DNA of 46,256 nt from a virus. Every line of letters starts with the position of its first letter. Position 1 is the first letter of the stretch. The notes under the pieces are model-generated. The model had not been told where the DNA came from. It made no database searches and saw only the letters and a list, made by a program, of their open reading frames with translations. Position numbers and translations under genes: made by a program. Location: the IMG/VR virus record IMGVR_UViG_3300035670_000370, positions 1-46,256 of that record; one strand, 5' to 3'. Of the stretch, positions 1 through 46,256 are shown piece by piece.

Positions 1-418
1 TATTACCTGGTGCAGCTAAAACCAAAGATCCAAAAGAAGATCCTCCCCCGTCTGTACCTGGATTTCCGTTCGTTGATGTTGCGGTAACGGCTGCGCCACC
101 AGTGCCGCCTGCGCCAACAGTAACTGTCTCGGTAGCACCAACAATGGAAGCGGGCATGTACCGACTAACCCAAAGACCGCCACCGCCTCCACCGCCACCA
201 GTTCGCGTAGTGGCGGATGCACCTTGACGACCAGATCCGCCACCACCGCCACCTGCTACGCACTCCACATAAACAAAGTTTACGCCGGCTGGTTTTGTCC
301 AAGTACCGCTACTAGTGAATTCTTGGTATGCTGCTTCAGCACCACCACCACCACCACCACCACCACCACTTGAAACAATATCTAAGTTGCCTGTGAAAGG
401 ATTATATTGATACGCCAT
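1..418 (-). CDS. Glycine-rich tail fibre protein, N-terminal part (runs off left edge)
   Basis: Reading leftward from an ATG at 418, the frame is open to base 1, giving 139 residues without a stop. The start has a clear ribosome site (AGGAG, 7 bases upstream). The protein begins MAYQYNPFTGNLDIV, has a run of nine glycines, then FTSSGTWTKPAGVNFVYVE followed by Gly-rich stretches. The 'GTWTKPAGV' strand plus polyglycine pattern is typical of Gly-rich domains of phage tail fibre tips, which fold as polyglycine-II bundles and bind host surfaces. It is co-directional with the small gene at 421-627, whose stop abuts its ribosome site. The C-terminus lies outside the window. Confidence 0.8.
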   Translation of the reverse strand, partial: MAYQYNPFTGNLDIVSSGGGGGGGGGAEAAYQEFTSSGTWTKPAGVNFVYVECVAGGGGGGSGRQGASATTRTGGGGGGGGLWVSRYMPASIVGATETVTVGAGGTGGAAVTATSTNGNPGTDGGGSSFGSLVLAAPGN

Positions 419-420
419 AA

Positions 421-627
421 TTAACTCCTTGTGATGGTGAGAAGATTATTACTTCCATCATATGTCAAAGCTAAAGTGGCAACAGTAATACCACCAGAAC
501 CACCTTCTTTATAAGTAATACCAGTCACATTGGTACCTGTATATGACAGACTTACGTAATCATGTGCAGGAACAAGTAATCCCTGAATTACGTTGACTGT
601 GTTTGGTAGATTTTTAAAAGCAGTCAT
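421..627 (-). CDS. Small conserved phage protein, probably virion/tail associated
   Basis: 68 residues, ATG start. Two short beta-rich halves contain PAHDYVSLSYTG and YKEGGSGGITVATLALTYD. This 'PxHDYV... YKxGGxxGxxVAxLxLxYD' pattern recalls small proteins next to tail fibre genes in marine phages (from memory). Its stop codon lies immediately upstream of the Gly-rich fibre gene start at 418, so the two are probably co-transcribed. Function is not known; an accessory structural role is inferred from position only. Confidence 0.7.
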   Translation of the reverse strand: MTAFKNLPNTVNVIQGLLVPAHDYVSLSYTGTNVTGITYKEGGSGGITVATLALTYDGSNNLLTITRS

Positions 628-713
628 GTTTAACCAGCTAAGTCATTAACTATGACGGCCTGCGCGTAACCAGCCGCGAGAACTGGACAGAGGCTTAGGC
701 TCTCTTAGCCACT

Positions 714-719
714 ATTATA
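714..719 (-). promoter_or_regulatory. Possible minus-strand -10 box (TATAAT)
   Basis: The gene-free stretch 628-750 carries TATAAT on the minus strand, about 90 bases upstream of the gene starting at 627. No convincing -35 hexamer lies at the right distance, so this is only a candidate. Nothing else is recognised in the gap. Confidence 0.25.
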
Positions 720-750
720 AGGGAGGGAGAACTTAATTATCATGCTAATT

Positions 751-969
751 TTAGTTTTGTTTCGCAAGTTGGTCACTTAGCCTCTTACGCGTGGTAAAGA
801 AGTAAGCGAAATCCCTGGACTCGGTAATGGGCTTTTCCTCGCCACAGACGTGACACTTTCCAATCCACCAACTACTGTACCTGACGCTGTGCACTCCGTA
901 TTTATCGCCACAGTCAGCACAGGTAACTGTGGCTTGGTCTAGTGTTTCAAGTAGTTTTTTATCGTTCAC
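751..969 (-). CDS. Small zinc-ribbon protein
   Basis: 72 residues from a GTG at 969, chosen because GGAG lies 9 bases upstream (a TTG 21 bases earlier is the alternative). Two CxxC pairs (VTCADCGD and KCHVCGEE, about 20 residues apart) form an obvious zinc ribbon; the rest is polar. It overlaps the end of the upstream gene by 11 bases, indicating translational coupling. Zinc binding is inferred from the cysteines; whether it binds DNA or protein is unknown. Confidence 0.75.
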   Translation of the reverse strand: MNDKKLLETLDQATVTCADCGDKYGVHSVRYSSWWIGKCHVCGEEKPITESRDFAYFFTTRKRLSDQLAKQN

Positions 970-1126
970 CGGACTTCTCCAGTTTGTCAATTTTTTGTTG
1001 CATGTCCCAAAGTGTTAGCGCTAAGCACTCGATGTCAATTATTTGCTCGTAGCCTTTTGTGTAAATAAATTTTGAGGCAAAATCGTAGAACTCATCAGGC
1101 ATGTCCGCAAAATCTCGTTCAATCAT
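959..1126 (-). CDS. Small acidic hypothetical protein (55 aa)
   Basis: Starts MIERDFADMPDEFYDF and ends KIDKLEKSGER. The ATG at 1126 overlaps the TGA of the preceding gene (ATGA), and the 3' end overlaps the zinc-ribbon gene and contains its ribosome site. This tight packing supports a real gene despite its length. The C-terminal half could form an amphipathic helix. Family not recognised. Confidence 0.7.
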   Translation of the reverse strand: MIERDFADMPDEFYDFASKFIYTKGYEQIIDIECLALTLWDMQQKIDKLEKSGER

Positions 1127-1332
1127 GAGCATTTAAGGAAGTAATGCCAGCGGGATGTGGAATCAGTGTAGCGGATTACTGAACAACCTTCGTACTGATC
1201 AAGAACTTCAAACTTAGAGTTGTTCTTAGGTTCATCAGGTGACAAAAAGATTGCAGCGATTAAACCAGTAGCTGCAAATGCAAGGATTGTTGTGCAGCAA
1301 CCACGAAGAAATTGAATTTGATTTTCAGTCAT
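1123..1332 (-). CDS. Single-pass membrane protein (69 aa)
   Basis: The start chosen is the ATG at 1332 (MTENQIQFLRG), which overlaps the end of the preceding gene. A longer frame to 1509 exists but is a shadow of that gene. One hydrophobic segment, TILAFAATGLIAAIFL, at about residues 14-30 is followed by a small soluble domain ending YEGCSVIRYTDSTSRWHYFL. The 'GCxVxRYTDxxxxWHYFLxC' tail recalls short conserved phage proteins of unknown role. Probably inner-membrane located. Confidence 0.75.
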   Translation of the reverse strand: MTENQIQFLRGCCTTILAFAATGLIAAIFLSPDEPKNNSKFEVLDQYEGCSVIRYTDSTSRWHYFLKCS

Positions 1333-1525
1333 TGAGTTGCTCCAGTTCGTTGGCGATGGCGAGAAGTTCGTCAGCATCACACTTCCACACATCATGGTTG
1401 TGGTGTTGCTGGGTGTGGGCAACAGCAGCTCGCAGGGCGGCGGCAACTCGCTTGGATCCAACCAACGGTTTTTCGCAGTAGTACGCATCCAGCACGGTTT
1501 GTGCGGCAAGTGAAAGTTCAGACAT
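1325..1525 (-). CDS. Small helical protein, MSELS...AAQ family, copy 2
   Basis: 66 residues: MSELSLAAQTVLDAYYC, then VAAALRAAVAHT, then DELLAIANELEQL. It is clearly related to the next gene upstream (1540-1755) with the same order of blocks (MSELS-AAQ, AAALRAA, ELLAIAxELE), so the pair arose by tandem duplication. The family recalls short proteins common in cyanobacterial phages; its function is unknown. Its 3' end overlaps the membrane-protein gene. Confidence 0.75.
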   Translation of the reverse strand: MSELSLAAQTVLDAYYCEKPLVGSKRVAAALRAAVAHTQQHHNHDVWKCDADELLAIANELEQLND

Positions 1526-1539
1526 AGAAGTGCAAGCGA

Positions 1540-1755
1540 TTACTGGGTTTCAAGTTCGATAGCAATGGCCAAAAGTTCGGCTCGTATTGCTGATGCGTTT
1601 ACATCGCAGCAAGAATCATACGGAAGACGTGGCGCTGGCACCACCTGATCCGCAGCAGCTCGCAAAGCGGCGGCAATGTGCAACTGCACGATTCGAGACC
1701 CAGCACAGTTGCTGGCAGTAATTACCGCCTGCGCAGCGGAGGAAAGTTCGGACAT
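1540..1755 (-). CDS. Small helical protein, MSELS...AAQ family, copy 1
   Basis: 71 residues, MSELSSAAQAVITAS, then IAAALRAAADQV, then a central insert with two adjacent cysteines, then AELLAIAIELETQ. It is a paralogue of the gene at 1325-1525, separated by 14 bases. It is the first gene of a minus-strand run that reaches the left edge; upstream of it is a gene-free stretch holding a plus-strand RNA candidate. Function unknown. Confidence 0.75.
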   Translation of the reverse strand: MSELSSAAQAVITASNCAGSRIVQLHIAAALRAAADQVVPAPRLPYDSCCDVNASAIRAELLAIAIELETQ

Positions 1756-1835
1756 GGAAGTTGAGACGGGTCGTGAGGGGCAAGTATTAGCTGATTCCTG
1801 TTTTCAGGTAATACATGCTGATACCTGCCGTGTGC

Positions 1836-1925
1836 TACAATGCTGGGGCTGATCAGAAAGCAGCAAAGCGACTGGGGTGAGATCCGGTTGCAAGAGCGGC
1901 GGGGGTAAGATCCTGCCGCTTTTTA
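1836..1925 (+). ncRNA. Candidate small RNA with twin hairpins
   Basis: In the gap 1756-1949 the plus strand has TACAAT (1836-1841) as a possible -10. About 80 bases later comes a strong terminator. Between them hairpin 1 (1868-1891, 8 bp with two wobble pairs) and hairpin 2 (1895-1920, 9 bp) carry nearly the same loop, GGTGAGAT and GGTAAGAT, each within a GGGGTRAGATCC block. No reading frame explains the stretch, and flanking genes run the other way. The duplicated loop suggests a protein or RNA binding site. No good -35 was seen. Confidence 0.5.
1895..1925 (+). terminator. Intrinsic terminator (plus strand)
   Basis: A 9-bp stem AGCGGCGGG / CCTGCCGCT (one wobble pair) with an 8-base loop is followed by TTTT at 1921-1924. 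It ends the candidate small RNA. It does not work for minus-strand genes because the T-run is on the plus side. Confidence 0.7.
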
Positions 1926-1949
1926 ATGCTTTTACCAATGAGTCAGAAG

Positions 1950-2132
1950 TCAGTCATCAAGCAGTCCTCCATCAACGAGACCGTCGCACCACTCCTTGAA
2001 CGAGGCTTCGATCTGAGCCATGGCTTTGTTGTCGATAGTCTCAGGCTTGCGGATTATGCTGATTGCCAAGCCCAAAGCATCGCCAAGGCGATTTTCCAGA
2101 GTGTTGAGTGGCACAAACTTGTAGTCAGTCAT
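1950..2132 (-). CDS. Hypothetical protein (60 aa)
   Basis: The start chosen is the ATG at 2132, which overlaps the TGA of the upstream gene (ATGA). It begins MTDYKFVPLNTLENRLGDAL and is mostly helical, ending acidic (GLVDGGLLDD). The MTDYK opening is shared with the upstream gene, perhaps through duplication of the start region. Family not recognised; the last gene of a three-gene overlapping set. Confidence 0.65.
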   Translation of the reverse strand: MTDYKFVPLNTLENRLGDALGLAISIIRKPETIDNKAMAQIEASFKEWCDGLVDGGLLDD

Positions 2133-2644
2133 TGGTTTGCCTCTTGTTCCAGCCAAAGAGCGGCTGTATAACCGACTTCATTCTCACGCATCCACATTGC
2201 CACCTCACGAATCGCGGCGCGAGCTTCAGGTGACCAGTTGACGGCTTCTTCATCTGTTTCCAAGCCATACTCAATCCCGCTAATAGCGAGTGCCACACGC
2301 TTCACCAGTGACCTACCAATTTGGGAAGAATTAGGGGTGGAGCTGGAGTTGGGCCGCAGCAATGCGTTTAACTGATCTTGTTGTTTTGAAGTGAGTTTTA
2401 GCGGTTTACTAATTTGGTAAACCTTTGATGTTTCACGTTCGGCGGCTTCCAGTGATTCGATCCGACTGGCCAATTTCAAGATGTTGTGGCTGGTTTCGAC
2501 GATGTGCTTGTGAGCCGCAGCTTCTAGTGTCTCGACCCTGGCGCGGAGTTCAAGGATGCAAGCATCACTGGCTCCTACAACGGAACTTTTAACCCAGTCT
2601 TCACACTGTGCCCACTGTTCAGGGGTTGCTTTGTAGTCAGTCAT
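2129..2644 (-). CDS. Conserved helical phage protein with coiled coil (171 aa)
   Basis: Begins MTDYKATPEQWAQCEDWV. Residues 25-75 are coiled-coil like (LELRARVETLEAA, SRIESLEAAERE); the C-terminal part has LVKRVALAISGIE and EARAAIREVAMWM. This N-terminal 'MTDYKATPEQW' and C-terminal 'ARAAIREVAxW' arrangement recalls a family widespread in cyanophages, of unknown function. It overlaps its neighbours at both ends, which fixes both start and stop. Confidence 0.75.
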   Translation of the reverse strand: MTDYKATPEQWAQCEDWVKSSVVGASDACILELRARVETLEAAAHKHIVETSHNILKLASRIESLEAAERETSKVYQISKPLKLTSKQQDQLNALLRPNSSSTPNSSQIGRSLVKRVALAISGIEYGLETDEEAVNWSPEARAAIREVAMWMRENEVGYTAALWLEQEANQ

Positions 2645-2996
2645 CGAGTTGCTCCAGGGCGCGGCGGATGATGGCGAAATCGTCGCTGTTGTCTGGGTTG
2701 TAGTTGCGCCGCATAGCTTCCAACGCCTGCTCCTTCAAGCTCGGCGGCTTGGGACGGCGGGCGGCGCGGAGTTCTGCTGCGCGGAACGGCCCACGCAAGT
2801 TCTTGATTTCGTCGTACCACTCGGGATCCGTAAGTTGTCTGCAACACGCCTCTAGCTCCTGATCTGCGCCCCATTGGGCGGCAAGCGTACAAAGTACGTT
2901 CGGATCAGGTGGGCGCTTCCACGGCTCAGGTTTGGCAATCTCTATCCAGTCTTCAATTAGCTCCGGCGGTGGGGTGATGGTGTGTTGTTGTGTCAT
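2637..2996 (-). CDS. Conserved phage hypothetical protein (119 aa)
   Basis: Begins MTQQHTITPPPELIEDWI, with AAQWGADQELEACCRQL in the middle and ELRAARRPKPPSLKEQAL near the end. These blocks match, from memory, a family frequent in phages and genomes of picocyanobacteria; no function has been assigned. It overlaps the following gene by 8 bases. Confidence 0.75.
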   Translation of the reverse strand: MTQQHTITPPPELIEDWIEIAKPEPWKRPPDPNVLCTLAAQWGADQELEACCRQLTDPEWYDEIKNLRGPFRAAELRAARRPKPPSLKEQALEAMRRNYNPDNSDDFAIIRRALEQLDD

Positions 2997-3015
2997 GGGT
3001 GATTAGTGGAAGCGA

Positions 3016-3252
3016 CTACTGAGCTGGGAAGATGTCTGAAACCATGATGTCCCGATCCATTTGTTCTGCGTGATAGACGCAGGCGTGCAGTGGCCACGAG
3101 AGGACATTTGATCGGACTTCTTCGACTTCAACCAAAGGGCGCTCGTCTTCGGTCACAAGGTGTGCTAAATCTTCAGCGTCATAGTCATCCTCAGCCACGA
3201 CGTAAGCGCGGTATTGAAGCGTGACAAGAAAGACTTTTTTGTCGGTGTCCAT
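3016..3252 (-). CDS. Hypothetical protein (78 aa)
   Basis: MDTDKKVFLVTLQYRAYVVA, then an acidic block (EDDYDAEDLAHLVTEDE), then VEVEEVRSNVLSW. A beta-alpha fold is plausible, with predicted strands at residues 7-19 and 40-50. It lies between the frameshifted frame at 3274-3409 and the gene at 2637. No family assigned with confidence. Confidence 0.65.
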   Translation of the reverse strand: MDTDKKVFLVTLQYRAYVVAEDDYDAEDLAHLVTEDERPLVEVEEVRSNVLSWPLHACVYHAEQMDRDIMVSDIFPAQ

Positions 3253-3273
3253 GTGATTAGTGGTAATGGTTAA

Positions 3274-3409
3274 TTACGTTGAGGTGTTTTGATATGGAGG
3301 CATAAGGTCTCCATTCTCATCAATGATGCCAGCCCCCCATAAGAAACTGGCGTGCTTGCTCTGGTTCTTTGTACCTCTCAATCAGATCATTGATCTGTTG
3401 AGAACACAG
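3274..3409 (-). pseudogene. Frameshifted small gene after thyX
   Basis: One frame reads QINDLIERYKEPEQARQFLM and then stops (HH*). Shifting at a run of six Gs (plus-strand CCCCCC at 3333-3338) joins it to AGIIDENGDLMPPYQNTST ending at 3274. The joined product looks like one small conserved protein, so either there is one extra G in the run, the gene is broken, or frameshifting is used. No good start codon is seen; CTG at 3409 is a guess, and the gene may overlap the end of thyX. Confidence 0.45.
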
Positions 3410-4031
3410 CCTCTCCGATGATTGGGAATTCTTTGCAGAAGATTCCTTTGATTGCTTCTGCAATTTCTCTGTGTTCGAGTTGGGTTGATTCATGTGTCCG
3501 CAGTTGTAGATAATGGATCCAAGATCTAATGGTGCCGTTCATGAAAAGACGGGTCTGTGTTGAAAGTGGCAGGATGGACCTGGCACATTCTTTTGCAACG
3601 CCGCTGCTAACCATCTCACGGTAGAGATGCTCGGCGTCTTCATACAACTTGCTAATGCGGCGGTAATAACCACTGATTGCATCAGCAGACAAATCATCAA
3701 TACTGTTTTGACGATTCTTAAAGTCTTGTCGACGCAGATGAGGAATAATAGCTGAGCCAAGTTCACTAGTGTCTGCGTAGCGTTGACTGAATTCCTGGAA
3801 TGAGAAGGAACGATGACGCAGAATTTGCGGTGAAATTGCGCGTGTTGTTTCGATTTCAACACACATGTTACTCATCTCGTACGGTGAAAAATGTTTATGT
3901 TTAATAAGATACTTTAAAAGTTTAGGCGCTGTTTCAGTATTCTTAGCGTTTTTGGGATTTGATACCCGCGCCATTTCCACAATCAGGTTTTCTGCGTTCG
4001 GGGTGGCCCACACTAATCTGACCTGAGACAT
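3387..4031 (-). CDS. thyX: FAD-dependent thymidylate synthase ThyX
   Basis: 214 residues from ATG 4031 (MSQVRLVWATPNAEN). ThyX makes dTMP from dUMP using methylene-tetrahydrofolate, FAD and NADPH, supplying the phage with thymidylate. The diagnostic motif is present: RHRSFSFQEFSQRY (RHRxxSxxExSxRY, FAD/dUMP binding) at about residues 79-92, with the conserved HFSPYEM before it and the C-terminal LPLSTQTRLFMNGTIRSWIHYLQLR active-site region. Length is normal for the family. No ribosome site is obvious; the start lies inside the end of an endonuclease remnant. An in-frame TTG 48 bases earlier is less likely. Directly upstream is a broken second copy of the thyX 5' end. Confidence 0.92.
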   Translation of the reverse strand: MSQVRLVWATPNAENLIVEMARVSNPKNAKNTETAPKLLKYLIKHKHFSPYEMSNMCVEIETTRAISPQILRHRSFSFQEFSQRYADTSELGSAIIPHLRRQDFKNRQNSIDDLSADAISGYYRRISKLYEDAEHLYREMVSSGVAKECARSILPLSTQTRLFMNGTIRSWIHYLQLRTHESTQLEHREIAEAIKGIFCKEFPIIGEAVFSTDQ

Positions 4032-4158
4032 AGTCTGCTGCTTGTTGTAAAAGGAAGTAGTTGTCGTTAAACTTACCAATTGCTTGGTTGCATCTTAGGC
4101 AAAGAAGTCCACGTATCTTGCCTGTTAAATGGCAGTGATCAATTGTCTGTTCTTGATC
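4027..4158 (-). pseudogene. Endonuclease VII-like HNH remnant
   Basis: In a frame different from both thyX copies the minus strand reads TIDHCHLTGKIRGLLCLRCN followed by QAIGKFNDN and AADYV. This is the C-terminal half of the recombination endonuclease VII / HNH fold (DHxH...GKxRGLLCxxCN). The N-terminal half with the first CxxC is missing: upstream the same frame is just the thyX fragment read out of frame. The downstream end runs into the intact thyX start. Best read as the remains of a homing endonuclease. Confidence 0.7.
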
Positions 4159-4292
4159 AGGTACCGTAACAACCGTGGAGCAGTATCCACGTTGTCTTGA
4201 TTTTTTGGAGCAGATACCCTCGCCATATAGACGATCATCTGCTCCGCGTCTGGGGTTGCCCAAACCAGTTTGACGTTTTGCTCTTCAGTCAT
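4125..4292 (-). pseudogene. Truncated thyX 5' fragment
   Basis: The ATG at 4292 overlaps the TGA of the gene before it (ATGA), and the frame reads VKLVWATPDAEQMIVYMARV, then TAPRLLRYLIKNRQ, then LITAI and a stop. It aligns with the first 45 or so residues of the intact ThyX (VRLVWATPNAENLIVEMARV, TAPKLLKYLIKHK) and breaks just before the conserved HFSPYEM. The two copies differ at many residues, so this is not a recent local duplication. It may still be translated as a 55-residue peptide. Confidence 0.75.
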
Positions 4293-4465
4293 TTTTCGGT
4301 TTCATCAAAAGGAAGCATACAAGTTAGACAGGATAGGATCTCGCGGATATCATCTTCTTTTAAGAAATCAAAGCTAACAACAAGAGCACCACAAGATATG
4401 GAGAGGGCGTACTCGTCTGTTGTACCGTCGTAGCTTCCAGTTGCTTGGATTTTTTCTTTAGTCAT
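4289..4465 (-). CDS. Hypothetical protein (58 aa)
   Basis: Start at ATG 4465 (MTKEKIQATGSYDG), chosen because it overlaps the TGA of the preceding gene; an ATG 15 bases further upstream is possible. A beta-rich middle (DEYALSISCGALVVSFDF) is followed by a helical, cysteine-containing end. It sits immediately upstream of the broken thyX copy and overlaps it. Function not recognised. Confidence 0.65.
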   Translation of the reverse strand: MTKEKIQATGSYDGTTDEYALSISCGALVVSFDFLKEDDIREILSCLTCMLPFDETEK

Positions 4466-4809
4466 GCGACGTGTTTCCATTGTTTGTAGTTGACAATTTT
4501 TGAAACATACGAAGAACCTACCCCATACTTTTCGGAGATTTGCTTGAGAGTTTTACCTTCGCGATGAAGTTGCCGCATCGCCACAATATCTTTCTCGGTA
4601 AAAATCGAAGAGCCATGAGAACTGCCTCGAGCAATGTGACCTGGACGAGGCTGCCCTTTTGGTGGCCCAGGTTTACCACACTCATACATTTCAACGGTTC
4701 TAAATTTCTCACCACAATCAAGACAGCGACAGTAGCGTTTGGTGCTCTTTTCGGAGTGCTCAGTACAAGTCACCCTTGTATTTTTGCTGGAGCATTTACG
4801 ACACTTCAT
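4462..4809 (-). CDS. Zinc-ribbon plus HTH DNA-binding protein
   Basis: 115 residues. The N-terminus MKCRKCSSKNTRVTC ... YCRCLDCGEKFRTVE is a four-cysteine zinc ribbon like that of NrdR-type regulators. After a PG-rich linker, residues 70-115 form a helix-turn-helix: DIVAMRQLHREGKTLKQISE, then KYGVGSSYVSKIVNYKQWKHV. This C-terminal module is common in HNH homing endonucleases and small phage regulators. No nuclease motif is visible, so regulator or nuclease-derived DNA-binding protein are both possible. Ribosome site GGAG precedes the ATG. Confidence 0.75.
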   Translation of the reverse strand: MKCRKCSSKNTRVTCTEHSEKSTKRYCRCLDCGEKFRTVEMYECGKPGPPKGQPRPGHIARGSSHGSSIFTEKDIVAMRQLHREGKTLKQISEKYGVGSSYVSKIVNYKQWKHVA

Positions 4810-5030
4810 TCTTCTATCTTCTCCTTTTTCTGATCTTCAGCCAAAATCACAAGGCCTTTCTCGATCAGTTGGGCACACGAGTTAAAGGCAGCAGCTTTTT
4901 TCACGTACACTTCACTTTCATCGACCAGAATTTGCAAAAGATCGCTCAGGAATTCTGCAACGAGTTCTTCGTCCAAGTATTCATATACTGCACCTTTGAG
5001 CAGCCTTTTCCGGTGTTCTTCGCTTGCCAT
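4806..5030 (-). CDS. Conserved helical phage protein (74 aa)
   Basis: Start at ATG 5030 (MASEEHRKRLLKGAVYEYLD), decided by a perfect GGAGG five bases upstream. The open frame extends to 5087 but that part overlaps the upstream gene. Mostly alpha-helical and charged, ending EDQKKEKIEE. It overlaps the zinc-ribbon/HTH gene by 4 bases. Function unknown. Confidence 0.7.
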   Translation of the reverse strand: MASEEHRKRLLKGAVYEYLDEELVAEFLSDLLQILVDESEVYVKKAAAFNSCAQLIEKGLVILAEDQKKEKIEE

Positions 5031-5031
5031 G

Positions 5032-5346
5032 TCAGCCTCCGATTGCCGAGCAGAATTCATTCCGAATTGTTTCCAGTTCTGATTCATGACAGATCCTCAT
5101 TTGTGCGTGTTCAGAAGGTGTTTTCATCCCGTCCCACAGGACACGAACGAACTTATGTTCAATAACGCGCCTTGTTCTGGTGACAGATTTTTTGGTGAAA
5201 AGATCGACAACAACGCCGTAGCGTTGTACACGATAAGCTGCAACCCTGGCGTTGACTTCAGGTGAGAGGTTCGGGATTGCTGTTGCTTTCGGGCGTTCCG
5301 CCACACGGTCCCCGATCATGAACGTCTGTGGTTTTTTGGAGGGCAT
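5032..5346 (-). CDS. Conserved phage hypothetical protein (104 aa)
   Basis: Contains VAERPKATAIPNLSPEVNAR, VAAYRVQRYGVVVDLF and IEHKFVRVLWDGMKTPSEHA, the last two suggesting a small beta-barrel (SH3/KOW-like; inference). The longest start (5346) would overlap the upstream gene by 89 bases; MIGDRVAERPK at 5319 is an alternative. Neither has a clear ribosome site. Function not known. Confidence 0.65.
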   Translation of the reverse strand: MPSKKPQTFMIGDRVAERPKATAIPNLSPEVNARVAAYRVQRYGVVVDLFTKKSVTRTRRVIEHKFVRVLWDGMKTPSEHAQMRICHESELETIRNEFCSAIGG

Positions 5347-5521
5347 CGAGTTGATCGCAATACTCTTTCAACATTTGAGAAAACATCTCACTGGTTAACC
5401 CATAAAGGGCGTTGTACTGTGGATGAGTTTCCTCATCCCATTCGAACGTGATTTGGCCGGACTCCTCGTCGTATGTGATGAGGAGTCCGTCCTCTTCCAA
5501 CCAACTCAACGATTCAGGCAT
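5258..5521 (-). CDS. Hypothetical acidic protein (87 aa)
   Basis: MPESLSWLEEDGLLITYDEE then SGQITFEWDEETHPQYNALY and a helical end. The core (residues 1-60) looks like a conserved small phage protein. The last 27 residues (from TTDVHDRG) are Pro/Gly/Asn-rich and are encoded where the next gene starts in another frame, so that tail may be unconstrained. Function unknown. Confidence 0.65.
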   Translation of the reverse strand: MPESLSWLEEDGLLITYDEESGQITFEWDEETHPQYNALYGLTSEMFSQMLKEYCDQLDALQKTTDVHDRGPCGGTPESNSNPEPLT

Positions 5522-5551
5522 AAGACCAGAAACACCTGGCTGAATTGTAGT

Positions 5552-5905
5552 TCAGCCGTGCTGCTTCAGCCAACGTCCGATTGTTGATTTGCCAACACCG
5601 AGGTAACCAGCAATCACTTGATGAGAATGCCCAGATTCCCGCATGAGGACACAAGTCTTCAGCTTGTCTTCTTGCGTCAGCTCTTGATCCTCTTCCTCGT
5701 CTAATGGCAAAGCGTATTGCACCACTGGAACTGATAAAGCTTTCCTATGAGAAGGAAGCCTGTTGAGGAGGTAGATGTTACGAGCTGCTGGATAGTGGGC
5801 ACGTGCTTGATCTTGAGCATCAATCACGTTCTTTGCTGTAATTACCGTATCAAGCGGGTGACCATCTCCGAATGAGATTCGAAGTGCGTATGTTTTTTCA
5901 GACAT
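5552..5905 (-). CDS. HTH protein (117 aa)
   Basis: The N-terminal 55 residues are a small alpha/beta domain (YALRISFGDG, DAQDQARAHYPAARNIYLL). Residues 80-117 are a Hin/resolvase-type helix-turn-helix: LKTCVLMRESGHSHQVIAGY then LGVGKSTIGRWLKQHG. It probably binds DNA; no catalytic domain is present. It overlaps the end of the upstream gene, which also ends in an HTH-like segment, so two candidate regulators are coupled. Confidence 0.7.
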   Translation of the reverse strand: MSEKTYALRISFGDGHPLDTVITAKNVIDAQDQARAHYPAARNIYLLNRLPSHRKALSVPVVQYALPLDEEEDQELTQEDKLKTCVLMRESGHSHQVIAGYLGVGKSTIGRWLKQHG

Positions 5906-6428
5906 TGTTCAGATGCTTCCAGGATTGATTGTGAACAATTTTGTACGCCGTGCTGTAATGAATGTTATAAATTTTTGCGAATTCCTCCAAAATCTGCTGA
6001 TCTGATCCAAAGGATTTACGGTAAGACTTATCGTTAAATAGTTCGCGCATTTCAAGAACATTAGCCTCAGATAACTTGGCCTTGGGGTGATCCTCACCTT
6101 TAGGAGCCCAGTCGACAAACCGACTCTTGTTTTTGACACGACGCTTGACAGGTGCAAGCTGACCTAGGGCCACCTGGCGCCGAGTATCAGGTGCGGTGAT
6201 CATGATCTGCTCACCGTTACGATTTGCAACAAGAGTCCATGTGCCCTGGTGGAGCGTGACGCAGGGCTGGTCCTCCTCTGTGAAATGAAGCGTCTGGACA
6301 GACTGGAAGGTGATGTGGTTCACGGTCCTAGAACGTAGTGTGCGCCAGGGTTTGACCCACTGGCTTGACCACCATAACTGATTTTCGCTAGATTGCAAGC
6401 GGTCGCTTCCGAGCGATCTGTGGTGCAT
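5898..6428 (-). CDS. HTH-containing phage protein (176 aa)
   Basis: The N-terminal 50 residues are of doubtful reality (no ribosome site, low-complexity). From about residue 35 there is a beta-rich domain (VNHITFQSVQTLHF, TLVANRNGEQIMI), a basic linker, KGEDHPKAKLSEANVLEMRE, and a helix-turn-helix EEFAKIYNIHYSTAYKIVHN ending SWKHL. The 'KAKLSE...VxxIvxxxxWKH' end is typical of HNH homing endonuclease DNA-binding tails, though no HNH motif is visible. First gene of this minus-strand run. Confidence 0.65.
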   Translation of the reverse strand: MHHRSLGSDRLQSSENQLWWSSQWVKPWRTLRSRTVNHITFQSVQTLHFTEEDQPCVTLHQGTWTLVANRNGEQIMITAPDTRRQVALGQLAPVKRRVKNKSRFVDWAPKGEDHPKAKLSEANVLEMRELFNDKSYRKSFGSDQQILEEFAKIYNIHYSTAYKIVHNQSWKHLNNV

Positions 6429-6464
6429 GGTCGGTTCACCCCGATTGTGCGTGTGTGCAGACGG

Positions 6465-6488
6465 GGTCAGGAGGTGGTGCTCCTGGCC
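6465..6488. other. Strong inverted repeat between divergent genes
   Basis: Nine-pair stem GGTCAGGAG / CTCCTGGCC with a six-base loop, in the gap 6429-6558 between divergently oriented genes. No T-run follows on either strand, so an operator or leader hairpin is more likely than a terminator. Confidence 0.5.
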
Positions 6489-6558
6489 CTCTTCTGTTTT
6501 CGCAGCACCTAAAAATTGATTTCTGCGTGGTAAAAATAAGAAGAGATTAAAAGCAAGT

Positions 6559-6729
6559 GTGATCGACCAAACAAACCGTCAGATCCAACAAAAGAATTTG
6601 ATTTGGGCTACAGCAGTTGAATCAACGCTTCAATCACGAGAAGATCCGCTTCTGGTATACGAACGACTTCTTAGAAAATATAACGAAGGGCTTCCTGTTG
6701 TTGATTACAATGCTGCTACCGCTGAATAG
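6559..6729 (+). CDS. Small hypothetical protein (56 aa)
   Basis: GTG start preceded by AAGAAGAG about 11 bases upstream. It reads MIDQTNRQIQQKNLIWATAV, then VYERLLRKYNEGLPVVDYNA. A coherent helical protein, first of two plus-strand genes inside the minus-strand block. The base composition resembles the plus-strand virion genes more than the left block, so it may be a displaced late gene. Family not recognised. Confidence 0.6.
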   Translation: MIDQTNRQIQQKNLIWATAVESTLQSREDPLLVYERLLRKYNEGLPVVDYNAATAE

Positions 6730-6756
6730 TTATTCTTGTTGTTGTTGTTGCTTAGG

Positions 6757-6774
6757 TTAAAATAAGAGACAAGG
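6757..6774 (+). promoter_or_regulatory. Candidate phage promoter, TAAAATAAGAGACAA type
   Basis: TTAAAATAAGAGACAAGG lies about 20-35 bases before the ATG at 6795. A close match (TATAAAATAAAAGACAAAG) stands before the gene at 23748. The AT-rich left half could be a -10 or a T4-like late box. Two copies at gene starts make a regulatory role plausible. Confidence 0.4.
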
Positions 6775-6794
6775 TAGTTATTCTGTTAACTGTT

Positions 6795-7523
6795 ATGGGT
6801 GCCAGTCCTGAAGGCAGAAACGTAGGCCAAGTGCTGAGCAGGAGTGAGGCCAGGCGCCTTTCTCGTGAGACGGGTAGGTCGGTTGCTGACATCTCTAATC
6901 GTGCAAGCGAGCGTGGCGTTGGTATTGGATCTGCCCTTGGCAATCAGCTCGGTCGAGCCATGGCTAGTCCTTACGGGCAAGATGCACGGCGAATGGGTAT
7001 TGGCTATTCTGACGATCCCAAGTCGCGTGCTGCTTTAGAAGGTCTGCGTGGTCTGCAAATGCAGAAAGGCCAGGCGTATTACGGTAGCACTACGACTACG
7101 ACTCCAGGATCTATGACTGGATTTAAAGACAGCCGTAGCTATACTCCAGGCACTACGACAACCACTCCTATTGTGTTGCCGCGTGGTTTTGCGCAGCCTC
7201 AACGTGGTATGTCAGAGGGAGCATCTAGTGGTATGCGCCAAGCTGTAGTTCCGCCGCCGCCAAACCTCCGGCGTAGTGACATGGGATTCTACACTAATGA
7301 AGCTCTGGAGAGGCGCTACACTGATGCCGCTGCTAACGCCACACGACGGGCAGACATTTTTGATGCACGTTCCAAACGGGACACTAATCAAAAGACCGGA
7401 GCAGTTAAACCGCGTGACGTTATGATGCGTCAACAAGCGCGTGCAGAGGATCTAAGGCAGAAGGCTGAAGCGTATACGAGAGGTGCTGAGCAGATGCGTG
7501 CTCGGATGTCTCCGGCTATGTAA
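6795..7523 (+). CDS. Hypothetical protein, possibly virion-associated (242 aa)
   Basis: N-terminus SRSEARRLSRETGRSVADIS then GVGIGSALGNQLGRA resembles the start of repeated small domains in cyanophage structural proteins (from memory). The middle is Thr-rich (TTTTTPG, TTTTTPIVL) and disordered; the C-terminus is an Arg/Ala/Gln-rich helix (RQQARAEDLRQKAEAYTRG). Its composition matches the Gly/Ala/Gln-rich proteins at 20-25 kb, so an internal virion protein is a reasonable inference. Confidence 0.6.
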   Translation: MGASPEGRNVGQVLSRSEARRLSRETGRSVADISNRASERGVGIGSALGNQLGRAMASPYGQDARRMGIGYSDDPKSRAALEGLRGLQMQKGQAYYGSTTTTTPGSMTGFKDSRSYTPGTTTTTPIVLPRGFAQPQRGMSEGASSGMRQAVVPPPPNLRRSDMGFYTNEALERRYTDAAANATRRADIFDARSKRDTNQKTGAVKPRDVMMRQQARAEDLRQKAEAYTRGAEQMRARMSPAM

Positions 7524-7551
7524 AGCCACTTGGTTTTATCAGGGCGATGAG

Positions 7552-7779
7552 TCAGCTCGTCTTATCGCCCCGATTTGCGCTTTTACTACGCATCCGTAGA
7601 TTACTGGGATGACCGTTGAGTGGGTTGCCGTCGCGGTGATCGACGTCTTTTCCATCTCCTTTTCGCGCTGATCCATTTTTCTCCATGTAGCGACGAGCTT
7701 TTACACGTGCTGCACGGCGTTTAATTTGGTCAGGCTTTCCGTGATATTCGTCATATTCTTTTCTGTAGTCTCTTGACAT
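7552..7779 (-). CDS. HNH endonuclease-like protein (75 aa)
   Basis: A compact basic protein with KGDGKDVDHRDGNPLNGHPS and NLRMRSKSANRG, the core of HNH nucleases (DH + D/N-rich loop + N). Many tailed phages carry such free-standing small HNH proteins, some near packaging genes, others as homing enzymes. The second metal-binding His is replaced by the Asn-type arrangement (PSNLR) usual for this subgroup. Convergent with the gene ending at 7523; a 7-bp inverted repeat (GGGCGAT/ATCGCCC) spans the junction. Confidence 0.8.
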   Translation of the reverse strand: MSRDYRKEYDEYHGKPDQIKRRAARVKARRYMEKNGSARKGDGKDVDHRDGNPLNGHPSNLRMRSKSANRGDKTS

Positions 7780-7848
7780 TTGAATTCTCTTTTTTGTGTA
7801 ATTTTATTTGTAGACCTTTGCCTGTTTGTCTACTTGAGTACATTTAAT

Positions 7849-7854
7849 ATTATA
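7849..7854 (-). promoter_or_regulatory. Possible -10 box (TATAAT) for the HNH gene
   Basis: TATAAT on the minus strand, about 70 bases upstream of the HNH start, in an AT-rich stretch. A GTAGAC/GTCTAC hairpin lies between box and gene. No -35 recognised. Confidence 0.35.
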
Positions 7855-7866
7855 AAATAAAACTAT

Positions 7867-8064
7867 TTAGTCATGACGGACCATATCTTTACGGTATTCA
7901 TTAAGGCCACGATAAAAACAGTCCCTGATAAAGAGACCCAGGTTTGTATTTGCTGGCACCAAGCCGTGTTCACGCACTGAATCCATTAATGCTGCGGTCT
8001 CTAAACGCTCCTCGTTGGTCATCTCAATACTGAAGAAATGCCGGGTGGCTTTGTTCAGGTCCAT
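7867..8064 (-). CDS. Small helical protein (65 aa)
   Basis: MDLNKATRHFFSIEMTNEER, then LETAALMDSVREHGLVPANT and LGLFIRDCFYRGLNEYRKDM. A single helical domain; the pattern of helix-turn-helix is possible but not convincing. It lies downstream of the RHH gene and could form a regulator pair with it (inference). Its leader contains an inverted repeat (8077-8112). Confidence 0.6.
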   Translation of the reverse strand: MDLNKATRHFFSIEMTNEERLETAALMDSVREHGLVPANTNLGLFIRDCFYRGLNEYRKDMVRHD

Positions 8065-8076
8065 GATTTTATTGAT

Positions 8077-8112
8077 GGCTGATATTATTCTACTCCTGAA
8101 CAGATATCAGCC
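8077..8112. other. Inverted repeat between the RHH gene and the downstream gene
   Basis: Perfect 9-base arms GGCTGATAT / ATATCAGCC, 18 bases apart. On the minus-strand RNA an AGGAG lies in the loop. Candidate operator for the neighbouring RHH protein or an RNA hairpin. Confidence 0.45.
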
Positions 8113-8140
8113 AATGTATTCTAGACGTCTTAATTAAATC

Positions 8141-8395
8141 TTAACCGCGCTCTTTTTCAAACAAGATAAAGCGCTTCACTTCATTATCTTTTGCCTGGAG
8201 CATATCCCCAATTAGTTTTAACTTCTTTTCCGCAGATAGAGCACGGTTACTCCAAAACACAAGATGTCGATTGGTCTTGTCTAGTTCTGTCTCCAGTGCT
8301 GTCTGGAATAATGCAGATGGACTGATGTCCAGTTCGGATGATTGCCAACGTTCGTACAGTGCTTCAGGAACGCTAACACTCAAAACTCGTGCCAT
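8141..8395 (-). CDS. Ribbon-helix-helix DNA-binding protein
   Basis: 84 residues from ATG 8395. The N-terminus MARVLSVSVPEALYERW then SPSALFQTALETEL is a typical ribbon-helix-helix (CopG/Arc-type) domain: one beta strand (VLSVSV) followed by two helices. The remainder is a charged helix likely to be a coiled coil. Such proteins are dimeric repressors that bind inverted or direct repeats, often their own promoters; a 15-bp hairpin lies directly before its start. A longer frame to 8437 is open but includes that hairpin. Confidence 0.75.
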   Translation of the reverse strand: MARVLSVSVPEALYERWQSSELDISPSALFQTALETELDKTNRHLVFWSNRALSAEKKLKLIGDMLQAKDNEVKRFILFEKERG

Positions 8396-8401
8396 AACTA
8401 A

Positions 8402-8434
8402 AGAGTCGTGATACCCATAGGATACCACGACTCT
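8402..8434 (-). promoter_or_regulatory. Long hairpin or operator directly before the RHH gene
   Basis: On the minus-strand RNA 15 consecutive pairs form (two are G-U) with a 3-base loop, ending 6 bases before the start codon. The outer 9 pairs AGAGTCGTG / CACGACTCT are perfect in DNA. It could hide the ribosome site, terminate upstream transcription, or be the operator of the RHH protein. Confidence 0.55.
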
Positions 8435-8449
8435 CAAAGTTAATAAGTT

Positions 8450-8650
8450 TTAAATGGACGGTGCAACTCTGACCGAGATTTCCTGTGTGGCGATGACTGG
8501 GTTTGGTTCACTGACCACTAGGTTGTTTGTGATCGCTCGGATTGCATTTGCAAACTCTTCGGCCGAATCAATATCCGGGAAAGCCGGAGCAAATGTACCA
8601 ATGTCTTCGTTGTAAACGAACACAACGTAGCTCGTGATCGGTAGTTTCAT
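8450..8650 (-). CDS. Hypothetical protein (66 aa)
   Basis: Start placed at ATG 8650 (MKLPITSYVVFVYNEDIGTF); an open frame continues upstream to 8803 but that part overlaps another gene and a palindrome. The sequence PAFPDIDSAEEFANAIRAI resembles HicB-like or small alpha/beta proteins in which 'FPDxxxxxExA' follows two strands, but no HicA partner is seen, so this stays a hint. Ends with a beta strand EISVRV. Confidence 0.55.
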   Translation of the reverse strand: MKLPITSYVVFVYNEDIGTFAPAFPDIDSAEEFANAIRAITNNLVVSEPNPVIATQEISVRVAPSI

Positions 8651-8702
8651 GAGGTTGGTTGACCCGGCACAGCTTAGCAGGTTTTCGTCCGTCGCGTTGC
8701 CG

Positions 8703-8720
8703 CTTGAGTACGTACTCAAG
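8703..8720. promoter_or_regulatory. Perfect 18-base palindrome
   Basis: CTTGAGTACGTACTCAAG is identical on both strands. It lies in the 76-base gap between genes 8727-8906 and 8450-8650, where an operator would be expected. It is one of three inverted repeats around the RHH gene. Confidence 0.5.
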
Positions 8721-8726
8721 TTGAGA

Positions 8727-8906
8727 CTAAGTTGGGAGTACGAAGGGGCCGCTTTTGAAGTACAGCTCTGGGTTCTCTTGGATTGCACGGTCGGCTTCGT
8801 CACAATCTGTGACTTTGATCACTTCACTGCGTCCGCTTGGGGTCTGACACAGTACGGCCCAGGCCAAACGTACGGGTGTTGGCGTGGTCTTGCTGTTTGC
8901 TGTCAT
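8727..8906 (-). CDS. Small hypothetical protein (59 aa)
   Basis: MTANSKTTPTPVRLAWAVLC, then SGRSEVIKVTDCDEADRAIQ, ending FKSGPFVLPT. It has an alpha/beta pattern and regular codon use; the open frame is bounded by a clear ATG and TAG. No family recognised. The stretch 8907-8977 upstream of it holds no gene. Confidence 0.6.
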   Translation of the reverse strand: MTANSKTTPTPVRLAWAVLCQTPSGRSEVIKVTDCDEADRAIQENPELYFKSGPFVLPT

Positions 8907-8977
8907 TGTTGGTATTTCCTATCGCGTACTTCATTTTGCGAGACATAAATCTACACCAGTACGAAGCTCTGCACAAT

Positions 8978-9025
8978 AAAAAACCACTGCTACAACTGGG
9001 ATTTGGCAACCCAGAGTAGCAGTGG
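8978..9025 (-). terminator. Intrinsic terminator (minus strand)
   Basis: Perfect 10-base arms CCACTGCTAC / GTAGCAGTGG enclose a second stem CTGGG/CCCAG, followed on the minus strand by TTTTTT. It ends the transcript of the gene at 9074-9262. Confidence 0.85.
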
Positions 9026-9073
9026 ACGGTGCGTTGAAAGGAGAATAAAAGATTAAATTCTCTATTCCGTGAC

Positions 9074-9262
9074 TCAAACCCAAAGGTCGTCGTCGTTCAG
9101 CCAGTTGTCCTTGACAGTTAGGTCGTTCTGACGCTGTGCTTGCTGATTCAAGATGAACAACCCGAACATTTGTTCTAGCCTGCTGGGGTTGTTGATCTGT
9201 GATTGAGCCGCTTGGTTTTCAAGCATGTTACGGATTTGGTTCCGTGGGGTGAACATGGCCAT
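9074..9262 (-). CDS. Hypothetical protein (62 aa)
   Basis: MAMFTPRNQIRNMLENQAAQ, LEQMFGLFILNQQAQRQNDL, ending with DDDLWV. A Gln/Asn-rich helical protein. Followed by a strong terminator, so it is the last gene of its transcript. Its 5' side is the AC-rich leader type (CACACACCACC before ATG). Function unknown. Confidence 0.65.
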   Translation of the reverse strand: MAMFTPRNQIRNMLENQAAQSQINNPSRLEQMFGLFILNQQAQRQNDLTVKDNWLNDDDLWV

Positions 9263-9311
9263 GGTGGTGTGTGCTATGGATTTTGTGGCGTTGCCACGTC
9301 CATAGTGTACC

Positions 9312-9455
9312 TCATTTTGAGCGCAAGCGCACGATGGGATGGCCGTTCAAAGTATCCCAAAACACTGCCTTGAGCCAGAGCGGGCGCTGCCTTACTGACT
9401 CACCACTTCGCAGTAGAGCGTACCAAAGCTCTACTGCTGCAAAGAAGTTGTCCAC
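9312..9455 (-). CDS. Possible small protein (47 aa)
   Basis: GTG at 9455 directly after three in-frame TAG codons; reads VDNFFAAVELWYALLRSGES, then PLWLKAVFWDTLNGHPIVRL. The composition (Trp, Leu, charged) looks like a real helical protein, and the gap would otherwise be about 210 bases. There is no ribosome site. A perfect 10-base inverted repeat (GCAGTAGAGC / GCTCTACTGC, 9410-9437) lies within it and could instead be the functional element. Confidence 0.4.
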   Translation of the reverse strand: MDNFFAAVELWYALLRSGESVRQRPLWLKAVFWDTLNGHPIVRLRSK

Positions 9456-9473
9456 TGACTACTACTACTGGGT

Positions 9474-9821
9474 TTAGGCGACCCAGGGCGTTCCATTAGC
9501 GCTGGTCGGATGTAGTTTTTGCTGAACTTGGTCTGCAAGAGTGGCTTCAATCTCAACTACTTTCTGTTCACCAAAATAATTCTTCACCCAGCCAATGACA
9601 ATTTCTTTTGTCAAGTCAGGATACGGGATGAAGCCAGATTCCGGAGCCTCTAGGCCAATAGAACCGTAAGCACTCGCTTGTTCACCTTCTTCGAAATGTG
9701 TGACAGTGTAGTGAACTGTATAAACAATGCCGTCACTGATGTGACGTTCCATGTTGACAATGTTCCAGACAGTAAAAGGAAAATCGATCCCTGGCACTGG
9801 GGCAGTTACGGCTTCGGGCAT
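9474..9821 (-). CDS. Conserved phage protein, DUF7936-like (115 aa)
   Basis: Core VWNIVNMERHISDGIVYTVH then YTVTHFEEG, AYGSIGLEAPE and IVIGWVKNYFGEQKVVEIEA, ending TPWV. This arrangement (beta strands with NMER and VxTVHYxVT, then a helical 'VxWVKxxxGxxxVxxIEAxL') matches a family frequent in marine phages, as I recall it. The role is unknown; it is thought of as a non-enzymatic small protein. Confidence 0.75.
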   Translation of the reverse strand: MPEAVTAPVPGIDFPFTVWNIVNMERHISDGIVYTVHYTVTHFEEGEQASAYGSIGLEAPESGFIPYPDLTKEIVIGWVKNYFGEQKVVEIEATLADQVQQKLHPTSANGTPWVA

Positions 9822-9869
9822 GACAGAAGAATTTTAGTTAATTGTACAGTCGTTTATCTTTGTTAAGGT

Positions 9870-10142
9870 TCAGTCAGCATCGTAGCTATCGTCGACAAAA
9901 GTCAGGTACTCAGAAATCTTTGGCGATACGGGCTCAAACTTAGACTGGATCTTTACAAGCATCTCTAATGTCCAATCCAACGCCAACTCCTGCTCGCCAT
10001 CAATGGTATCGAGGAAGATCGGTTCCTCCAGAAGATCATCAATAACACTGATCACGTCTGACAAGCTTTTAAAAATAGCTTTCGTTTTCTTGTCAACAGC
10101 ATCTTTGCTCATGGTACGGATGGCGTGCGTGTAGAGGTTCAT
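9870..10142 (-). CDS. Hypothetical helical protein (90 aa)
   Basis: Starts MNLYTHAIRTMSKDAVDKKT; the second Met (10112) is an equally possible start. Residues 20-80 are amphipathic helices with acidic patches (DVISVIDDLLEEPIFLDTID), ending DDSYDAD. Neither start has a good ribosome site. No family recognised. Confidence 0.6.
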   Translation of the reverse strand: MNLYTHAIRTMSKDAVDKKTKAIFKSLSDVISVIDDLLEEPIFLDTIDGEQELALDWTLEMLVKIQSKFEPVSPKISEYLTFVDDSYDAD

Positions 10143-10158
10143 CGCAGTTTAACGGGTG

Positions 10159-10485
10159 TCAGTGCTTGTCGCCATTATCCGACCACGGGGCCTTGATTTG
10201 CAAGGTGCCACCCAGCAGCTCCTGAGCCTTGGAGCCGTCCGGTTCGTGTTCGATGATGATCGGCTTGACGTATTTCTGTTCATGTTCATATTGCAGCGCA
10301 TCCTGGATCTCCGCCACTTGGCGATCCACACTCTTCATCGTACGCTCCGTTTTCCACTCCACCCAGTCTGGGAAGCAGTGGCGCCTGATCAGGAGCACCC
10401 ACTTATTCAGTTCCCAGCGCGGGTCCTGGTTGATCAGTAGGTTCGTTATTTCATACGCGACAGCGTACCAGATGTTGTAGGACAC
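10159..10485 (-). CDS. Hypothetical protein (108 aa)
   Basis: MSYNIWYAVAYEITNLLINQ, a Trp-rich middle (WVLLIRRHCFPDWVEWKTER), then a helix AEIQDALQYEHEQKYVKPII and ending KAPWSDNGDKH. Coding potential is good in this frame. No known domain recognised; neighbours are also unknown. Confidence 0.6.
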   Translation of the reverse strand: MSYNIWYAVAYEITNLLINQDPRWELNKWVLLIRRHCFPDWVEWKTERTMKSVDRQVAEIQDALQYEHEQKYVKPIIIEHEPDGSKAQELLGGTLQIKAPWSDNGDKH

Positions 10486-10525
10486 GTTACATTCCGCTTT
10501 CCAATAATCATCCTATGGGCAACCA

Positions 10526-10900
10526 TCATTCGTCGTTATTGACAATTTGGAGTTGGATGCCATCTCGTGTCTCTACCAAACGAATACAGCCTCCTGCTGC
10601 GTCTTCTCCAAGGGGTTCAGATAGGAGATACTGAATGATATTATCCACTTCTTCTACCCCTGGTAGGTTCGTAGCGGTGTAGTGATATCCCTCATCTGTA
10701 ATAAATGTGGCGGCGAATCCCATTCCAGCATTGTCTGCAGCCTCCCGCATCTGAGCGAAGGAGTGCATCACTTTGAGGTGCTGCGGGCTAACACACTGTT
10801 CGCTACTCCAACGTTTCTCTGGATCTAACATCTGATACAGATTGTAAAGAGATTGTTCAACTAAGACGTTGTTGTGATGACGGAAGATTTGGAAGATCAT
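10526..10900 (-). CDS. Hypothetical protein (124 aa)
   Basis: The N-terminal half is helical (VEQSLYNLYQMLDPEKRW, HLKVMHSFAQMREAADNA). The C-terminal half is beta-rich (GMGFAATFITDEGYHYTA, CIRLVETRDGIQLQIV). Fold unknown. The gap downstream (10901-10997 lies upstream in transcription) holds no gene, only a weak hairpin near the next gene's stop. Confidence 0.6.
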   Translation of the reverse strand: MIFQIFRHHNNVLVEQSLYNLYQMLDPEKRWSSEQCVSPQHLKVMHSFAQMREAADNAGMGFAATFITDEGYHYTATNLPGVEEVDNIIQYLLSEPLGEDAAGGCIRLVETRDGIQLQIVNNDE

Positions 10901-10997
10901 GGCGAGTTGTCAGTGAGTGGTGACGGTGTGTTAAGAGATACAAAGCTTGGCGCGAGACGTAGACAGAATGAAGGGGTGAGTATTTCTACTTAGCCCC

Positions 10998-11189
10998 TCA
11001 TGACTGAGCTTCCGTTTGATTTGAACCTGTGGCTGTTCTGCTGTTTCTGTGCTGGCTGTCTGTATCAGTATTGGAAGATGGATCTTTGAGAACGTCGGAG
11101 GGGTTATTGCGATCCGTTCTCAATAACCCCCAGTTACGTTCGAACTCATCCATCCACTCTTCGCTCATCATGTCGACTGGTTCGTTCAT
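10998..11189 (-). CDS. Small hydrophilic protein (63 aa)
   Basis: MNEPVDMMSEEWMDEFERNW then LLRTDRNNPSDVLKDP and a Ser/Thr/Gln-rich disordered tail. The ATG overlaps the TGA of the membrane-protein gene (ATGA), so translation is coupled. The sequence around the stop can form a hairpin (AGGGG/CCCCT). Function unknown. Confidence 0.6.
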   Translation of the reverse strand: MNEPVDMMSEEWMDEFERNWGLLRTDRNNPSDVLKDPSSNTDTDSQHRNSRTATGSNQTEAQS

Positions 11190-11413
11190 CGTTTTTGTCC
11201 GTTCTTAATTGCATCCAGGAGTAACGTTAAAATCCAACCAAGCACCAAACCCTGGGGCAGCGTCAAGTTGAAGGCGTAGACGAAGCTGTAGCCGTACACA
11301 GCCGTACATGTGAGCAACCCTAGGACCGCTCCAATGAGACGTGCAATCTGACGCTTCATCGTCGGTGGCTCCATCCCGAGCACTTTGTACAGACGTTCTT
11401 CTTCAGGGGTCAT
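11186..11413 (-). CDS. Two-span membrane protein (75 aa)
   Basis: Start at ATG 11413 (MTPEEERLYKVLGMEPPTMK), 4 bases after the stop of the gene before. Two hydrophobic segments, LIGAVLGLLTCTAVYGYSFV and LPQGLVLGWILTLLLDAI, with a basic C-terminus (KNGQKR). Two-TM topology with a charged tail is compatible with a small holin-like or membrane-modifying protein, but no lysis partner is adjacent, so function is open. Confidence 0.7.
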   Translation of the reverse strand: MTPEEERLYKVLGMEPPTMKRQIARLIGAVLGLLTCTAVYGYSFVYAFNLTLPQGLVLGWILTLLLDAIKNGQKR

Positions 11414-11417
11414 GGTC

Positions 11418-11585
11418 TCAGTTGTAGATGATTCGGAACGGGCGACGCTGTTCATTGAGCGCCAGTATCGCCAACCGGAAGTCCGGACTGGAGGTGTCAA
11501 AGCCGATGAGCTGATGACGACCGGCTGCGTAGTATGATAGCCAGACTGTCTTGGGTTGCAACCCTGTTGGTGTGTCGGTGTACAT
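11418..11585 (-). CDS. Small hypothetical protein (55 aa)
   Basis: Start at ATG 11585: MYTDTPTGLQPKTVWLSYYA, then IGFDTSSPDFRLAILALNEQ, ending RRPFRIIYN. The upstream extension of the frame (to 11720) is Thr/Pro-rich and probably not translated. Its leader is AC-rich (CACACCACACCCACC before ATG), as for several other genes in this block. Confidence 0.6.
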   Translation of the reverse strand: MYTDTPTGLQPKTVWLSYYAAGRHQLIGFDTSSPDFRLAILALNEQRRPFRIIYN

Positions 11586-11732
11586 GGTGGGTGTGGTGTG
11601 TGATGGTGATATTGGGATATATTGGCTGTTTGGACGTGGCGGGTAATACTTGGTAGGGTAATACTTCTGTACTAAACTCCTGCTTCTCAGTGTTACGGCG
11701 CGAACTACGGGATGTTCCAAGGTCTGATACTG

Positions 11733-11740
11733 TATAAATA
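11733..11740 (+). promoter_or_regulatory. T4-like late promoter box TATAAATA
   Basis: TATAAATA on the plus strand stands 16 bases before the ATG of the small plus-strand gene at 11757. This octamer is the classical late promoter of T4-like phages; here it is a lone match in an otherwise minus-strand area. Confidence 0.5.
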
Positions 11741-11756
11741 GTTACAGAATCCACCC

Positions 11757-11897
11757 ATGAAAGCCGCGTTCATCACCTACCTCGCTGCAAATCAGAAGTC
11801 TCAGAAGCGTTCCGCTAAGCAGAATGCCTTTGCTATCGCCCAGACCGCCAAAGAAGGTCGCGATCTGAATGAATCTGCTCTGGTGAATGCTCGTTGA
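11757..11897 (+). CDS. Small basic protein on the opposite strand (46 aa)
   Basis: MKAAFITYLAANQKSQKRSA then KQNAFAIAQTAKEGRDLNES, ending ALVNAR. The composition is Lys/Arg/Gln/Ala-rich. It has an ATG and a late-promoter-like box, and no better minus-strand frame occupies its first half. Its last 65 bases overlap the 3' end of the minus-strand winged-helix gene (convergent). Possibly an internal head or DNA-binding protein (inference from charge only). Confidence 0.6.
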   Translation: MKAAFITYLAANQKSQKRSAKQNAFAIAQTAKEGRDLNESALVNAR

Positions 11898-12126
11898 CTG
11901 CTTTTTCCGGACTGCGCATCACCCAACCTGTGTAATAGAACGCAGATCCTCTATCAACAACAATAAGATTCATCTCCTCTAACCTCTGAAGTGCTTTCAT
12001 GTACTGAGTGAGACGTGAACTTTGTGAAGGATTCGGCGGAACATAGCAAGGTTCATCTGGAGTCTTCTCTTGATGATTCAAGAAGTGGAGGTAGAGATTC
12101 CGCTGGGTGCTTGTGAGTGCTCGCAT
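11833..12126 (-). CDS. Winged-helix DNA-binding protein (97 aa)
   Basis: Start at ATG 12126 (MRALTSTQRNLYLHFLNHQE). The pattern of a helix (TQRNLYLHFLNHQ), a recognition helix (RLTQYMKALQRLEEMNLIVV) and a wing (DRGSAFYYTGWV) is that of small winged-helix regulators. The C-terminal 30 residues are polar and overlap the plus-strand gene at 11757-11897 in antisense. Probably a transcription regulator; target unknown. Confidence 0.65.
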   Translation of the reverse strand: MRALTSTQRNLYLHFLNHQEKTPDEPCYVPPNPSQSSRLTQYMKALQRLEEMNLIVVDRGSAFYYTGWVMRSPEKAVNEHSPEQIHSDRDLLWRSGR

Positions 12127-12202
12127 GATGCCAGTTGGTTTGTAGAGGAGGGGCTGCACTGACCCCTCCGTTCAATCCGGAAGTAAATACTTCCACTTAT
12201 CT

Positions 12203-12655
12203 TCAAAAGGGTGCGTCCTCCTCTGTCTGCAGTGACACTCGCTCCCGTGGGATCGAACCCTTATTGTTGTTGAGGTGTGATGCGGCTGCATGCATGAAGG
12301 CAGTTTCGAAGTCGCGCATCGGATCGATGTCACCGATCAGCTTCAGCATCTGCACCAACTGTTTCGATGCACCGACCTGAGCATTGATGTTCCCCGCTTC
12401 GCGAGCATCCATCCTGTCCGCCTGGAGCGACGCAAAGGTCTGTGCAAAGAGGAACGCCCTGTCGTGCACTGGTACAGCATCTTTCGCTAGCTGCTCCCCT
12501 TGCGCCACGTAGGTCCTGGCCTGGCGAGAGGAGACGTTGTACTTGGTGACCAGCTTACGGACCACGACTCGGCCCGGCCAGCCCTCAGCCAATAGATCGG
12601 CTGCTTCTTCGCAACGGTTCTCAAACTCTTCTTTGGTGCTGCGTGTGTTTGCCAT
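12203..12655 (-). CDS. HTH protein, terminase-small-subunit-like (150 aa)
   Basis: N-terminal HTH: EEAADLLAEGWPGRVVVRKL then VTKYNVSSRQARTYVAQGEQ. Next come a helical linker with FAQTFASLQADRMDAREAG and ASKQLVQMLKLIGDID. HTH followed by 'A..aLk...ki.Gl' is how terminase small subunits and related phage HTH proteins look. It is far from terL on the other strand, so a regulator role is at least as likely. The leader contains a (CA)10 run and AC-rich stretch. Confidence 0.65.
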   Translation of the reverse strand: MANTRSTKEEFENRCEEAADLLAEGWPGRVVVRKLVTKYNVSSRQARTYVAQGEQLAKDAVPVHDRAFLFAQTFASLQADRMDAREAGNINAQVGASKQLVQMLKLIGDIDPMRDFETAFMHAAASHLNNNKGSIPRERVSLQTEEDAPF

Positions 12656-12674
12656 TGTGGTGTTTGTGGTGATG

Positions 12675-12694
12675 GTGTGTGTGTGTGTGTGTGT
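12675..12694. repeat. (GT)10 microsatellite in the leader of the HTH gene
   Basis: Ten perfect GT units (CA on the transcript), 20 bases upstream of the gene at 12655, next to a GTAGCA/TGCTAC hairpin. Dinucleotide runs of this length can vary in copy number. Confidence 0.9.
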
Positions 12695-12773
12695 AGCAGA
12701 TTGCTACATCTATTAGATATAGGCTTGCCGTGGTGGCGGGCAAGTTCTCGTCAAATCTTGTCGTCTGCCACGA

Positions 12774-13100
12774 CTAGAAGAAGAGGCGACCACCTTTGTT
12801 CGGCTTGTCACCGTGATCAGATTCAAGCTCTAGGGGAGCTGGCTTCCACTCTTGATTGAGGAACAGTTTGTAGTCCTCGATCAGCTGCACCAGTTGGTGC
12901 TGTGTTGAGCCCTTAAAGGTTCGCCCTGGTGGTAGAGCCGATTTGCGGATGAAGGCCTTGGCGCGGATCGGAGCGACCTCTGGTGCTACGTCGATGTAGG
13001 ACATGCCTTTACGATTACCTTCATTCTCGAGGATTGCTATGACCTCGAGATCTCCTTTTGATGTGACGTTGAACTGTTCAACGTAGATGATTGCGTGCAT
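12774..13100 (-). CDS. Hypothetical protein (108 aa)
   Basis: Start at ATG 13100 (MHAIIYVEQFNVTSKGDLEV); the frame is open further upstream but overlaps another gene. A beta-rich first half (IAILENEGNRKGMSYIDVAP) and a helix STQHQLVQLIEDYKLFLNQE, ending with a basic Gly-rich tail (KPNKGGRLFF). It overlaps the gene before by 23 bases. Function unknown. Confidence 0.65.
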   Translation of the reverse strand: MHAIIYVEQFNVTSKGDLEVIAILENEGNRKGMSYIDVAPEVAPIRAKAFIRKSALPPGRTFKGSTQHQLVQLIEDYKLFLNQEWKPAPLELESDHGDKPNKGGRLFF

Positions 13101-13338
13101 CGGTTGGAATGGGTGGTGTGTACGTCCAGTGTGTGCAGCCGTTCTCGTGAAAAGCTTCTTCAACCTCATCGAAAGACGTGACCATCCATCCATGAGTCGG
13201 AGTATAAAAGAGCAGATTTCCATGAGGATCAGCATCGCGTTGATCGGGTGGGTGTTTTAAATCAAGGATATAAATGTTTTCAGGTAGAGACGCTGGTTTA
13301 CTCCCGAAAGCTTTGGCAGCGTAGTGGTGATGGTTCAA
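13078..13338 (-). CDS. Hypothetical protein (86 aa)
   Basis: The only plausible start is TTG at 13338 (reading MNHHHYAAKAFGSKPASLPE). Then NIYILDLKHPPDQRDADPHG, LLFYTPTHGWMVTSFDEVEE. Good coding pattern with two beta strands and a helix. An in-frame TAG lies just before the TTG. Function unknown. Confidence 0.6.
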   Translation of the reverse strand: MNHHHYAAKAFGSKPASLPENIYILDLKHPPDQRDADPHGNLLFYTPTHGWMVTSFDEVEEAFHENGCTHWTYTPPIPTDARNHLR

Positions 13339-13377
13339 TTGAATCGCGTGGGTAATCTAAAGAAAATCTAAAGATTG

Positions 13378-13440
13378 CTAGAGACAGAGTAGAAGCATCA
13401 TGATCGTGAGTAGTGATGCACTGATGATGACGGCGATCAC
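13378..13440 (-). CDS. Tiny membrane peptide (20 aa)
   Basis: GTG at 13440 overlaps the TGA of the preceding gene (GTGA). The product MIAVIISASLLTIMMLLLCL is entirely hydrophobic, enough for one membrane span. The upstream gene is also a membrane protein, so a two-peptide unit is possible. Supported by overlap and hydrophobicity only. Confidence 0.45.
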   Translation of the reverse strand: MIAVIISASLLTIMMLLLCL

Positions 13441-13712
13441 GGTTTGAGTGGCTGGGCCGGACCGTAGAGCTGTAACTTAGAAACGCAGGCGTACGATTCA
13501 CCGATTGCAGTTGGGTAAGTGATGATCGTACTGATGCCTGTTGGACAGTTATAAATAGTCTGTTGATTGATGATCTTCTGCACTCCTACGATGCAGAGAA
13601 GAGTGATACCTGAGCAGATGATGAAGGGTGTTCGCTTCGCTACGCACTCAGCGGCATTCAGCACTGCGGTCGCTGCTTTCTGCCTGGTGGTGTAGTTGCG
13701 CTTGGAGATCAT
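13437..13712 (-). CDS. Single-pass membrane protein (91 aa)
   Basis: Basic N-terminus MISKRNYTTRQKAATAVLNA, a hydrophobic segment TPFIICSGITLLCIVGV at about residues 28-44, then a C-terminal part with two cysteines (YNCPTG, SYACVSKL) that could form a disulphide outside the cytoplasm. An Rz- or exported-domain-like topology, but no specific family. Its stop overlaps the start of the 20-residue peptide. Confidence 0.65.
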   Translation of the reverse strand: MISKRNYTTRQKAATAVLNAAECVAKRTPFIICSGITLLCIVGVQKIINQQTIYNCPTGISTIITYPTAIGESYACVSKLQLYGPAQPLKP

Positions 13713-13716
13713 GGTG

Positions 13717-13968
13717 TCACTCAGAGAGGTGTACGAGGTGGGCTTCGAGGTAATCGATCACGCAGTTGATCTTGTTTTGGATCTCATCTCGTTCCTGACA
13801 GGCTTTGCTCCAGGCGTCAGGTTCAGCCACGTAGTAGTCCCTGGCGTTGAACTCGATCTCTCGGAATGCCCGTCTGAACTTGAGCAGTTTCCTGTACGCT
13901 GCATCGTAACCCTCGAGCAGCATCTCACGGCTGGTGCCGTTCAGGTGGATGGTTGGGAGTGTTGTCAT
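13717..13968 (-). CDS. Conserved phage/bacterial protein (83 aa)
   Basis: MTTLPTIHLNGTSREMLLEG, then YDAAYRKLLKFRRAFREIEF, NARDYYVAEPDAWSKACQER. The N-terminal 'LPTIHLNGTS' and 'FNARDYYV...W..A..ER' blocks belong to a family found in many phages of diverse hosts, of unknown function. It overlaps its upstream neighbour by 4 bases. Confidence 0.75.
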   Translation of the reverse strand: MTTLPTIHLNGTSREMLLEGYDAAYRKLLKFRRAFREIEFNARDYYVAEPDAWSKACQERDEIQNKINCVIDYLEAHLVHLSE

Positions 13969-14216
13969 GAGTAGTGGGTGACGCGTTGACGGTAGAGCAG
14001 GACGTCGCGCTTCCAGGTGCTCTTTGGGTGGTTGAGGACAGCCTCGAAGGCCTGGTCGACACGGATCTTCGAGCCTCCGTGGTGGAGCATCGAGATGGTG
14101 GCGTTGTCGAGTTCCTGGAGCAGATCACTGACGGGGTCAGCCTTGTGCTGCGGGAGATCGCGACCCTTCTCCTTGTAGTAGTCGTTCCAGTCGTCGGGCA
14201 GTTCAGCGGTAGGCAT
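13965..14216 (-). CDS. Hypothetical protein (83 aa)
   Basis: MPTAELPDDWNDYYKEKGRD, then SDLLQELDNATISMLHHGGS, and a C-terminal helix/strand (DQAFEAVLNHPKSTWKRDV). Coupled to the following gene by a 4-base overlap. Function unknown. Confidence 0.6.
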   Translation of the reverse strand: MPTAELPDDWNDYYKEKGRDLPQHKADPVSDLLQELDNATISMLHHGGSKIRVDQAFEAVLNHPKSTWKRDVLLYRQRVTHYS

Positions 14217-14247
14217 GACTTCAGTGCAGTTGGGTTGGAGTGTGTAG

Positions 14248-14652
14248 TCAGGAGGCTACAGAGCGACCATCGATGTAGATGGTTGGGTTGTTGATCGCGA
14301 TCCCTTTACGCTGTTCGATCTGCTGTTTGGCCTTCAGCATGTCCAGCTCATCCTGCAGGGTGTCGCTGTATGTCCAGCTGGCACGCTCACGGATAGAGAT
14401 GACGAAAGCTTTATCGGTTGTGTACATGCAACGGGTCTGGCCGGACTGCATGGTGTGGAGCAGTCGGCCACGAACAGCCTCGAGTTCATCACGTAGCTCC
14501 TTCATCTGCAGGGAGAGACGACGGAACGTCTCCACATCGGATTCGATCTGAGAGGTGAAGGCAGCCGCACGGATCGACTCCTTCGTTACGATGCGGCGAC
14601 CGACGTTAGGAAGGCCAGGGATGTTGCGCTTGCTCGTCTTGGTGGCGGTCAT
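14248..14652 (-). CDS. Coiled-coil hypothetical protein (134 aa)
   Basis: Basic N-terminus (MTATKTSKRNIPGLPNVGRR), a coiled coil SDVETFRRLSLQMKELRDEL continuing to about residue 70, then a small alpha/beta end (CMYTTDKAFVISIRERASW, INNPTIYIDGRSVAS). The leader is AC-rich and preceded by a 9-bp hairpin (14680-14701). Function unknown. Confidence 0.65.
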   Translation of the reverse strand: MTATKTSKRNIPGLPNVGRRIVTKESIRAAAFTSQIESDVETFRRLSLQMKELRDELEAVRGRLLHTMQSGQTRCMYTTDKAFVISIRERASWTYSDTLQDELDMLKAKQQIEQRKGIAINNPTIYIDGRSVAS

Positions 14653-14679
14653 GGTGTGGTGTTGGTGGGTGGTGCGGTT

Positions 14680-14701
14680 GCGGGCCTCGGATGAGACCCG
14701 C
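14680..14701 (-). other. GC-rich hairpin in a leader
   Basis: Nine-pair stem GCGGGTCTC / GAGGCCCGC on the minus-strand RNA with the loop ATCC, about 30 bases before the ATG at 14652. No T-run, so more likely a leader structure than a terminator. Confidence 0.45.
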
Positions 14702-14751
14702 TGAGAGTGTTCTAGGTCATCCCCTGAGGAATGGCTGTATATGAGAACACA

Positions 14752-15075
14752 CTATTTGCAAAGCTTTACAGGCGTCGGCTCGAAATATTGATCCCTCTCA
14801 ATGGGAAGACCGAGAGGCCCACGCAGCTCCTGGAGCTCATCGATGTTGAAGTAGCCGAGCTCGCACTCCAGCCCGCAAACCAGGCCGAAGCATTCGTTAG
14901 TCTCGGGGTCGCGTTCGGTGACGTACCACGTCCAGTTTGAATCAGGTGTGAAGAGCTTTACGAAAGCTATGGCTTCATCACCGAGACCATCTTGTGAGTA
15001 GAGTGCCGGCAACTTCTTCTCGAGTGCTTTGGTGAGCAGCTTCACTGGTTTGAAGTGGCTAGTTTGTGCTTCCAT
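14752..15075 (-). CDS. DUF2958-like protein (107 aa)
   Basis: After a short N-terminal extension the sequence reads VKLLTKALEKKLPALYSQDG, LGDEAIAFVKLFTPDSNWTW, then FGLVCGLECELGYFNIDELQ and IERDQYFEPTP. These blocks are diagnostic of the DUF2958 family (LLtkel..klP.LYsqe..gd..a.vKfFtP.s.wtWY...), found on phages and plasmids; its function is unproven. The length is normal. The gene is alone between non-overlapping neighbours. Confidence 0.88.
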   Translation of the reverse strand: MEAQTSHFKPVKLLTKALEKKLPALYSQDGLGDEAIAFVKLFTPDSNWTWYVTERDPETNECFGLVCGLECELGYFNIDELQELRGPLGLPIERDQYFEPTPVKLCK

Positions 15076-15083
15076 GGTGTCAG

Positions 15084-15245
15084 TCAGAATGCGATGTAAG
15101 GTGTAGCGTCACGACCGTTCGGTGTGTCGATGTCGAGCACTTCGATCCGTTGGATGTTGGTGCCACCCTCAATGCGAGGGATGATGTCATTGGGATCGAG
15201 ACCTTCTCGGTGTTCGATCTGCACTAAAACGTAAGCAGTGGCCAT
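15084..15245 (-). CDS. Small hypothetical protein (53 aa)
   Basis: MATAYVLVQIEHREGLDPND, then IEGGTNIQRIEVLDIDTPNG, ending ATPYIAF. A beta-rich small domain, with an AC-rich leader (ACACACCACAACCACC before ATG). The frame is closed by clear start and stop codons and fills the gap between two genes. Confidence 0.65.
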   Translation of the reverse strand: MATAYVLVQIEHREGLDPNDIIPRIEGGTNIQRIEVLDIDTPNGRDATPYIAF

Positions 15246-15260
15246 GGTGGTTGTGGTGTG

Positions 15261-15467
15261 TCAGTTGATTGATTCGATGAAGCCGAGCTCGAGATCATGG
15301 AGAGGACCGTGGTCACCACGTCTTTCGAGGCGATACCAGTTGAGCTCCCAGCCACACTCCTGGCGGTCGTCGCGGATGAGGGACTCGAGATCTTTGAGAT
15401 CTTCCAGACCACCGGATAGTTTGATCCGTACCTTGTGTGGATCTCGATTGCGGCGGGCGTCAGACAT
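15261..15467 (-). CDS. Small hypothetical protein (68 aa)
   Basis: Start at ATG 15467: MSDARRNRDPHKVRIKLSGG, then LESLIRDDRQECGWELNWYR and LERRGDHGPLHDLELGFIES. A strand-helix-strand-strand arrangement. The frame upstream of this Met overlaps the RlpA-like gene and is unlikely to be translated. Function unknown. Confidence 0.65.
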   Translation of the reverse strand: MSDARRNRDPHKVRIKLSGGLEDLKDLESLIRDDRQECGWELNWYRLERRGDHGPLHDLELGFIESIN

Positions 15468-15495
15468 TGCAGGGCAGATTAAGAAAAGGTTAAGG

Positions 15496-15825
15496 TCAGT
15501 AGGAGATGCGAACCTCAGCGATGCCATCAAGTGGCACACCGAGACGATAGGCAGCCCCAGCACTTAGGTCGATTGAGTTGCAGTCACAGCGATCGGTGAT
15601 GGTCACCAGCAGACGACGTGAGCCGTTCCGGACGGTCACCTGGGTGCCGCAACCGAGCCATGGATGCGCTGCGCTGACTTCCCAGTGCTGATATGTGTCA
15701 CCACAGAATGTGGTTCTACCGTGGTACCAGGAGTCGTACACAGTGGCGGTAACGGGCCGACCTGTGTGGTGCGCGAGCACTGGCTGGTTGAGCAGCGCGA
15801 TGGCGAGCAGGGTGCGTTTGAACAT
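15496..15825 (-). CDS. Secreted RlpA-like protein (double-psi beta-barrel)
   Basis: 109 residues with a signal peptide (MFKRTLLAIALLNQPVLAHH; cleavage probably after VLA). The mature part has the RlpA/expansin-type DPBB pattern: TATVYDSWYHGRTTFCGDTY, AAHPWLGCGTQVTVRN, LLVTITDRCDCNSIDLSAGA and LGVPLDGIAEVRI. In bacteria RlpA cuts naked glycan strands at the septum; the catalytic Asp/Glu positions cannot be confirmed by eye. Four cysteines suggest disulphides outside the cytoplasm. No SPOR domain. A role in lysis or cell-wall remodelling during infection is inferred. Ribosome site AAGGAG. Confidence 0.8.
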   Translation of the reverse strand: MFKRTLLAIALLNQPVLAHHTGRPVTATVYDSWYHGRTTFCGDTYQHWEVSAAHPWLGCGTQVTVRNGSRRLLVTITDRCDCNSIDLSAGAAYRLGVPLDGIAEVRISY

Positions 15826-15888
15826 GTGAGGCTCCTTGCTAAGTGGAGTGCTCCGGCATCCTGGCCCAGGCCGGGGTTGGGCATGTGA
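15826..15888 (-). other. Intergenic hairpin-and-leader module, copy 1
   Basis: On the minus strand, directly after the stop of gene 15889, comes GCCCA-ACCCCGGCC-TGGGC (5-bp stem, 9-base loop), then CCAGGATGCCGG, then the leader box CCACTTAGCAAGGAG and the ATG. The same order occurs at 16429, 16687 and 19221. Confidence 0.7.
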
Positions 15889-16428
15889 TCAGAACAGTTC
15901 GAGAAGCTCCTCCATAGGTTTGTTCGCGTCAGCTACCCGACCACCAGGGAATGCGGAATCGGGCATGTAGCGCTCCTGTGGTGCAGAGTCGTACATCGCG
16001 GATTGCCACCGAGCACGGCCGGCAGACTTGTGGCCAGTCAGACGCTCAGCCAGCATCTCAGCCACCAGCTCCAGCATCTCACGGTATGGATCGCCTGCGA
16101 CTTCCATCTGCGCGGTCATCGGCAGGCAGACATCAGCACCGGTGTGGAACCGTGCCATGCGCCAGATGAAGTAGGCGCGGCTGTCATCCGGGCGCTTCGA
16201 GCGCAGCGTACCAGGCTTGCGACCCTTCACTGCTTTGACCAGTGCGGCCAGATCAGGCTTGGTGAAGTGACCCAAGCCGTCACACCACAGGCAAGGCCTC
16301 TCCTTCCTGGGGTAGATCGTGCCATCGACAGCGGTGAAGCCCTCGTAGACGTTGATCATGGTGCCATTGCAGCGGCCGCAAGGCAGCGTGTCAGACTCGA
16401 ATTGATCTTGGAGAGTGTCGGTGTTCAT
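15889..16428 (-). CDS. Zinc-finger hypothetical protein (179 aa)
   Basis: The N-terminus has a DnaJ-type pair of cysteine knuckles: LPCGRCNGTMINVYEG and ERPCLWCDGLGHF. After this, FIWRMARFHTGADVCLPMTA and a helical region with MLELVAEMLAERLTGHKSAG. Zinc binding is likely. A similar N-terminal knuckle protein is common in phages, with no established role. Ribosome site AAAGGA. The 3' end is followed by the hairpin module. Confidence 0.7.
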   Translation of the reverse strand: MNTDTLQDQFESDTLPCGRCNGTMINVYEGFTAVDGTIYPRKERPCLWCDGLGHFTKPDLAALVKAVKGRKPGTLRSKRPDDSRAYFIWRMARFHTGADVCLPMTAQMEVAGDPYREMLELVAEMLAERLTGHKSAGRARWQSAMYDSAPQERYMPDSAFPGGRVADANKPMEELLELF

Positions 16429-16488
16429 GGTGATCCTTTCTAAGAGGTGATGCCAGCATCCAAGCCCAGGCTGGTGTTGGGCAGCTGG
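16429..16488 (-). other. Intergenic hairpin-and-leader module, copy 2
   Basis: Minus strand: GCCCA-ACACCAGCC-TGGGC hairpin, GGATGCTGGCATCACC, then CCTCTTAGAAAGGATCACC and the ATG at 16428. The loop and flanks differ from copy 1, but the stem is kept. Confidence 0.65.
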
Positions 16489-16686
16489 TCAGTGGAAGAG
16501 GCGCGAACCAGGCCCGAAGTCTTGCAGTAGCTCTGGGAATGCCTGTTCGATCCTAGCTTTATTGCGAGGGTCTGCTGCAAACCAGGCGCGTGCCAGCTTC
16601 GAGCAGAACCCGCCGCCGTTGCGCTCCATAGCTTCAAAGGTCTGATGCAGTTGCATGCGATCAAACGCGGTGGTGGTGGTGGACAT
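16489..16686 (-). CDS. Conserved small protein (65 aa)
   Basis: Start at ATG 16686 (MSTTTTAFDRMQLHQTFEAM), 8 bases after GGAG. The core RNGGGFCSKLARAWFAADPR then RIEQAFPELLQDFGPGS matches a small family spread over phages and bacteria ('NGGxFxxxLAxAWxxADxxNxxRxxxAFPxLxxxYGPGS'), function unknown. Confidence 0.78.
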   Translation of the reverse strand: MSTTTTAFDRMQLHQTFEAMERNGGGFCSKLARAWFAADPRNKARIEQAFPELLQDFGPGSRLFH

Positions 16687-16754
16687 GGTGTGGCTCCGTA
16701 CTAAGTGGAAGACCGGCATCCTGGCCCAGGCCGGGGTTGGGCATGTGATCAGAA
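16687..16754 (-). other. Intergenic hairpin-and-leader module, copy 3
   Basis: Nearly identical to copy 1: GCCCA-ACCCCGGCC-TGGGC, CCAGGATGCCGG, then CCACTTAGTACGGAG, CCACACC and the ATG at 16686. A recent duplication of the whole module is likely. Confidence 0.7.
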
Positions 16755-16904
16755 CTATACCCGCTGGATCTGCTCGATGTCGAACCCAGGATGCTCCCGG
16801 TGGACATGGTCGATGCAGTCATCTATGTCGATGCATTTCTCGATGGTGAGGAACACCAGCTTATGGGTGATGGGATGTTCGAGAATAACTTTAAAGGTCA
16901 GCAT
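16755..16904 (-). CDS. Small hypothetical protein (49 aa)
   Basis: Start at ATG 16904 (MLTFKVILEHPITHKLVFLT), with the CCACCTAGTACGGAG leader box just upstream. Continues IEKCIDIDDCIDHVHREHPG, FDIEQIQRV. A beta-beta-alpha-beta small fold. The frame continues upstream into the non-coding stretch but there is no start that fits better. Function unknown. Confidence 0.65.
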   Translation of the reverse strand: MLTFKVILEHPITHKLVFLTIEKCIDIDDCIDHVHREHPGFDIEQIQRV

Positions 16905-17048
16905 GGCTGGCTCCGTACTAGGTGGAGGTGAGCGGTGTTCCCGTTCGGTATTGAACCTAGCGCATCGGGGTTGGCCGTCGCCGGGTGTTAATGAATCAAC
17001 ACAGTTCCCGATTAAGTGCAGAGGTTTGCACAGGGACAGTAGCACGTG

Positions 17049-17102
17049 CAGAGCGTGTGGATCGCGTGAACCATACAGAGCGTATGGATCATGTAACCAC
17101 TC
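17049..17102. repeat. Tandem 27-base repeat
   Basis: Two imperfect units beginning CAGAGCGTGTGGATCGCGTG and CAGAGCGTATGGATCATGTA, exactly 27 bases apart, within the gene-free stretch. Confidence 0.75.
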
Positions 17103-17413
17103 GAACCACGAAACCCTACCAAAAGTTTTCCACACCCTCACGTTAAGTACAAAGCCTTACCCCCACGAATCGTCAGGCGAGAGGCTTGACATCCGTTGCG
17201 GCGCAAGGGTTTTCAAGGGAGGGGTCGTGAGGCCCTTAGGTTATATAAGCCTATTAAGTGCAAAGAATTGCATCAAAAAAGCCTCAATAACCATATAACA
17301 GTGCCGTTATACGACCCATTTCGGGCGCATTTCGGGCCTGTACAGGGCCTTGCACTCTGTCCAGCGTACCTGCACGAGTGACAGGTACTCAGGAAACGTG
17401 AAAAACACGTAAA

Positions 17414-17479
17414 AGCGACTGCTTTGGTCGCTCTGATCCATCCTACCGCACCGCCAAAACCGCTTAAAACTCAGTTATA
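17414..17479 (-). ncRNA. Possible short transcript: TATAAC box to hairpin
   Basis: A minus-strand TATAAC at 17474-17479 (as in the other cassettes) is followed about 35-50 bases later by an AGCGAC/GTCGCT hairpin (17414-17432) and TTTTACGTGTTTTT. This would give either a tiny RNA or an attenuated leader. Very tentative. Confidence 0.3.
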
Positions 17480-17552
17480 TTGCGAAAAAGTGTAAATTAC
17501 GCCGTATTGCGCACTATCAACAACAATTTGCTGCTCACTATCAACTATCAAC
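17474..17552 (-). promoter_or_regulatory. Promoter-like module D: TATAAC box with three ACTATCAAC repeats
   Basis: Three copies of ACTATCAAC (17513, 17537, 17544; the last two overlap) lie upstream of TATAAC on the minus strand. The same combination precedes the genes at 18475 and 18916. Confidence 0.5.
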
Positions 17553-17554
17553 AT

Positions 17555-17577
17555 GAAAAAAGCCCCTTTCGGGGCTG
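17555..17577 (-). terminator. Intrinsic terminator (minus strand)
   Basis: AGCCCC-GAAA-GGGGCT stem with a GNRA-type loop followed by TTTTT on the minus strand. It ends the gene at 17581. Confidence 0.85.
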
Positions 17578-17580
17578 ATT

Positions 17581-17709
17581 TCAGAGTGTGAAGTCCGAGT
17601 CTCCGTCGCATTCATCCCATTGTTCGGCAGTTTCTGGGGTGATGTCGTCGTCGTCGCCGGGTTCTTGCCACTCGTAGGGCACAATCCAGCCGAGATAGGG
17701 TGATTCCAT
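17581..17709 (-). CDS. Small acidic protein (42 aa)
   Basis: Start at ATG 17709: MESPYLGWIVPYEWQEPGDD, then acidic DDITPETAEQWDECDGDSDF. It lies between a strong terminator and the DUF7227-like gene, 52 bases downstream of the latter. Strongly acidic; DNA mimicry is conceivable but unproven. Short, so moderate confidence. Confidence 0.5.
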   Translation of the reverse strand: MESPYLGWIVPYEWQEPGDDDDITPETAEQWDECDGDSDFTL

Positions 17710-17761
17710 GATGAGATCGGTGTGAAATGGGTGGAATGGGGGCCGCAGCCCCCGTATTTGA

Positions 17762-18475
17762 TCAGGCAGCGACAAAACGGCCGCCTTTTGCCCCATGGGC
17801 ATTGATCACGACGTCAGCGCTGGCCCCATCGCACAAGGTGCAACGCTCACAAGTCGTCTTGGCTCCTCTTTCAACGCTAGCCGCGCAGTGCACGAGACCT
17901 GCGGGATCAGACTCACCGGCGGGTTTTACCAGGAAGGTGCGCCAACCGTGAGCCGTAGCTTCCAGGTAATCGGCAAAGCCATCACAGGATGCCTGGCAGA
18001 CGCCCTTCAGGTGCTGAGCCCAGGGTTGGCGCCATTGGTGCGTGTAGCCGGTGCGAGCCCCGACACGATGCAGGAATTGATCCCACACTTCAGCCGGAAC
18101 CATGGCGGGATCACCTGCAGCGCCAAGCCGGACAATTGCATCGTTGAAAAGGTGCCAATCCGAGCCGATGTGGGGATAGCCGCCGCGCCGGTAGCATTCC
18201 CAGATCGACCGTGGGGCCTGGCCCCAATTGACGTAGCACGAGCCTAGGTTGAGCCCGTGGTGGGGGCAGTCGCCGCAGTTGGCACGTCCGGCTTCAGTAT
18301 TGAAAGCCTCTACCGGGTGCAGATCCTGGCGCAGAATCCAGATTTGCAGCATGCTGCCAGTCTTGCCATTGGCCGACTGTTTGCTGAGCCCCGTCACGAT
18401 GCAGACAAGCGGAGAGCCGTCCACAGGGCTGGGGCCTTCCCACAGGATGCGGCCATTCAGGTTTGGTTTGGTCAT
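17762..18475 (-). CDS. DUF7227-like conserved phage protein (237 aa)
   Basis: Opens with LNGRILWEGPSPVDGSPLVC and IVTGLSKQSANGKTGSMLQI, then WILRQDLHPVEAFNTEAGRA, CGDCPHHGLNLGSCYVNWGQ and a segment HQWRQPWAQHLKGVCQASCD. This order is that of a phage family I recall as DUF7227: 'NGKTGxMxQ.WIlr.d..P..A...g.D..iCGDCPhRg...CYVn.gqaP'. Several conserved cysteines suggest metal binding, and a second CxxC (CERCTLCDG) lies near the end. Enzymatic role unknown; the size is typical. Own promoter-like module upstream. Confidence 0.85.
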   Translation of the reverse strand: MTKPNLNGRILWEGPSPVDGSPLVCIVTGLSKQSANGKTGSMLQIWILRQDLHPVEAFNTEAGRANCGDCPHHGLNLGSCYVNWGQAPRSIWECYRRGGYPHIGSDWHLFNDAIVRLGAAGDPAMVPAEVWDQFLHRVGARTGYTHQWRQPWAQHLKGVCQASCDGFADYLEATAHGWRTFLVKPAGESDPAGLVHCAASVERGAKTTCERCTLCDGASADVVINAHGAKGGRFVAA

Positions 18476-18556
18476 CGCGTACTAAGTGCGAGTGAATGAT
18501 CGGGTTCGATCCCGATGAGCAAATCCTAGGCCATCGGCGCCCACCGAAACCGAAAA

Positions 18557-18612
18557 GTTATAACTCTTCACATGTCACATTCCTTCGTTAAACACTATCA
18601 ACAACTATCAAC
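18557..18612 (-). promoter_or_regulatory. Promoter-like module A
   Basis: Minus strand, in order: two ACTATCAAC repeats (18594, 18604), AACGAAGGAATGTGACATGTGA without a gap to GAGTTATAAC (box 18557-18562), then a shared GCCGATGGCCTA and a hairpin ATCGGG/CCCGAT in the leader of gene 18475. Modules B (18976) and, in part, C (19760) repeat the arrangement. Confidence 0.55.
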
Positions 18613-18626
18613 TTTATAAAAGTTGA

Positions 18627-18650
18627 TAAAAAAGGGGGCCGGAGCCCCCT
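18627..18650 (-). terminator. Intrinsic terminator (minus strand)
   Basis: GGGGGC-TCCG-GCCCCC stem followed by TTTTTT on the minus strand, directly after gene 18656. A palindrome TCAACTTTATAAAAGTTGA (18608-18626) abuts it. Confidence 0.88.
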
Positions 18651-18655
18651 GGTAG

Positions 18656-18916
18656 TTAACCGTACGCTGCGACAATCTCCTCGTGACAATTGTCGCAGGC
18701 CAGCTCCTTATCTTCATAGTTGACGGCAAGCCAAACTACGTTCCAGCCGTCGGACCCTGTGGTGGTGCCGATCAGATCGCGTTCAGTCTTACAGCAGCTG
18801 CTGCAAAGGCAGCCGCCATCGGACGTGACAGCGTAGCGAGGGTAACCGCCTGGCCACGTGAACGGTTCACGGGCCAAGGTGTCGGCGAGGCGGAGTGATT
18901 TGGATGCGGTGGTCAT
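18656..18916 (-). CDS. Conserved small zinc-binding phage protein (86 aa)
   Basis: Contains AREPFTWPGGYPRYAVTSDG, GCLCSSCCKTE, WNVVWLAVNYEDKELACDNC and HEEIVAAYG. The 'WPGGYxxxAxTxDGxxLCxxC...C..C' pattern belongs to a family carried by many phages of varied hosts. Two cysteine pairs imply a zinc site. Function not known. It is a single-gene cassette with its own promoter-like module and terminator. Confidence 0.82.
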   Translation of the reverse strand: MTTASKSLRLADTLAREPFTWPGGYPRYAVTSDGGCLCSSCCKTERDLIGTTTGSDGWNVVWLAVNYEDKELACDNCHEEIVAAYG

Positions 18917-18975
18917 CGCTTCTAGGGCGAACTACCCCATCACTGTAGGCCATCGGCTACCCCTGGCGCCGAAAA

Positions 18976-19028
18976 GTTATAACTCTTCACATGTAACATT
19001 CCTTCGTTAATCACTATCAACTATCAAC
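18976..19028 (-). promoter_or_regulatory. Promoter-like module B
   Basis: Two overlapping ACTATCAAC copies (19013, 19020), then the same ACGAAGGAATGT, ACATGTGAAGAGTTATAAC (box 18976-18981) as module A, nearly identical over about 45 bases, then GCCGATGGCCTA. It precedes gene 18916. Confidence 0.55.
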
Positions 19029-19029
19029 T

Positions 19030-19055
19030 AAAAAAAAGGGGGGGCCGTAGCCCCC
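19030..19055 (-). terminator. Intrinsic terminator (minus strand)
   Basis: GGGGGC-TACG-GCCCCC stem followed by TTTTTTT on the minus strand, 7 bases after the stop of gene 19062. Confidence 0.88.
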
Positions 19056-19061
19056 TGGTGA

Positions 19062-19220
19062 TTAGTCAACCGGGGTCAGTGCCCCATCAAGAATGTCAAC
19101 CCAGGCGTGGGGGTAGACGTGCTCCCATAGGTAGCAAGCATGATCCGCGTCCGCGTAGGTCTCACACTCGACCAACACCTCCCAGGTGCCTTCGTCTGTC
19201 ATGCGTCCGACTTTGTACAT
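19062..19220 (-). CDS. Small acidic protein (52 aa)
   Basis: MYKVGRMTDEGTWEVLVECE, then TYADADHACYLWEHVYPHAW, ending VDILDGALTPVD. The ATG follows the CCACCTAGCACGGAG leader box at 7 bases. A strand-strand-helix-strand fold is likely. Family not recognised. Confidence 0.7.
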   Translation of the reverse strand: MYKVGRMTDEGTWEVLVECETYADADHACYLWEHVYPHAWVDILDGALTPVD

Positions 19221-19284
19221 GGTGTCTCCGTGCTAGGTGGGTGGACTCCGTCATTCTAACCCAGGACGGGGTTGGGTTGCGATC
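19221..19284 (-). other. Intergenic hairpin-and-leader module, copy 4
   Basis: Minus strand: AACCCA-ACCCCGTCC-TGGGTT hairpin, AGAATGACGG, then CCACCTAGCACGGAG and the ATG at 19220. Compared with copies 1-3 the stem has a G-C to A-T exchange on both sides (compensatory) and one more pair. Confidence 0.7.
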
Positions 19285-19686
19285 TCAGGCGAGCACCATT
19301 GCGATCAGCTCAGCCTTGCGCGCCTTGCGCTTGGTGCCGGCCAGGCTGCGCAGCTGAGCGCAGGTCAGTGTCTCCAGGTCGGTGGCTAGGTCGGCCAGCG
19401 GATGCACCTGGGGCTGCAGCTTTGCCGCGAGCCTGATGGGCGCAGGCTTGACCGTGATTGGCGCGGCTGCAGGCTCAGCACCTGGCACCCACAAGCGGCG
19501 CCACATTGCGGCGAGCTGATCGTTGCGGGTGTGCACTGCGGTGCCGAGCTGGAAGCCCAGGTCGTAAGCCAGCTCAGCCAGTAGGCCCGTGCACGTGATC
19601 ACCAGCGCGATGGCTGGCGCAACCACGCGTGCAGTGCGTTCGAGGTTCTGCGCGATCTGCGCAGTGGTGGGGACTGTGATGGTCAT
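19285..19686 (-). CDS. Membrane protein with SAP-like C-terminus (133 aa)
   Basis: A helical N-terminus with a hydrophobic segment APAIALVITCTGLLAELAYD at about residues 23-42, a Pro/Ala linker, and a C-terminal LETLTCAQLRSLAGTKRKAR then KAELIAMVLA. The last 33 residues have the 'LTxxqLRxlAg....rKaeLia.l' pattern of SAP-like/LEM-like helix pairs, often nucleic-acid binding. A membrane-anchored DNA- or protein-binding role is conceivable. First gene left of the strand switch. Confidence 0.7.
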   Translation of the reverse strand: MTITVPTTAQIAQNLERTARVVAPAIALVITCTGLLAELAYDLGFQLGTAVHTRNDQLAAMWRRLWVPGAEPAAAPITVKPAPIRLAAKLQPQVHPLADLATDLETLTCAQLRSLAGTKRKARKAELIAMVLA

Positions 19687-19951
19687 GGTGGTTCTCCGTA
19701 CTAAGTGGATGCGCGGCTTCTATGGCCGCTTCCCTCACATTAGACCATCACCGGCCCATCCGGCCAGAATGTAGCAACTCTTCACATACAGCTTCTTTTT
19801 TTCCTGGTATGTAAACTTTTGTGACGAGCGGGCCAGATAGCAGCCGGAAAATTTCCCCCAAATTGACCTTTTTATTGAGCAGGTAGGGGGATAAATTTAA
19901 CGTATTTAGTCACCCTAAAATCACTTATATCTAGATAATGTGTGTATAAAA
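19687..19951. promoter_or_regulatory. Divergent control region at the strand switch
   Basis: 265 bases between diverging gene blocks. Leftward: the CCACTTAGTACGGAG leader box, GATGGTCTA, and GTATGTGAAGAGTTGCTAC (module C, matching A and B). Rightward: an AT-rich stretch with GATAAT (19935-19940) and TATAAAA (19945-19951) immediately before the ATG at 19952, so the first plus-strand transcript may be nearly leaderless. No reading frame seen. Confidence 0.55.
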
Positions 19952-21565
19952 ATGCCTGTCTCTCCGCAGGACTACGCGCTCTGGTCTGACCTTACAGGCA
20001 ACCCTTATCCGCAAACGCCTGCTGAGCGAATGGCGTTAGCCCCAGAGGTTTATAGTTTTACGCGGGATGTAAATCAAGGTAAGCGCCCACCTGGAGCAAT
20101 CCGACGTGCAGTCGATGTTATCGGCAAGACTGCACTTGCTGCTGGTGCAATTGCGGGTGGCGTTTATCTTGCAAAGAACTTTGGCAATCTTGAACTTGAC
20201 GATGAGCCTCATATTGGTACTCCTCCGCAACCGCAGGGCTTTGCTACCGCAAGTACGGATGTAACACCACCTACAACTTCTGATCGCTATGGGCAAGATA
20301 TTGTTCCACATCAAACGGCCGTCATGGGCTTACTACGTGGCACGTCTCCCGAAAAACCTACTGTTGTTGATTCAGAAGAAAAACCAGCGACTCAAAGCCA
20401 CGTAATTTCTTCAAGCCAGTCATTCGGTCCTGGCTCAGAGGTTGCTCAACTTGCTGCAAGCACTGTTCCGCATTCACCTGTTCGTGATCGTGCAGATGAT
20501 TTAATTTCAGAGTACCTTGGTGGAGTTGCTGCCGAACAACGTGCTCAAAAACGGATTGATCAGTCTGTTGCTGAATACGGCGCTATGGTTGCAGGTAAAG
20601 CTGCACCTGTTCTTAAGCAAGTATTAAAAGAAGGTCGAGAAGAGGGTATTAGTCCAATTGGACGTAGTTCTGTTACTGCAGCAGAACGTTTCCGTGGAAC
20701 GCCTGCTTATACTGCAATGATGCAGGCTGCAGGCGCAAGCATGGAGCCAGAAGAACTAGTCGACACACCTGGCACGACCCCTGCATTTACTGAAGTCCGC
20801 GCAACTCCTCAAACACGAATTGCGCCCATAACATCAGCTCCTACCTCTGCGCCTGCGCCCGCACCTACACGGGAAGTCGTGACTGCTGCTGTTCCTGCAG
20901 CCTTTTCGGCCCCGCCGCGCCGTTCCTCAGAATCTGAAGAAGCAGCTGCATTTGCCGCCAAGGCCCTCGCACTGCTGCCTAGAGCACAACGTGAAGCTCT
21001 TCTTAGTGGACAGGCTGATGCTCCAATTGTCACGCAGCAGCCAGAGGCTGTTCGTGTAGGCAAGCCGGTTAAAGTAAGGACAAACGAATTTCTCAGTGCC
21101 ATGAGCCAAGATCAGGGTCCTCTTGCCAGTTACGAGATCAAGCCAGAACGGAGCAAGGCTATTTCGAGTCTGACCTTCTACCCTGGTGGGGAACTTGGTG
21201 TGGGAATGAAGAGTCGTGGTAAACCGGTCGAATACGCATACGCTACGTCTGATCCCTATCGCTTAGCGATGCGTGACTATGCTGATGCAGGATTCCCCGA
21301 TGAGATGGGTAACATTGCTGGCATTGCTGCTAATAACGCTCTTGCTCACCAAATGGGGCTTCAGAAAGCAGTCGAGCGTGGTGGCACCATTCGGGAAAAG
21401 CGTCAACCTATTTATTCAGGTTTGATGAGCGACTCTGACATTGTTGCAGCCGGAATGGGTAAAGATGCCCGCGCTAAAGAACAAGCTGAACGTCACTTTG
21501 AAACCAGGCAAATCATGGCTGAGTTAGAACAACGCGCAGCCGATCGTCGCGCAGGCTTACTTTAA
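19952..21565 (+). CDS. Large hypothetical virion protein (537 aa)
   Basis: Start placed at ATG 19952 (MPVSPQDYALWSDLTGN); a GTG 12 bases earlier is in frame. A hydrophobic glycine-rich segment (VIGKTALAAGAIAGGVYLAK) lies at about residues 57-76, followed by a long Pro/Thr/Ala-rich disordered middle. The C-terminal 150 residues are folded: SSLTFYPGGELGVGMKSRGK then VEYAYATSDPYRLAMRDYAD resembles a KTSC-type small domain (weak). It heads the plus-strand block and is probably an internal or tail protein; the assignment is by context. Confidence 0.65.
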   Translation: MPVSPQDYALWSDLTGNPYPQTPAERMALAPEVYSFTRDVNQGKRPPGAIRRAVDVIGKTALAAGAIAGGVYLAKNFGNLELDDEPHIGTPPQPQGFATASTDVTPPTTSDRYGQDIVPHQTAVMGLLRGTSPEKPTVVDSEEKPATQSHVISSSQSFGPGSEVAQLAASTVPHSPVRDRADDLISEYLGGVAAEQRAQKRIDQSVAEYGAMVAGKAAPVLKQVLKEGREEGISPIGRSSVTAAERFRGTPAYTAMMQAAGASMEPEELVDTPGTTPAFTEVRATPQTRIAPITSAPTSAPAPAPTREVVTAAVPAAFSAPPRRSSESEEAAAFAAKALALLPRAQREALLSGQADAPIVTQQPEAVRVGKPVKVRTNEFLSAMSQDQGPLASYEIKPERSKAISSLTFYPGGELGVGMKSRGKPVEYAYATSDPYRLAMRDYADAGFPDEMGNIAGIAANNALAHQMGLQKAVERGGTIREKRQPIYSGLMSDSDIVAAGMGKDARAKEQAERHFETRQIMAELEQRAADRRAGLL

Positions 21566-21598
21566 GTAAAGTAAAAACATAGTGACTTGGATTAAACG

Positions 21599-21988
21599 AT
21601 GACTTTTTTAGAGCCCATTATTGCTAGCTTGATTGGGGCAGCTACTGTTGCAGTTGCTGTCTTTTTAAAAAAGAACTTGACAGTGCAAACTTTTTTAAAA
21701 TACGGACCGATTATTAAAAAAGCTTACGACATTATCGATCCTGTCCTTGACCAAAACCTTAGCCGCTGGGACGGATCAAAGATCGATAAGGCATTTGAAC
21801 TTTCAGTAGAATCTGTTGCTGACGGCAAGCTTTCTGCGGAAGAGATCAAGCATCTTGCTTTTGAAATGGCTAAGCACTGGTTACCCCAGAAAGCTGCCGA
21901 TAAAGTCCGTGCGTTTCAGGCATCTTCTCCTGAGCTTCGGTCCGCTGCAATTGTTGCAGCTAAAGTAGATGCTATGAGTGCAAATTAA
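21599..21988 (+). CDS. Small membrane-anchored protein (129 aa)
   Basis: N-terminal hydrophobic segment (EPIIASLIGAATVAVAVFLK, residues 5-24), then a helical soluble part (FELSVESVADGKLSAEEIKH, MAKHWLPQKAADKVRAF). One-TM N-in topology with a helical tail. It could be holin-like or a virion membrane-interacting protein; no partner for lysis is adjacent. Follows the 537-residue gene by 33 bases. Confidence 0.65.
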   Translation: MTFLEPIIASLIGAATVAVAVFLKKNLTVQTFLKYGPIIKKAYDIIDPVLDQNLSRWDGSKIDKAFELSVESVADGKLSAEEIKHLAFEMAKHWLPQKAADKVRAFQASSPELRSAAIVAAKVDAMSAN

Positions 21989-22004
21989 ATCGAGCTGGAG
22001 TTAA

Positions 22005-22205
22005 ATGCCTGGCGACAATTGGATTCAAGAAGCTGTCAGTAAGAACCCAGGCGCTTTTTCTCGTAAAGCAGAAGAGCGCGATATGAGTGCGTCTCAGTTT
22101 GCTTCAAAAGTTACAGCAAACCCAGACGAGTACTCTGATAAAACTGTCAAACAGGCCAACTTGGCAAAGACACTTGCAAAACTTCGTAATCGTCGCAACA
22201 AGTGA
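22005..22205 (+). CDS. Small basic conserved viral protein (66 aa)
   Basis: MPGDNWIQEAVSKNPGAFSR then KAEERDMSASQFASKVTANP and QANLAKTLAKLRNRRNK. The pattern 'W...a....Gaft.kA...gms...fa..V.......t..qa.LAktL.k' recalls short basic proteins found in many phages and algal viruses; thought to be structural or DNA-binding, unproven. The stop overlaps the next start by one base (TGATG). Confidence 0.72.
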   Translation: MPGDNWIQEAVSKNPGAFSRKAEERDMSASQFASKVTANPDEYSDKTVKQANLAKTLAKLRNRRNK

Positions 22206-22672
22206 TGTCAGCGCCACTATTCAGCTCGAATTCCACTAAGCCTTTCGATAAAGCTCTTCGAGAGGGTAAACGTCCGGATAGCGGCACCCTTGGAGTTTAC
22301 CCAAGATCGGCGTTTGAGGATCCGAGGGACAATATGTGGCGTGCTCAGCTTTTGGATAATCCAAAAGTTCCTGATTTTTTTACACGCGCACAATTTGGCA
22401 ATGAGAGTGCGGCCGAAGCTTACAATAGTCTTCGCGATCTAAGCGTAAATCCTTATTCGTCTTTTCAAAATCCTAATGTCAGGAATCAAGCGGATGATTT
22501 TCTCGACAAGTATGCTCTTGGTGTAGGGCGTATAATTGATCCTAAGACAGCGGTATTACCCGAAAATATTGCTCTTCGCTATGGAATTCAGTCGTCCGGC
22601 GATTATTTCATTGAAGATGCAAAAAAAGGTAACGCAAACATTTTTCCAAGCCGTGGCCCCGGAGTAGCTTAA
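22205..22672 (+). CDS. Hypothetical virion-block protein (155 aa)
   Basis: ATG at 22205 (MSAPLFSSNSTKPFDKALRE). Contains GVYPRSAFEDPRDNMWRAQL, AAEAYNSLRDLSVNPYSSFQ and NQADDFLDKYALGVGRIIDP. No TM segment. The stop overlaps the next start (TAATG). Probably structural by position; family not recognised. Confidence 0.62.
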   Translation: MSAPLFSSNSTKPFDKALREGKRPDSGTLGVYPRSAFEDPRDNMWRAQLLDNPKVPDFFTRAQFGNESAAEAYNSLRDLSVNPYSSFQNPNVRNQADDFLDKYALGVGRIIDPKTAVLPENIALRYGIQSSGDYFIEDAKKGNANIFPSRGPGVA

Positions 22673-23247
22673 TGAATCCCGCAGCAGGTAAATTAGCGCA
22701 AGAGCTACTAAAAAAGTATGCGGCTGCGGTAATGTCTGGCGGTGGCGCCGGCGTTAAAACAGCACTTGAGAATAGCGCGAGACTCGGAACTATTGCTCAA
22801 GGTACTCCTGAGGCTGCTGCTGCAGCGCTCTCACAGTTACCAGGGGTTGGTAGAGCCGCTATGGGCCTGCCGTTAGGTATGGATGTTATTCAAGCGGGTG
22901 CACGAGCGCTGCCGGCTGTCGCTGGCGGTGCGACCACACTCGGACTTGGAGCTGGTTCTGTTATCGCATCTAACATGCTTGCTAATGCTGTAACTAACCC
23001 TGTAAAGCCGACTGCTTTCAGCACTCAACAATATACTCCAGGTCGTTCGCCACTTACAAATGAAATGGCGGCGGAAGCGATTTTAGATCAGCAACGTTTC
23101 ATGCACCAGATGCAATTGATTGAAGCACGCAATGCTGCAGCTGCTGGTTCTGGGTCATTACAAAGTGGTACGTCGAGTAACTTTGATATGATGAAGATGG
23201 CAAATCAAGCCGCTAATCAAATGTTTACCACTCCTAATTACGCTTGA
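22672..23247 (+). CDS. Glycine-zipper protein (191 aa)
   Basis: Helical Ala/Gly-rich protein. A long glycine-zipper-like hydrophobic stretch (GARALPAVAGGATTLGLGAG then SVIASNMLANAV) lies at about residues 75-105; the C-terminus is Gln/Met/Asn-rich (MHQMQLIEARNAAAAGSGSL). Such Gly-xxx-Gly membrane-active segments are typical of phage ejection (internal core) proteins. Assignment by composition and position. Confidence 0.6.
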   Translation: MNPAAGKLAQELLKKYAAAVMSGGGAGVKTALENSARLGTIAQGTPEAAAAALSQLPGVGRAAMGLPLGMDVIQAGARALPAVAGGATTLGLGAGSVIASNMLANAVTNPVKPTAFSTQQYTPGRSPLTNEMAAEAILDQQRFMHQMQLIEARNAAAAGSGSLQSGTSSNFDMMKMANQAANQMFTTPNYA

Positions 23248-23253
23248 TACGTT

Positions 23254-23703
23254 ATGGCTGATCCTGGCTGGGGTATGGATTGGGGTGGTGCTGGAGGATG
23301 GGACCAGGAGCAATACGAAGGTGTCCCTGGTCTGTCTGAAGAACGCAGAGGTGGTGGATTTGGTGAGGCTCTTGTAAAAGGTCTTGATTTTCTGAACAGA
23401 TACACTGAGAAAAATTTCGGTCAAAGCGGCAAATATACGCAAGCTGCTCAAGATGCAGCGCGGCGTCGTCGCGAAAGTAGTAGCCCCTACGGAACAAAAG
23501 AAGTATTTGATAACTTTGCTATTTACACTCCGCCACTGCCTCAAATGGGCACTCAAACAGCATCTGGTGGCAGCGGTAGTAGTGGTTTATTTGGTGACGT
23601 AGGCGGACTTGCTGGTGCCATCGGGACTGCGGCAGGCGTATTCGGTCCCCTTGGAGTACCGATTGGTATGGGCGTTGGCAAGCTTATCGATAGGTTTGCT
23701 TAA
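23254..23703 (+). CDS. Gly/Trp-rich protein with glycine zipper (149 aa)
   Basis: N-terminus MADPGWGMDWGGAGGWDQEQ, a charged helical middle, and a C-terminal hydrophobic glycine zipper (FGDVGGLAGAIGTAAGVFGP then LGVPIGMGVGKLI). Membrane interaction is likely. It belongs to the run of small glycine-zipper genes 22.7-24.5 kb. Confidence 0.6.
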   Translation: MADPGWGMDWGGAGGWDQEQYEGVPGLSEERRGGGFGEALVKGLDFLNRYTEKNFGQSGKYTQAAQDAARRRRESSSPYGTKEVFDNFAIYTPPLPQMGTQTASGGSGSSGLFGDVGGLAGAIGTAAGVFGPLGVPIGMGVGKLIDRFA

Positions 23704-23716
23704 TTTGATTTACAAC

Positions 23717-23738
23717 CTATAAAATAAAAGACAAAGAG
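23717..23738 (+). promoter_or_regulatory. Candidate phage promoter, ATAAAATAAAAGACAA type
   Basis: CTATAAAATAAAAGACAAAG stands about 12-30 bases before the ATG at 23748 and matches the element before the gene at 6795 over about 18 bases. Confidence 0.45.
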
Positions 23739-23747
23739 TAAAGAATT

Positions 23748-24467
23748 ATGTTGCTGCCACTTATCGGCGCCGCCACTGGGGGCTACACAGCATATCAGAA
23801 AAGTGGTGGCAACCTGGGTGCTACCGCACTTGGAGCAGGTTTAGGTGCACTTGCCCCAGGAGCTTTTCGCATGGCAGGAACTGCCCTGGCAGGCACTCCT
23901 GTTGGCGCAGCCGGCTTGTCCGCGTTAAACCAAGCTTTAGGTAAAGTTGGAGTTGAGGCCACTGCCAAAGGAATTGGTAATATCGCTGCTCTTGGTGGTA
24001 CGACACTTCTTGGTGGACTTCCTGGCTCTCTAGCAGCCTCTGCTGCTCCTGTTGCCTCACGAGGAGCTGGCGGCGCAGCTAATTTAGCTGTATCGGCGAG
24101 TCAGCCTGGTCAAGTAACTTATGATGCAGGTGCGGCTATTCCCACAACACCGTATCGCCAAACACCGTATGATTCACTCGCAGTTGCAGATCCTAGTGGT
24201 CAAATTGGCGCCGCGCGTCTTAACGAACTGTTGATGCAAGACGTTCAGCTCGCTGGCATTCGTAAACTGATGCCCGAACTGTTTAAATCCGCTGAAGCAC
24301 GCTCTAAGACTGAGTTCCAACGTCAGATGGCTGCCGCTGGCATCCGACAGAACATTGCAACTGCTGCAAACATGTTAGAGCGTAGCCAACAAGCAGCACA
24401 GCAAATGGGTCAGACCGCTGCCCAGCAAATGGGTAACGCTCTTACCAGTCAGTATCAGTATTCGTAA
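23748..24467 (+). CDS. Glycine-zipper protein, ejection-type candidate (239 aa)
   Basis: The first 120 residues are Ala/Gly/Leu hydrophobic with repeated Gly-xxx-Gly spacing (MLLPLIGAATGGYTAY, LGATALGAGLGALAPGAFRM, GGTTLLGGLPGSLAASAAP). The C-terminal part is a soluble helix rich in Gln/Met (QRQMAAAGIRQNIATAANML, ERSQQAAQQMGQ). A hydrophobic Gly-rich head with helical tail is the usual make-up of internal core/ejection proteins of short-tailed phages. No signal peptide. Inference from composition. Confidence 0.6.
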   Translation: MLLPLIGAATGGYTAYQKSGGNLGATALGAGLGALAPGAFRMAGTALAGTPVGAAGLSALNQALGKVGVEATAKGIGNIAALGGTTLLGGLPGSLAASAAPVASRGAGGAANLAVSASQPGQVTYDAGAAIPTTPYRQTPYDSLAVADPSGQIGAARLNELLMQDVQLAGIRKLMPELFKSAEARSKTEFQRQMAAAGIRQNIATAANMLERSQQAAQQMGQTAAQQMGNALTSQYQYS

Positions 24468-24468
24468 G

Positions 24469-25047
24469 ATGTCCAACCCCAACGCACCCTTCTACCAGTT
24501 GCCTAAAACTGGTACATTCTCATATCAACCGTTTGCCGTTGGGGCTGACTATAAGTTTCCAGATTATTTCAGCTCTGTCTTTAAACCGACGGAAGCTCAA
24601 ATGCAAGCAAAAGGCGTAAATCTCACATCCGGTGGGAGGGATCAGCCTGCGTTTGAATACCAGTCAAAAAATGGTGCCGTGCCAGGTGTCGATCCAACTA
24701 TTCAACAGTGGATTGATTTTACTCGCGCCATTTCTCCGATTCGGATGCAAGAACAGGCTCAAGCGGCCCAGCTTAGCCAGCAACTAACAGAGCAGCAGTT
24801 AGCTTCTGCATATCCATTTTTGAGTCAAGCTGCACGTGAGGCTACCGAGCGCAACTTACTGGCTAGTAAGGCCTATGCTGATTTTAAAGAGCGGCTTCCC
24901 TCCAACTTGCAAAATATTGCTGCATCTCAACAAGCACAGGCTGGTGCTGCCGCCTCAGGTGAAGCCGGAATGATTAACGCCTTGGCAAACTTGCAGAACG
25001 CGCAGAGGCGGATGAATTATCGTGGCAGCACTTTTGCCGTTGGTTGA
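24469..25047 (+). CDS. Hypothetical virion protein (192 aa)
   Basis: Begins one base after the previous stop. N-terminal 80 residues contain beta-type and aromatic segments (FYQLPKTGTFSYQPFAVGAD, FPDYFSSVFKPTEAQMQA). The rest is a Gln/Ala-rich helix (EQAQAAQLSQQLTEQQLASA, NIAASQQAQAGAAASGEAGM) with coiled-coil character. It lies between the glycine-zipper genes and the 990-residue repeat protein. Function unknown. Confidence 0.62.
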   Translation: MSNPNAPFYQLPKTGTFSYQPFAVGADYKFPDYFSSVFKPTEAQMQAKGVNLTSGGRDQPAFEYQSKNGAVPGVDPTIQQWIDFTRAISPIRMQEQAQAAQLSQQLTEQQLASAYPFLSQAAREATERNLLASKAYADFKERLPSNLQNIAASQQAQAGAAASGEAGMINALANLQNAQRRMNYRGSTFAVG

Positions 25048-25110
25048 TTCATATCAGTAGCTGCACAAGCTGAAAAGCGCCGTACACATTCTGATCTTAA
25101 ACAAAGTGCT

Positions 25111-25166
25111 GTTAGTGTGTTTACACAGCGCTAACACCTGGCCCTATTAGGTAACAACTCTATAAT
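25111..25166 (+). promoter_or_regulatory. Promoter-like region before the 990-residue gene
   Basis: The 146-base gap 25048-25193 holds an imperfect inverted repeat (GTTAG...CTAAC, 25111-25135, with inner GTGT/ACAC) and a consensus -10 TATAAT at 25161-25166, 28 bases before the ATG. No -35 hexamer was found, so a phage-specific activator may be needed. Confidence 0.5.
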
Positions 25167-25193
25167 AGTTAAAACAGTCTAGAAGTATTTCTC

Positions 25194-28166
25194 ATGGCAA
25201 AAGGAGGCGGCGGTAAAGGCGGTAGCAATAGGCAAGAAGCTCGTCAAGAGGCTAGGCAAGAAGCTCGCCAGCAGGCTAGACAAGAAGCTCGTCAAGAGGC
25301 TAGGCAAGAAGCTCGTCAAGAGGCTAGGCAAGAAGCTCGTCAAGAGGCTAGACAAGAAGCTCGCCAGCAGGCTAAACAAGAAGCTCGTCAAGAGGCTTCC
25401 GGCCGCATGGCTGGAAGTGCTATACAGCAAATCGTAGGAACTGGCAAAATTTCTGGTCAAGATATCCGAGATCTCCGTGATGCAGGGATTAGTAACCAAA
25501 GAATTGGAAACTTAATCGAGAATCGTGGGGCTGGTAATAATGCATCTACCGTAGCCAATCAATTTGGAATAAATATTCCAGGTAGTGGAATGAGCGGTGG
25601 GATGAGTGGTGGAGCAGCAGCAGGCGGTGGAGCAGCAGCAGGCGGCGGATCAGCAGGTGGTAACACTGTCACAAATATCCCAACTCAGAGTCTCGATTTA
25701 CAAACACTTCTTTCTGCTCTTAATAGGCAGCAAAGCCAAGAAGATCTTCTTTTTGCAGCTGGCCTAGATAAACAAAATGCTGAATATTTTACTGGACAAA
25801 GTCTGCGCCAAATTGAAGCGCTTGGGGCAGAAAATCGCTTAACAGAAAGGGTTCAAGGCGAAGAACAGCGTGCTGGGTTTGCCGCACAAGGTGAGCAACA
25901 GCGTCTTGGGATTGCCGCCACTGGTGCAGAGGAACGTCAAACACAGCAAGAACGCTTTGCTGGCGAGGCAGGACTCATCGGCGCACGCGGACTTGAAGAA
26001 CGCCTAGGCATTGAAACGACAGGAGCTCAGCAGCGCCTTACACAAGCTGATTTGTTAGCTGGGCAAAGAGAACAAATTATTGAAACAGGCGCTCAACAGC
26101 GTTTGGGAATTGAAGCTACTGGAGCACAAGAACGTCAGACGCAAACAGAACGCTTTGCAGGTGAAACAGGACTTATCGATGCACGTGGAGTTCAAGAACG
26201 TCTAGGCATTGAGACGACAGGAGCTCAGCAACGACAAACACAAGCTGAGTTATTAGCTGGGCAAAAAGAACAAATTATTGAAACAGGCGCTCAGCAGCGG
26301 GCCACTCAAGCTGAACTCCTTGCCGGGCAAGAACGGCAGATTGATTTAACAGGGGCACAAGAACGTCAAACACAGCAAGAACGCTTTGCTGGTGAGACAG
26401 GACTTATTGGCGCACGCGGGATTCAAGAACGTCTCGGAATCGAAACTACTGGGGCACAGCAACGACGAACACAAGCTGAGTTACTTGCCGGACAAGAACG
26501 GCAGATTGGTTTAACTGGACGAGAGCAACGCCTCGGAATTGAAGCCACTGGAGCACAAGAACGTCTTGGAATTGAAACGACAGGAGCTCAGCAACGACGA
26601 ACACAAGCTGAGTTACTTGCCGGACAAGAACGGCAGATTGGTTTAACTGGAGCACAAGAACGTCAAACCCAGCAAGAACGCTTTGCAGGTGAAACAGGGC
26701 TTATCGGTGCACGTGGAGCACAAGAACGTCTCGGAATCGAAACTACTGGGGCACAGCAACGACGAACACAAGCTGAGTTACTTGCCGGACAAGAACGGCA
26801 GATTGGTTTAACTGGAGCACAAGAACGTCAAACCCAGCAAGAACGCTTTGCAGGTGAAACAGGGCTTATCGGTGCACGTGGAGCACAAGAACGTCTTGGA
26901 ATTGAAACCACTGGTTTACAACAGCGTTTAGGTATTGAGGCTGCTGGTTTACAGGAACGTCAGACGCAAACAGAACGTTTTGCAGGTGAAACAGGACTTA
27001 CTCGTATCCGAGGTGAAGAAGAGCGGCGTGGGATTGCAACTACCGGAGAACAACAACGCCGGACACAAGCCGATTTACTTGCAGGTCAAGAACGGCAGAT
27101 TGGTTTAACCGGCGAACAGCAGCGTCTTGGGATTGCAGCTACAGGCCGTGAAGAAAGAGCTACACAGCAAGAACGTTTTGCAGGTGAAACAGGTTTAACT
27201 CGTGTTCGCGGTGAAGAAGAGCGTTTAGGCATTGCCACTACTGGACGAGAGCAGCGGGCCACTCAAGCTGAACTTCTTGCTGGACAAGAACGGCAAATTG
27301 GTCTAACTGGACGTGAAGAACGTTTAGGTATTGCAGCACGTGGACTTGAAGAGCGTTTAGGTATTGCTACTACAGGCCGAGAGCAGCGGGCCACTCAAGC
27401 TGAACTTCTTGCTGGACAAGAACGGCAAATTGGTCTAACTGGACGAGAGCAGCGGGCCACTCAAGCTGAACTTCTTGCTGGACAAGAACGGCAAATTGGT
27501 CTAACTGGACGAGAGCAACGGGCCACTCAAGCTGAACTTCTTGCTGGACAGGAACGGCAAATTGGTCTAACTGGACGTGAAGAACGTTTAGGTATTGCAG
27601 CACGTGGACTTGAAGAGCGTTTAGGTATTGCTACTACAGGCCGAGAGCAGCGGGCCACTCAAGCTGAACTTCTTGCTGGACAAGAACGGCAAATTGGTCT
27701 AACTGGACGAGAGCAGCGGGCCACTCAAGCTGAACTTCTTGCTGGACAAGAACGGCAAATTGGTCTAACTGGACGAGAGCAACGCCTCGGAATTGCAGCT
27801 ACTGGCGCACAAGAACGTCAGACGCAAACAGAACGTTTTGCTGGTGAAACAGGACTTATTGGTGCACGCGGGATTCAAGAACGTCTCGGAATCGAAACTA
27901 CTGGGGCACAGCAACGACGAACACAAGCTGAGTTACTTGCCGGACAAGAACGTCAAATTGGCTTGACTGGAGAGCAAGAGCGTGCGACACAGCGTGAACG
28001 CTTTGCCGGAGAAACAGGGCTCACTCGCGTCCGTGGCGAAGAAGAGCGTGCTGGAATTCGTGAAACCGGCAGTGAGCAGCGGCAAACCGGCTTGCAGCAA
28101 GAGATGTTCAGGCGCTATAAAGAAGAGCGTGATTATGAGCAGGCTCAGCGCCAGTACCGAGTATGA
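25194..28166 (+). CDS. Giant hendecad-repeat fibrous protein (990 aa)
   Basis: Three parts. Residues 1-70 are a glycine-rich start followed by about thirteen 4-residue RQEA/RQQA units. Residues 70-190 are a small folded part (IVGTGKISGQDIRDLRDAGI) and a Gly/Ala linker. From about residue 190 to the end there are some 70 units of 11 residues, such as LGIETTGAQQR, with longer phrases RTQAELLAGQE-RQIGLTGAQER and QTQQERFAGET-GLIGARGAQER. The 11-residue period predicts a long right-handed coiled coil or continuous helix; one Gly per unit is unusual. DNA is repetitive too: a 66-base unit recurs almost exactly at 27252, 27388, 27454, 27520, 27651 and 27717. Just upstream of the terminase genes. A tail, core or tape-measure-like role is inferred only. 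Confidence 0.85.
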   Translation: MAKGGGGKGGSNRQEARQEARQEARQQARQEARQEARQEARQEARQEARQEARQEARQQAKQEARQEASGRMAGSAIQQIVGTGKISGQDIRDLRDAGISNQRIGNLIENRGAGNNASTVANQFGINIPGSGMSGGMSGGAAAGGGAAAGGGSAGGNTVTNIPTQSLDLQTLLSALNRQQSQEDLLFAAGLDKQNAEYFTGQSLRQIEALGAENRLTERVQGEEQRAGFAAQGEQQRLGIAATGAEERQTQQERFAGEAGLIGARGLEERLGIETTGAQQRLTQADLLAGQREQIIETGAQQRLGIEATGAQERQTQTERFAGETGLIDARGVQERLGIETTGAQQRQTQAELLAGQKEQIIETGAQQRATQAELLAGQERQIDLTGAQERQTQQERFAGETGLIGARGIQERLGIETTGAQQRRTQAELLAGQERQIGLTGREQRLGIEATGAQERLGIETTGAQQRRTQAELLAGQERQIGLTGAQERQTQQERFAGETGLIGARGAQERLGIETTGAQQRRTQAELLAGQERQIGLTGAQERQTQQERFAGETGLIGARGAQERLGIETTGLQQRLGIEAAGLQERQTQTERFAGETGLTRIRGEEERRGIATTGEQQRRTQADLLAGQERQIGLTGEQQRLGIAATGREERATQQERFAGETGLTRVRGEEERLGIATTGREQRATQAELLAGQERQIGLTGREERLGIAARGLEERLGIATTGREQRATQAELLAGQERQIGLTGREQRATQAELLAGQERQIGLTGREQRATQAELLAGQERQIGLTGREERLGIAARGLEERLGIATTGREQRATQAELLAGQERQIGLTGREQRATQAELLAGQERQIGLTGREQRLGIAATGAQERQTQTERFAGETGLIGARGIQERLGIETTGAQQRRTQAELLAGQERQIGLTGEQERATQRERFAGETGLTRVRGEEERAGIRETGSEQRQTGLQQEMFRRYKEERDYEQAQRQYRV

Positions 28167-28648
28167 TCTCGTGGCTTGAAACCCTAACCGATAAAGATCG
28201 GGAAGTTTTTCTTAACTTCTGTAAAAGGACAAACTCACCAGTTCAAATATACCTTTATGCCAGATTCCTTGGCTTTACAGGAGGCATTGTTGAGTGCGAC
28301 GAGTGGGCAAACCGCAAGCATAAAAAACGCGATTTCAGTGCTCTATTAGAGGATGAGATCGATTCTATGCAGCAGGATATTTTAAAATTACGCGATGCCA
28401 TCGACATGGGCATGGTGAAGCAAGATATGGGCACTGCCCGAATTGCTATGCTGCAGAAAGAATTACGTGGAACCATTAAACAACTGAGTGATGAGCGTGT
28501 CCTATTAGATAAACAAGGTTTGATTCTTGCTGGTGCCGATAGGGCTCTGCGTGAAATGTTATCGATTTTCCGTGATGATCCTATTGAAGGCCCGCTCACT
28601 GAAGCCTCTATGGGCGTTTGGACTAAAATCCTACAAGAAGAGTCGTAA
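28163..28648 (+). CDS. Terminase small subunit candidate (161 aa)
   Basis: The ATG overlaps the stop of the repeat protein (ATGA), and the gene ends 41 bases before terL. All helical: SWLETLTDKDREVFLNFCKR, QIYLYARFLGFTGGIVECDE, then a coiled coil DEIDSMQQDILKLRDAIDMG and QLSDERVLLDKQGLILAGAD. The N-terminal part can form an HTH; the long helical hairpin would be the oligomerisation core. A gene of this length and location is most often TerS, which recognises the packaging site. Sequence identity to a named family was not recognised. Confidence 0.55.
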   Translation: MISWLETLTDKDREVFLNFCKRTNSPVQIYLYARFLGFTGGIVECDEWANRKHKKRDFSALLEDEIDSMQQDILKLRDAIDMGMVKQDMGTARIAMLQKELRGTIKQLSDERVLLDKQGLILAGADRALREMLSIFRDDPIEGPLTEASMGVWTKILQEES

Positions 28649-28689
28649 GCTGAGTGCGCTAAGCTACGGCTTAGTGATGTTGAAAGGAC

Positions 28690-31359
28690 GTGGCCGGAAC
28701 AAGTCTTTATTCAGTTTATAGACGTACGGCGCGAGCAGCAGCTCAGAAGCGAGTAGTTAAACAAACTAGTAGCGTCGACATTGAGCGTGCACGTACGGAT
28801 TTTGCTTATTTTTGTGATGTAGTCGGAGACAAGCCACCAGCAGCACATCACCTCGAGTGGCACAAACATCTATGCACTGATGAAGACTCGGTCTGCCTAA
28901 AAGGCATTGCTGGACCAAACATCGATATTCTGGCCCCTAGGGGGCCTTTGGCGGTTTCCATGCCGGTAGCCACGCCGCACGGGTGGCGCCCTATCGGAGA
29001 ACTCGCTTTAGGAGACCTTGTTTTTGCAGAAGACGGTAGCTCGACTGAAATTATAGATATCCACGACTACGCAGAAAGTCCTACTTGGAACGTGATTTTT
29101 TCTGATGGTTCGTCTGTCGCTTGTGATGATCAGCATCTTTGGAAAGTCAGGAGAGTAGGTACAGATGAAAAAGGCACTTGGCGCTTGATGACGTTGAATG
29201 ATATTAGAACACAAAAAACTACAGGACTGGAAGGTAATTGGAGGACTGGAGGAAAAAGAATTACAGAGGCCTGTGAAGAAGGTAGTGCCCCATGGTTGGA
29301 TTCACGCGGGTGTGCGCGTTATCAAATCCCAATTACTGAGCCTGTCCAGTACCCTAAATCTGACTTACTTGCAGATCCATACTTGCTGGGGGTACTTATT
29401 GGGGATGGTGGACTGACAAAGAAATCAAGTGTTCTACTTACGTCAGCTGATAAAGATATTGTTGACCGCTGCGGCAATTCTCTCCCTCCTGACCACGAAC
29501 TAGTTAGTGTTTTTGGTTCTAAATATGGGTACAAGATTGTCAAAACAAGTAGAGAAAAGAATAAGCCAAATAAAGTTTTAGACGCTTTGCGCACCCTCGG
29601 GTTACAAGGTAAAGGATCAATAGAGAAGTTCATTCCAGCAGAGTACAAGTTTGCTTGCGTCGAGGATCGTATTTCCCTTTTACAAGGATTACTAGATACA
29701 GATGGAACCGTAGGATCCAATCGTTCCGGAGGTGGAAAAATTTCATTTTGCAGCGCTTCCTACCAATTAATCCTCGACGTAGTGGAACTAGTCCAATCAT
29801 TAGGCGGAGTTGCAACAATTAATGCACCGCAATACAATCAATACAATTCGCCAACAGGTGAGAAAATACGAACTACAAACCCTTCCTGGAAAGTAGGCAT
29901 TAAACTTCCACCATCGATAAAGCCTTTTTACCTTCAACGGAAAGCTTTGTTGTACAAACCCTGCACAAAATATCTACCTTGTAGGTCTATTGTTGATATC
30001 AAACCTGCGTTACCAGAAAAAGTACGTTGTATAACCGTCGCACATGAGAAGCATACATTCCTGACAAAAGACTATATTGTCAGCAAGAACTCAGCAAAGT
30101 CGAGCGTCCTAGGTTTATTCACAGCCTGGACAATTGGCGTGCACGCGTTGCATAAAATGCCGTTGAAGATTCTTTATATTTCGTACACAATTGACGTTGC
30201 ACGTCCAAAAAGTGCGGCGATCAAAAGAATTATCGAAGAGAGTAAAACTTATAACGAAATTTTTCCGATGGTTAAAATTGCCAAGGGGATTAACTCTAAC
30301 GAGTATTGGAGCATTGATTGGAAATTTGCTGGGATTAAATCAACCGGTGAAGAAGAATTTACTGTTTGTTGCGCGGGTTTGAAAGGAGCTGTGACATCCA
30401 AGCGTTCACACCTCTGTATTATTGACGACATTTGTAAATCTGCTGACGAAATTAAAAATAGAGATATTCGAACAGCAATGGAAGATAACTGGAATTCAGT
30501 TATTGTTCCCACTATGTTTGAAGGTGGTCGCGCTATCTGCCTAGGTACGCGTTTTCGGCATGATGATATGCACGGAACCACCTTTATTCCGGCTAACGAC
30601 TGGGTCCAACTGGTGCAGTCAGCGATTGTCGTTGATCAGGAAGGTGAAGAAATCTCCTATTGGCCCGACATGTGGTCTTTAGAGTATTTGCAAGATCGAC
30701 GACGACAAGCACCAATTGCTTTTAGTTTCCAGTACCAGAACCAAATTGTACAAACTAGTGAGCTGTCACTCTCACCTGACTTAATTGTGAAGGGCACAAT
30801 TGCAACACAATTTGATGCCATGGGGGTTGGTGTCGATCTTTCTGCTGGTGTTCGAGAACAGAATGATTACACTGCGTTCGTGATGGGTGGTCGCGTCAAA
30901 GATAAAATTCACATCATCGACTGTAAACGAATCCGCATTATGGGAAACTTAGAAAAGTTGGAAGCCCTTATGGAGATGATGGAGGAGTGGGGCGTCATCC
31001 ATAAGGATGGCGGGCGATATTTTCCCACTGGAAGCAACATCGACATCTGGTCAGAGGCTGTTGCCTACCAAGCCTCTCTAGAAGCTGATTTTAAACGAAT
31101 CTGTCTTGGTGACCACGGACTTTATAATATGCACTGGCACGCGGTCAAAGGTTTTCGGGGCGATAAGGTTGCACGCTTCCGTGGCATTATGGGCTTGTTC
31201 GAGCAGCGTAAGTTAATTTTCAATAAGTATCGACGGTTCGGGCCGTTAACAGATGAAATCATTAATTTTGGTGTTAGCTCCCATGATGACACAGTCGACG
31301 CATTGGTATGGCTTTGCAACGGTCTGATGACACGTGGCAAATTAGAGCTGGAGTTTTAA
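28690..31359 (+). CDS. terL: Terminase large subunit with intein
   Basis: 889 residues; 507 after removal of the intein (residues 86-467), normal for TerL. Exteins show the ATPase: Walker A region LAPRG | SAKSSVLGLF split by the intein, Walker B LCIIDDICKSADEI, and motif III-like CLGTRFRHDDMHG. The nuclease has acidic residues at GVGVDLSAG and SSHDDTVDALVWL. TerL translocates DNA into the prohead through the portal and cuts it. The start is a GTG with AAAGGA very close to it, so the N-terminus is uncertain by a few residues. The portal gene follows after one small gene. Confidence 0.93.
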   Translation: MAGTSLYSVYRRTARAAAQKRVVKQTSSVDIERARTDFAYFCDVVGDKPPAAHHLEWHKHLCTDEDSVCLKGIAGPNIDILAPRGPLAVSMPVATPHGWRPIGELALGDLVFAEDGSSTEIIDIHDYAESPTWNVIFSDGSSVACDDQHLWKVRRVGTDEKGTWRLMTLNDIRTQKTTGLEGNWRTGGKRITEACEEGSAPWLDSRGCARYQIPITEPVQYPKSDLLADPYLLGVLIGDGGLTKKSSVLLTSADKDIVDRCGNSLPPDHELVSVFGSKYGYKIVKTSREKNKPNKVLDALRTLGLQGKGSIEKFIPAEYKFACVEDRISLLQGLLDTDGTVGSNRSGGGKISFCSASYQLILDVVELVQSLGGVATINAPQYNQYNSPTGEKIRTTNPSWKVGIKLPPSIKPFYLQRKALLYKPCTKYLPCRSIVDIKPALPEKVRCITVAHEKHTFLTKDYIVSKNSAKSSVLGLFTAWTIGVHALHKMPLKILYISYTIDVARPKSAAIKRIIEESKTYNEIFPMVKIAKGINSNEYWSIDWKFAGIKSTGEEEFTVCCAGLKGAVTSKRSHLCIIDDICKSADEIKNRDIRTAMEDNWNSVIVPTMFEGGRAICLGTRFRHDDMHGTTFIPANDWVQLVQSAIVVDQEGEEISYWPDMWSLEYLQDRRRQAPIAFSFQYQNQIVQTSELSLSPDLIVKGTIATQFDAMGVGVDLSAGVREQNDYTAFVMGGRVKDKIHIIDCKRIRIMGNLEKLEALMEMMEEWGVIHKDGGRYFPTGSNIDIWSEAVAYQASLEADFKRICLGDHGLYNMHWHAVKGFRGDKVARFRGIMGLFEQRKLIFNKYRRFGPLTDEIINFGVSSHDDTVDALVWLCNGLMTRGKLELEF
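28945..30090 (+). other. Intein with LAGLIDADG endonuclease inside TerL Walker A
   Basis: 382 residues from PLAVSMPVATPHGW to DYIVSKN, followed by Ser as +1 residue. The Hint splicing blocks are clear (GWRPIGELALGDLVFAEDG; VACDDQHLW; CITVAHEKHTFL). The first residue is Pro, not Cys/Ser, while Trp66 (HLW) and Cys362 (RCITV) sit at the positions of the Trp and Cys of the class 3 'WCT' set; the third position is Ser (IVSKN). The penultimate residue is Lys instead of His. The endonuclease has both LAGLIDADG helices with their Asp residues: LLGVLIGDGG (147-156) and LLQGLLDTDG (245-254), so it looks intact. Confidence 0.9.
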
Positions 31360-31418
31360 CTCTGGATATGAACAGAGATAAAGTATTTTGGATCTAAACT
31401 AAAAAGGTCCTATTCCCA

Positions 31419-31601
31419 ATGTCCACCAGCTATTACACCTTAGAGCTTGAGCAGGATGCCTACGGCTCTGCCGTCATTCCTCTGCCTGACGAACTGTGTC
31501 ACGACATGGCGCTCCAACCTAATGAGCGATTCGAAGTCGAAGTGGAGGATGACACCATCACGCTCAAACGCGTTGCTGCTGGCTACGATATTGAACAATA
31601 A
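31419..31601 (+). CDS. AbrB/MazE-like small protein (60 aa)
   Basis: YYTLELEQDAYGSAVIPLPD, then ELCHDMALQPNERFEVEVED and DTITLKRV. This is the swapped-hairpin AbrB/SpoVT pattern (strand, 'IPLPxEL', 'L.pge.fevev.dd.i.L'). In bacteria such proteins are DNA-binding regulators or antitoxins. Here it stands alone between terL and the portal, with no toxin gene visible. It could regulate late genes or serve a structural role; both are guesses. Confidence 0.7.
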   Translation: MSTSYYTLELEQDAYGSAVIPLPDELCHDMALQPNERFEVEVEDDTITLKRVAAGYDIEQ

Positions 31602-31615
31602 GCTGAATTTCCCAA

Positions 31616-33880
31616 TTGACCATGAGCGATAGTAAAAACGTTCTAGATTCTATGCTCAAGGCGGTCATTTCCCGCGATGGTAGCGATCAAACCGATACTA
31701 TGCTGGTGAATGCCCACCTCTCCCAAATGAAGATGTTTGGGGTGCGTCAGGGTGTTGAGTTCTACCCAGCCCAAGACAACTTGGGCACACAGCGATTTGA
31801 TTTTATTCAGCAGGTCATCAAGTTTAATAAACTGGATGCTCGTCTGGATTCGATCTGGGATCGCTTTCTGGCCTACGGTAAAGGTCTTTTTTATATTCGA
31901 CCGACTAAGAAAACATATCGACTCTACTGGTTCGATAAAGATGCGTATCGAACTTACTACTCCACAGAGGGAGATTTAGAAGAAGTCATCATTATTTATC
32001 CGTACAAAGTAAAGTCTACGAAAGGCTTTCAAGGTGTTGGTTTAAGTACGGATAAACGTTATATGCGTCTTCGTATTACGGCGACTGAAATTGAAGAGTT
32101 CCACAGCGAACAAGAAATTTCTTTCGACATGCCGTCACTGGAAGCTGGCGCCTTCGAAAAGAAGACCGTTGTCAACAGCATGGAATTTATTCCATGTGTG
32201 GAAGTATTTAACAATCCAGATGCTTTTGGCACCGAAGGTAGCGGTGAATTTGATTGGATGGCTAACCAGATCATCGCTCACGATGAAATGGTTAAAAACA
32301 TCCGAGCAAACCTTTCATTTTTCGGCAATCCCACATTACTCTCTTCCAGGCCAAAACAGGATATTGTCGAGAGCAACGACACCGACATAGCACAGCGCCC
32401 CAGTATTTCCAGTCAGTCTGGATTCCAGTCTGAGTTTTTCTTATCCAGCTCAACCTTCAAACAGGATAACGTTACACGGCAGCCTCCTGGGTATATCGGA
32501 AAGCCTGGCTCCGGCATGCGTGTGCCTCGAGTCATCGCGAACCTGGAGCCCACAGATCGTGTCGGTTTTATCACTCCAAACGCAGTTAGCACAGATCAGG
32601 CGCGATATGCAGAACAGCTTCGTAGTGAAATCCGCTTAGCACTTGGTGGTATTGATGATTTAAGCATCACCAACGTAACTGCAACCGAGATCAAATCGGC
32701 TTATGGACGTGTCAGTGCTACAGCCAAGAAGAAGTGCTTGATGCTTTATACGTACGGCATTTGTCGTTGCTTCGAGTTAATGATCTTCCAGGAAGAGCAG
32801 ATCTTCCGCAAATCATTAGCCTACTCACTGGGCATCAAATATCCAGTTCCTCCTGAAGATACGGAAGATGTGGCTGCTGTAACTAAATACGAAAAGCAGT
32901 TGGTGACCTATGAGAAGAAGCTCCAAAAAGCTCTAGATGCTGTCATTGAAAACCGCGAGATTCCCAGTGGTGTTTTAGGACTTGCTCCAGACGGGGATCG
33001 CGCTGTTATGTGGCGTTGGATGGGACCTGTATATGAAGATACGGCACAAGATAAACTTAACCAATCTATCTTTACGAGGAACCTACAGGAATTAGGGGTT
33101 GATAGCATTGAAGCACTGAAGTATTTATTCCCTTCTAAAACGGATGATGAAATCGCGGGGATGCTCTCCGGTTTCCCATTCCGAATGGTAGGGGAAGTAC
33201 AGAGGGCCTACTCAGCATTTATTGATCTAATCAATCAAGAAATGCGAACACCACATCCGCAGCAACCGAATTTACCGATGGCTGCGGATCCGAGATTAGA
33301 TCTCACTCCCTTCCTTTACCGAACACTCGAAAGCCTACAAAAAGAGGTAACTTATGCAGGCCGATACCGCAATGCCGACCCAATCGGCACCCCAAGCATC
33401 CCCGATCCAGCCGAGCAGCTACGGGGCTCCGGTGGCGCAGACGGCGGCACAAGCGCCAACGGTTTCAACGACGTCCCAATGGGTGGCGCCCTACCAGCAA
33501 GCGGTGGCCCCAGCCCCGCAAATGCAGGCCCAGATGGGGGTCAATCCGTACCTGTCAACCCCTACAGCGTCATACCCCCAAGCGTACCAGGCAACTCCAC
33601 AAGCGGAGAACCCTTACAAGGAGGCGTTCAACAAGGTGGTGGGGCTCCTGAGTTCGCCCGTCCAATTCCCGTTCCAGGGTCAACAGTACAGTCAGAACCA
33701 GGCCTACGACCAGGCCAATTACGCTTCCCAACAGGGTCTCCAGTACAACAATTTGGCGACGGAGACCTATACGCCTTCGAACAACAGCAACCAGGCGTAT
33801 TACAACGACTATTCCCAAACTTCTCCGGTAATAACGGAGGAAATGCTGCTGGACAACGGGGTAAGCGAGCAAAGTCTTGA
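31616..33880 (+). CDS. Portal protein with disordered C-terminal tail
   Basis: 754 residues. The first 580 are the portal: N-terminal LVNAHLSQMKMFGVRQGVEF, then KGLFYIRPTKKTYRLYWFDK, IIAHDEMVKNIRANLSFFGN followed by PTLLSSRP, a crown-like helix region (QARYAEQLRSEIRLALGGID, YGRVSATAKKKCLMLYTYGI). A dodecameric ring at one vertex through which DNA passes is expected. From residue 580 on the protein is Gly/Pro/Asn/Gln-rich, and that part (33354-33880) overlaps another gene in a different frame. Length is large for a portal but within what N4-like phages have. Follows AbrB-like gene by 14 bases. Confidence 0.85.
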   Translation: MTMSDSKNVLDSMLKAVISRDGSDQTDTMLVNAHLSQMKMFGVRQGVEFYPAQDNLGTQRFDFIQQVIKFNKLDARLDSIWDRFLAYGKGLFYIRPTKKTYRLYWFDKDAYRTYYSTEGDLEEVIIIYPYKVKSTKGFQGVGLSTDKRYMRLRITATEIEEFHSEQEISFDMPSLEAGAFEKKTVVNSMEFIPCVEVFNNPDAFGTEGSGEFDWMANQIIAHDEMVKNIRANLSFFGNPTLLSSRPKQDIVESNDTDIAQRPSISSQSGFQSEFFLSSSTFKQDNVTRQPPGYIGKPGSGMRVPRVIANLEPTDRVGFITPNAVSTDQARYAEQLRSEIRLALGGIDDLSITNVTATEIKSAYGRVSATAKKKCLMLYTYGICRCFELMIFQEEQIFRKSLAYSLGIKYPVPPEDTEDVAAVTKYEKQLVTYEKKLQKALDAVIENREIPSGVLGLAPDGDRAVMWRWMGPVYEDTAQDKLNQSIFTRNLQELGVDSIEALKYLFPSKTDDEIAGMLSGFPFRMVGEVQRAYSAFIDLINQEMRTPHPQQPNLPMAADPRLDLTPFLYRTLESLQKEVTYAGRYRNADPIGTPSIPDPAEQLRGSGGADGGTSANGFNDVPMGGALPASGGPSPANAGPDGGQSVPVNPYSVIPPSVPGNSTSGEPLQGGVQQGGGAPEFARPIPVPGSTVQSEPGLRPGQLRFPTGSPVQQFGDGDLYAFEQQQPGVLQRLFPNFSGNNGGNAAGQRGKRAKS

Positions 33881-34352
33881 TGTCATCAACCACTTCGGTG
33901 CTGATGCTCCTGCTCTCCTGAACCAGTACGCTTGTTCTGTAGAAGACACGCTGCTCGCTACCAATGCGCAGCTTCAAGAGGCCATCGGTCTGCTTCAGGA
34001 GCTCTCTCATGAGCATCGCGCTTATGAGGCTATCCTGACTGATCCAGATATCCTGGCCGATTACACCTGCGAATTCTTTGGCGAGAATGGTCCTTATCCA
34101 ATTCCCGATTCAGAAATTGGTTACGGTCGTCCCCAGGGTCAGGCGGTTGGTACTCAATATCAGCGTCCGACTGCTCCTGAGCGCCCTGAGATGCCGGTTC
34201 CTCCTCAGCCCCAGATGCAAGGCAATCCCGCCGCCTTCTGGAATAATTTTGGAGCCCTGGCTGAGCGGGATCCCGCCAACGCCTGGCGTTATCTGAACTC
34301 TGCACAACAGAACCCTGAAGTGTTCCGCCAGAAAATGCTGGTGATGGAGTGA
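33354..34352 (+). CDS. Scaffold-like protein, overprinting the portal 3' end (332 aa)
   Basis: ATG at 33354 with ribosome site AGAGG 7 bases before. The first 165 residues are Gln/Pro/Ala/Tyr-rich (PQASPIQPSSYGAPVAQTAA, QQYSQNQAYDQANYASQQGL). After the portal stop comes a helical acidic part (EEMLLDNGVSEQSLDVINHF, QLQEAIGLLQELSHEHRAYE) and a Pro/Gln end (MPVPPQPQMQGNPAAFWNNF). Position (portal - this - capsid), low-complexity N-terminus and helical acidic centre fit a scaffolding protein that fills the prohead. 527 bases are read in two frames. The identity of the product is inferred from gene order. Confidence 0.75.
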   Translation: MQADTAMPTQSAPQASPIQPSSYGAPVAQTAAQAPTVSTTSQWVAPYQQAVAPAPQMQAQMGVNPYLSTPTASYPQAYQATPQAENPYKEAFNKVVGLLSSPVQFPFQGQQYSQNQAYDQANYASQQGLQYNNLATETYTPSNNSNQAYYNDYSQTSPVITEEMLLDNGVSEQSLDVINHFGADAPALLNQYACSVEDTLLATNAQLQEAIGLLQELSHEHRAYEAILTDPDILADYTCEFFGENGPYPIPDSEIGYGRPQGQAVGTQYQRPTAPERPEMPVPPQPQMQGNPAAFWNNFGALAERDPANAWRYLNSAQQNPEVFRQKMLVME

Positions 34353-34364
34353 TACTTGTAGTTC

Positions 34365-34383
34365 TAATAAACGACGTTTATTA
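34365..34383. other. Inverted repeat after the scaffold-like gene
   Basis: Perfect arms TAATAAAC / GTTTATTA with a 3-base centre, 13 bases after the stop. A processing site or weak transcription stop is possible. Confidence 0.5.
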
Positions 34384-34407
34384 GGAAAATAAGTAGCTGT
34401 AAAATAA

Positions 34408-34435
34408 GGGGTAGCGATGCTACCTCTTTTTATTT
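34408..34435 (+). terminator. Intrinsic terminator
   Basis: GGTAGC-GAT-GCTACC followed by TCTTTTTATTT. It separates terL/portal/scaffold from the capsid genes. A TGTAAAATAAG box immediately precedes it. Confidence 0.75.
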
Positions 34436-34448
34436 AGCGGATTTTATT

Positions 34449-34880
34449 ATGGCAGTCCAAAAGAGTAGTGCCAGAGCACGAGCTGAGCAATTTTTGATTA
34501 ATGTCGGAACCGCAGGTGGGCCGGTCGGATCAGATGCTCTGTATACTTTTGGCGCTGCTAACTTAGCCTCTCAAGTGCAGTCTGGCAGAGTTGACCAGTA
34601 TGCAGCAATGCGTGACGCTACCGCCGGTCGTGTGATTGGCACGACAAATGCACCCGCACCTGCGATGCCTCGAGACCTCGATAGTGCTTACTTGAAGTTA
34701 AATCTTCCAGGATCTCCGTTACCGGGCAATGCGTTGCTTTCGGCTCAAAATCAAAGTGCTGCTGAAGTGACGCAGAATAATATCCTCACAAATGAGCAAT
34801 ATGCACGTTTGCAGGGAATGCCAGCGCTTGGAATGTTATCTATGGGTTTGTTAGCCGCCAACAACTCTAAAAAAGGTTAA
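34449..34880 (+). CDS. Hypothetical head-region protein (143 aa)
   Basis: MAVQKSSARARAEQFLINVG, then SDALYTFGAANLASQVQSGR, APAMPRDLDSAYLKLNLPGS and NNILTNEQYARLQGMPALGM. Gly/Ala/Asn-rich, no TM. Between the scaffold-like and capsid genes, so perhaps a head protein or protease partner; no protease motif seen. Its start lies 13 bases after the terminator's T-run. Confidence 0.6.
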   Translation: MAVQKSSARARAEQFLINVGTAGGPVGSDALYTFGAANLASQVQSGRVDQYAAMRDATAGRVIGTTNAPAPAMPRDLDSAYLKLNLPGSPLPGNALLSAQNQSAAEVTQNNILTNEQYARLQGMPALGMLSMGLLAANNSKKG

Positions 34881-34884
34881 AGTA

Positions 34885-35148
34885 ATGAAAAAAGAAAAAG
34901 CCGTTAAAAAAGCTAAGGCGCGTAAACAGCAAGCTGGGGCACGCACTCTTGAGCTTGAGGCTGCTCTTCAGATGGCGCAAGCGCAACTAATTGATCCTGA
35001 AATCCAAGCAGAACGAGTGGATATGCAGCCAGCAGATGGCTACGTCAATCCATATCGTGCACTTGGTTACATGGCTCCAATGGCTTATTCCCCTGGCAAC
35101 ATGATCAGTGGCTATAACTTTGGTCAGATGGTGAATCCGGAAGCTTAA
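34885..35148 (+). CDS. Small basic-then-Met/Tyr-rich protein (87 aa)
   Basis: The N-terminus is very basic (MKKEKAVKKAKARKQQAGAR), followed by a helix (TLELEAALQMAQAQLIDPEI) and a Tyr/Met/Asn/Pro end (YRALGYMAPMAYSPGNMISG). The charge suggests DNA or RNA contact; it could be packaged in the head. Only 4 bases separate it from the previous gene. Family unknown. Confidence 0.6.
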   Translation: MKKEKAVKKAKARKQQAGARTLELEAALQMAQAQLIDPEIQAERVDMQPADGYVNPYRALGYMAPMAYSPGNMISGYNFGQMVNPEA

Positions 35149-35172
35149 TAATCCGGATTGATAAAGTCTTGC

Positions 35173-35178
35173 TATAAT
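35173..35178 (+). promoter_or_regulatory. -10 box TATAAT ahead of the capsid genes
   Basis: A perfect TATAAT lies 7 bases before the ATG of a 27-codon frame and 100 bases before the capsid start. TTGATA lies 9 bases upstream, too close for a normal -35. Transcription would begin at or near that ATG, giving a leaderless message. Confidence 0.45.
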
Positions 35179-35185
35179 TTTCTTA

Positions 35186-35269
35186 ATGGAACCAACAGTT
35201 CCAGAGTTAACAGCTTTGGCTGTTGAGTTTGAGGCTTACCGTCTCAGGTATCAGCTTACTCTACGCTGA
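35186..35269 (+). CDS. Possible leader peptide of the capsid gene (27 aa)
   Basis: MEPTVPELTALAVEFEAYRL then RYQLTLR. Clean ATG and TGA, 9 bases before the capsid ATG, which itself has no ribosome site. Regular codon pattern. It may exist to bring ribosomes to the capsid gene by coupling. Too short to judge by homology. Confidence 0.45.
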   Translation: MEPTVPELTALAVEFEAYRLRYQLTLR

Positions 35270-35278
35270 GAAACCAAC

Positions 35279-36424
35279 ATGTTTATTGATAACGATTTTC
35301 CCAAGCTGTTGGGTGCGGAGCTGTACCGCCCCCATCCAGCTTATATCGTGGAAATGGCTTGCGAGCCTGTTGTTGTCCACGACTTCACCAAACAGCCGGG
35401 TCAAACCGTTCAACTTGACCGCTATCGTTTCTGGGGTAGCCCTGGAACGAAGACTAGCCGTGAGCGTACCCAGGATCAAACCATCGGTACTGCTAATAGC
35501 CGGTCTATCGTAAAAGATAAGGTGCTGGTGTCTCTGCGTGAGTACACCGGTCCCGCTGACCCGAACAATACTAACCTCCCGAGCACTTTCAAGATTGCCC
35601 GTGAGACGCTGATGACCGCTCAGCGCCTGCTGTTGGACACCGGGAACCTTAATATGTTCCACCAGTCCATCGGTTCGCTGACCCTCCTGGACGACTATCG
35701 CCGCTGGCGCGACCGTGTGTTCCTGGACGAGCTGTTCAAGGCTGAGTCTCGCGGCGCTGCTTCTGATAGCCAGGGTGGTTACTACTACCCCAACGGTAAG
35801 ACCAAATCTTCCGCTACTGCTCTCAACAACTACACCGCTACCGAATACGCTTCTGAGCGGTTCAAGTTCAACGTCAAGACCGACCTTCTTGAGGTTGTGA
35901 AGCAGCTGCGTAAGCGTAACACCCCCGTGTTCGCTGACGGCTATTACCGTTGTATCGCCGATCCCTCTTTCATGAAGGATCTGCGTGCTGACCAGGGCTT
36001 CCGCGAAGTGGCCCGCTATCCTGGCACTGGTGTTCCTAATCCCCTGATGGGAATGATGGCCCCCAACGCTGCTCTGTACGGTGGCGGTCAGTTCGGTCAA
36101 GCTCAGTTCGTGGCTGGCGAACCCGTCATGCCTTCCGGCTTCGTGTTTGAAGGTGTGCGTTTCTTCGAATCCACCAACTTCCCCGACAAGAGTATCTCCG
36201 TCGACATCGGCAGTGGCGGCGGCTCTGCAACTCGTACTACTCCTGCTGGTCTGTTCTTCGGTCCTCAGGCTGTCGGTGTAGGTATTGGCGGTCCCAATGC
36301 TCAGGTTCTTATCAACAATAACGACGATTTCAGCCGCTTTATTATTTTAATTTGGCAGCTGTACGCCGGTTTTGCTAACCTGAATAAGGACTTCATTACC
36401 ACTGCCTTCACCATCGTTGAGTGA
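35279..36424 (+). CDS. Major capsid protein
   Basis: 381 residues. Begins MFIDNDFPKLLGAELYRPHP; contains VVVHDFTKQPGQTVQLDRYR, ARETLMTAQRLLLDTGNLNM, then the conserved shell part CIADPSFMKDLRADQGFREV and FVFEGVRFFESTNFPDKSIS. The order 'long N-terminal helix - P-domain with ADPSFxxDL - GVRFxES' is that of HK97-fold capsids of the N4-gp56-like kind (from memory). Hundreds of copies form the shell. Codons use C and T endings uniformly (GCT, CGT, GGT, ACC), as expected for the most highly expressed gene. The neighbouring gene is a probable decoration protein. Confidence 0.85.
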   Translation: MFIDNDFPKLLGAELYRPHPAYIVEMACEPVVVHDFTKQPGQTVQLDRYRFWGSPGTKTSRERTQDQTIGTANSRSIVKDKVLVSLREYTGPADPNNTNLPSTFKIARETLMTAQRLLLDTGNLNMFHQSIGSLTLLDDYRRWRDRVFLDELFKAESRGAASDSQGGYYYPNGKTKSSATALNNYTATEYASERFKFNVKTDLLEVVKQLRKRNTPVFADGYYRCIADPSFMKDLRADQGFREVARYPGTGVPNPLMGMMAPNAALYGGGQFGQAQFVAGEPVMPSGFVFEGVRFFESTNFPDKSISVDIGSGGGSATRTTPAGLFFGPQAVGVGIGGPNAQVLINNNDDFSRFIILIWQLYAGFANLNKDFITTAFTIVE

Positions 36425-36443
36425 TAAAGGAGGTACCTAACTA

Positions 36444-37262
36444 ATGGCTGCTTACAAAGAAGAAGCCGGTGCAATCCTGCAACCCGGTAACCAAATCAAC
36501 CGCCTGTCCTCCTATAACACCGAAGGTGTTTATGCTTGGCCCGGCGTAGAAGCTTTTGAGCTGATTGGCTACGTCAAGATTGATAACCTTGCCGCAGACA
36601 AAGCTTCCTTTAAGAGCTTCGACATTATTGTTCCCTCGCCTGATCGTCGTCCTGATGACCGGGTGCGCGACAACCGCACCTCCCTGGTGGTGCAAGCCTC
36701 CTCTGCTCGTCCTGCTTATGTTTACGGCGCTTCTATCGCCGTGGCTCAGGACCTGCCCGCTGGTGGTCTGGCTGGTTTCCCTGCCTCCCCTGTTACCGCT
36801 GACATCGGTGGTACTTCTACCGAAGGTCTGCTGCTTGGCCCTAACAACGCTGGTGCTCCTTTCGGCGTGCCTTCGACTCAAGCCGACGGCCTTGCTGCTG
36901 CTAGCGCCATTGTGAGCGCTACTAGCTCGCTGTTTGCCCAGGGTCTGAGTGACACCACTGTTGCTGACCTGCCGTTCTGGACTGCTGTTACCACTGCTGG
37001 TATCGATGATCAGGACGCTGCTAACTCGATGTTCTATAAGGTCACTGCGGACACCACTTTCAAGGTGTTCAACGTGAACGGTGTGACCTCCACTACCGTG
37101 GATGGCGACGGTGTGTTCATTAGCTCCACCGATAAGGATGCTGGCAAGGCTGGCTACCTGGTGTGCCGTGTGAACTACCTCCGTCCTGCCGCTGCGGCCG
37201 CTTGGGAGTCCATCAACGAGTACATCGACTTCGTCTCGCAGGTGGGCGGAGACGACATCTGA
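36444..37262 (+). CDS. Probable capsid decoration or accessory head protein (272 aa)
   Basis: Strongest ribosome site of the window (AAAGGAGGT 9 bases before ATG). Segments: EEAGAILQPGNQINRLSSYN, AFELIGYVKIDNLAADKASF, SFDIIVPSPDRRPDDRVRDN, ATSSLFAQGLSDTTVADLPF, VFNVNGVTSTTVDGDGVFIS. Beta-rich, codons as optimised as the capsid gene's, and followed by a strong terminator, so an abundant virion protein is expected. Which one (decoration, cement, tail) cannot be told from sequence. Confidence 0.7.
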   Translation: MAAYKEEAGAILQPGNQINRLSSYNTEGVYAWPGVEAFELIGYVKIDNLAADKASFKSFDIIVPSPDRRPDDRVRDNRTSLVVQASSARPAYVYGASIAVAQDLPAGGLAGFPASPVTADIGGTSTEGLLLGPNNAGAPFGVPSTQADGLAAASAIVSATSSLFAQGLSDTTVADLPFWTAVTTAGIDDQDAANSMFYKVTADTTFKVFNVNGVTSTTVDGDGVFISSTDKDAGKAGYLVCRVNYLRPAAAAAWESINEYIDFVSQVGGDDI

Positions 37263-37284
37263 TCGTAACTCCAAGATGCAACGA

Positions 37285-37309
37285 ACGGACCTTTCGGGGT
37301 CCGTTTTTT
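37285..37309 (+). terminator. Intrinsic terminator after the capsid operon
   Basis: ACGGACC / GGTCCGT stem with TTTCGG loop, followed by TTTTTT. 22 bases after the stop of the decoration-like gene. Confidence 0.92.
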
Positions 37310-37366
37310 GTGTCTAGGCATCTAGGATTTATTTTGATAAGCTAAGCGAAGGTTCAACTAACAAAA

Positions 37367-37807
37367 ATGCTGTATCAATACCGCCTGACTGGGGGTCTTG
37401 TAGAGATGATCTCCAAACATGGTGAAGACATTGTGATGTGCATCGACTCGCAAGATGAGGTTTTATACGTCAATGAAGCTGATTTGACGCCACATCTGGA
37501 GGCTACCAATGAAAAGATTCGCACCGAAGAGCGCCTGACCGTTCAACTTGAATCGGAAGGGGTCAAGCCGCCGAAACCGACCCAACGGGAAACGTTCCCT
37601 CTTGATACGCGTATCAATATCAATACTGCAAGCGCTCGACAGATTGCTGACGCGCTTCCTGGAGTTGGACTTAAAACAGCGCGTGATATCAAAGATTTAC
37701 AACTTTCTCTCCCTGGCGAGAAATTCACTCGATTGGATCAACTAAAATCAATCAAGCGAATTGACTGGGACGAAATGTTCAAAGATAGCCTGGTCCGGGT
37801 TGAGTGA
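37367..37807 (+). CDS. Helix-hairpin-helix protein in the head-tail region (146 aa)
   Basis: The N-terminal 45 residues are a small beta barrel-like part (YQYRLTGGLVEMISKHGEDI, VLYVNEADLTPHLEATN), then a charged linker, then from residue 85 a ComEA-type HhH unit: NINTASARQIADALPGVGLK, TARDIKDLQLSLPG, FTRLDQLKSIKRIDWDEMF. HhH units bind DNA without sequence preference. A DNA-binding protein placed between capsid and head-completion genes might sit at the neck, or it may simply be a DNA-repair-like accessory. Confidence 0.75.
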   Translation: MLYQYRLTGGLVEMISKHGEDIVMCIDSQDEVLYVNEADLTPHLEATNEKIRTEERLTVQLESEGVKPPKPTQRETFPLDTRININTASARQIADALPGVGLKTARDIKDLQLSLPGEKFTRLDQLKSIKRIDWDEMFKDSLVRVE

Positions 37808-37827
37808 TAATTTGCGCGTGCTAGTGT

Positions 37828-37873
37828 GTTATTGGGTATAACTAGAGAGTTGTATCCAATAACGCATTTCTTT
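37828..37873 (+). terminator. Inverted repeat, possible weak terminator
   Basis: Arms GTTATTGG / CCAATAAC (extended by GTA/TAT with wobble), loop about 20 bases, followed by GCATTTCTTTT. Lies between the HhH gene and the head-tail gene; the T-run is imperfect. Confidence 0.45.
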
Positions 37874-37879
37874 TGAGTA

Positions 37880-38359
37880 ATGCAACTCGATAACTTCCTC
37901 AAGTCTAAAGTTCGCTGGCACCTTGGTTATAACACCACGTCTATTCCGGCAGGTGACTTAGCGCGTCTTGAAGAAGCTGTCAACAACATCCCAGATTCTT
38001 TCTGGTATTCGAAAATTGTCGAACAAGTCAGTCGGTGCGACGAAGCTGAAAAGCGCACTGACATGACTGGAAGTGTGAACAACAATACTGTTCCCAGGAG
38101 TCGTATCGAAAGCATAGCCGGTGACGTCGATCGTACGATTGCAACCTCTGATTTTAGAGACACGCTGAAAACCTGGACGGCAATTTACCTATACGAGACG
38201 GATCGATTAGCCCTACATTTGTATGTTCCGAATTACCGAAACCCCGAGCAAGCCCGGTATCGGTTTAATCGCGAAGGTGCTGAATTTATTCAAGCCCTTC
38301 CAGGCCCTGCCGACGTCGCTGTTGGCACTCGCCTTATGCTCTCAAACGATTTCCGTTAA
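37880..38359 (+). CDS. Head-tail connector or neck protein candidate (159 aa)
   Basis: Helical: LDNFLKSKVRWHLGYNTTSI, LARLEEAVNNIPDSFWYSKI, VEQVSRCDEAEKRTDMTG; then RSRIESIAGDVDRTIATSDF and a C-terminal beta part YETDRLALHLYVPNYRNPEQ. A helical head-completion (gp6/gp15-like) protein is the usual occupant of this position after capsid genes. The family itself was not recognised. Confidence 0.6.
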   Translation: MQLDNFLKSKVRWHLGYNTTSIPAGDLARLEEAVNNIPDSFWYSKIVEQVSRCDEAEKRTDMTGSVNNNTVPRSRIESIAGDVDRTIATSDFRDTLKTWTAIYLYETDRLALHLYVPNYRNPEQARYRFNREGAEFIQALPGPADVAVGTRLMLSNDFR

Positions 38360-38381
38360 CGCCAAGCAGTCTAGTTCTGTC

Positions 38382-38978
38382 ATGTCGCAGCTAAATCCAC
38401 AGCAAATTGCGGACCTGTTAAAACAACAAGGATTCCCGCAGGACAAGATACCGACGATGACTGCCATTGCAATGGCGGAATCAGGAGGACGCACGCAGGC
38501 ATTCAATCCCGAAGGACTTGACAAATCTTATGGATTGTTTCAAGTCAACATGCACGGTGGACTTGGACCTGCACGGATGAAGCAGTTTGGCCTTCAAAAA
38601 GAGAGCCAGTTATTTGACCCAACAACTAACGTCAAAGCTGCTAAACAAATTTTAGGTAGTCAAGGTCTTGGCGCTTGGTCAGTTTATAAAAGCGGCAAGT
38701 ACAAAGAATTTTTACCCCAAGCACAGCAAGCCGCGCAGGCTACACAAGCTACGCCGCAGCAACCACAGCAACAACCACAAGATGTAGCAGCTGCACCAGG
38801 TGGCCGCACTTTTATTTTGTTTGGAGGCATGCAGCCACAGGTCGACCCCAAAGAGAATTTAGATCGATTCATTTTAAAGACTATTTTTAATCCAGATACA
38901 CCAAAAATAGATGCAGGTCTGAATTCTCTTGCTCTACTAAGTAAAGCTTTTGGTTTAGACCAAGTACCGCAATATTAA
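38382..38978 (+). CDS. Virion lytic transglycosylase (SLT-type), 198 aa
   Basis: Start at ATG 38382 (MSQLNPQQIADLLKQQGFPQ); the frame to 38223 overlaps the previous gene and is ignored. The lysozyme-like core has MTAIAMAESGGRTQAFNPEG (catalytic Glu in AMAES), SYGLFQVNMHGG and PTTNVKAAKQILGSQGLGAW then SVYKSGKY. It should cut glycan strands during DNA entry or tail assembly. A Gln/Ala/Pro linker leads to a C-terminal module (FILFGGMQPQ... FNPDTPKIDAGLNSLALLSK) that resembles the end of the next protein. No signal peptide, consistent with a virion enzyme. Confidence 0.85.
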   Translation: MSQLNPQQIADLLKQQGFPQDKIPTMTAIAMAESGGRTQAFNPEGLDKSYGLFQVNMHGGLGPARMKQFGLQKESQLFDPTTNVKAAKQILGSQGLGAWSVYKSGKYKEFLPQAQQAAQATQATPQQPQQQPQDVAAAPGGRTFILFGGMQPQVDPKENLDRFILKTIFNPDTPKIDAGLNSLALLSKAFGLDQVPQY

Positions 38979-38987
38979 CTACGTACT

Positions 38988-39668
38988 ATGGCGAAAACAG
39001 CAGCACAAGACTACTTGGACGTCGGCCGTATTGCCACCACTGCGGAAGATATTTATCCGACTACAGGAGCGCACCTGGATGTGCGGGTTCTGAAAGACGG
39101 ACAATATATTGACCCAGGTACAATTCGCTCGCTTTTAACTCGCCTAAAAGTAGATAAAGACCGTGAAGCTTTGTGGCAACAACAAGGCGAACAATGGAAT
39201 CCTGCGTATCCAATCACTTCTGGCTATGGTAAACGTGTCGCACCCACCAAGGGTGCATCGACGTTTCACTTGGGCCAGGATTATGGTATTGGCGCAGGAG
39301 TACCTTTAGCCTGGGAAGGTCCAGGAACATTCACTCCTGGTCGTGGTTATGGCAGCATCAAAACAACTGATGCTCAGGGCACTCCATATGAGATTCGTCT
39401 TCTTCATACTGTCGGGGGTAAGCAAGGAGAACAGGCTGCAATGCAGCCACAAGCTGTGCAACCTCCCACACAACAACAACCAAAACAGGGAGACACTTAT
39501 ATCATTCTCCCTGGCATTGGAGAAACTCAAAAACAAGGTGGTGATGATTTTCTGGCCGCGTATGCAAAACAGCTAATGTCTGGAGAGACACCGCAAATTA
39601 GATCGTCAATTAATCCATTGCAGCTTTTAATGGGTGCATTTAACCAGACTCCGAATTATTTAGCGTAA
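38988..39668 (+). CDS. M23-like endopeptidase of the virion (226 aa)
   Basis: Central domain YPITSGYGKRVAPTKGASTF, HLGQDYGIGAGVPLAWEGPG, then YGSIKTTDAQGTPYEIRLLH. This has the M23 'GyGxR..P..G...fHxGxDy' zinc motif (H and D of HxxxD) and a final LH in place of the usual HxH, so activity may be reduced. It would cut peptide cross-links. A Gln-rich linker is followed by TYIILPGIGET... SGETPQIRSSINPLQLLMGA, similar to the end of the preceding transglycosylase. The two genes are 9 bases apart and probably act together. Confidence 0.78.
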   Translation: MAKTAAQDYLDVGRIATTAEDIYPTTGAHLDVRVLKDGQYIDPGTIRSLLTRLKVDKDREALWQQQGEQWNPAYPITSGYGKRVAPTKGASTFHLGQDYGIGAGVPLAWEGPGTFTPGRGYGSIKTTDAQGTPYEIRLLHTVGGKQGEQAAMQPQAVQPPTQQQPKQGDTYIILPGIGETQKQGGDDFLAAYAKQLMSGETPQIRSSINPLQLLMGAFNQTPNYLA

Positions 39669-39946
39669 TGCGTTTCGCTGCTGTTCCCGGTTATTCGCCC
39701 TCTTTCCCTGTTACGTACGAGAATATGTACAGGGATTACAGCTTGACGACTTCAGGTTTTAGTGACCCTTTCAACAACAAACGTAAGGAGCAGCACAGCA
39801 AGTGTGATTTTGTTGTTGCGTATAATGGAGAAGATGATCCTAGGTTCCAGTTGAACAATCCTGCTTACATGCGTGAGGTGGCGCGTAGCAGGGTAGACAA
39901 TATTCCACCTGTCATTTTAAATAAACAGCCTTCGCAAGGTTTCTAA
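39668..39946 (+). CDS. Hypothetical tail-region protein (92 aa)
   Basis: The start overlaps the previous stop (TAATG). MRFAAVPGYSPSFPVTYENM, SGFSDPFNNKRKEQHSKCDF, VVAYNGEDDPRFQLNNPAYM. Aromatic and polar, no TM segment. Its stop overlaps the following start. No family recognised. Confidence 0.6.
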   Translation: MRFAAVPGYSPSFPVTYENMYRDYSLTTSGFSDPFNNKRKEQHSKCDFVVAYNGEDDPRFQLNNPAYMREVARSRVDNIPPVILNKQPSQGF

Positions 39947-40179
39947 TGAGCTACACCAAACCAGAATTACGCGAAAATCTCAAAGATCGGATTATGGCGG
40001 GCTCAAAAGGTGGCAAGCCTGGCCAGTGGTCAGCGCGTAAAGCCCAACTTCTAGCACAAGCTTACAAAAGTAAAGGTGGTGGTTATTCCGGCGGTAAGAC
40101 GGAATCACAAAAATCTTTAGACCGCTGGGGAGAGCAGAAGTGGATGACTCGTAAAGAATACGAGAAAGGTAAAGGTTAG
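39946..40179 (+). CDS. DUF5872-like small basic protein (77 aa)
   Basis: MSYTKPELRENLKDRIMAGS then KGGKPGQWSARKAQLLAQAY, SQKSLDRWGEQKWMTRKEY. This 'YTkPeLRe.iK..i..gsKGGkpGqWSARKAQL.a..Yk..GGgY' pattern is highly characteristic of a small protein found in many viruses and bacteria (DUF5872-like, from memory). It is thought to be structural or nucleic-acid associated, without proof. Confidence 0.85.
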   Translation: MSYTKPELRENLKDRIMAGSKGGKPGQWSARKAQLLAQAYKSKGGGYSGGKTESQKSLDRWGEQKWMTRKEYEKGKG

Positions 40180-40203
40180 ACTGTTTCCATAGGTGTTATC
40201 AAC

Positions 40204-40641
40204 GTGGAATTCTTGGCTCTGGAAGACAACCCAAAAACAACTATTCTGCTCAACAGAAAAGTAACAGAAGTTGGTGGGGCTTGTCCACGTTCTACAACTG
40301 ATATTAAAGAAAATATCAAAAATAGAAACTGGACTATTCAGAATTTTGCTTACGGTCCTTTAAATCCAGATGTACCTGATCCGGGCTTCTGGGAAAAGAA
40401 GGCTGAACTTTGGAACAGTGATCTTGATACTGTGCAAACAGCTCGTTGTTGTAATTGCGCGGCTTTTGATCAATCCGATAAAATTCTATCTTGCATCATT
40501 GAAGGTATCAATGAGCAGGGCGCAGCAGATCCTTACGATGTACAATGCCGAGCTGATTTAGGCTACTGTCAGCTATTTAAATTTAAGTGTGCAGGCTCCC
40601 GCAGCTGCGATGCTTGGCTGCATGGCGGGCCAATTCAGTAG
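40204..40641 (+). CDS. Cysteine-rich protein, possibly metal/Fe-S binding (145 aa)
   Basis: GTG start at 40204. The C-terminal half holds RCCNCAAFDQSDKILSC, then DVQCRADLGYCQLFKFKCAG followed by SRSCDAWLHGGP. The spacing 'CxxCxxF...C...G....GYC...kFkC...RsCxaW..GGP' recalls a cyanophage/marine phage family resembling high-potential Fe-S proteins in cysteine layout. A redox or metal role is inferred only; the N-terminal part (LNRKVTEVGGACPRSTTDIK) is unassigned. Confidence 0.72.
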   Translation: MEFLALEDNPKTTILLNRKVTEVGGACPRSTTDIKENIKNRNWTIQNFAYGPLNPDVPDPGFWEKKAELWNSDLDTVQTARCCNCAAFDQSDKILSCIIEGINEQGAADPYDVQCRADLGYCQLFKFKCAGSRSCDAWLHGGPIQ

Positions 40642-40645
40642 TTCG

Positions 40646-40861
40646 ATGAACGACAAAGCAATCGAGCCCGGACAGAAGAGCACCGAACGCTACTTGCCAA
40701 AAGAAGCGTGGGCGAGGTTGAGTCCCGAGGAACGTAAGCGTACAGATGAAAAGAAGCAACGGGCTTCTCGAACAGGTCGTCAGTTTGTACCGAATACAGA
40801 ACGTGCAAGCAAAGCACGCCGTGCCGTCGAATTAGCTTCTAGGAGAAAGAACAATGGCTAG
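40646..40861 (+). CDS. Small basic conserved protein (71 aa)
   Basis: ATG at 40646, 4 bases after the previous stop. KSTERYLPKEAWARLSPEER then KRTDEKKQRASRTGRQFVPN and KARRAVELASRRKNNG. The pattern 'LPKxAWxxLSpeER..Td.kKq..SrtGkQFVpNT..a..Ar' is a known short conserved viral/bacterial protein. Function unknown; probably DNA or membrane associated by charge. Confidence 0.78.
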   Translation: MNDKAIEPGQKSTERYLPKEAWARLSPEERKRTDEKKQRASRTGRQFVPNTERASKARRAVELASRRKNNG

Positions 40862-41144
40862 ACGCGCTGGAGAAAAAATGGGCTATACACTTGGTCTCAC
40901 CACTAAACGCGAGCCATATGAGTTTCCGCTCCGGACTAATGCTGAGGATTTTCAGTCGATGCTGGCTACCGAAGGTGGTTACTACGCAATAGGTAGTCGA
41001 TTACCACGTAGAGATTCCGGTCGTTCCCGCCTCGCTGGCGAAGCCTTTAATGTGGATTTAAACAATCTTGCTGAGGCACCAGTTCTTGAAGATCCCTACG
41101 CAGCTGGTGGTGAGGTAGATGATCTCCAAGAAAGCTTGTATTAG
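40854..41144 (+). CDS. Hypothetical protein (96 aa)
   Basis: Starts 8 bases before the previous stop, after AGGAG. MARRAGEKMGYTLGLTTKRE, EDFQSMLATEGGYYAIGSRL, SRLAGEAFNVDLNNLAEAPV, and an acidic end. No recognised domain; tail-module position. Confidence 0.6.
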   Translation: MARRAGEKMGYTLGLTTKREPYEFPLRTNAEDFQSMLATEGGYYAIGSRLPRRDSGRSRLAGEAFNVDLNNLAEAPVLEDPYAAGGEVDDLQESLY

Positions 41145-41159
41145 ATAGCTTAGGCACGT

Positions 41160-41172
41160 ATTAGAATATACC
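41160..41172 (+). promoter_or_regulatory. Candidate promoter ATTAGAATATACC
   Basis: ATTAGAATATACC lies 27 bases before the ATG at 41199; a near copy lies before 41438 and TAGAATAT before 45477. TAGAAT would be the -10. Confidence 0.42.
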
Positions 41173-41198
41173 TATACGTTTTTTCAGTACTCAATACG

Positions 41199-41375
41199 AT
41201 GCCTGCTAAAGGTAAGATGCCTCCCGAGCTGCTGGCCCATTTTAAGAAAAAAGGCGGCCAAGAGTCTGAAAAGGAATCTGATAAAAAATCTGATAAGGAA
41301 CCTACTGACAAAGAGCGTCGCAAAGAGGCTGTGAAAAAAGCGCGGATGCGGATGGAGAAAAAGAAGGCATCCTGA
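41199..41375 (+). CDS. Small Lys/Glu-rich protein (58 aa)
   Basis: MPAKGKMPPELLAHFKKKGG, then a repetitive charged stretch (QESEKESDKKSDKEP) and a basic helix KERRKEAVKKARMRMEKKKA. The opening 'MPAKGxMPPELLxHFK' recalls a recurrent small cyanophage protein. Disordered and highly charged. Function unknown. Confidence 0.72.
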   Translation: MPAKGKMPPELLAHFKKKGGQESEKESDKKSDKEPTDKERRKEAVKKARMRMEKKKAS

Positions 41376-41389
41376 TTAAGGTTGTCTGC

Positions 41390-41402
41390 ATTAGAATTTA
41401 CC
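41390..41402 (+). promoter_or_regulatory. Candidate promoter ATTAGAATTTACC
   Basis: Matches the element at 41160 at 12 of 13 bases and precedes the tail protein start at 41438 by 36 bases. Confidence 0.42.
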
Positions 41403-41437
41403 CAACAAAACGCATCGTACAGGGAGAGTAGCGTCAA

Positions 41438-42226
41438 TTGTCATCGTCTAGCTCAAACAAGCAGCCGCTTCTCGTTGATCGTCCGGCGACTACTTCTAGC
41501 TTAGTTACTGTGGCTTCAGGCCAAGCGTTTTCAACTAGCTTAGTACCGACTGCGGTTGGAAATGCGACCAAAATTTTTGACGTGGACTCTGCACAGACAG
41601 ATACGTCGATTAGTGGTGCGTATATTGATGAGATTTGGTTCCAGTATTCAAAACGTAATACCGAGTTTATTGACGCAACTTCTGCGGTTACGGGCACTTA
41701 CTCAGCTAACAGCACCAATGTTGTTGTCACTATTAGTGGTGGCCATAATGTTCAGGTTGGACAGCAGGTTTATCTGAACTTTACTTCGTACAGCAGCGGA
41801 ACCACTCCAATTGACCAGGCCGTCAATGTCACTGCAGTAACACCAACCACGTTCACTGGCACCATCCCAAGCGTCTCTGGACCAATTACAGGTAATGTTG
41901 AGTGCAGACTGCCTTTAGATTTTTGTATCTACTTGGTTGAAACTGGGTCAGTCACAAACACCAATCAATTTTTCCCCCTGTTTACCGTTAGCATTCCAGC
42001 TACTTACGAATATCAGTATTACAGTCTTACTGAATATGATGTTCTGCCTTTGATTAACCATCCAACCGTACAGGCTGGTTCAAATTTTTTCACAGCTAAT
42101 AGCGCAACTGCACCTAAAATTCGTGGCATGATGCTGAAGCGTGGACAGGCACTATATGCTGCTTATAGTGGGACGACTGCACTCACTAACGGATTTTATG
42201 TCACTGCGCAAGGCGGTTACTATTGA
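41438..42226 (+). CDS. Tail/virion structural protein with beta module (262 aa)
   Basis: TTG start preceded by AGGGAGAG. N-terminal QAFSTSLVPTAVGNATKIFD, then ISGAYIDEIWFQYSKRNTEF. A beta module is inserted at about residues 85-155: GTYSANSTNVVVTISGG, VGQQVYLNFTSYSSGTTPID, TPTTFTGTIPSVSGPITGNV. The C-terminal beta part (FTVSIPATYEYQYYSLTEYD, IRGMMLKRGQALYAAYSG) resembles small receptor or tail-tube-end proteins. The same module is found three times in the next gene. Structural role very likely, exact one unknown. Confidence 0.68.
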   Translation: MSSSSSNKQPLLVDRPATTSSLVTVASGQAFSTSLVPTAVGNATKIFDVDSAQTDTSISGAYIDEIWFQYSKRNTEFIDATSAVTGTYSANSTNVVVTISGGHNVQVGQQVYLNFTSYSSGTTPIDQAVNVTAVTPTTFTGTIPSVSGPITGNVECRLPLDFCIYLVETGSVTNTNQFFPLFTVSIPATYEYQYYSLTEYDVLPLINHPTVQAGSNFFTANSATAPKIRGMMLKRGQALYAAYSGTTALTNGFYVTAQGGYY

Positions 42227-42235
42227 TCGTTAAAA

Positions 42236-44533
42236 ATGCCCTTTGGTGTAGGCGGATTCTCTAGATCAAAGGGCAGCCCTTTTAGTGGGAAGCTCGATAA
42301 GAAATTTTCTAGTCTCACAAAATTTAACGGAACAGATAAGAGAGCGGAAATTAAGAATCCGTTTGACCCATCACTTTCTCCGGAAATTGAAAGTGAAGTG
42401 CGGTTTTACAACCACGATTCACTGTGGGCTCGATGGCGTCGTGGCTATGAACTTTATTCAATCACACAAAGCGCTTTAGGCTCAAGTGATATCGAGCGGC
42501 CTGTTAGAGGTGACTACCGGCTTTATTTTTCTTTTCAGCAATATCCAGGAGTTTTTGTTCCGGCACGTTTATTCACGTATCCCTCAACAAATCAAGACAT
42601 TGGAGAGCAACTTGTTGGTATGCGAGATACCAATTCGTTCACTTTCTATGATTATGGGCTTCCAATTCTTGGTGTACGTTATGTAGGTGCTTCAGTAGAA
42701 GCAGTATACACTCAAAGTGGAACTGTAATTACTGTTACCAAGGCTGACCACGGTTTATTTCCTGGGGATAGCGTTTATTTAGCATTTTCATCGGGTACTG
42801 CTGTAAATAATACGCTCACAATTACCGAAAAAACACAAAATACCTTTACAGTTACTGCTGGAACACCGTTAACAACAAGCGGAAACGTTGCTTACGCCAT
42901 TTCAACAGCATTTACAGACTCGCGCTGGCGCTTTATTCGAGTTGCGTTAAGGTTCTTACCGACCGAGACGGCATTATTACCAGGTGAACGGATGACTGAT
43001 CGTGTAATTGAACGCGATCCGGGCATCACTGCTACTTATAGCCGCACAGGGTCAACTGTAACCGTCACATGCACTTTAGATCATGGTCTCTCCACTGGAA
43101 ATACAATTTATTTAGACATTGGAACAGGACTTGTGTCCTCTGGACGCTACGAAGTGACTGTTACCAGTGCAACTGTATTTGAAATTACTACAATCACGAG
43201 TGGCTCAACTTTAGGGAACGCTACAGTTAACCGTCTTCTCCGTGGATTTAATTATTTAGATTATGTAGGTTATACGGTCACCGGATCGGACGCTACTACA
43301 AATGAATTAATTTTTCAAAGAGACGATAGTTACGCAGCAAAAACTACAAATGGAATTACGGCAACAGTTGTTCCTGCGCACAGAGGATTTCAAGTCGGCA
43401 GATATCTAACAACTGAATTACGTTGGCAATGTTCTTGCGAAGACTTCAGTAAACGAGATAATTACAACTTATATAGCCAACTTAGGCAGCGTAGGTTTCC
43501 TCAAACACAATTAGCAAATTTAAAACCAGGTCTTATCTTAAATTCTGACGGCACTTTTACCGAAACTCGGGATTCACCTGGTGTTTTCCAAGATATTGGA
43601 TATACAACGATAAACAACTTTTACGAACTACCTGAATACGAGGATATTGAGCGGTTTTCGTTCCAGAATCTACTTTATTATCAGATGCGGTGGTGTAAAC
43701 ACATTTACGCTTCGATGTGGGCGCTAATTCATGATGAAGGTGGCGGCACTATTTCAATTAACGCCCGGTACGAGCAATCTGGACCAAATATTACAGTTAC
43801 AGCACCCAATCATGGCCTTTTGGCTAACAGACGTATCCAGCTAGATTTTACAAGTGGTAACGCAATTGCGGGAGAGTACACAATAACAAGTGTCCCAACT
43901 AAAGACACTTTTACAATTGTCTATCCCTTTGCTGATACAACATCAGGGTACTGCACGGTATCTAATTTAAAACCACACGAATATGTAAATACTTGGTTGT
44001 TAGAACCCAGTGATCAACCTGTGGGAACTGGATTAGAGACATTCTACAAAAATTTTGATCGTGAGAGTCAACGTTTGAAAGAAGTGACCGAGCGTTATGT
44101 TTTTGATTCGCAAAATCTAGGCTGGGCTGGAAGCCAAGTAATTACTGGTGCAGGCAATAACCCAGAGCAAGCTGCAAACTTCGGTCCAGCACTAACAACA
44201 ATGGTATTAACTGACAATATTCGCCGCAATGGGGAAGGCAAATTAAGTCGGATAGGTATTGTAGCAAATAGTACAAACCGTTTTACGGGTTTAGTTAATA
44301 AGTTATTTAATCTAGATCCTAAAATTATTCAGGAAGCTAAATTTGGTTTTCTTGATAAGCCCTTAAGTGAATATACTAGTGAATTTGAGTTTGGATTTGT
44401 TGACGGTGGTGAGTACCGCAACGGCGTCCCACTCGAGAATGTAGATACACTTGTCCAAATTGAGGCAGAAACGTACAGTCCTGTAACAGCCTTGGATACA
44501 ATAGTCGATGCAAGCCTTTACATCAATAGTTAA
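42236..44533 (+). CDS. Large tail structural protein with three repeated beta modules (765 aa)
   Basis: N-terminal NPFDPSLSPEIESEVRFYNH then WRRGYELYSITQSALGSSDI. Three modules: residues ~155-225 (YTQSGTVITVTKADHGLFPG), ~263-335 (YSRTGSTVTVTCTLDHGLST) and ~505-575 (YEQSGPNITVTAPNHGLLAN), each ending in a 'SGxxxV' strand. Between them is a non-repetitive body including WQCSCEDFSKRDNYNLYSQL and RWCKHIYASMWALIHDEGGG. The C-terminus is helical/beta (YKNFDRESQRLKEVTERYVF). Probably a baseplate, hub or nozzle protein; the modules are likely carbohydrate- or protein-binding decorations. Confidence 0.72.
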   Translation: MPFGVGGFSRSKGSPFSGKLDKKFSSLTKFNGTDKRAEIKNPFDPSLSPEIESEVRFYNHDSLWARWRRGYELYSITQSALGSSDIERPVRGDYRLYFSFQQYPGVFVPARLFTYPSTNQDIGEQLVGMRDTNSFTFYDYGLPILGVRYVGASVEAVYTQSGTVITVTKADHGLFPGDSVYLAFSSGTAVNNTLTITEKTQNTFTVTAGTPLTTSGNVAYAISTAFTDSRWRFIRVALRFLPTETALLPGERMTDRVIERDPGITATYSRTGSTVTVTCTLDHGLSTGNTIYLDIGTGLVSSGRYEVTVTSATVFEITTITSGSTLGNATVNRLLRGFNYLDYVGYTVTGSDATTNELIFQRDDSYAAKTTNGITATVVPAHRGFQVGRYLTTELRWQCSCEDFSKRDNYNLYSQLRQRRFPQTQLANLKPGLILNSDGTFTETRDSPGVFQDIGYTTINNFYELPEYEDIERFSFQNLLYYQMRWCKHIYASMWALIHDEGGGTISINARYEQSGPNITVTAPNHGLLANRRIQLDFTSGNAIAGEYTITSVPTKDTFTIVYPFADTTSGYCTVSNLKPHEYVNTWLLEPSDQPVGTGLETFYKNFDRESQRLKEVTERYVFDSQNLGWAGSQVITGAGNNPEQAANFGPALTTMVLTDNIRRNGEGKLSRIGIVANSTNRFTGLVNKLFNLDPKIIQEAKFGFLDKPLSEYTSEFEFGFVDGGEYRNGVPLENVDTLVQIEAETYSPVTALDTIVDASLYINS

Positions 44534-44535
44534 CG

Positions 44536-44961
44536 ATGGCTGTTCAGATTCTTTCGAGACGTTCATCTATTGCCTTCGACAGGCCTTTTCCGATTCGCCT
44601 AGGGAATGCAGAACTAGCAATTAATTTCAATTCTTCTGATCCTGGTCTTTATTTTGCGGATAACATAGCGGCGCCCTCCACAAATTTAATAAAAGTTGGG
44701 CCTACTTTTATTGGCGCTACAGCGCCTAATACTCCAGCTACCGGCTTTAACTTATTCAGTAAAGGCGAATCTTGGCTAGATACATCAAGTACACACATTC
44801 AAAAACTGTATGATGGGAGTACGTGGCAAACACCAAAAGCTGTTTCTTCTATTGGTAACGGCAAGCCGGTTAACCCTGTTGACGGCCAACTTCATTACGA
44901 TAAGCTGATCCCTGGACTTTTTATATATGACTTAACGACGGCTTCTTGGCTTGCTACTTAA
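44536..44961 (+). CDS. Tail fibre-related protein (141 aa)
   Basis: Two bases after the previous stop. FPIRLGNAELAINFNSSDPG then LYFADN, and FNLFSKGESWLDTSSTHIQK, LYDGSTWQ, ending KLIPGLFIYDLTTASWLAT. The 'LGxxELAiNxxxxxLYf' and 'WLDTsxxxiqkLYDGStW' elements are common at the N-terminal attachment ends of phage tail fibres and their adaptors. Likely a fibre adaptor or short fibre. Convergent with 44962-45216. Confidence 0.7.
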   Translation: MAVQILSRRSSIAFDRPFPIRLGNAELAINFNSSDPGLYFADNIAAPSTNLIKVGPTFIGATAPNTPATGFNLFSKGESWLDTSSTHIQKLYDGSTWQTPKAVSSIGNGKPVNPVDGQLHYDKLIPGLFIYDLTTASWLAT

Positions 44962-45216
44962 TTAGCGACCGTGATTTAAGATGTGATCCAGTATACGATC
45001 TAATTTTAAATGTACAGCTTGCACCTCGCGCAGGAAATCTTCTTTAAGTACATAGTTCTGTATTACACGGTCTTGTAAACTGTCAATTTCTCGTTCTAAA
45101 TTGCCAAAACGTGTTTCTATCTTTTTATTGAAGTTTGACAACGCTCTTGACAGGCCAGCAAAAGCGCCTGCGCTTCCGGATAATACAGCTACAATCAGTT
45201 CTGGAGTCACTGGCAC
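44962..45216 (-). CDS. Holin-like membrane/coiled-coil protein (84 aa)
   Basis: Only minus-strand gene in the right half. N-terminal hydrophobic segment (ELIVAVLSGSAGAFAGLSRA, residues 6-25), basic stretch, then a coiled coil (RFGNLEREIDSLQDRVIQNY, VLKEDFLREVQAVHLKLDRI). One-TM plus coiled coil resembles small cyanophage proteins described as holin-like. Its stop touches the stop of the convergent fibre gene. Lysis role is a guess. Confidence 0.6.
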   Translation of the reverse strand: MPVTPELIVAVLSGSAGAFAGLSRALSNFNKKIETRFGNLEREIDSLQDRVIQNYVLKEDFLREVQAVHLKLDRILDHILNHGR

Positions 45217-45321
45217 ATTTTAACTTCTTCTTCTATTTTAAGGTAAAAAAGCACTACAATTCAAACTTGTTCTGTTTGATGATGAAATTTGTACATGTAA
45301 TAGGAGCCTAAAGCAGTAAGT

Positions 45322-45438
45322 GTGAATAGTGAGATTCGGCCGGTCAGCACGATGGCAAATTTGATAGAACAGCCTAGTTTTCAGGGTAAAGTACCTAATA
45401 GATGGGAAAATATGCAGCGCGGCCTAAAAATCCAGTGA
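45322..45438 (+). CDS. Small possible protein (38 aa)
   Basis: GTG at 45322: MNSEIRPVSTMANLIEQPSF, then QGKVPNRWENMQRGLKIQ. Coding-like, and the inner ATG (MANLIEQ) is an alternative start. AGGAG lies 15 bases upstream of the GTG. In the 260-base gap between the holin-like gene and the fibre gene; the rest of the gap (45217-45321) shows nothing else. Confidence 0.45.
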   Translation: MNSEIRPVSTMANLIEQPSFQGKVPNRWENMQRGLKIQ

Positions 45439-45449
45439 GGGTTTAGGCG

Positions 45450-45455
45450 TAGAAT
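45450..45455 (+). promoter_or_regulatory. Candidate -10 TAGAAT before the tail fibre gene
   Basis: TAGAATATG about 22 bases before the ATG at 45477; third occurrence of the TAGAATWT element. Confidence 0.4.
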
Positions 45456-45476
45456 ATGTAAATAGTTAAAGCAGTT

Positions 45477-46256
45477 ATGGCTACACAAGTACAGTTTCGC
45501 CGTGGTACTACAGCTGATATCTCCACATTTATAGGTGCTGACGGAGAAGTTGTTGTTGACACTACAAAAAAAACTTGCGTTGTTAATGACGGTGTTCAGA
45601 TAGCCGGTTATCCACTGCTGCGTGAAGATGGGTCTAACAGCGCTCTGAATGTGGGTAGTTTATCTAGTTGCGCGTTGAAATTTATTAATGATCCTAATAC
45701 AGGTATTATTAGTCCTGGAGCAGATCAGATTGCGTTAGTTACAGGAGGAGCTTCCCGGCTTAGTGTCGATTCTTCGGGTTCTGTAACAATCCCAGGCAAT
45801 TTGCTAGTCTCTGGTGCTTTTACCGGCTCCATTACTTTTGATAATGGTAGTGCTGCGGTTCCGGCGCTCCGTTTTACTAATGATCCAGACACAGGAATAT
45901 ACTTAGCTGGTACAAATCAAGTGGCCATCAGCACTGGTGGTACACAACGGCTGACTACAACCACAACAGAAGTCACATCAACGTTACCTGTAATTCATCC
46001 ACTTGGAGCCGCAGCTACTCCAAGTCTTACTTTTACCGGCGATACCAACACCGGCATCTACTCCCCCGGCGCAGACCAGGTGGCCATCAGCACTGGTGGT
46101 ACACAACGGCTGACTACAACCACAACAGGAGTCACATCAACGTTACCTGTAATTCATCCACTTGGAGCCGCAGCTACTCCAAGTCTTACTTTTACCGGCG
46201 ATACCAACACCGGCATCTACTCCCCCGGCGCAGACCAGGTGGCCATCAGCACTGGT
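45477..46256 (+). CDS. Tail fibre protein, N-terminal part (runs off right edge)
   Basis: 260 residues to the window end, no stop. Begins MATQVQFRRGTTADISTFIG, ADGEVVVDTTKKTCVVNDG: the usual 'QFRRGTTAqhsxFxGaxGEvtvDTtkxtlvVhDG' attachment domain of phage tail fibres. Then repeats built on LRFTNDPDTGIYLAGTNQVA and LTFTGDTNTGIYSPGADQVA, a beta-helical shaft. From 45921 the DNA itself repeats every 159 bases (53 codons). A receptor-binding end would lie beyond the window. Confidence 0.9.
   Translation, partial: MATQVQFRRGTTADISTFIGADGEVVVDTTKKTCVVNDGVQIAGYPLLREDGSNSALNVGSLSSCALKFINDPNTGIISPGADQIALVTGGASRLSVDSSGSVTIPGNLLVSGAFTGSITFDNGSAAVPALRFTNDPDTGIYLAGTNQVAISTGGTQRLTTTTTEVTSTLPVIHPLGAAATPSLTFTGDTNTGIYSPGADQVAISTGGTQRLTTTTTGVTSTLPVIHPLGAAATPSLTFTGDTNTGIYSPGADQVAISTG
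45921..46256 (+). repeat. 159-base tandem repeat in the tail fibre gene
   Basis: Units begin GTGGCCATCAGCACTGGTGG at 45921, 46080 and 46239, with almost identical sequence between. The window ends 18 bases into the third unit, so copy number is unknown and an assembly break here would be natural. Confidence 0.9.

Follow-up and report, generated by a model that had tools for sequence, protein, structure and literature searches.

Among the described systems closest to the locus presented here is that of F-CphI, a homing endonuclease of the DHHRN type encoded by the cyanophage S-PM2, which acts in collaborative homing at psbA (PMC6083498). The thyX locus that we describe shares with it a free-standing cyanophage nuclease carrying C-terminal CxxC, DHxH, R and CxxCN motifs, a position adjoining a conserved gene and an own allele that is protected from cutting, this last point being only inferred in the case of thyX. 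However, psbA of S-PM2 is protected by a group I intron, whereas at thyX there is no intron and what travels with the nuclease is a recoded 5' end of the target gene itself.

Other free-standing phage homing endonucleases, namely SegF, SegG and MobE of bacteriophage T4, perform intronless homing, and have been discussed together with the split genes nrdA of Aeh1 and gene 60 of T4 (PMC2988022). The thyX locus resembles these systems in the free-standing nuclease, in the co-conversion of the flank on one side only and in the fact that some insertions split the target; unlike the two split genes, in which both halves are functional, thyX is rebuilt complete from the 5' end brought by the cassette and the resident end is abandoned. 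A thymidylate synthase gene is also the homing target of the T4 td intron, with which an earlier note on this sequence had drawn a parallel. The two have in common only the type of target, since td encodes ThyA and not ThyX, and its I-TevI is a GIY-YIG nuclease lying inside a self-splicing intron.

A different precedent comes from the mobile ORFs of fungal mitochondria (Allomyces atp6; Glomus atp6, atp9, cox2 and nad3), which carry a foreign gene end (PMC3630166). Also in these systems an endonuclease and a replacement gene end are found within the target, so that a working, chimeric gene results and the native end is left over. However, the fungal ORFs replace the 3' (C-terminal) end, encode LAGLIDADG or GIY-YIG nucleases and reside in mitochondria, whereas at thyX the 5' end is replaced, the nuclease is of the endonuclease VII type and the carriers are phages. 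Homing by endonuclease VII-type nucleases, intronless homing and gene-end replacement in fungal mitochondria are, hence, already known. What appears to be new is the combination, a recoded 5' end of the target moving with a phage nuclease, for two genes, thyX and terL; no description of such an element was found in the literature searched, which lacks most subscription journals.

Here, we analyze this arrangement in a virus record of 46,256 bases, referred to in its whole length as the window, and we interpret it as the scar of intronless homing by a free-standing F-CphI-like nuclease, in which the mobile unit is an endonuclease VII gene together with a recoded thyX 5' end (the thyX cassette). 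We regard this reading as very likely (probability of about 0.87), cleavage and homing activity being inferred.

Organization of the thyX Locus

The terminase of the window has its closest named counterpart in Synechococcus phage S-EIV1 (entered as S-EIVl), with which it shares 63.7% identity across 57% of the query, and the source virus is therefore most likely a cyanophage. Three elements, all on the minus strand, follow one another in the order of transcription: a 5' fragment of thyX, the C-terminal half of an endonuclease VII gene and an intact thyX (Table 1). The presence of all three is shown, and their arrangement is not due to chance, because a sister genome has an uninterrupted gene and ten other contigs carry the full unit.

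Table 1. Features of the thyX locus (positions in the window).
Feature	Position	Strand	Evidence or remark
Resident thyX 5' fragment (thyX'), ~49 codons	4144..4292	-	Ends immediately ahead of ...H-W-SPFEM
Last, out-of-frame codons of the fragment ORF (LITAI stop), belonging to the cassette	4125..4143	-	Same bases as the IDHC region of the L083/L086 endonuclease
Endonuclease VII C-terminal half (IDHCHLTGKIRGLLCLRCNQAIGKFNDNYFLLQQAADYV), limits approximate	4027..4143	-	PF02945; ~107 N-terminal residues, including the first zinc CxxC, missing
Out-of-frame endonuclease continuation inside thyX (overlap)	3945..4031	-	First stop reached after 86 nt of thyX
Complete chimeric thyX (214 aa) with a 5' end of the cassette type and a 3' part of the L001 type	3387..4031	-	Thy1 E = 4e-46; identity profile; trees
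Recoded thyX 5' end common to all cassettes (codons 1-46)	3894..4031	-	One clade, 99/99; nucleotide identity profile
Codon 48, Phe (TTT), where resident alleles have Trp (TGG), inferred cut site	3888..3890	-	Phe/Tyr in cassettes, Trp in most others
Tract absent from the sister genome G001, read as donor DNA or co-conversion tract	1333..4143	.	G001 matches at 719-1332, then from 4144; includes the L001-like 3236-3911

The fragment belongs to an ORF of 55 amino acids (4292-4125), residues 6-49 of which match ThyX (phrog_85, E = 1.2e-7; Pfam Thy1, E = 0.008). Together with its upstream flank it is 91.5% identical in nucleotides to the 5' end of the intact thyX of L131/L132, up to exactly position 4144. 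At this point the homology stops, after ...LIKNR, where the resident sequence reads ...LIKNRHWSPFEM; the HWSPFEM segment that follows LIKNR in the closest relatives of the fragment is absent from it. Two profiles recognize the endonuclease frame (4263-3943), namely PF02945 (E = 2.4e-15, profile positions 28-81 of 82) and phrog_2633 (E = 2.3e-17); the remnant keeps DHCH and CLRCN and is 92-94% identical in nucleotides to the endonuclease genes of L083-L086, and the extent of its missing N-terminal part follows from an alignment with the full-length proteins. The remnant has lost the first CxxC pair, on which zinc or DNA binding depends in T4 endonuclease VII as well as in F-CphI (PMC6083498), and the nuclease of the window is therefore probably inactive. 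The intact thyX keeps the RHRx7S motif and is likely functional; both of these judgments are inferred from sequence alone. The two thyX N-termini of the window share about 64% protein identity. The earlier note had described a thyX 5' fragment stopping just before an H-x-SPYEM segment, the back half of an endonuclease VII/HNH domain following it in another frame, and the entry of this remnant into the start of a full, clearly diverged thyX; all three statements held.

Two further minus-strand ORFs of the window could be other nuclease-related mobile genes: one at 4462-4809, with a zinc ribbon, a helix-turn-helix and a match to an HNH-endonuclease family (phrog_20467, E = 2e-12), and one at 7552-7779, which is small and of the HNH_3 type (E = 4e-7).

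Comparison With Insertion-Free Relatives

Insertion-free relatives of the window exist (L131/L132 and L001), and the most informative comparison is with the sister genome G001, the contig of 46,710 bases behind L131. The two are collinear over long stretches at 81-97% identity, from window position 4144 to 39,998 and again over 719-1332, window positions 40001-46256 having been left out of this DNA comparison. In G001 a single uninterrupted thyX, with the same upstream gene as in the window, occupies the locus, and no endonuclease is present at this position. The identity between the two genomes ends exactly at 4144, within thyX. From 4143 to 1333 the window has other DNA, consisting of the remnant of the endonuclease, a thyX that differs in its 5' end and a stretch resembling L001, a relative with one thyX and no endonuclease (93% identity over 3911-3236); inside this tract, G001 matches only diverged thyX and short pieces. 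Compared with G001, the resident gene is broken at one point and about 2.8 kb of different DNA lies to one side, which is shown as sequence, the origin of this DNA from a donor being inferred.

The insertion is thus polymorphic at thyX, with the site empty in G001 and many relatives and filled in L083-L092 and the window. Co-conversion of the flank from the inferred cut site is seen in the difference between the window and G001 over 4143-1333 and in the chimeric thyX genes of the other cassettes.

On the 3' side of thyX, window positions 719-3390 hold a shuffled block of short genes whose order differs in L001, L086 and G001; the counterpart of positions 1123-1342 is found directly upstream of thyX in L001.

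Complete Cassettes in Other Viral Contigs

A scan of IMG/VR contigs with the endonuclease remnant of the window recovered ten contigs (L083-L092), in which a full-length endonuclease VII ORF of about 173 amino acids lies directly upstream of thyX and enters it out of frame by 80-110 nt. The overlap frame is open for 77-107 nt in all eight cassettes tested; in comparison, 75 nt or more are open in 44 of the 159 other thyX genes. The thyX N-termini of the ten contigs are 83-100% identical in protein sequence to that of the window, compared with at most about 75% for resident-type N-termini. Three of them (L084, L088 and L092) retain a resident thyX 5' fragment upstream of the intact endonuclease and reproduce the layout of the window with the nuclease whole.

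No thyX cassettes beyond these ten contigs were found in a search with the cassette thyX N-terminus. The ten correspond to fewer independent units, L089/L090/L091 being apparently identical at the thyX N-terminus and L088/L092 nearly so. The cassette count is based on pattern scans of one collection, in which related cassettes are in places counted as separate loci, and all records are metagenomic assemblies. In L084 the cassette thyX changes reading frame near codon 95 (4451-4511, overlapping matches in two frames), possibly owing to an insertion, a frameshift or an assembly error.

The Break Point and the Recoding of the thyX Start

The thyX fragments of L084, L088, L092 and the window end within about 8 bases of each other, at CAYTGGAGT, the break being 0-6 nt after TGG in the three cassettes and 1-3 nt before TGG in the window. 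With a slash marking the break, the fragment ends are CACTGG/TT in L084, CATTGGAGT/ in L088 and L092, and AGACA/ in the window, where the sister reads AGGCACTGG. At the break, 126 of the 131 non-cassette thyX loci that could be scored have a Trp codon (TGG), whereas all cassette loci and the window have Phe or Tyr there (Fisher p = 1.7e-13, a value that is overstated, as the sequences are related). Four non-cassette loci (L155, L172, L179 and L181) have Phe or Tyr at the inferred cut site, which might reflect either resistance or unrelated variation; one of them, L155, is in its 3' part the closest relative of the cassette L089.

All cassettes combine the change from Trp to Phe/Tyr with a wider recoding at the inferred site. 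Lacking both the Trp codon and the surrounding sequence, the cassette thyX would resist further cutting, a property that we consider likely on the basis of sequence alone. It cannot be ruled out that Phe/Tyr at codon 48 was merely inherited and not selected for resistance, because this codon is inside, or close to, the stretch derived from the cassette.

One Cassette on Several thyX Backgrounds

In a tree of thyX codons 1-46, all seven of the cassette sequences included group together in a single clade (support 99/99). In the tree of codons 60-210 the same sequences scatter: the window groups with L001 (100/99), L083 with L147 (100/100), L086 with L145 (100/100), L089 with L155 (93/98) and L087 with L003 and L133 (97/79). 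The 3' parts of the cassettes are associated with different endonuclease-free alleles, and a single clade is rejected for them (p-AU 6.5e-8). The mean nucleotide identity of the window thyX to the cassettes is 0.93 over codons 1-16 and 0.85 over codons 17-32, vs. 0.57 and 0.56 to the empty alleles, and in cassette thyX genes the identity switches sides around codons 33-70. Compared with L001, the thyX of the window is 52-65% identical in the first 144 nt and 94-100% identical from nt 241 nearly to the end.

The single clade of the 5' parts, the scattering of the 3' parts and the switch in identity together indicate that the mobile unit is the endonuclease with the recoded thyX 5' end, and one cassette has been joined to different resident thyX genes more than once. 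The earlier claim that a donor thyX came along with the endonuclease is refined by this result: the donor thyX is itself a chimera, with a foreign N-terminus joined to a resident-type 3' part, and the mobile cassette comprises no more of it than the 5' part. In the window, the fragment is L131-like and the thyX 3' part L001-like, from which we infer that the chimera probably formed earlier, in a donor, and arrived ready-made. Since these two parts resemble different relatives, ordinary recombination beside the nuclease gene could also account for part of the pattern.

The Cassette Endonuclease

In the full-length relatives CAIC, DHCH, IRG and CLRCN are invariant and compose the motif CX2-4C...DHxH...R...CX2CN; the copy of the window alone is without the full motif. 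The catalytic motif is C-terminal, PF02945 covering residues ~72-146 of the 146 aligned. By motif and layout, the intact cassette endonuclease is likely to be a homing endonuclease of the F-CphI type (DHHRN), although sequence-specific cutting is inferred.

Its neighbours in sequence space include endonuclease VII genes located between psbA and psbD in cyanophage contigs (L219, L221-L224, L232, L242-L244, L247, L249 and L250), which are likely relatives of F-CphI; this is the setting in which F-CphI itself was found (PMC6083498). In named phages, all endonuclease VII relatives are less than 60% identical to the thyX-cassette protein, and in the regions of FE44, K5, Kaylissa and CHRF_20120, according to annotation, endonuclease VII lies between other genes with no duplicated gene start.

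A Probable Second Target, terL, and Mirror Arrangements

A search for endonuclease VII genes flanked on either side by duplicated sequence led to terL, the gene for the terminase large subunit, in another phage group. The design is the same, with a resident terL 5' fragment followed by an endonuclease VII gene and by a terL whose first codons are recoded, and was found first in L109/L457, L111 and L398 and then in a dozen contigs altogether (listed as L109/L457, L111/L368/L452, L398/L453, L454-L456 and L458-L463). The nucleases of the thyX and terL cassettes are distant members of one family (Pfam PF02945). The resident terL fragment ends after WQQEVFA (or WQQEVF), near codon 18, and is followed by the endonuclease VII ORF and by a restarted terL in which the first 16-18 codons are recoded, e.g., WQQIVFSD for WQQEVFAD. 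The resident stretch corresponding to CAYTGGAGT of thyX is GAAGTCTTTGC, cutting at this place being inferred. The terL of L111 is 69-83% identical to 12 listed empty relatives in the first 48 bases and mostly 90-100% identical from base 75; in the best-sampled terL group, the fragment is 96-100% identical to empty alleles and the incoming start only 84-87%.

A conserved left leader, TTAAAGA...GATATAATT...CCATCTATAAAGG, precedes the nuclease start in the terL cassettes; a promoter scan at their left end gave nothing above chance, and a TGTGATATAAT-like stretch is visible there. Ten nuclease-free terL alleles (L371, L372, L374, L375, L379, L387, L389, L420, L436 and L447) have the cassette-type site (QQIVFSD) behind a resident-type start, and might represent resistant alleles derived from partial conversion, which is inferred.

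At thyX, mirror versions involving the 3' end were found only in L148 and, with another nuclease-like ORF, in L086, L145 and L146. In L148 (3977-5220) a foreign thyX 3' end is followed by endonuclease VII and then by the leftover resident thyX 3' end; L086 (4152-5463) and L145/L146 (3995-5315) have this layout with a different Cys/His-rich ORF showing no Pfam match, and L086 carries both a 5' and a 3' cassette. These four cases resemble the fungal mitochondrial ORFs with foreign C-terminal ends (PMC3630166), L148 being the 3' phage version. Separate observations are the partial second copies of the thyX 3' end in L197 and L199 (5147-5293) and, in L016 (5464-5658), a plain 91% tandem duplication of this end with no nuclease between the copies.

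A Proposed Model of Intronless Homing at thyX

The locus shows the traits of intronless homing, i.e., empty and filled alleles, a break at one site and one-sided co-conversion, and it likely adds to them a protection carried as the recoded 5' end of the target itself, the resistance being inferred. The proposal of the earlier note, that the locus is a homing scar left when an endonuclease with a donor thyX entered a resident thyX, is supported, with cleavage and homing activity inferred; the three checks that it had suggested, on insertion-free relatives, full-length endonucleases and the two thyX N-termini, all came out in its favour. Neither of the outcomes that would have refuted it, a fragment without thyX history or a missing endonuclease VII match, was met: in the sister genome the sequence of the fragment forms part of an intact thyX, and endonuclease VII is matched strongly.

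The proposed sequence of events begins in a co-infected cell, where the nuclease would cut the resident thyX near CAY-TGG. The right side would be repaired from a cassette-bearing donor, acquiring the endonuclease, the recoded 5' end, the thyX 3' part and the flank; the sequence of these parts is shown and the timing is inferred. The left resident end, which at that point has no homology to the donor cassette, would be joined without extended homology, within the endonuclease gene at the IDHC codons; the junction is shown and its mechanism is inferred. Joining at this place would leave the resident 5' fragment and truncate the nuclease. The incoming thyX restores a complete gene, as the sequence demonstrates, and would resist further cutting.

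A later loss of the nuclease N-terminal half, as the earlier note supposed, is not required. We lean, without much margin, toward a loss during the insertion, because the window and the intact insertions have their left break at the same place, a coincidence that a deletion occurring later at random would not have to produce. During repair, the broken resident end may have been joined into the cassette at the IDHC codons, where resident ACACTGGTC/ACATTGGTC types face the cassette CCATTGATCAC; a later deletion between the same short similar sequences is possible and would look identical. The remnant presumably could not be removed without harming thyX, because the incoming thyX has its start region inside the half that was kept.

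Alternative Explanations

The rival that survives best, though unlikely, is passive module shuffling, in which ordinary recombination between cyanophages, both homologous and non-homologous, paired an endonuclease VII gene with a foreign thyX 5' end and the pair then spread without targeted cutting. In its favour, the region is a mosaic of small genes whose order differs from those of L001 and L086, and nuclease genes are found at recombination boundaries in phages generally (PMC10448857). However, separate events have broken the resident gene within about 8 bases, at the limit of the recoded 5' end; the 5' ends of the cassettes form a single clade and are joined to several different 3' parts; and the same architecture arose on terL with another endonuclease VII.

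Much less likely is that the endonuclease VII is a phage Holliday-junction resolvase, only incidentally adjacent to thyX, and that the fragment is an unrelated thyX duplication. T4 endonuclease VII, which is among the best solved-structure matches of the cassette nuclease, is indeed a resolvase with the same catalytic motif; however, the cassette protein has the motif in its C-terminal part, like F-CphI, whereas in T4 endonuclease VII it is N-terminal (PMC6083498), its gene is optional, being absent from this place in the sister and truncated in the window, and in intact cassettes the nuclease always overlaps the start of the recoded thyX.

The expression of the three elements as one gene, through a group I intron, an intein or programmed frameshifting, is very unlikely: the order thyX 5' piece, nuclease, thyX recalls an intron-borne homing endonuclease, but an Rfam search of the region at E up to 1 gave no match, and thus no sign of a recognizable group I intron or of another known RNA, stop codons close the frames, and the downstream thyX is complete with its own start and needs no splicing. 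Two simpler views of the fragment were also rejected, namely a tandem duplication, as the fragment is 78-92% identical in amino acids to the thyX of other phages vs. 64% to the intact thyX of the window, and a separate conserved gene, as in G001 the same stretch is the start of an intact thyX.

Implications for Phage Homing Endonucleases

Beyond the single locus, the favoured homing reading can be extended to a bolder one, which seems likely to us: a class of phage homing cassettes that combine an endonuclease VII-type nuclease with a recoded, cut-resistant 5' end of their own essential target, and that evolved for at least two unrelated genes, thyX and terL. Each invasion would break and rebuild the resident gene, leaving broken 5' fragments, truncated nucleases and nuclease-free resistant alleles; cutting and resistance are here inferred. 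If this is true, such cassettes would be a natural counterpart of recoded-rescue gene drives, complete with possible resistant alleles, and phage homing endonucleases could use a recoded piece of the target coding sequence for the protection that introns, inteins or sites in neighbouring genes otherwise give. It would also provide a rule for finding them, a gene 5' end duplicated on both sides of a nuclease with the recoding ending at the cut site, and would account for short broken gene starts and chimeric genes in phage genomes.
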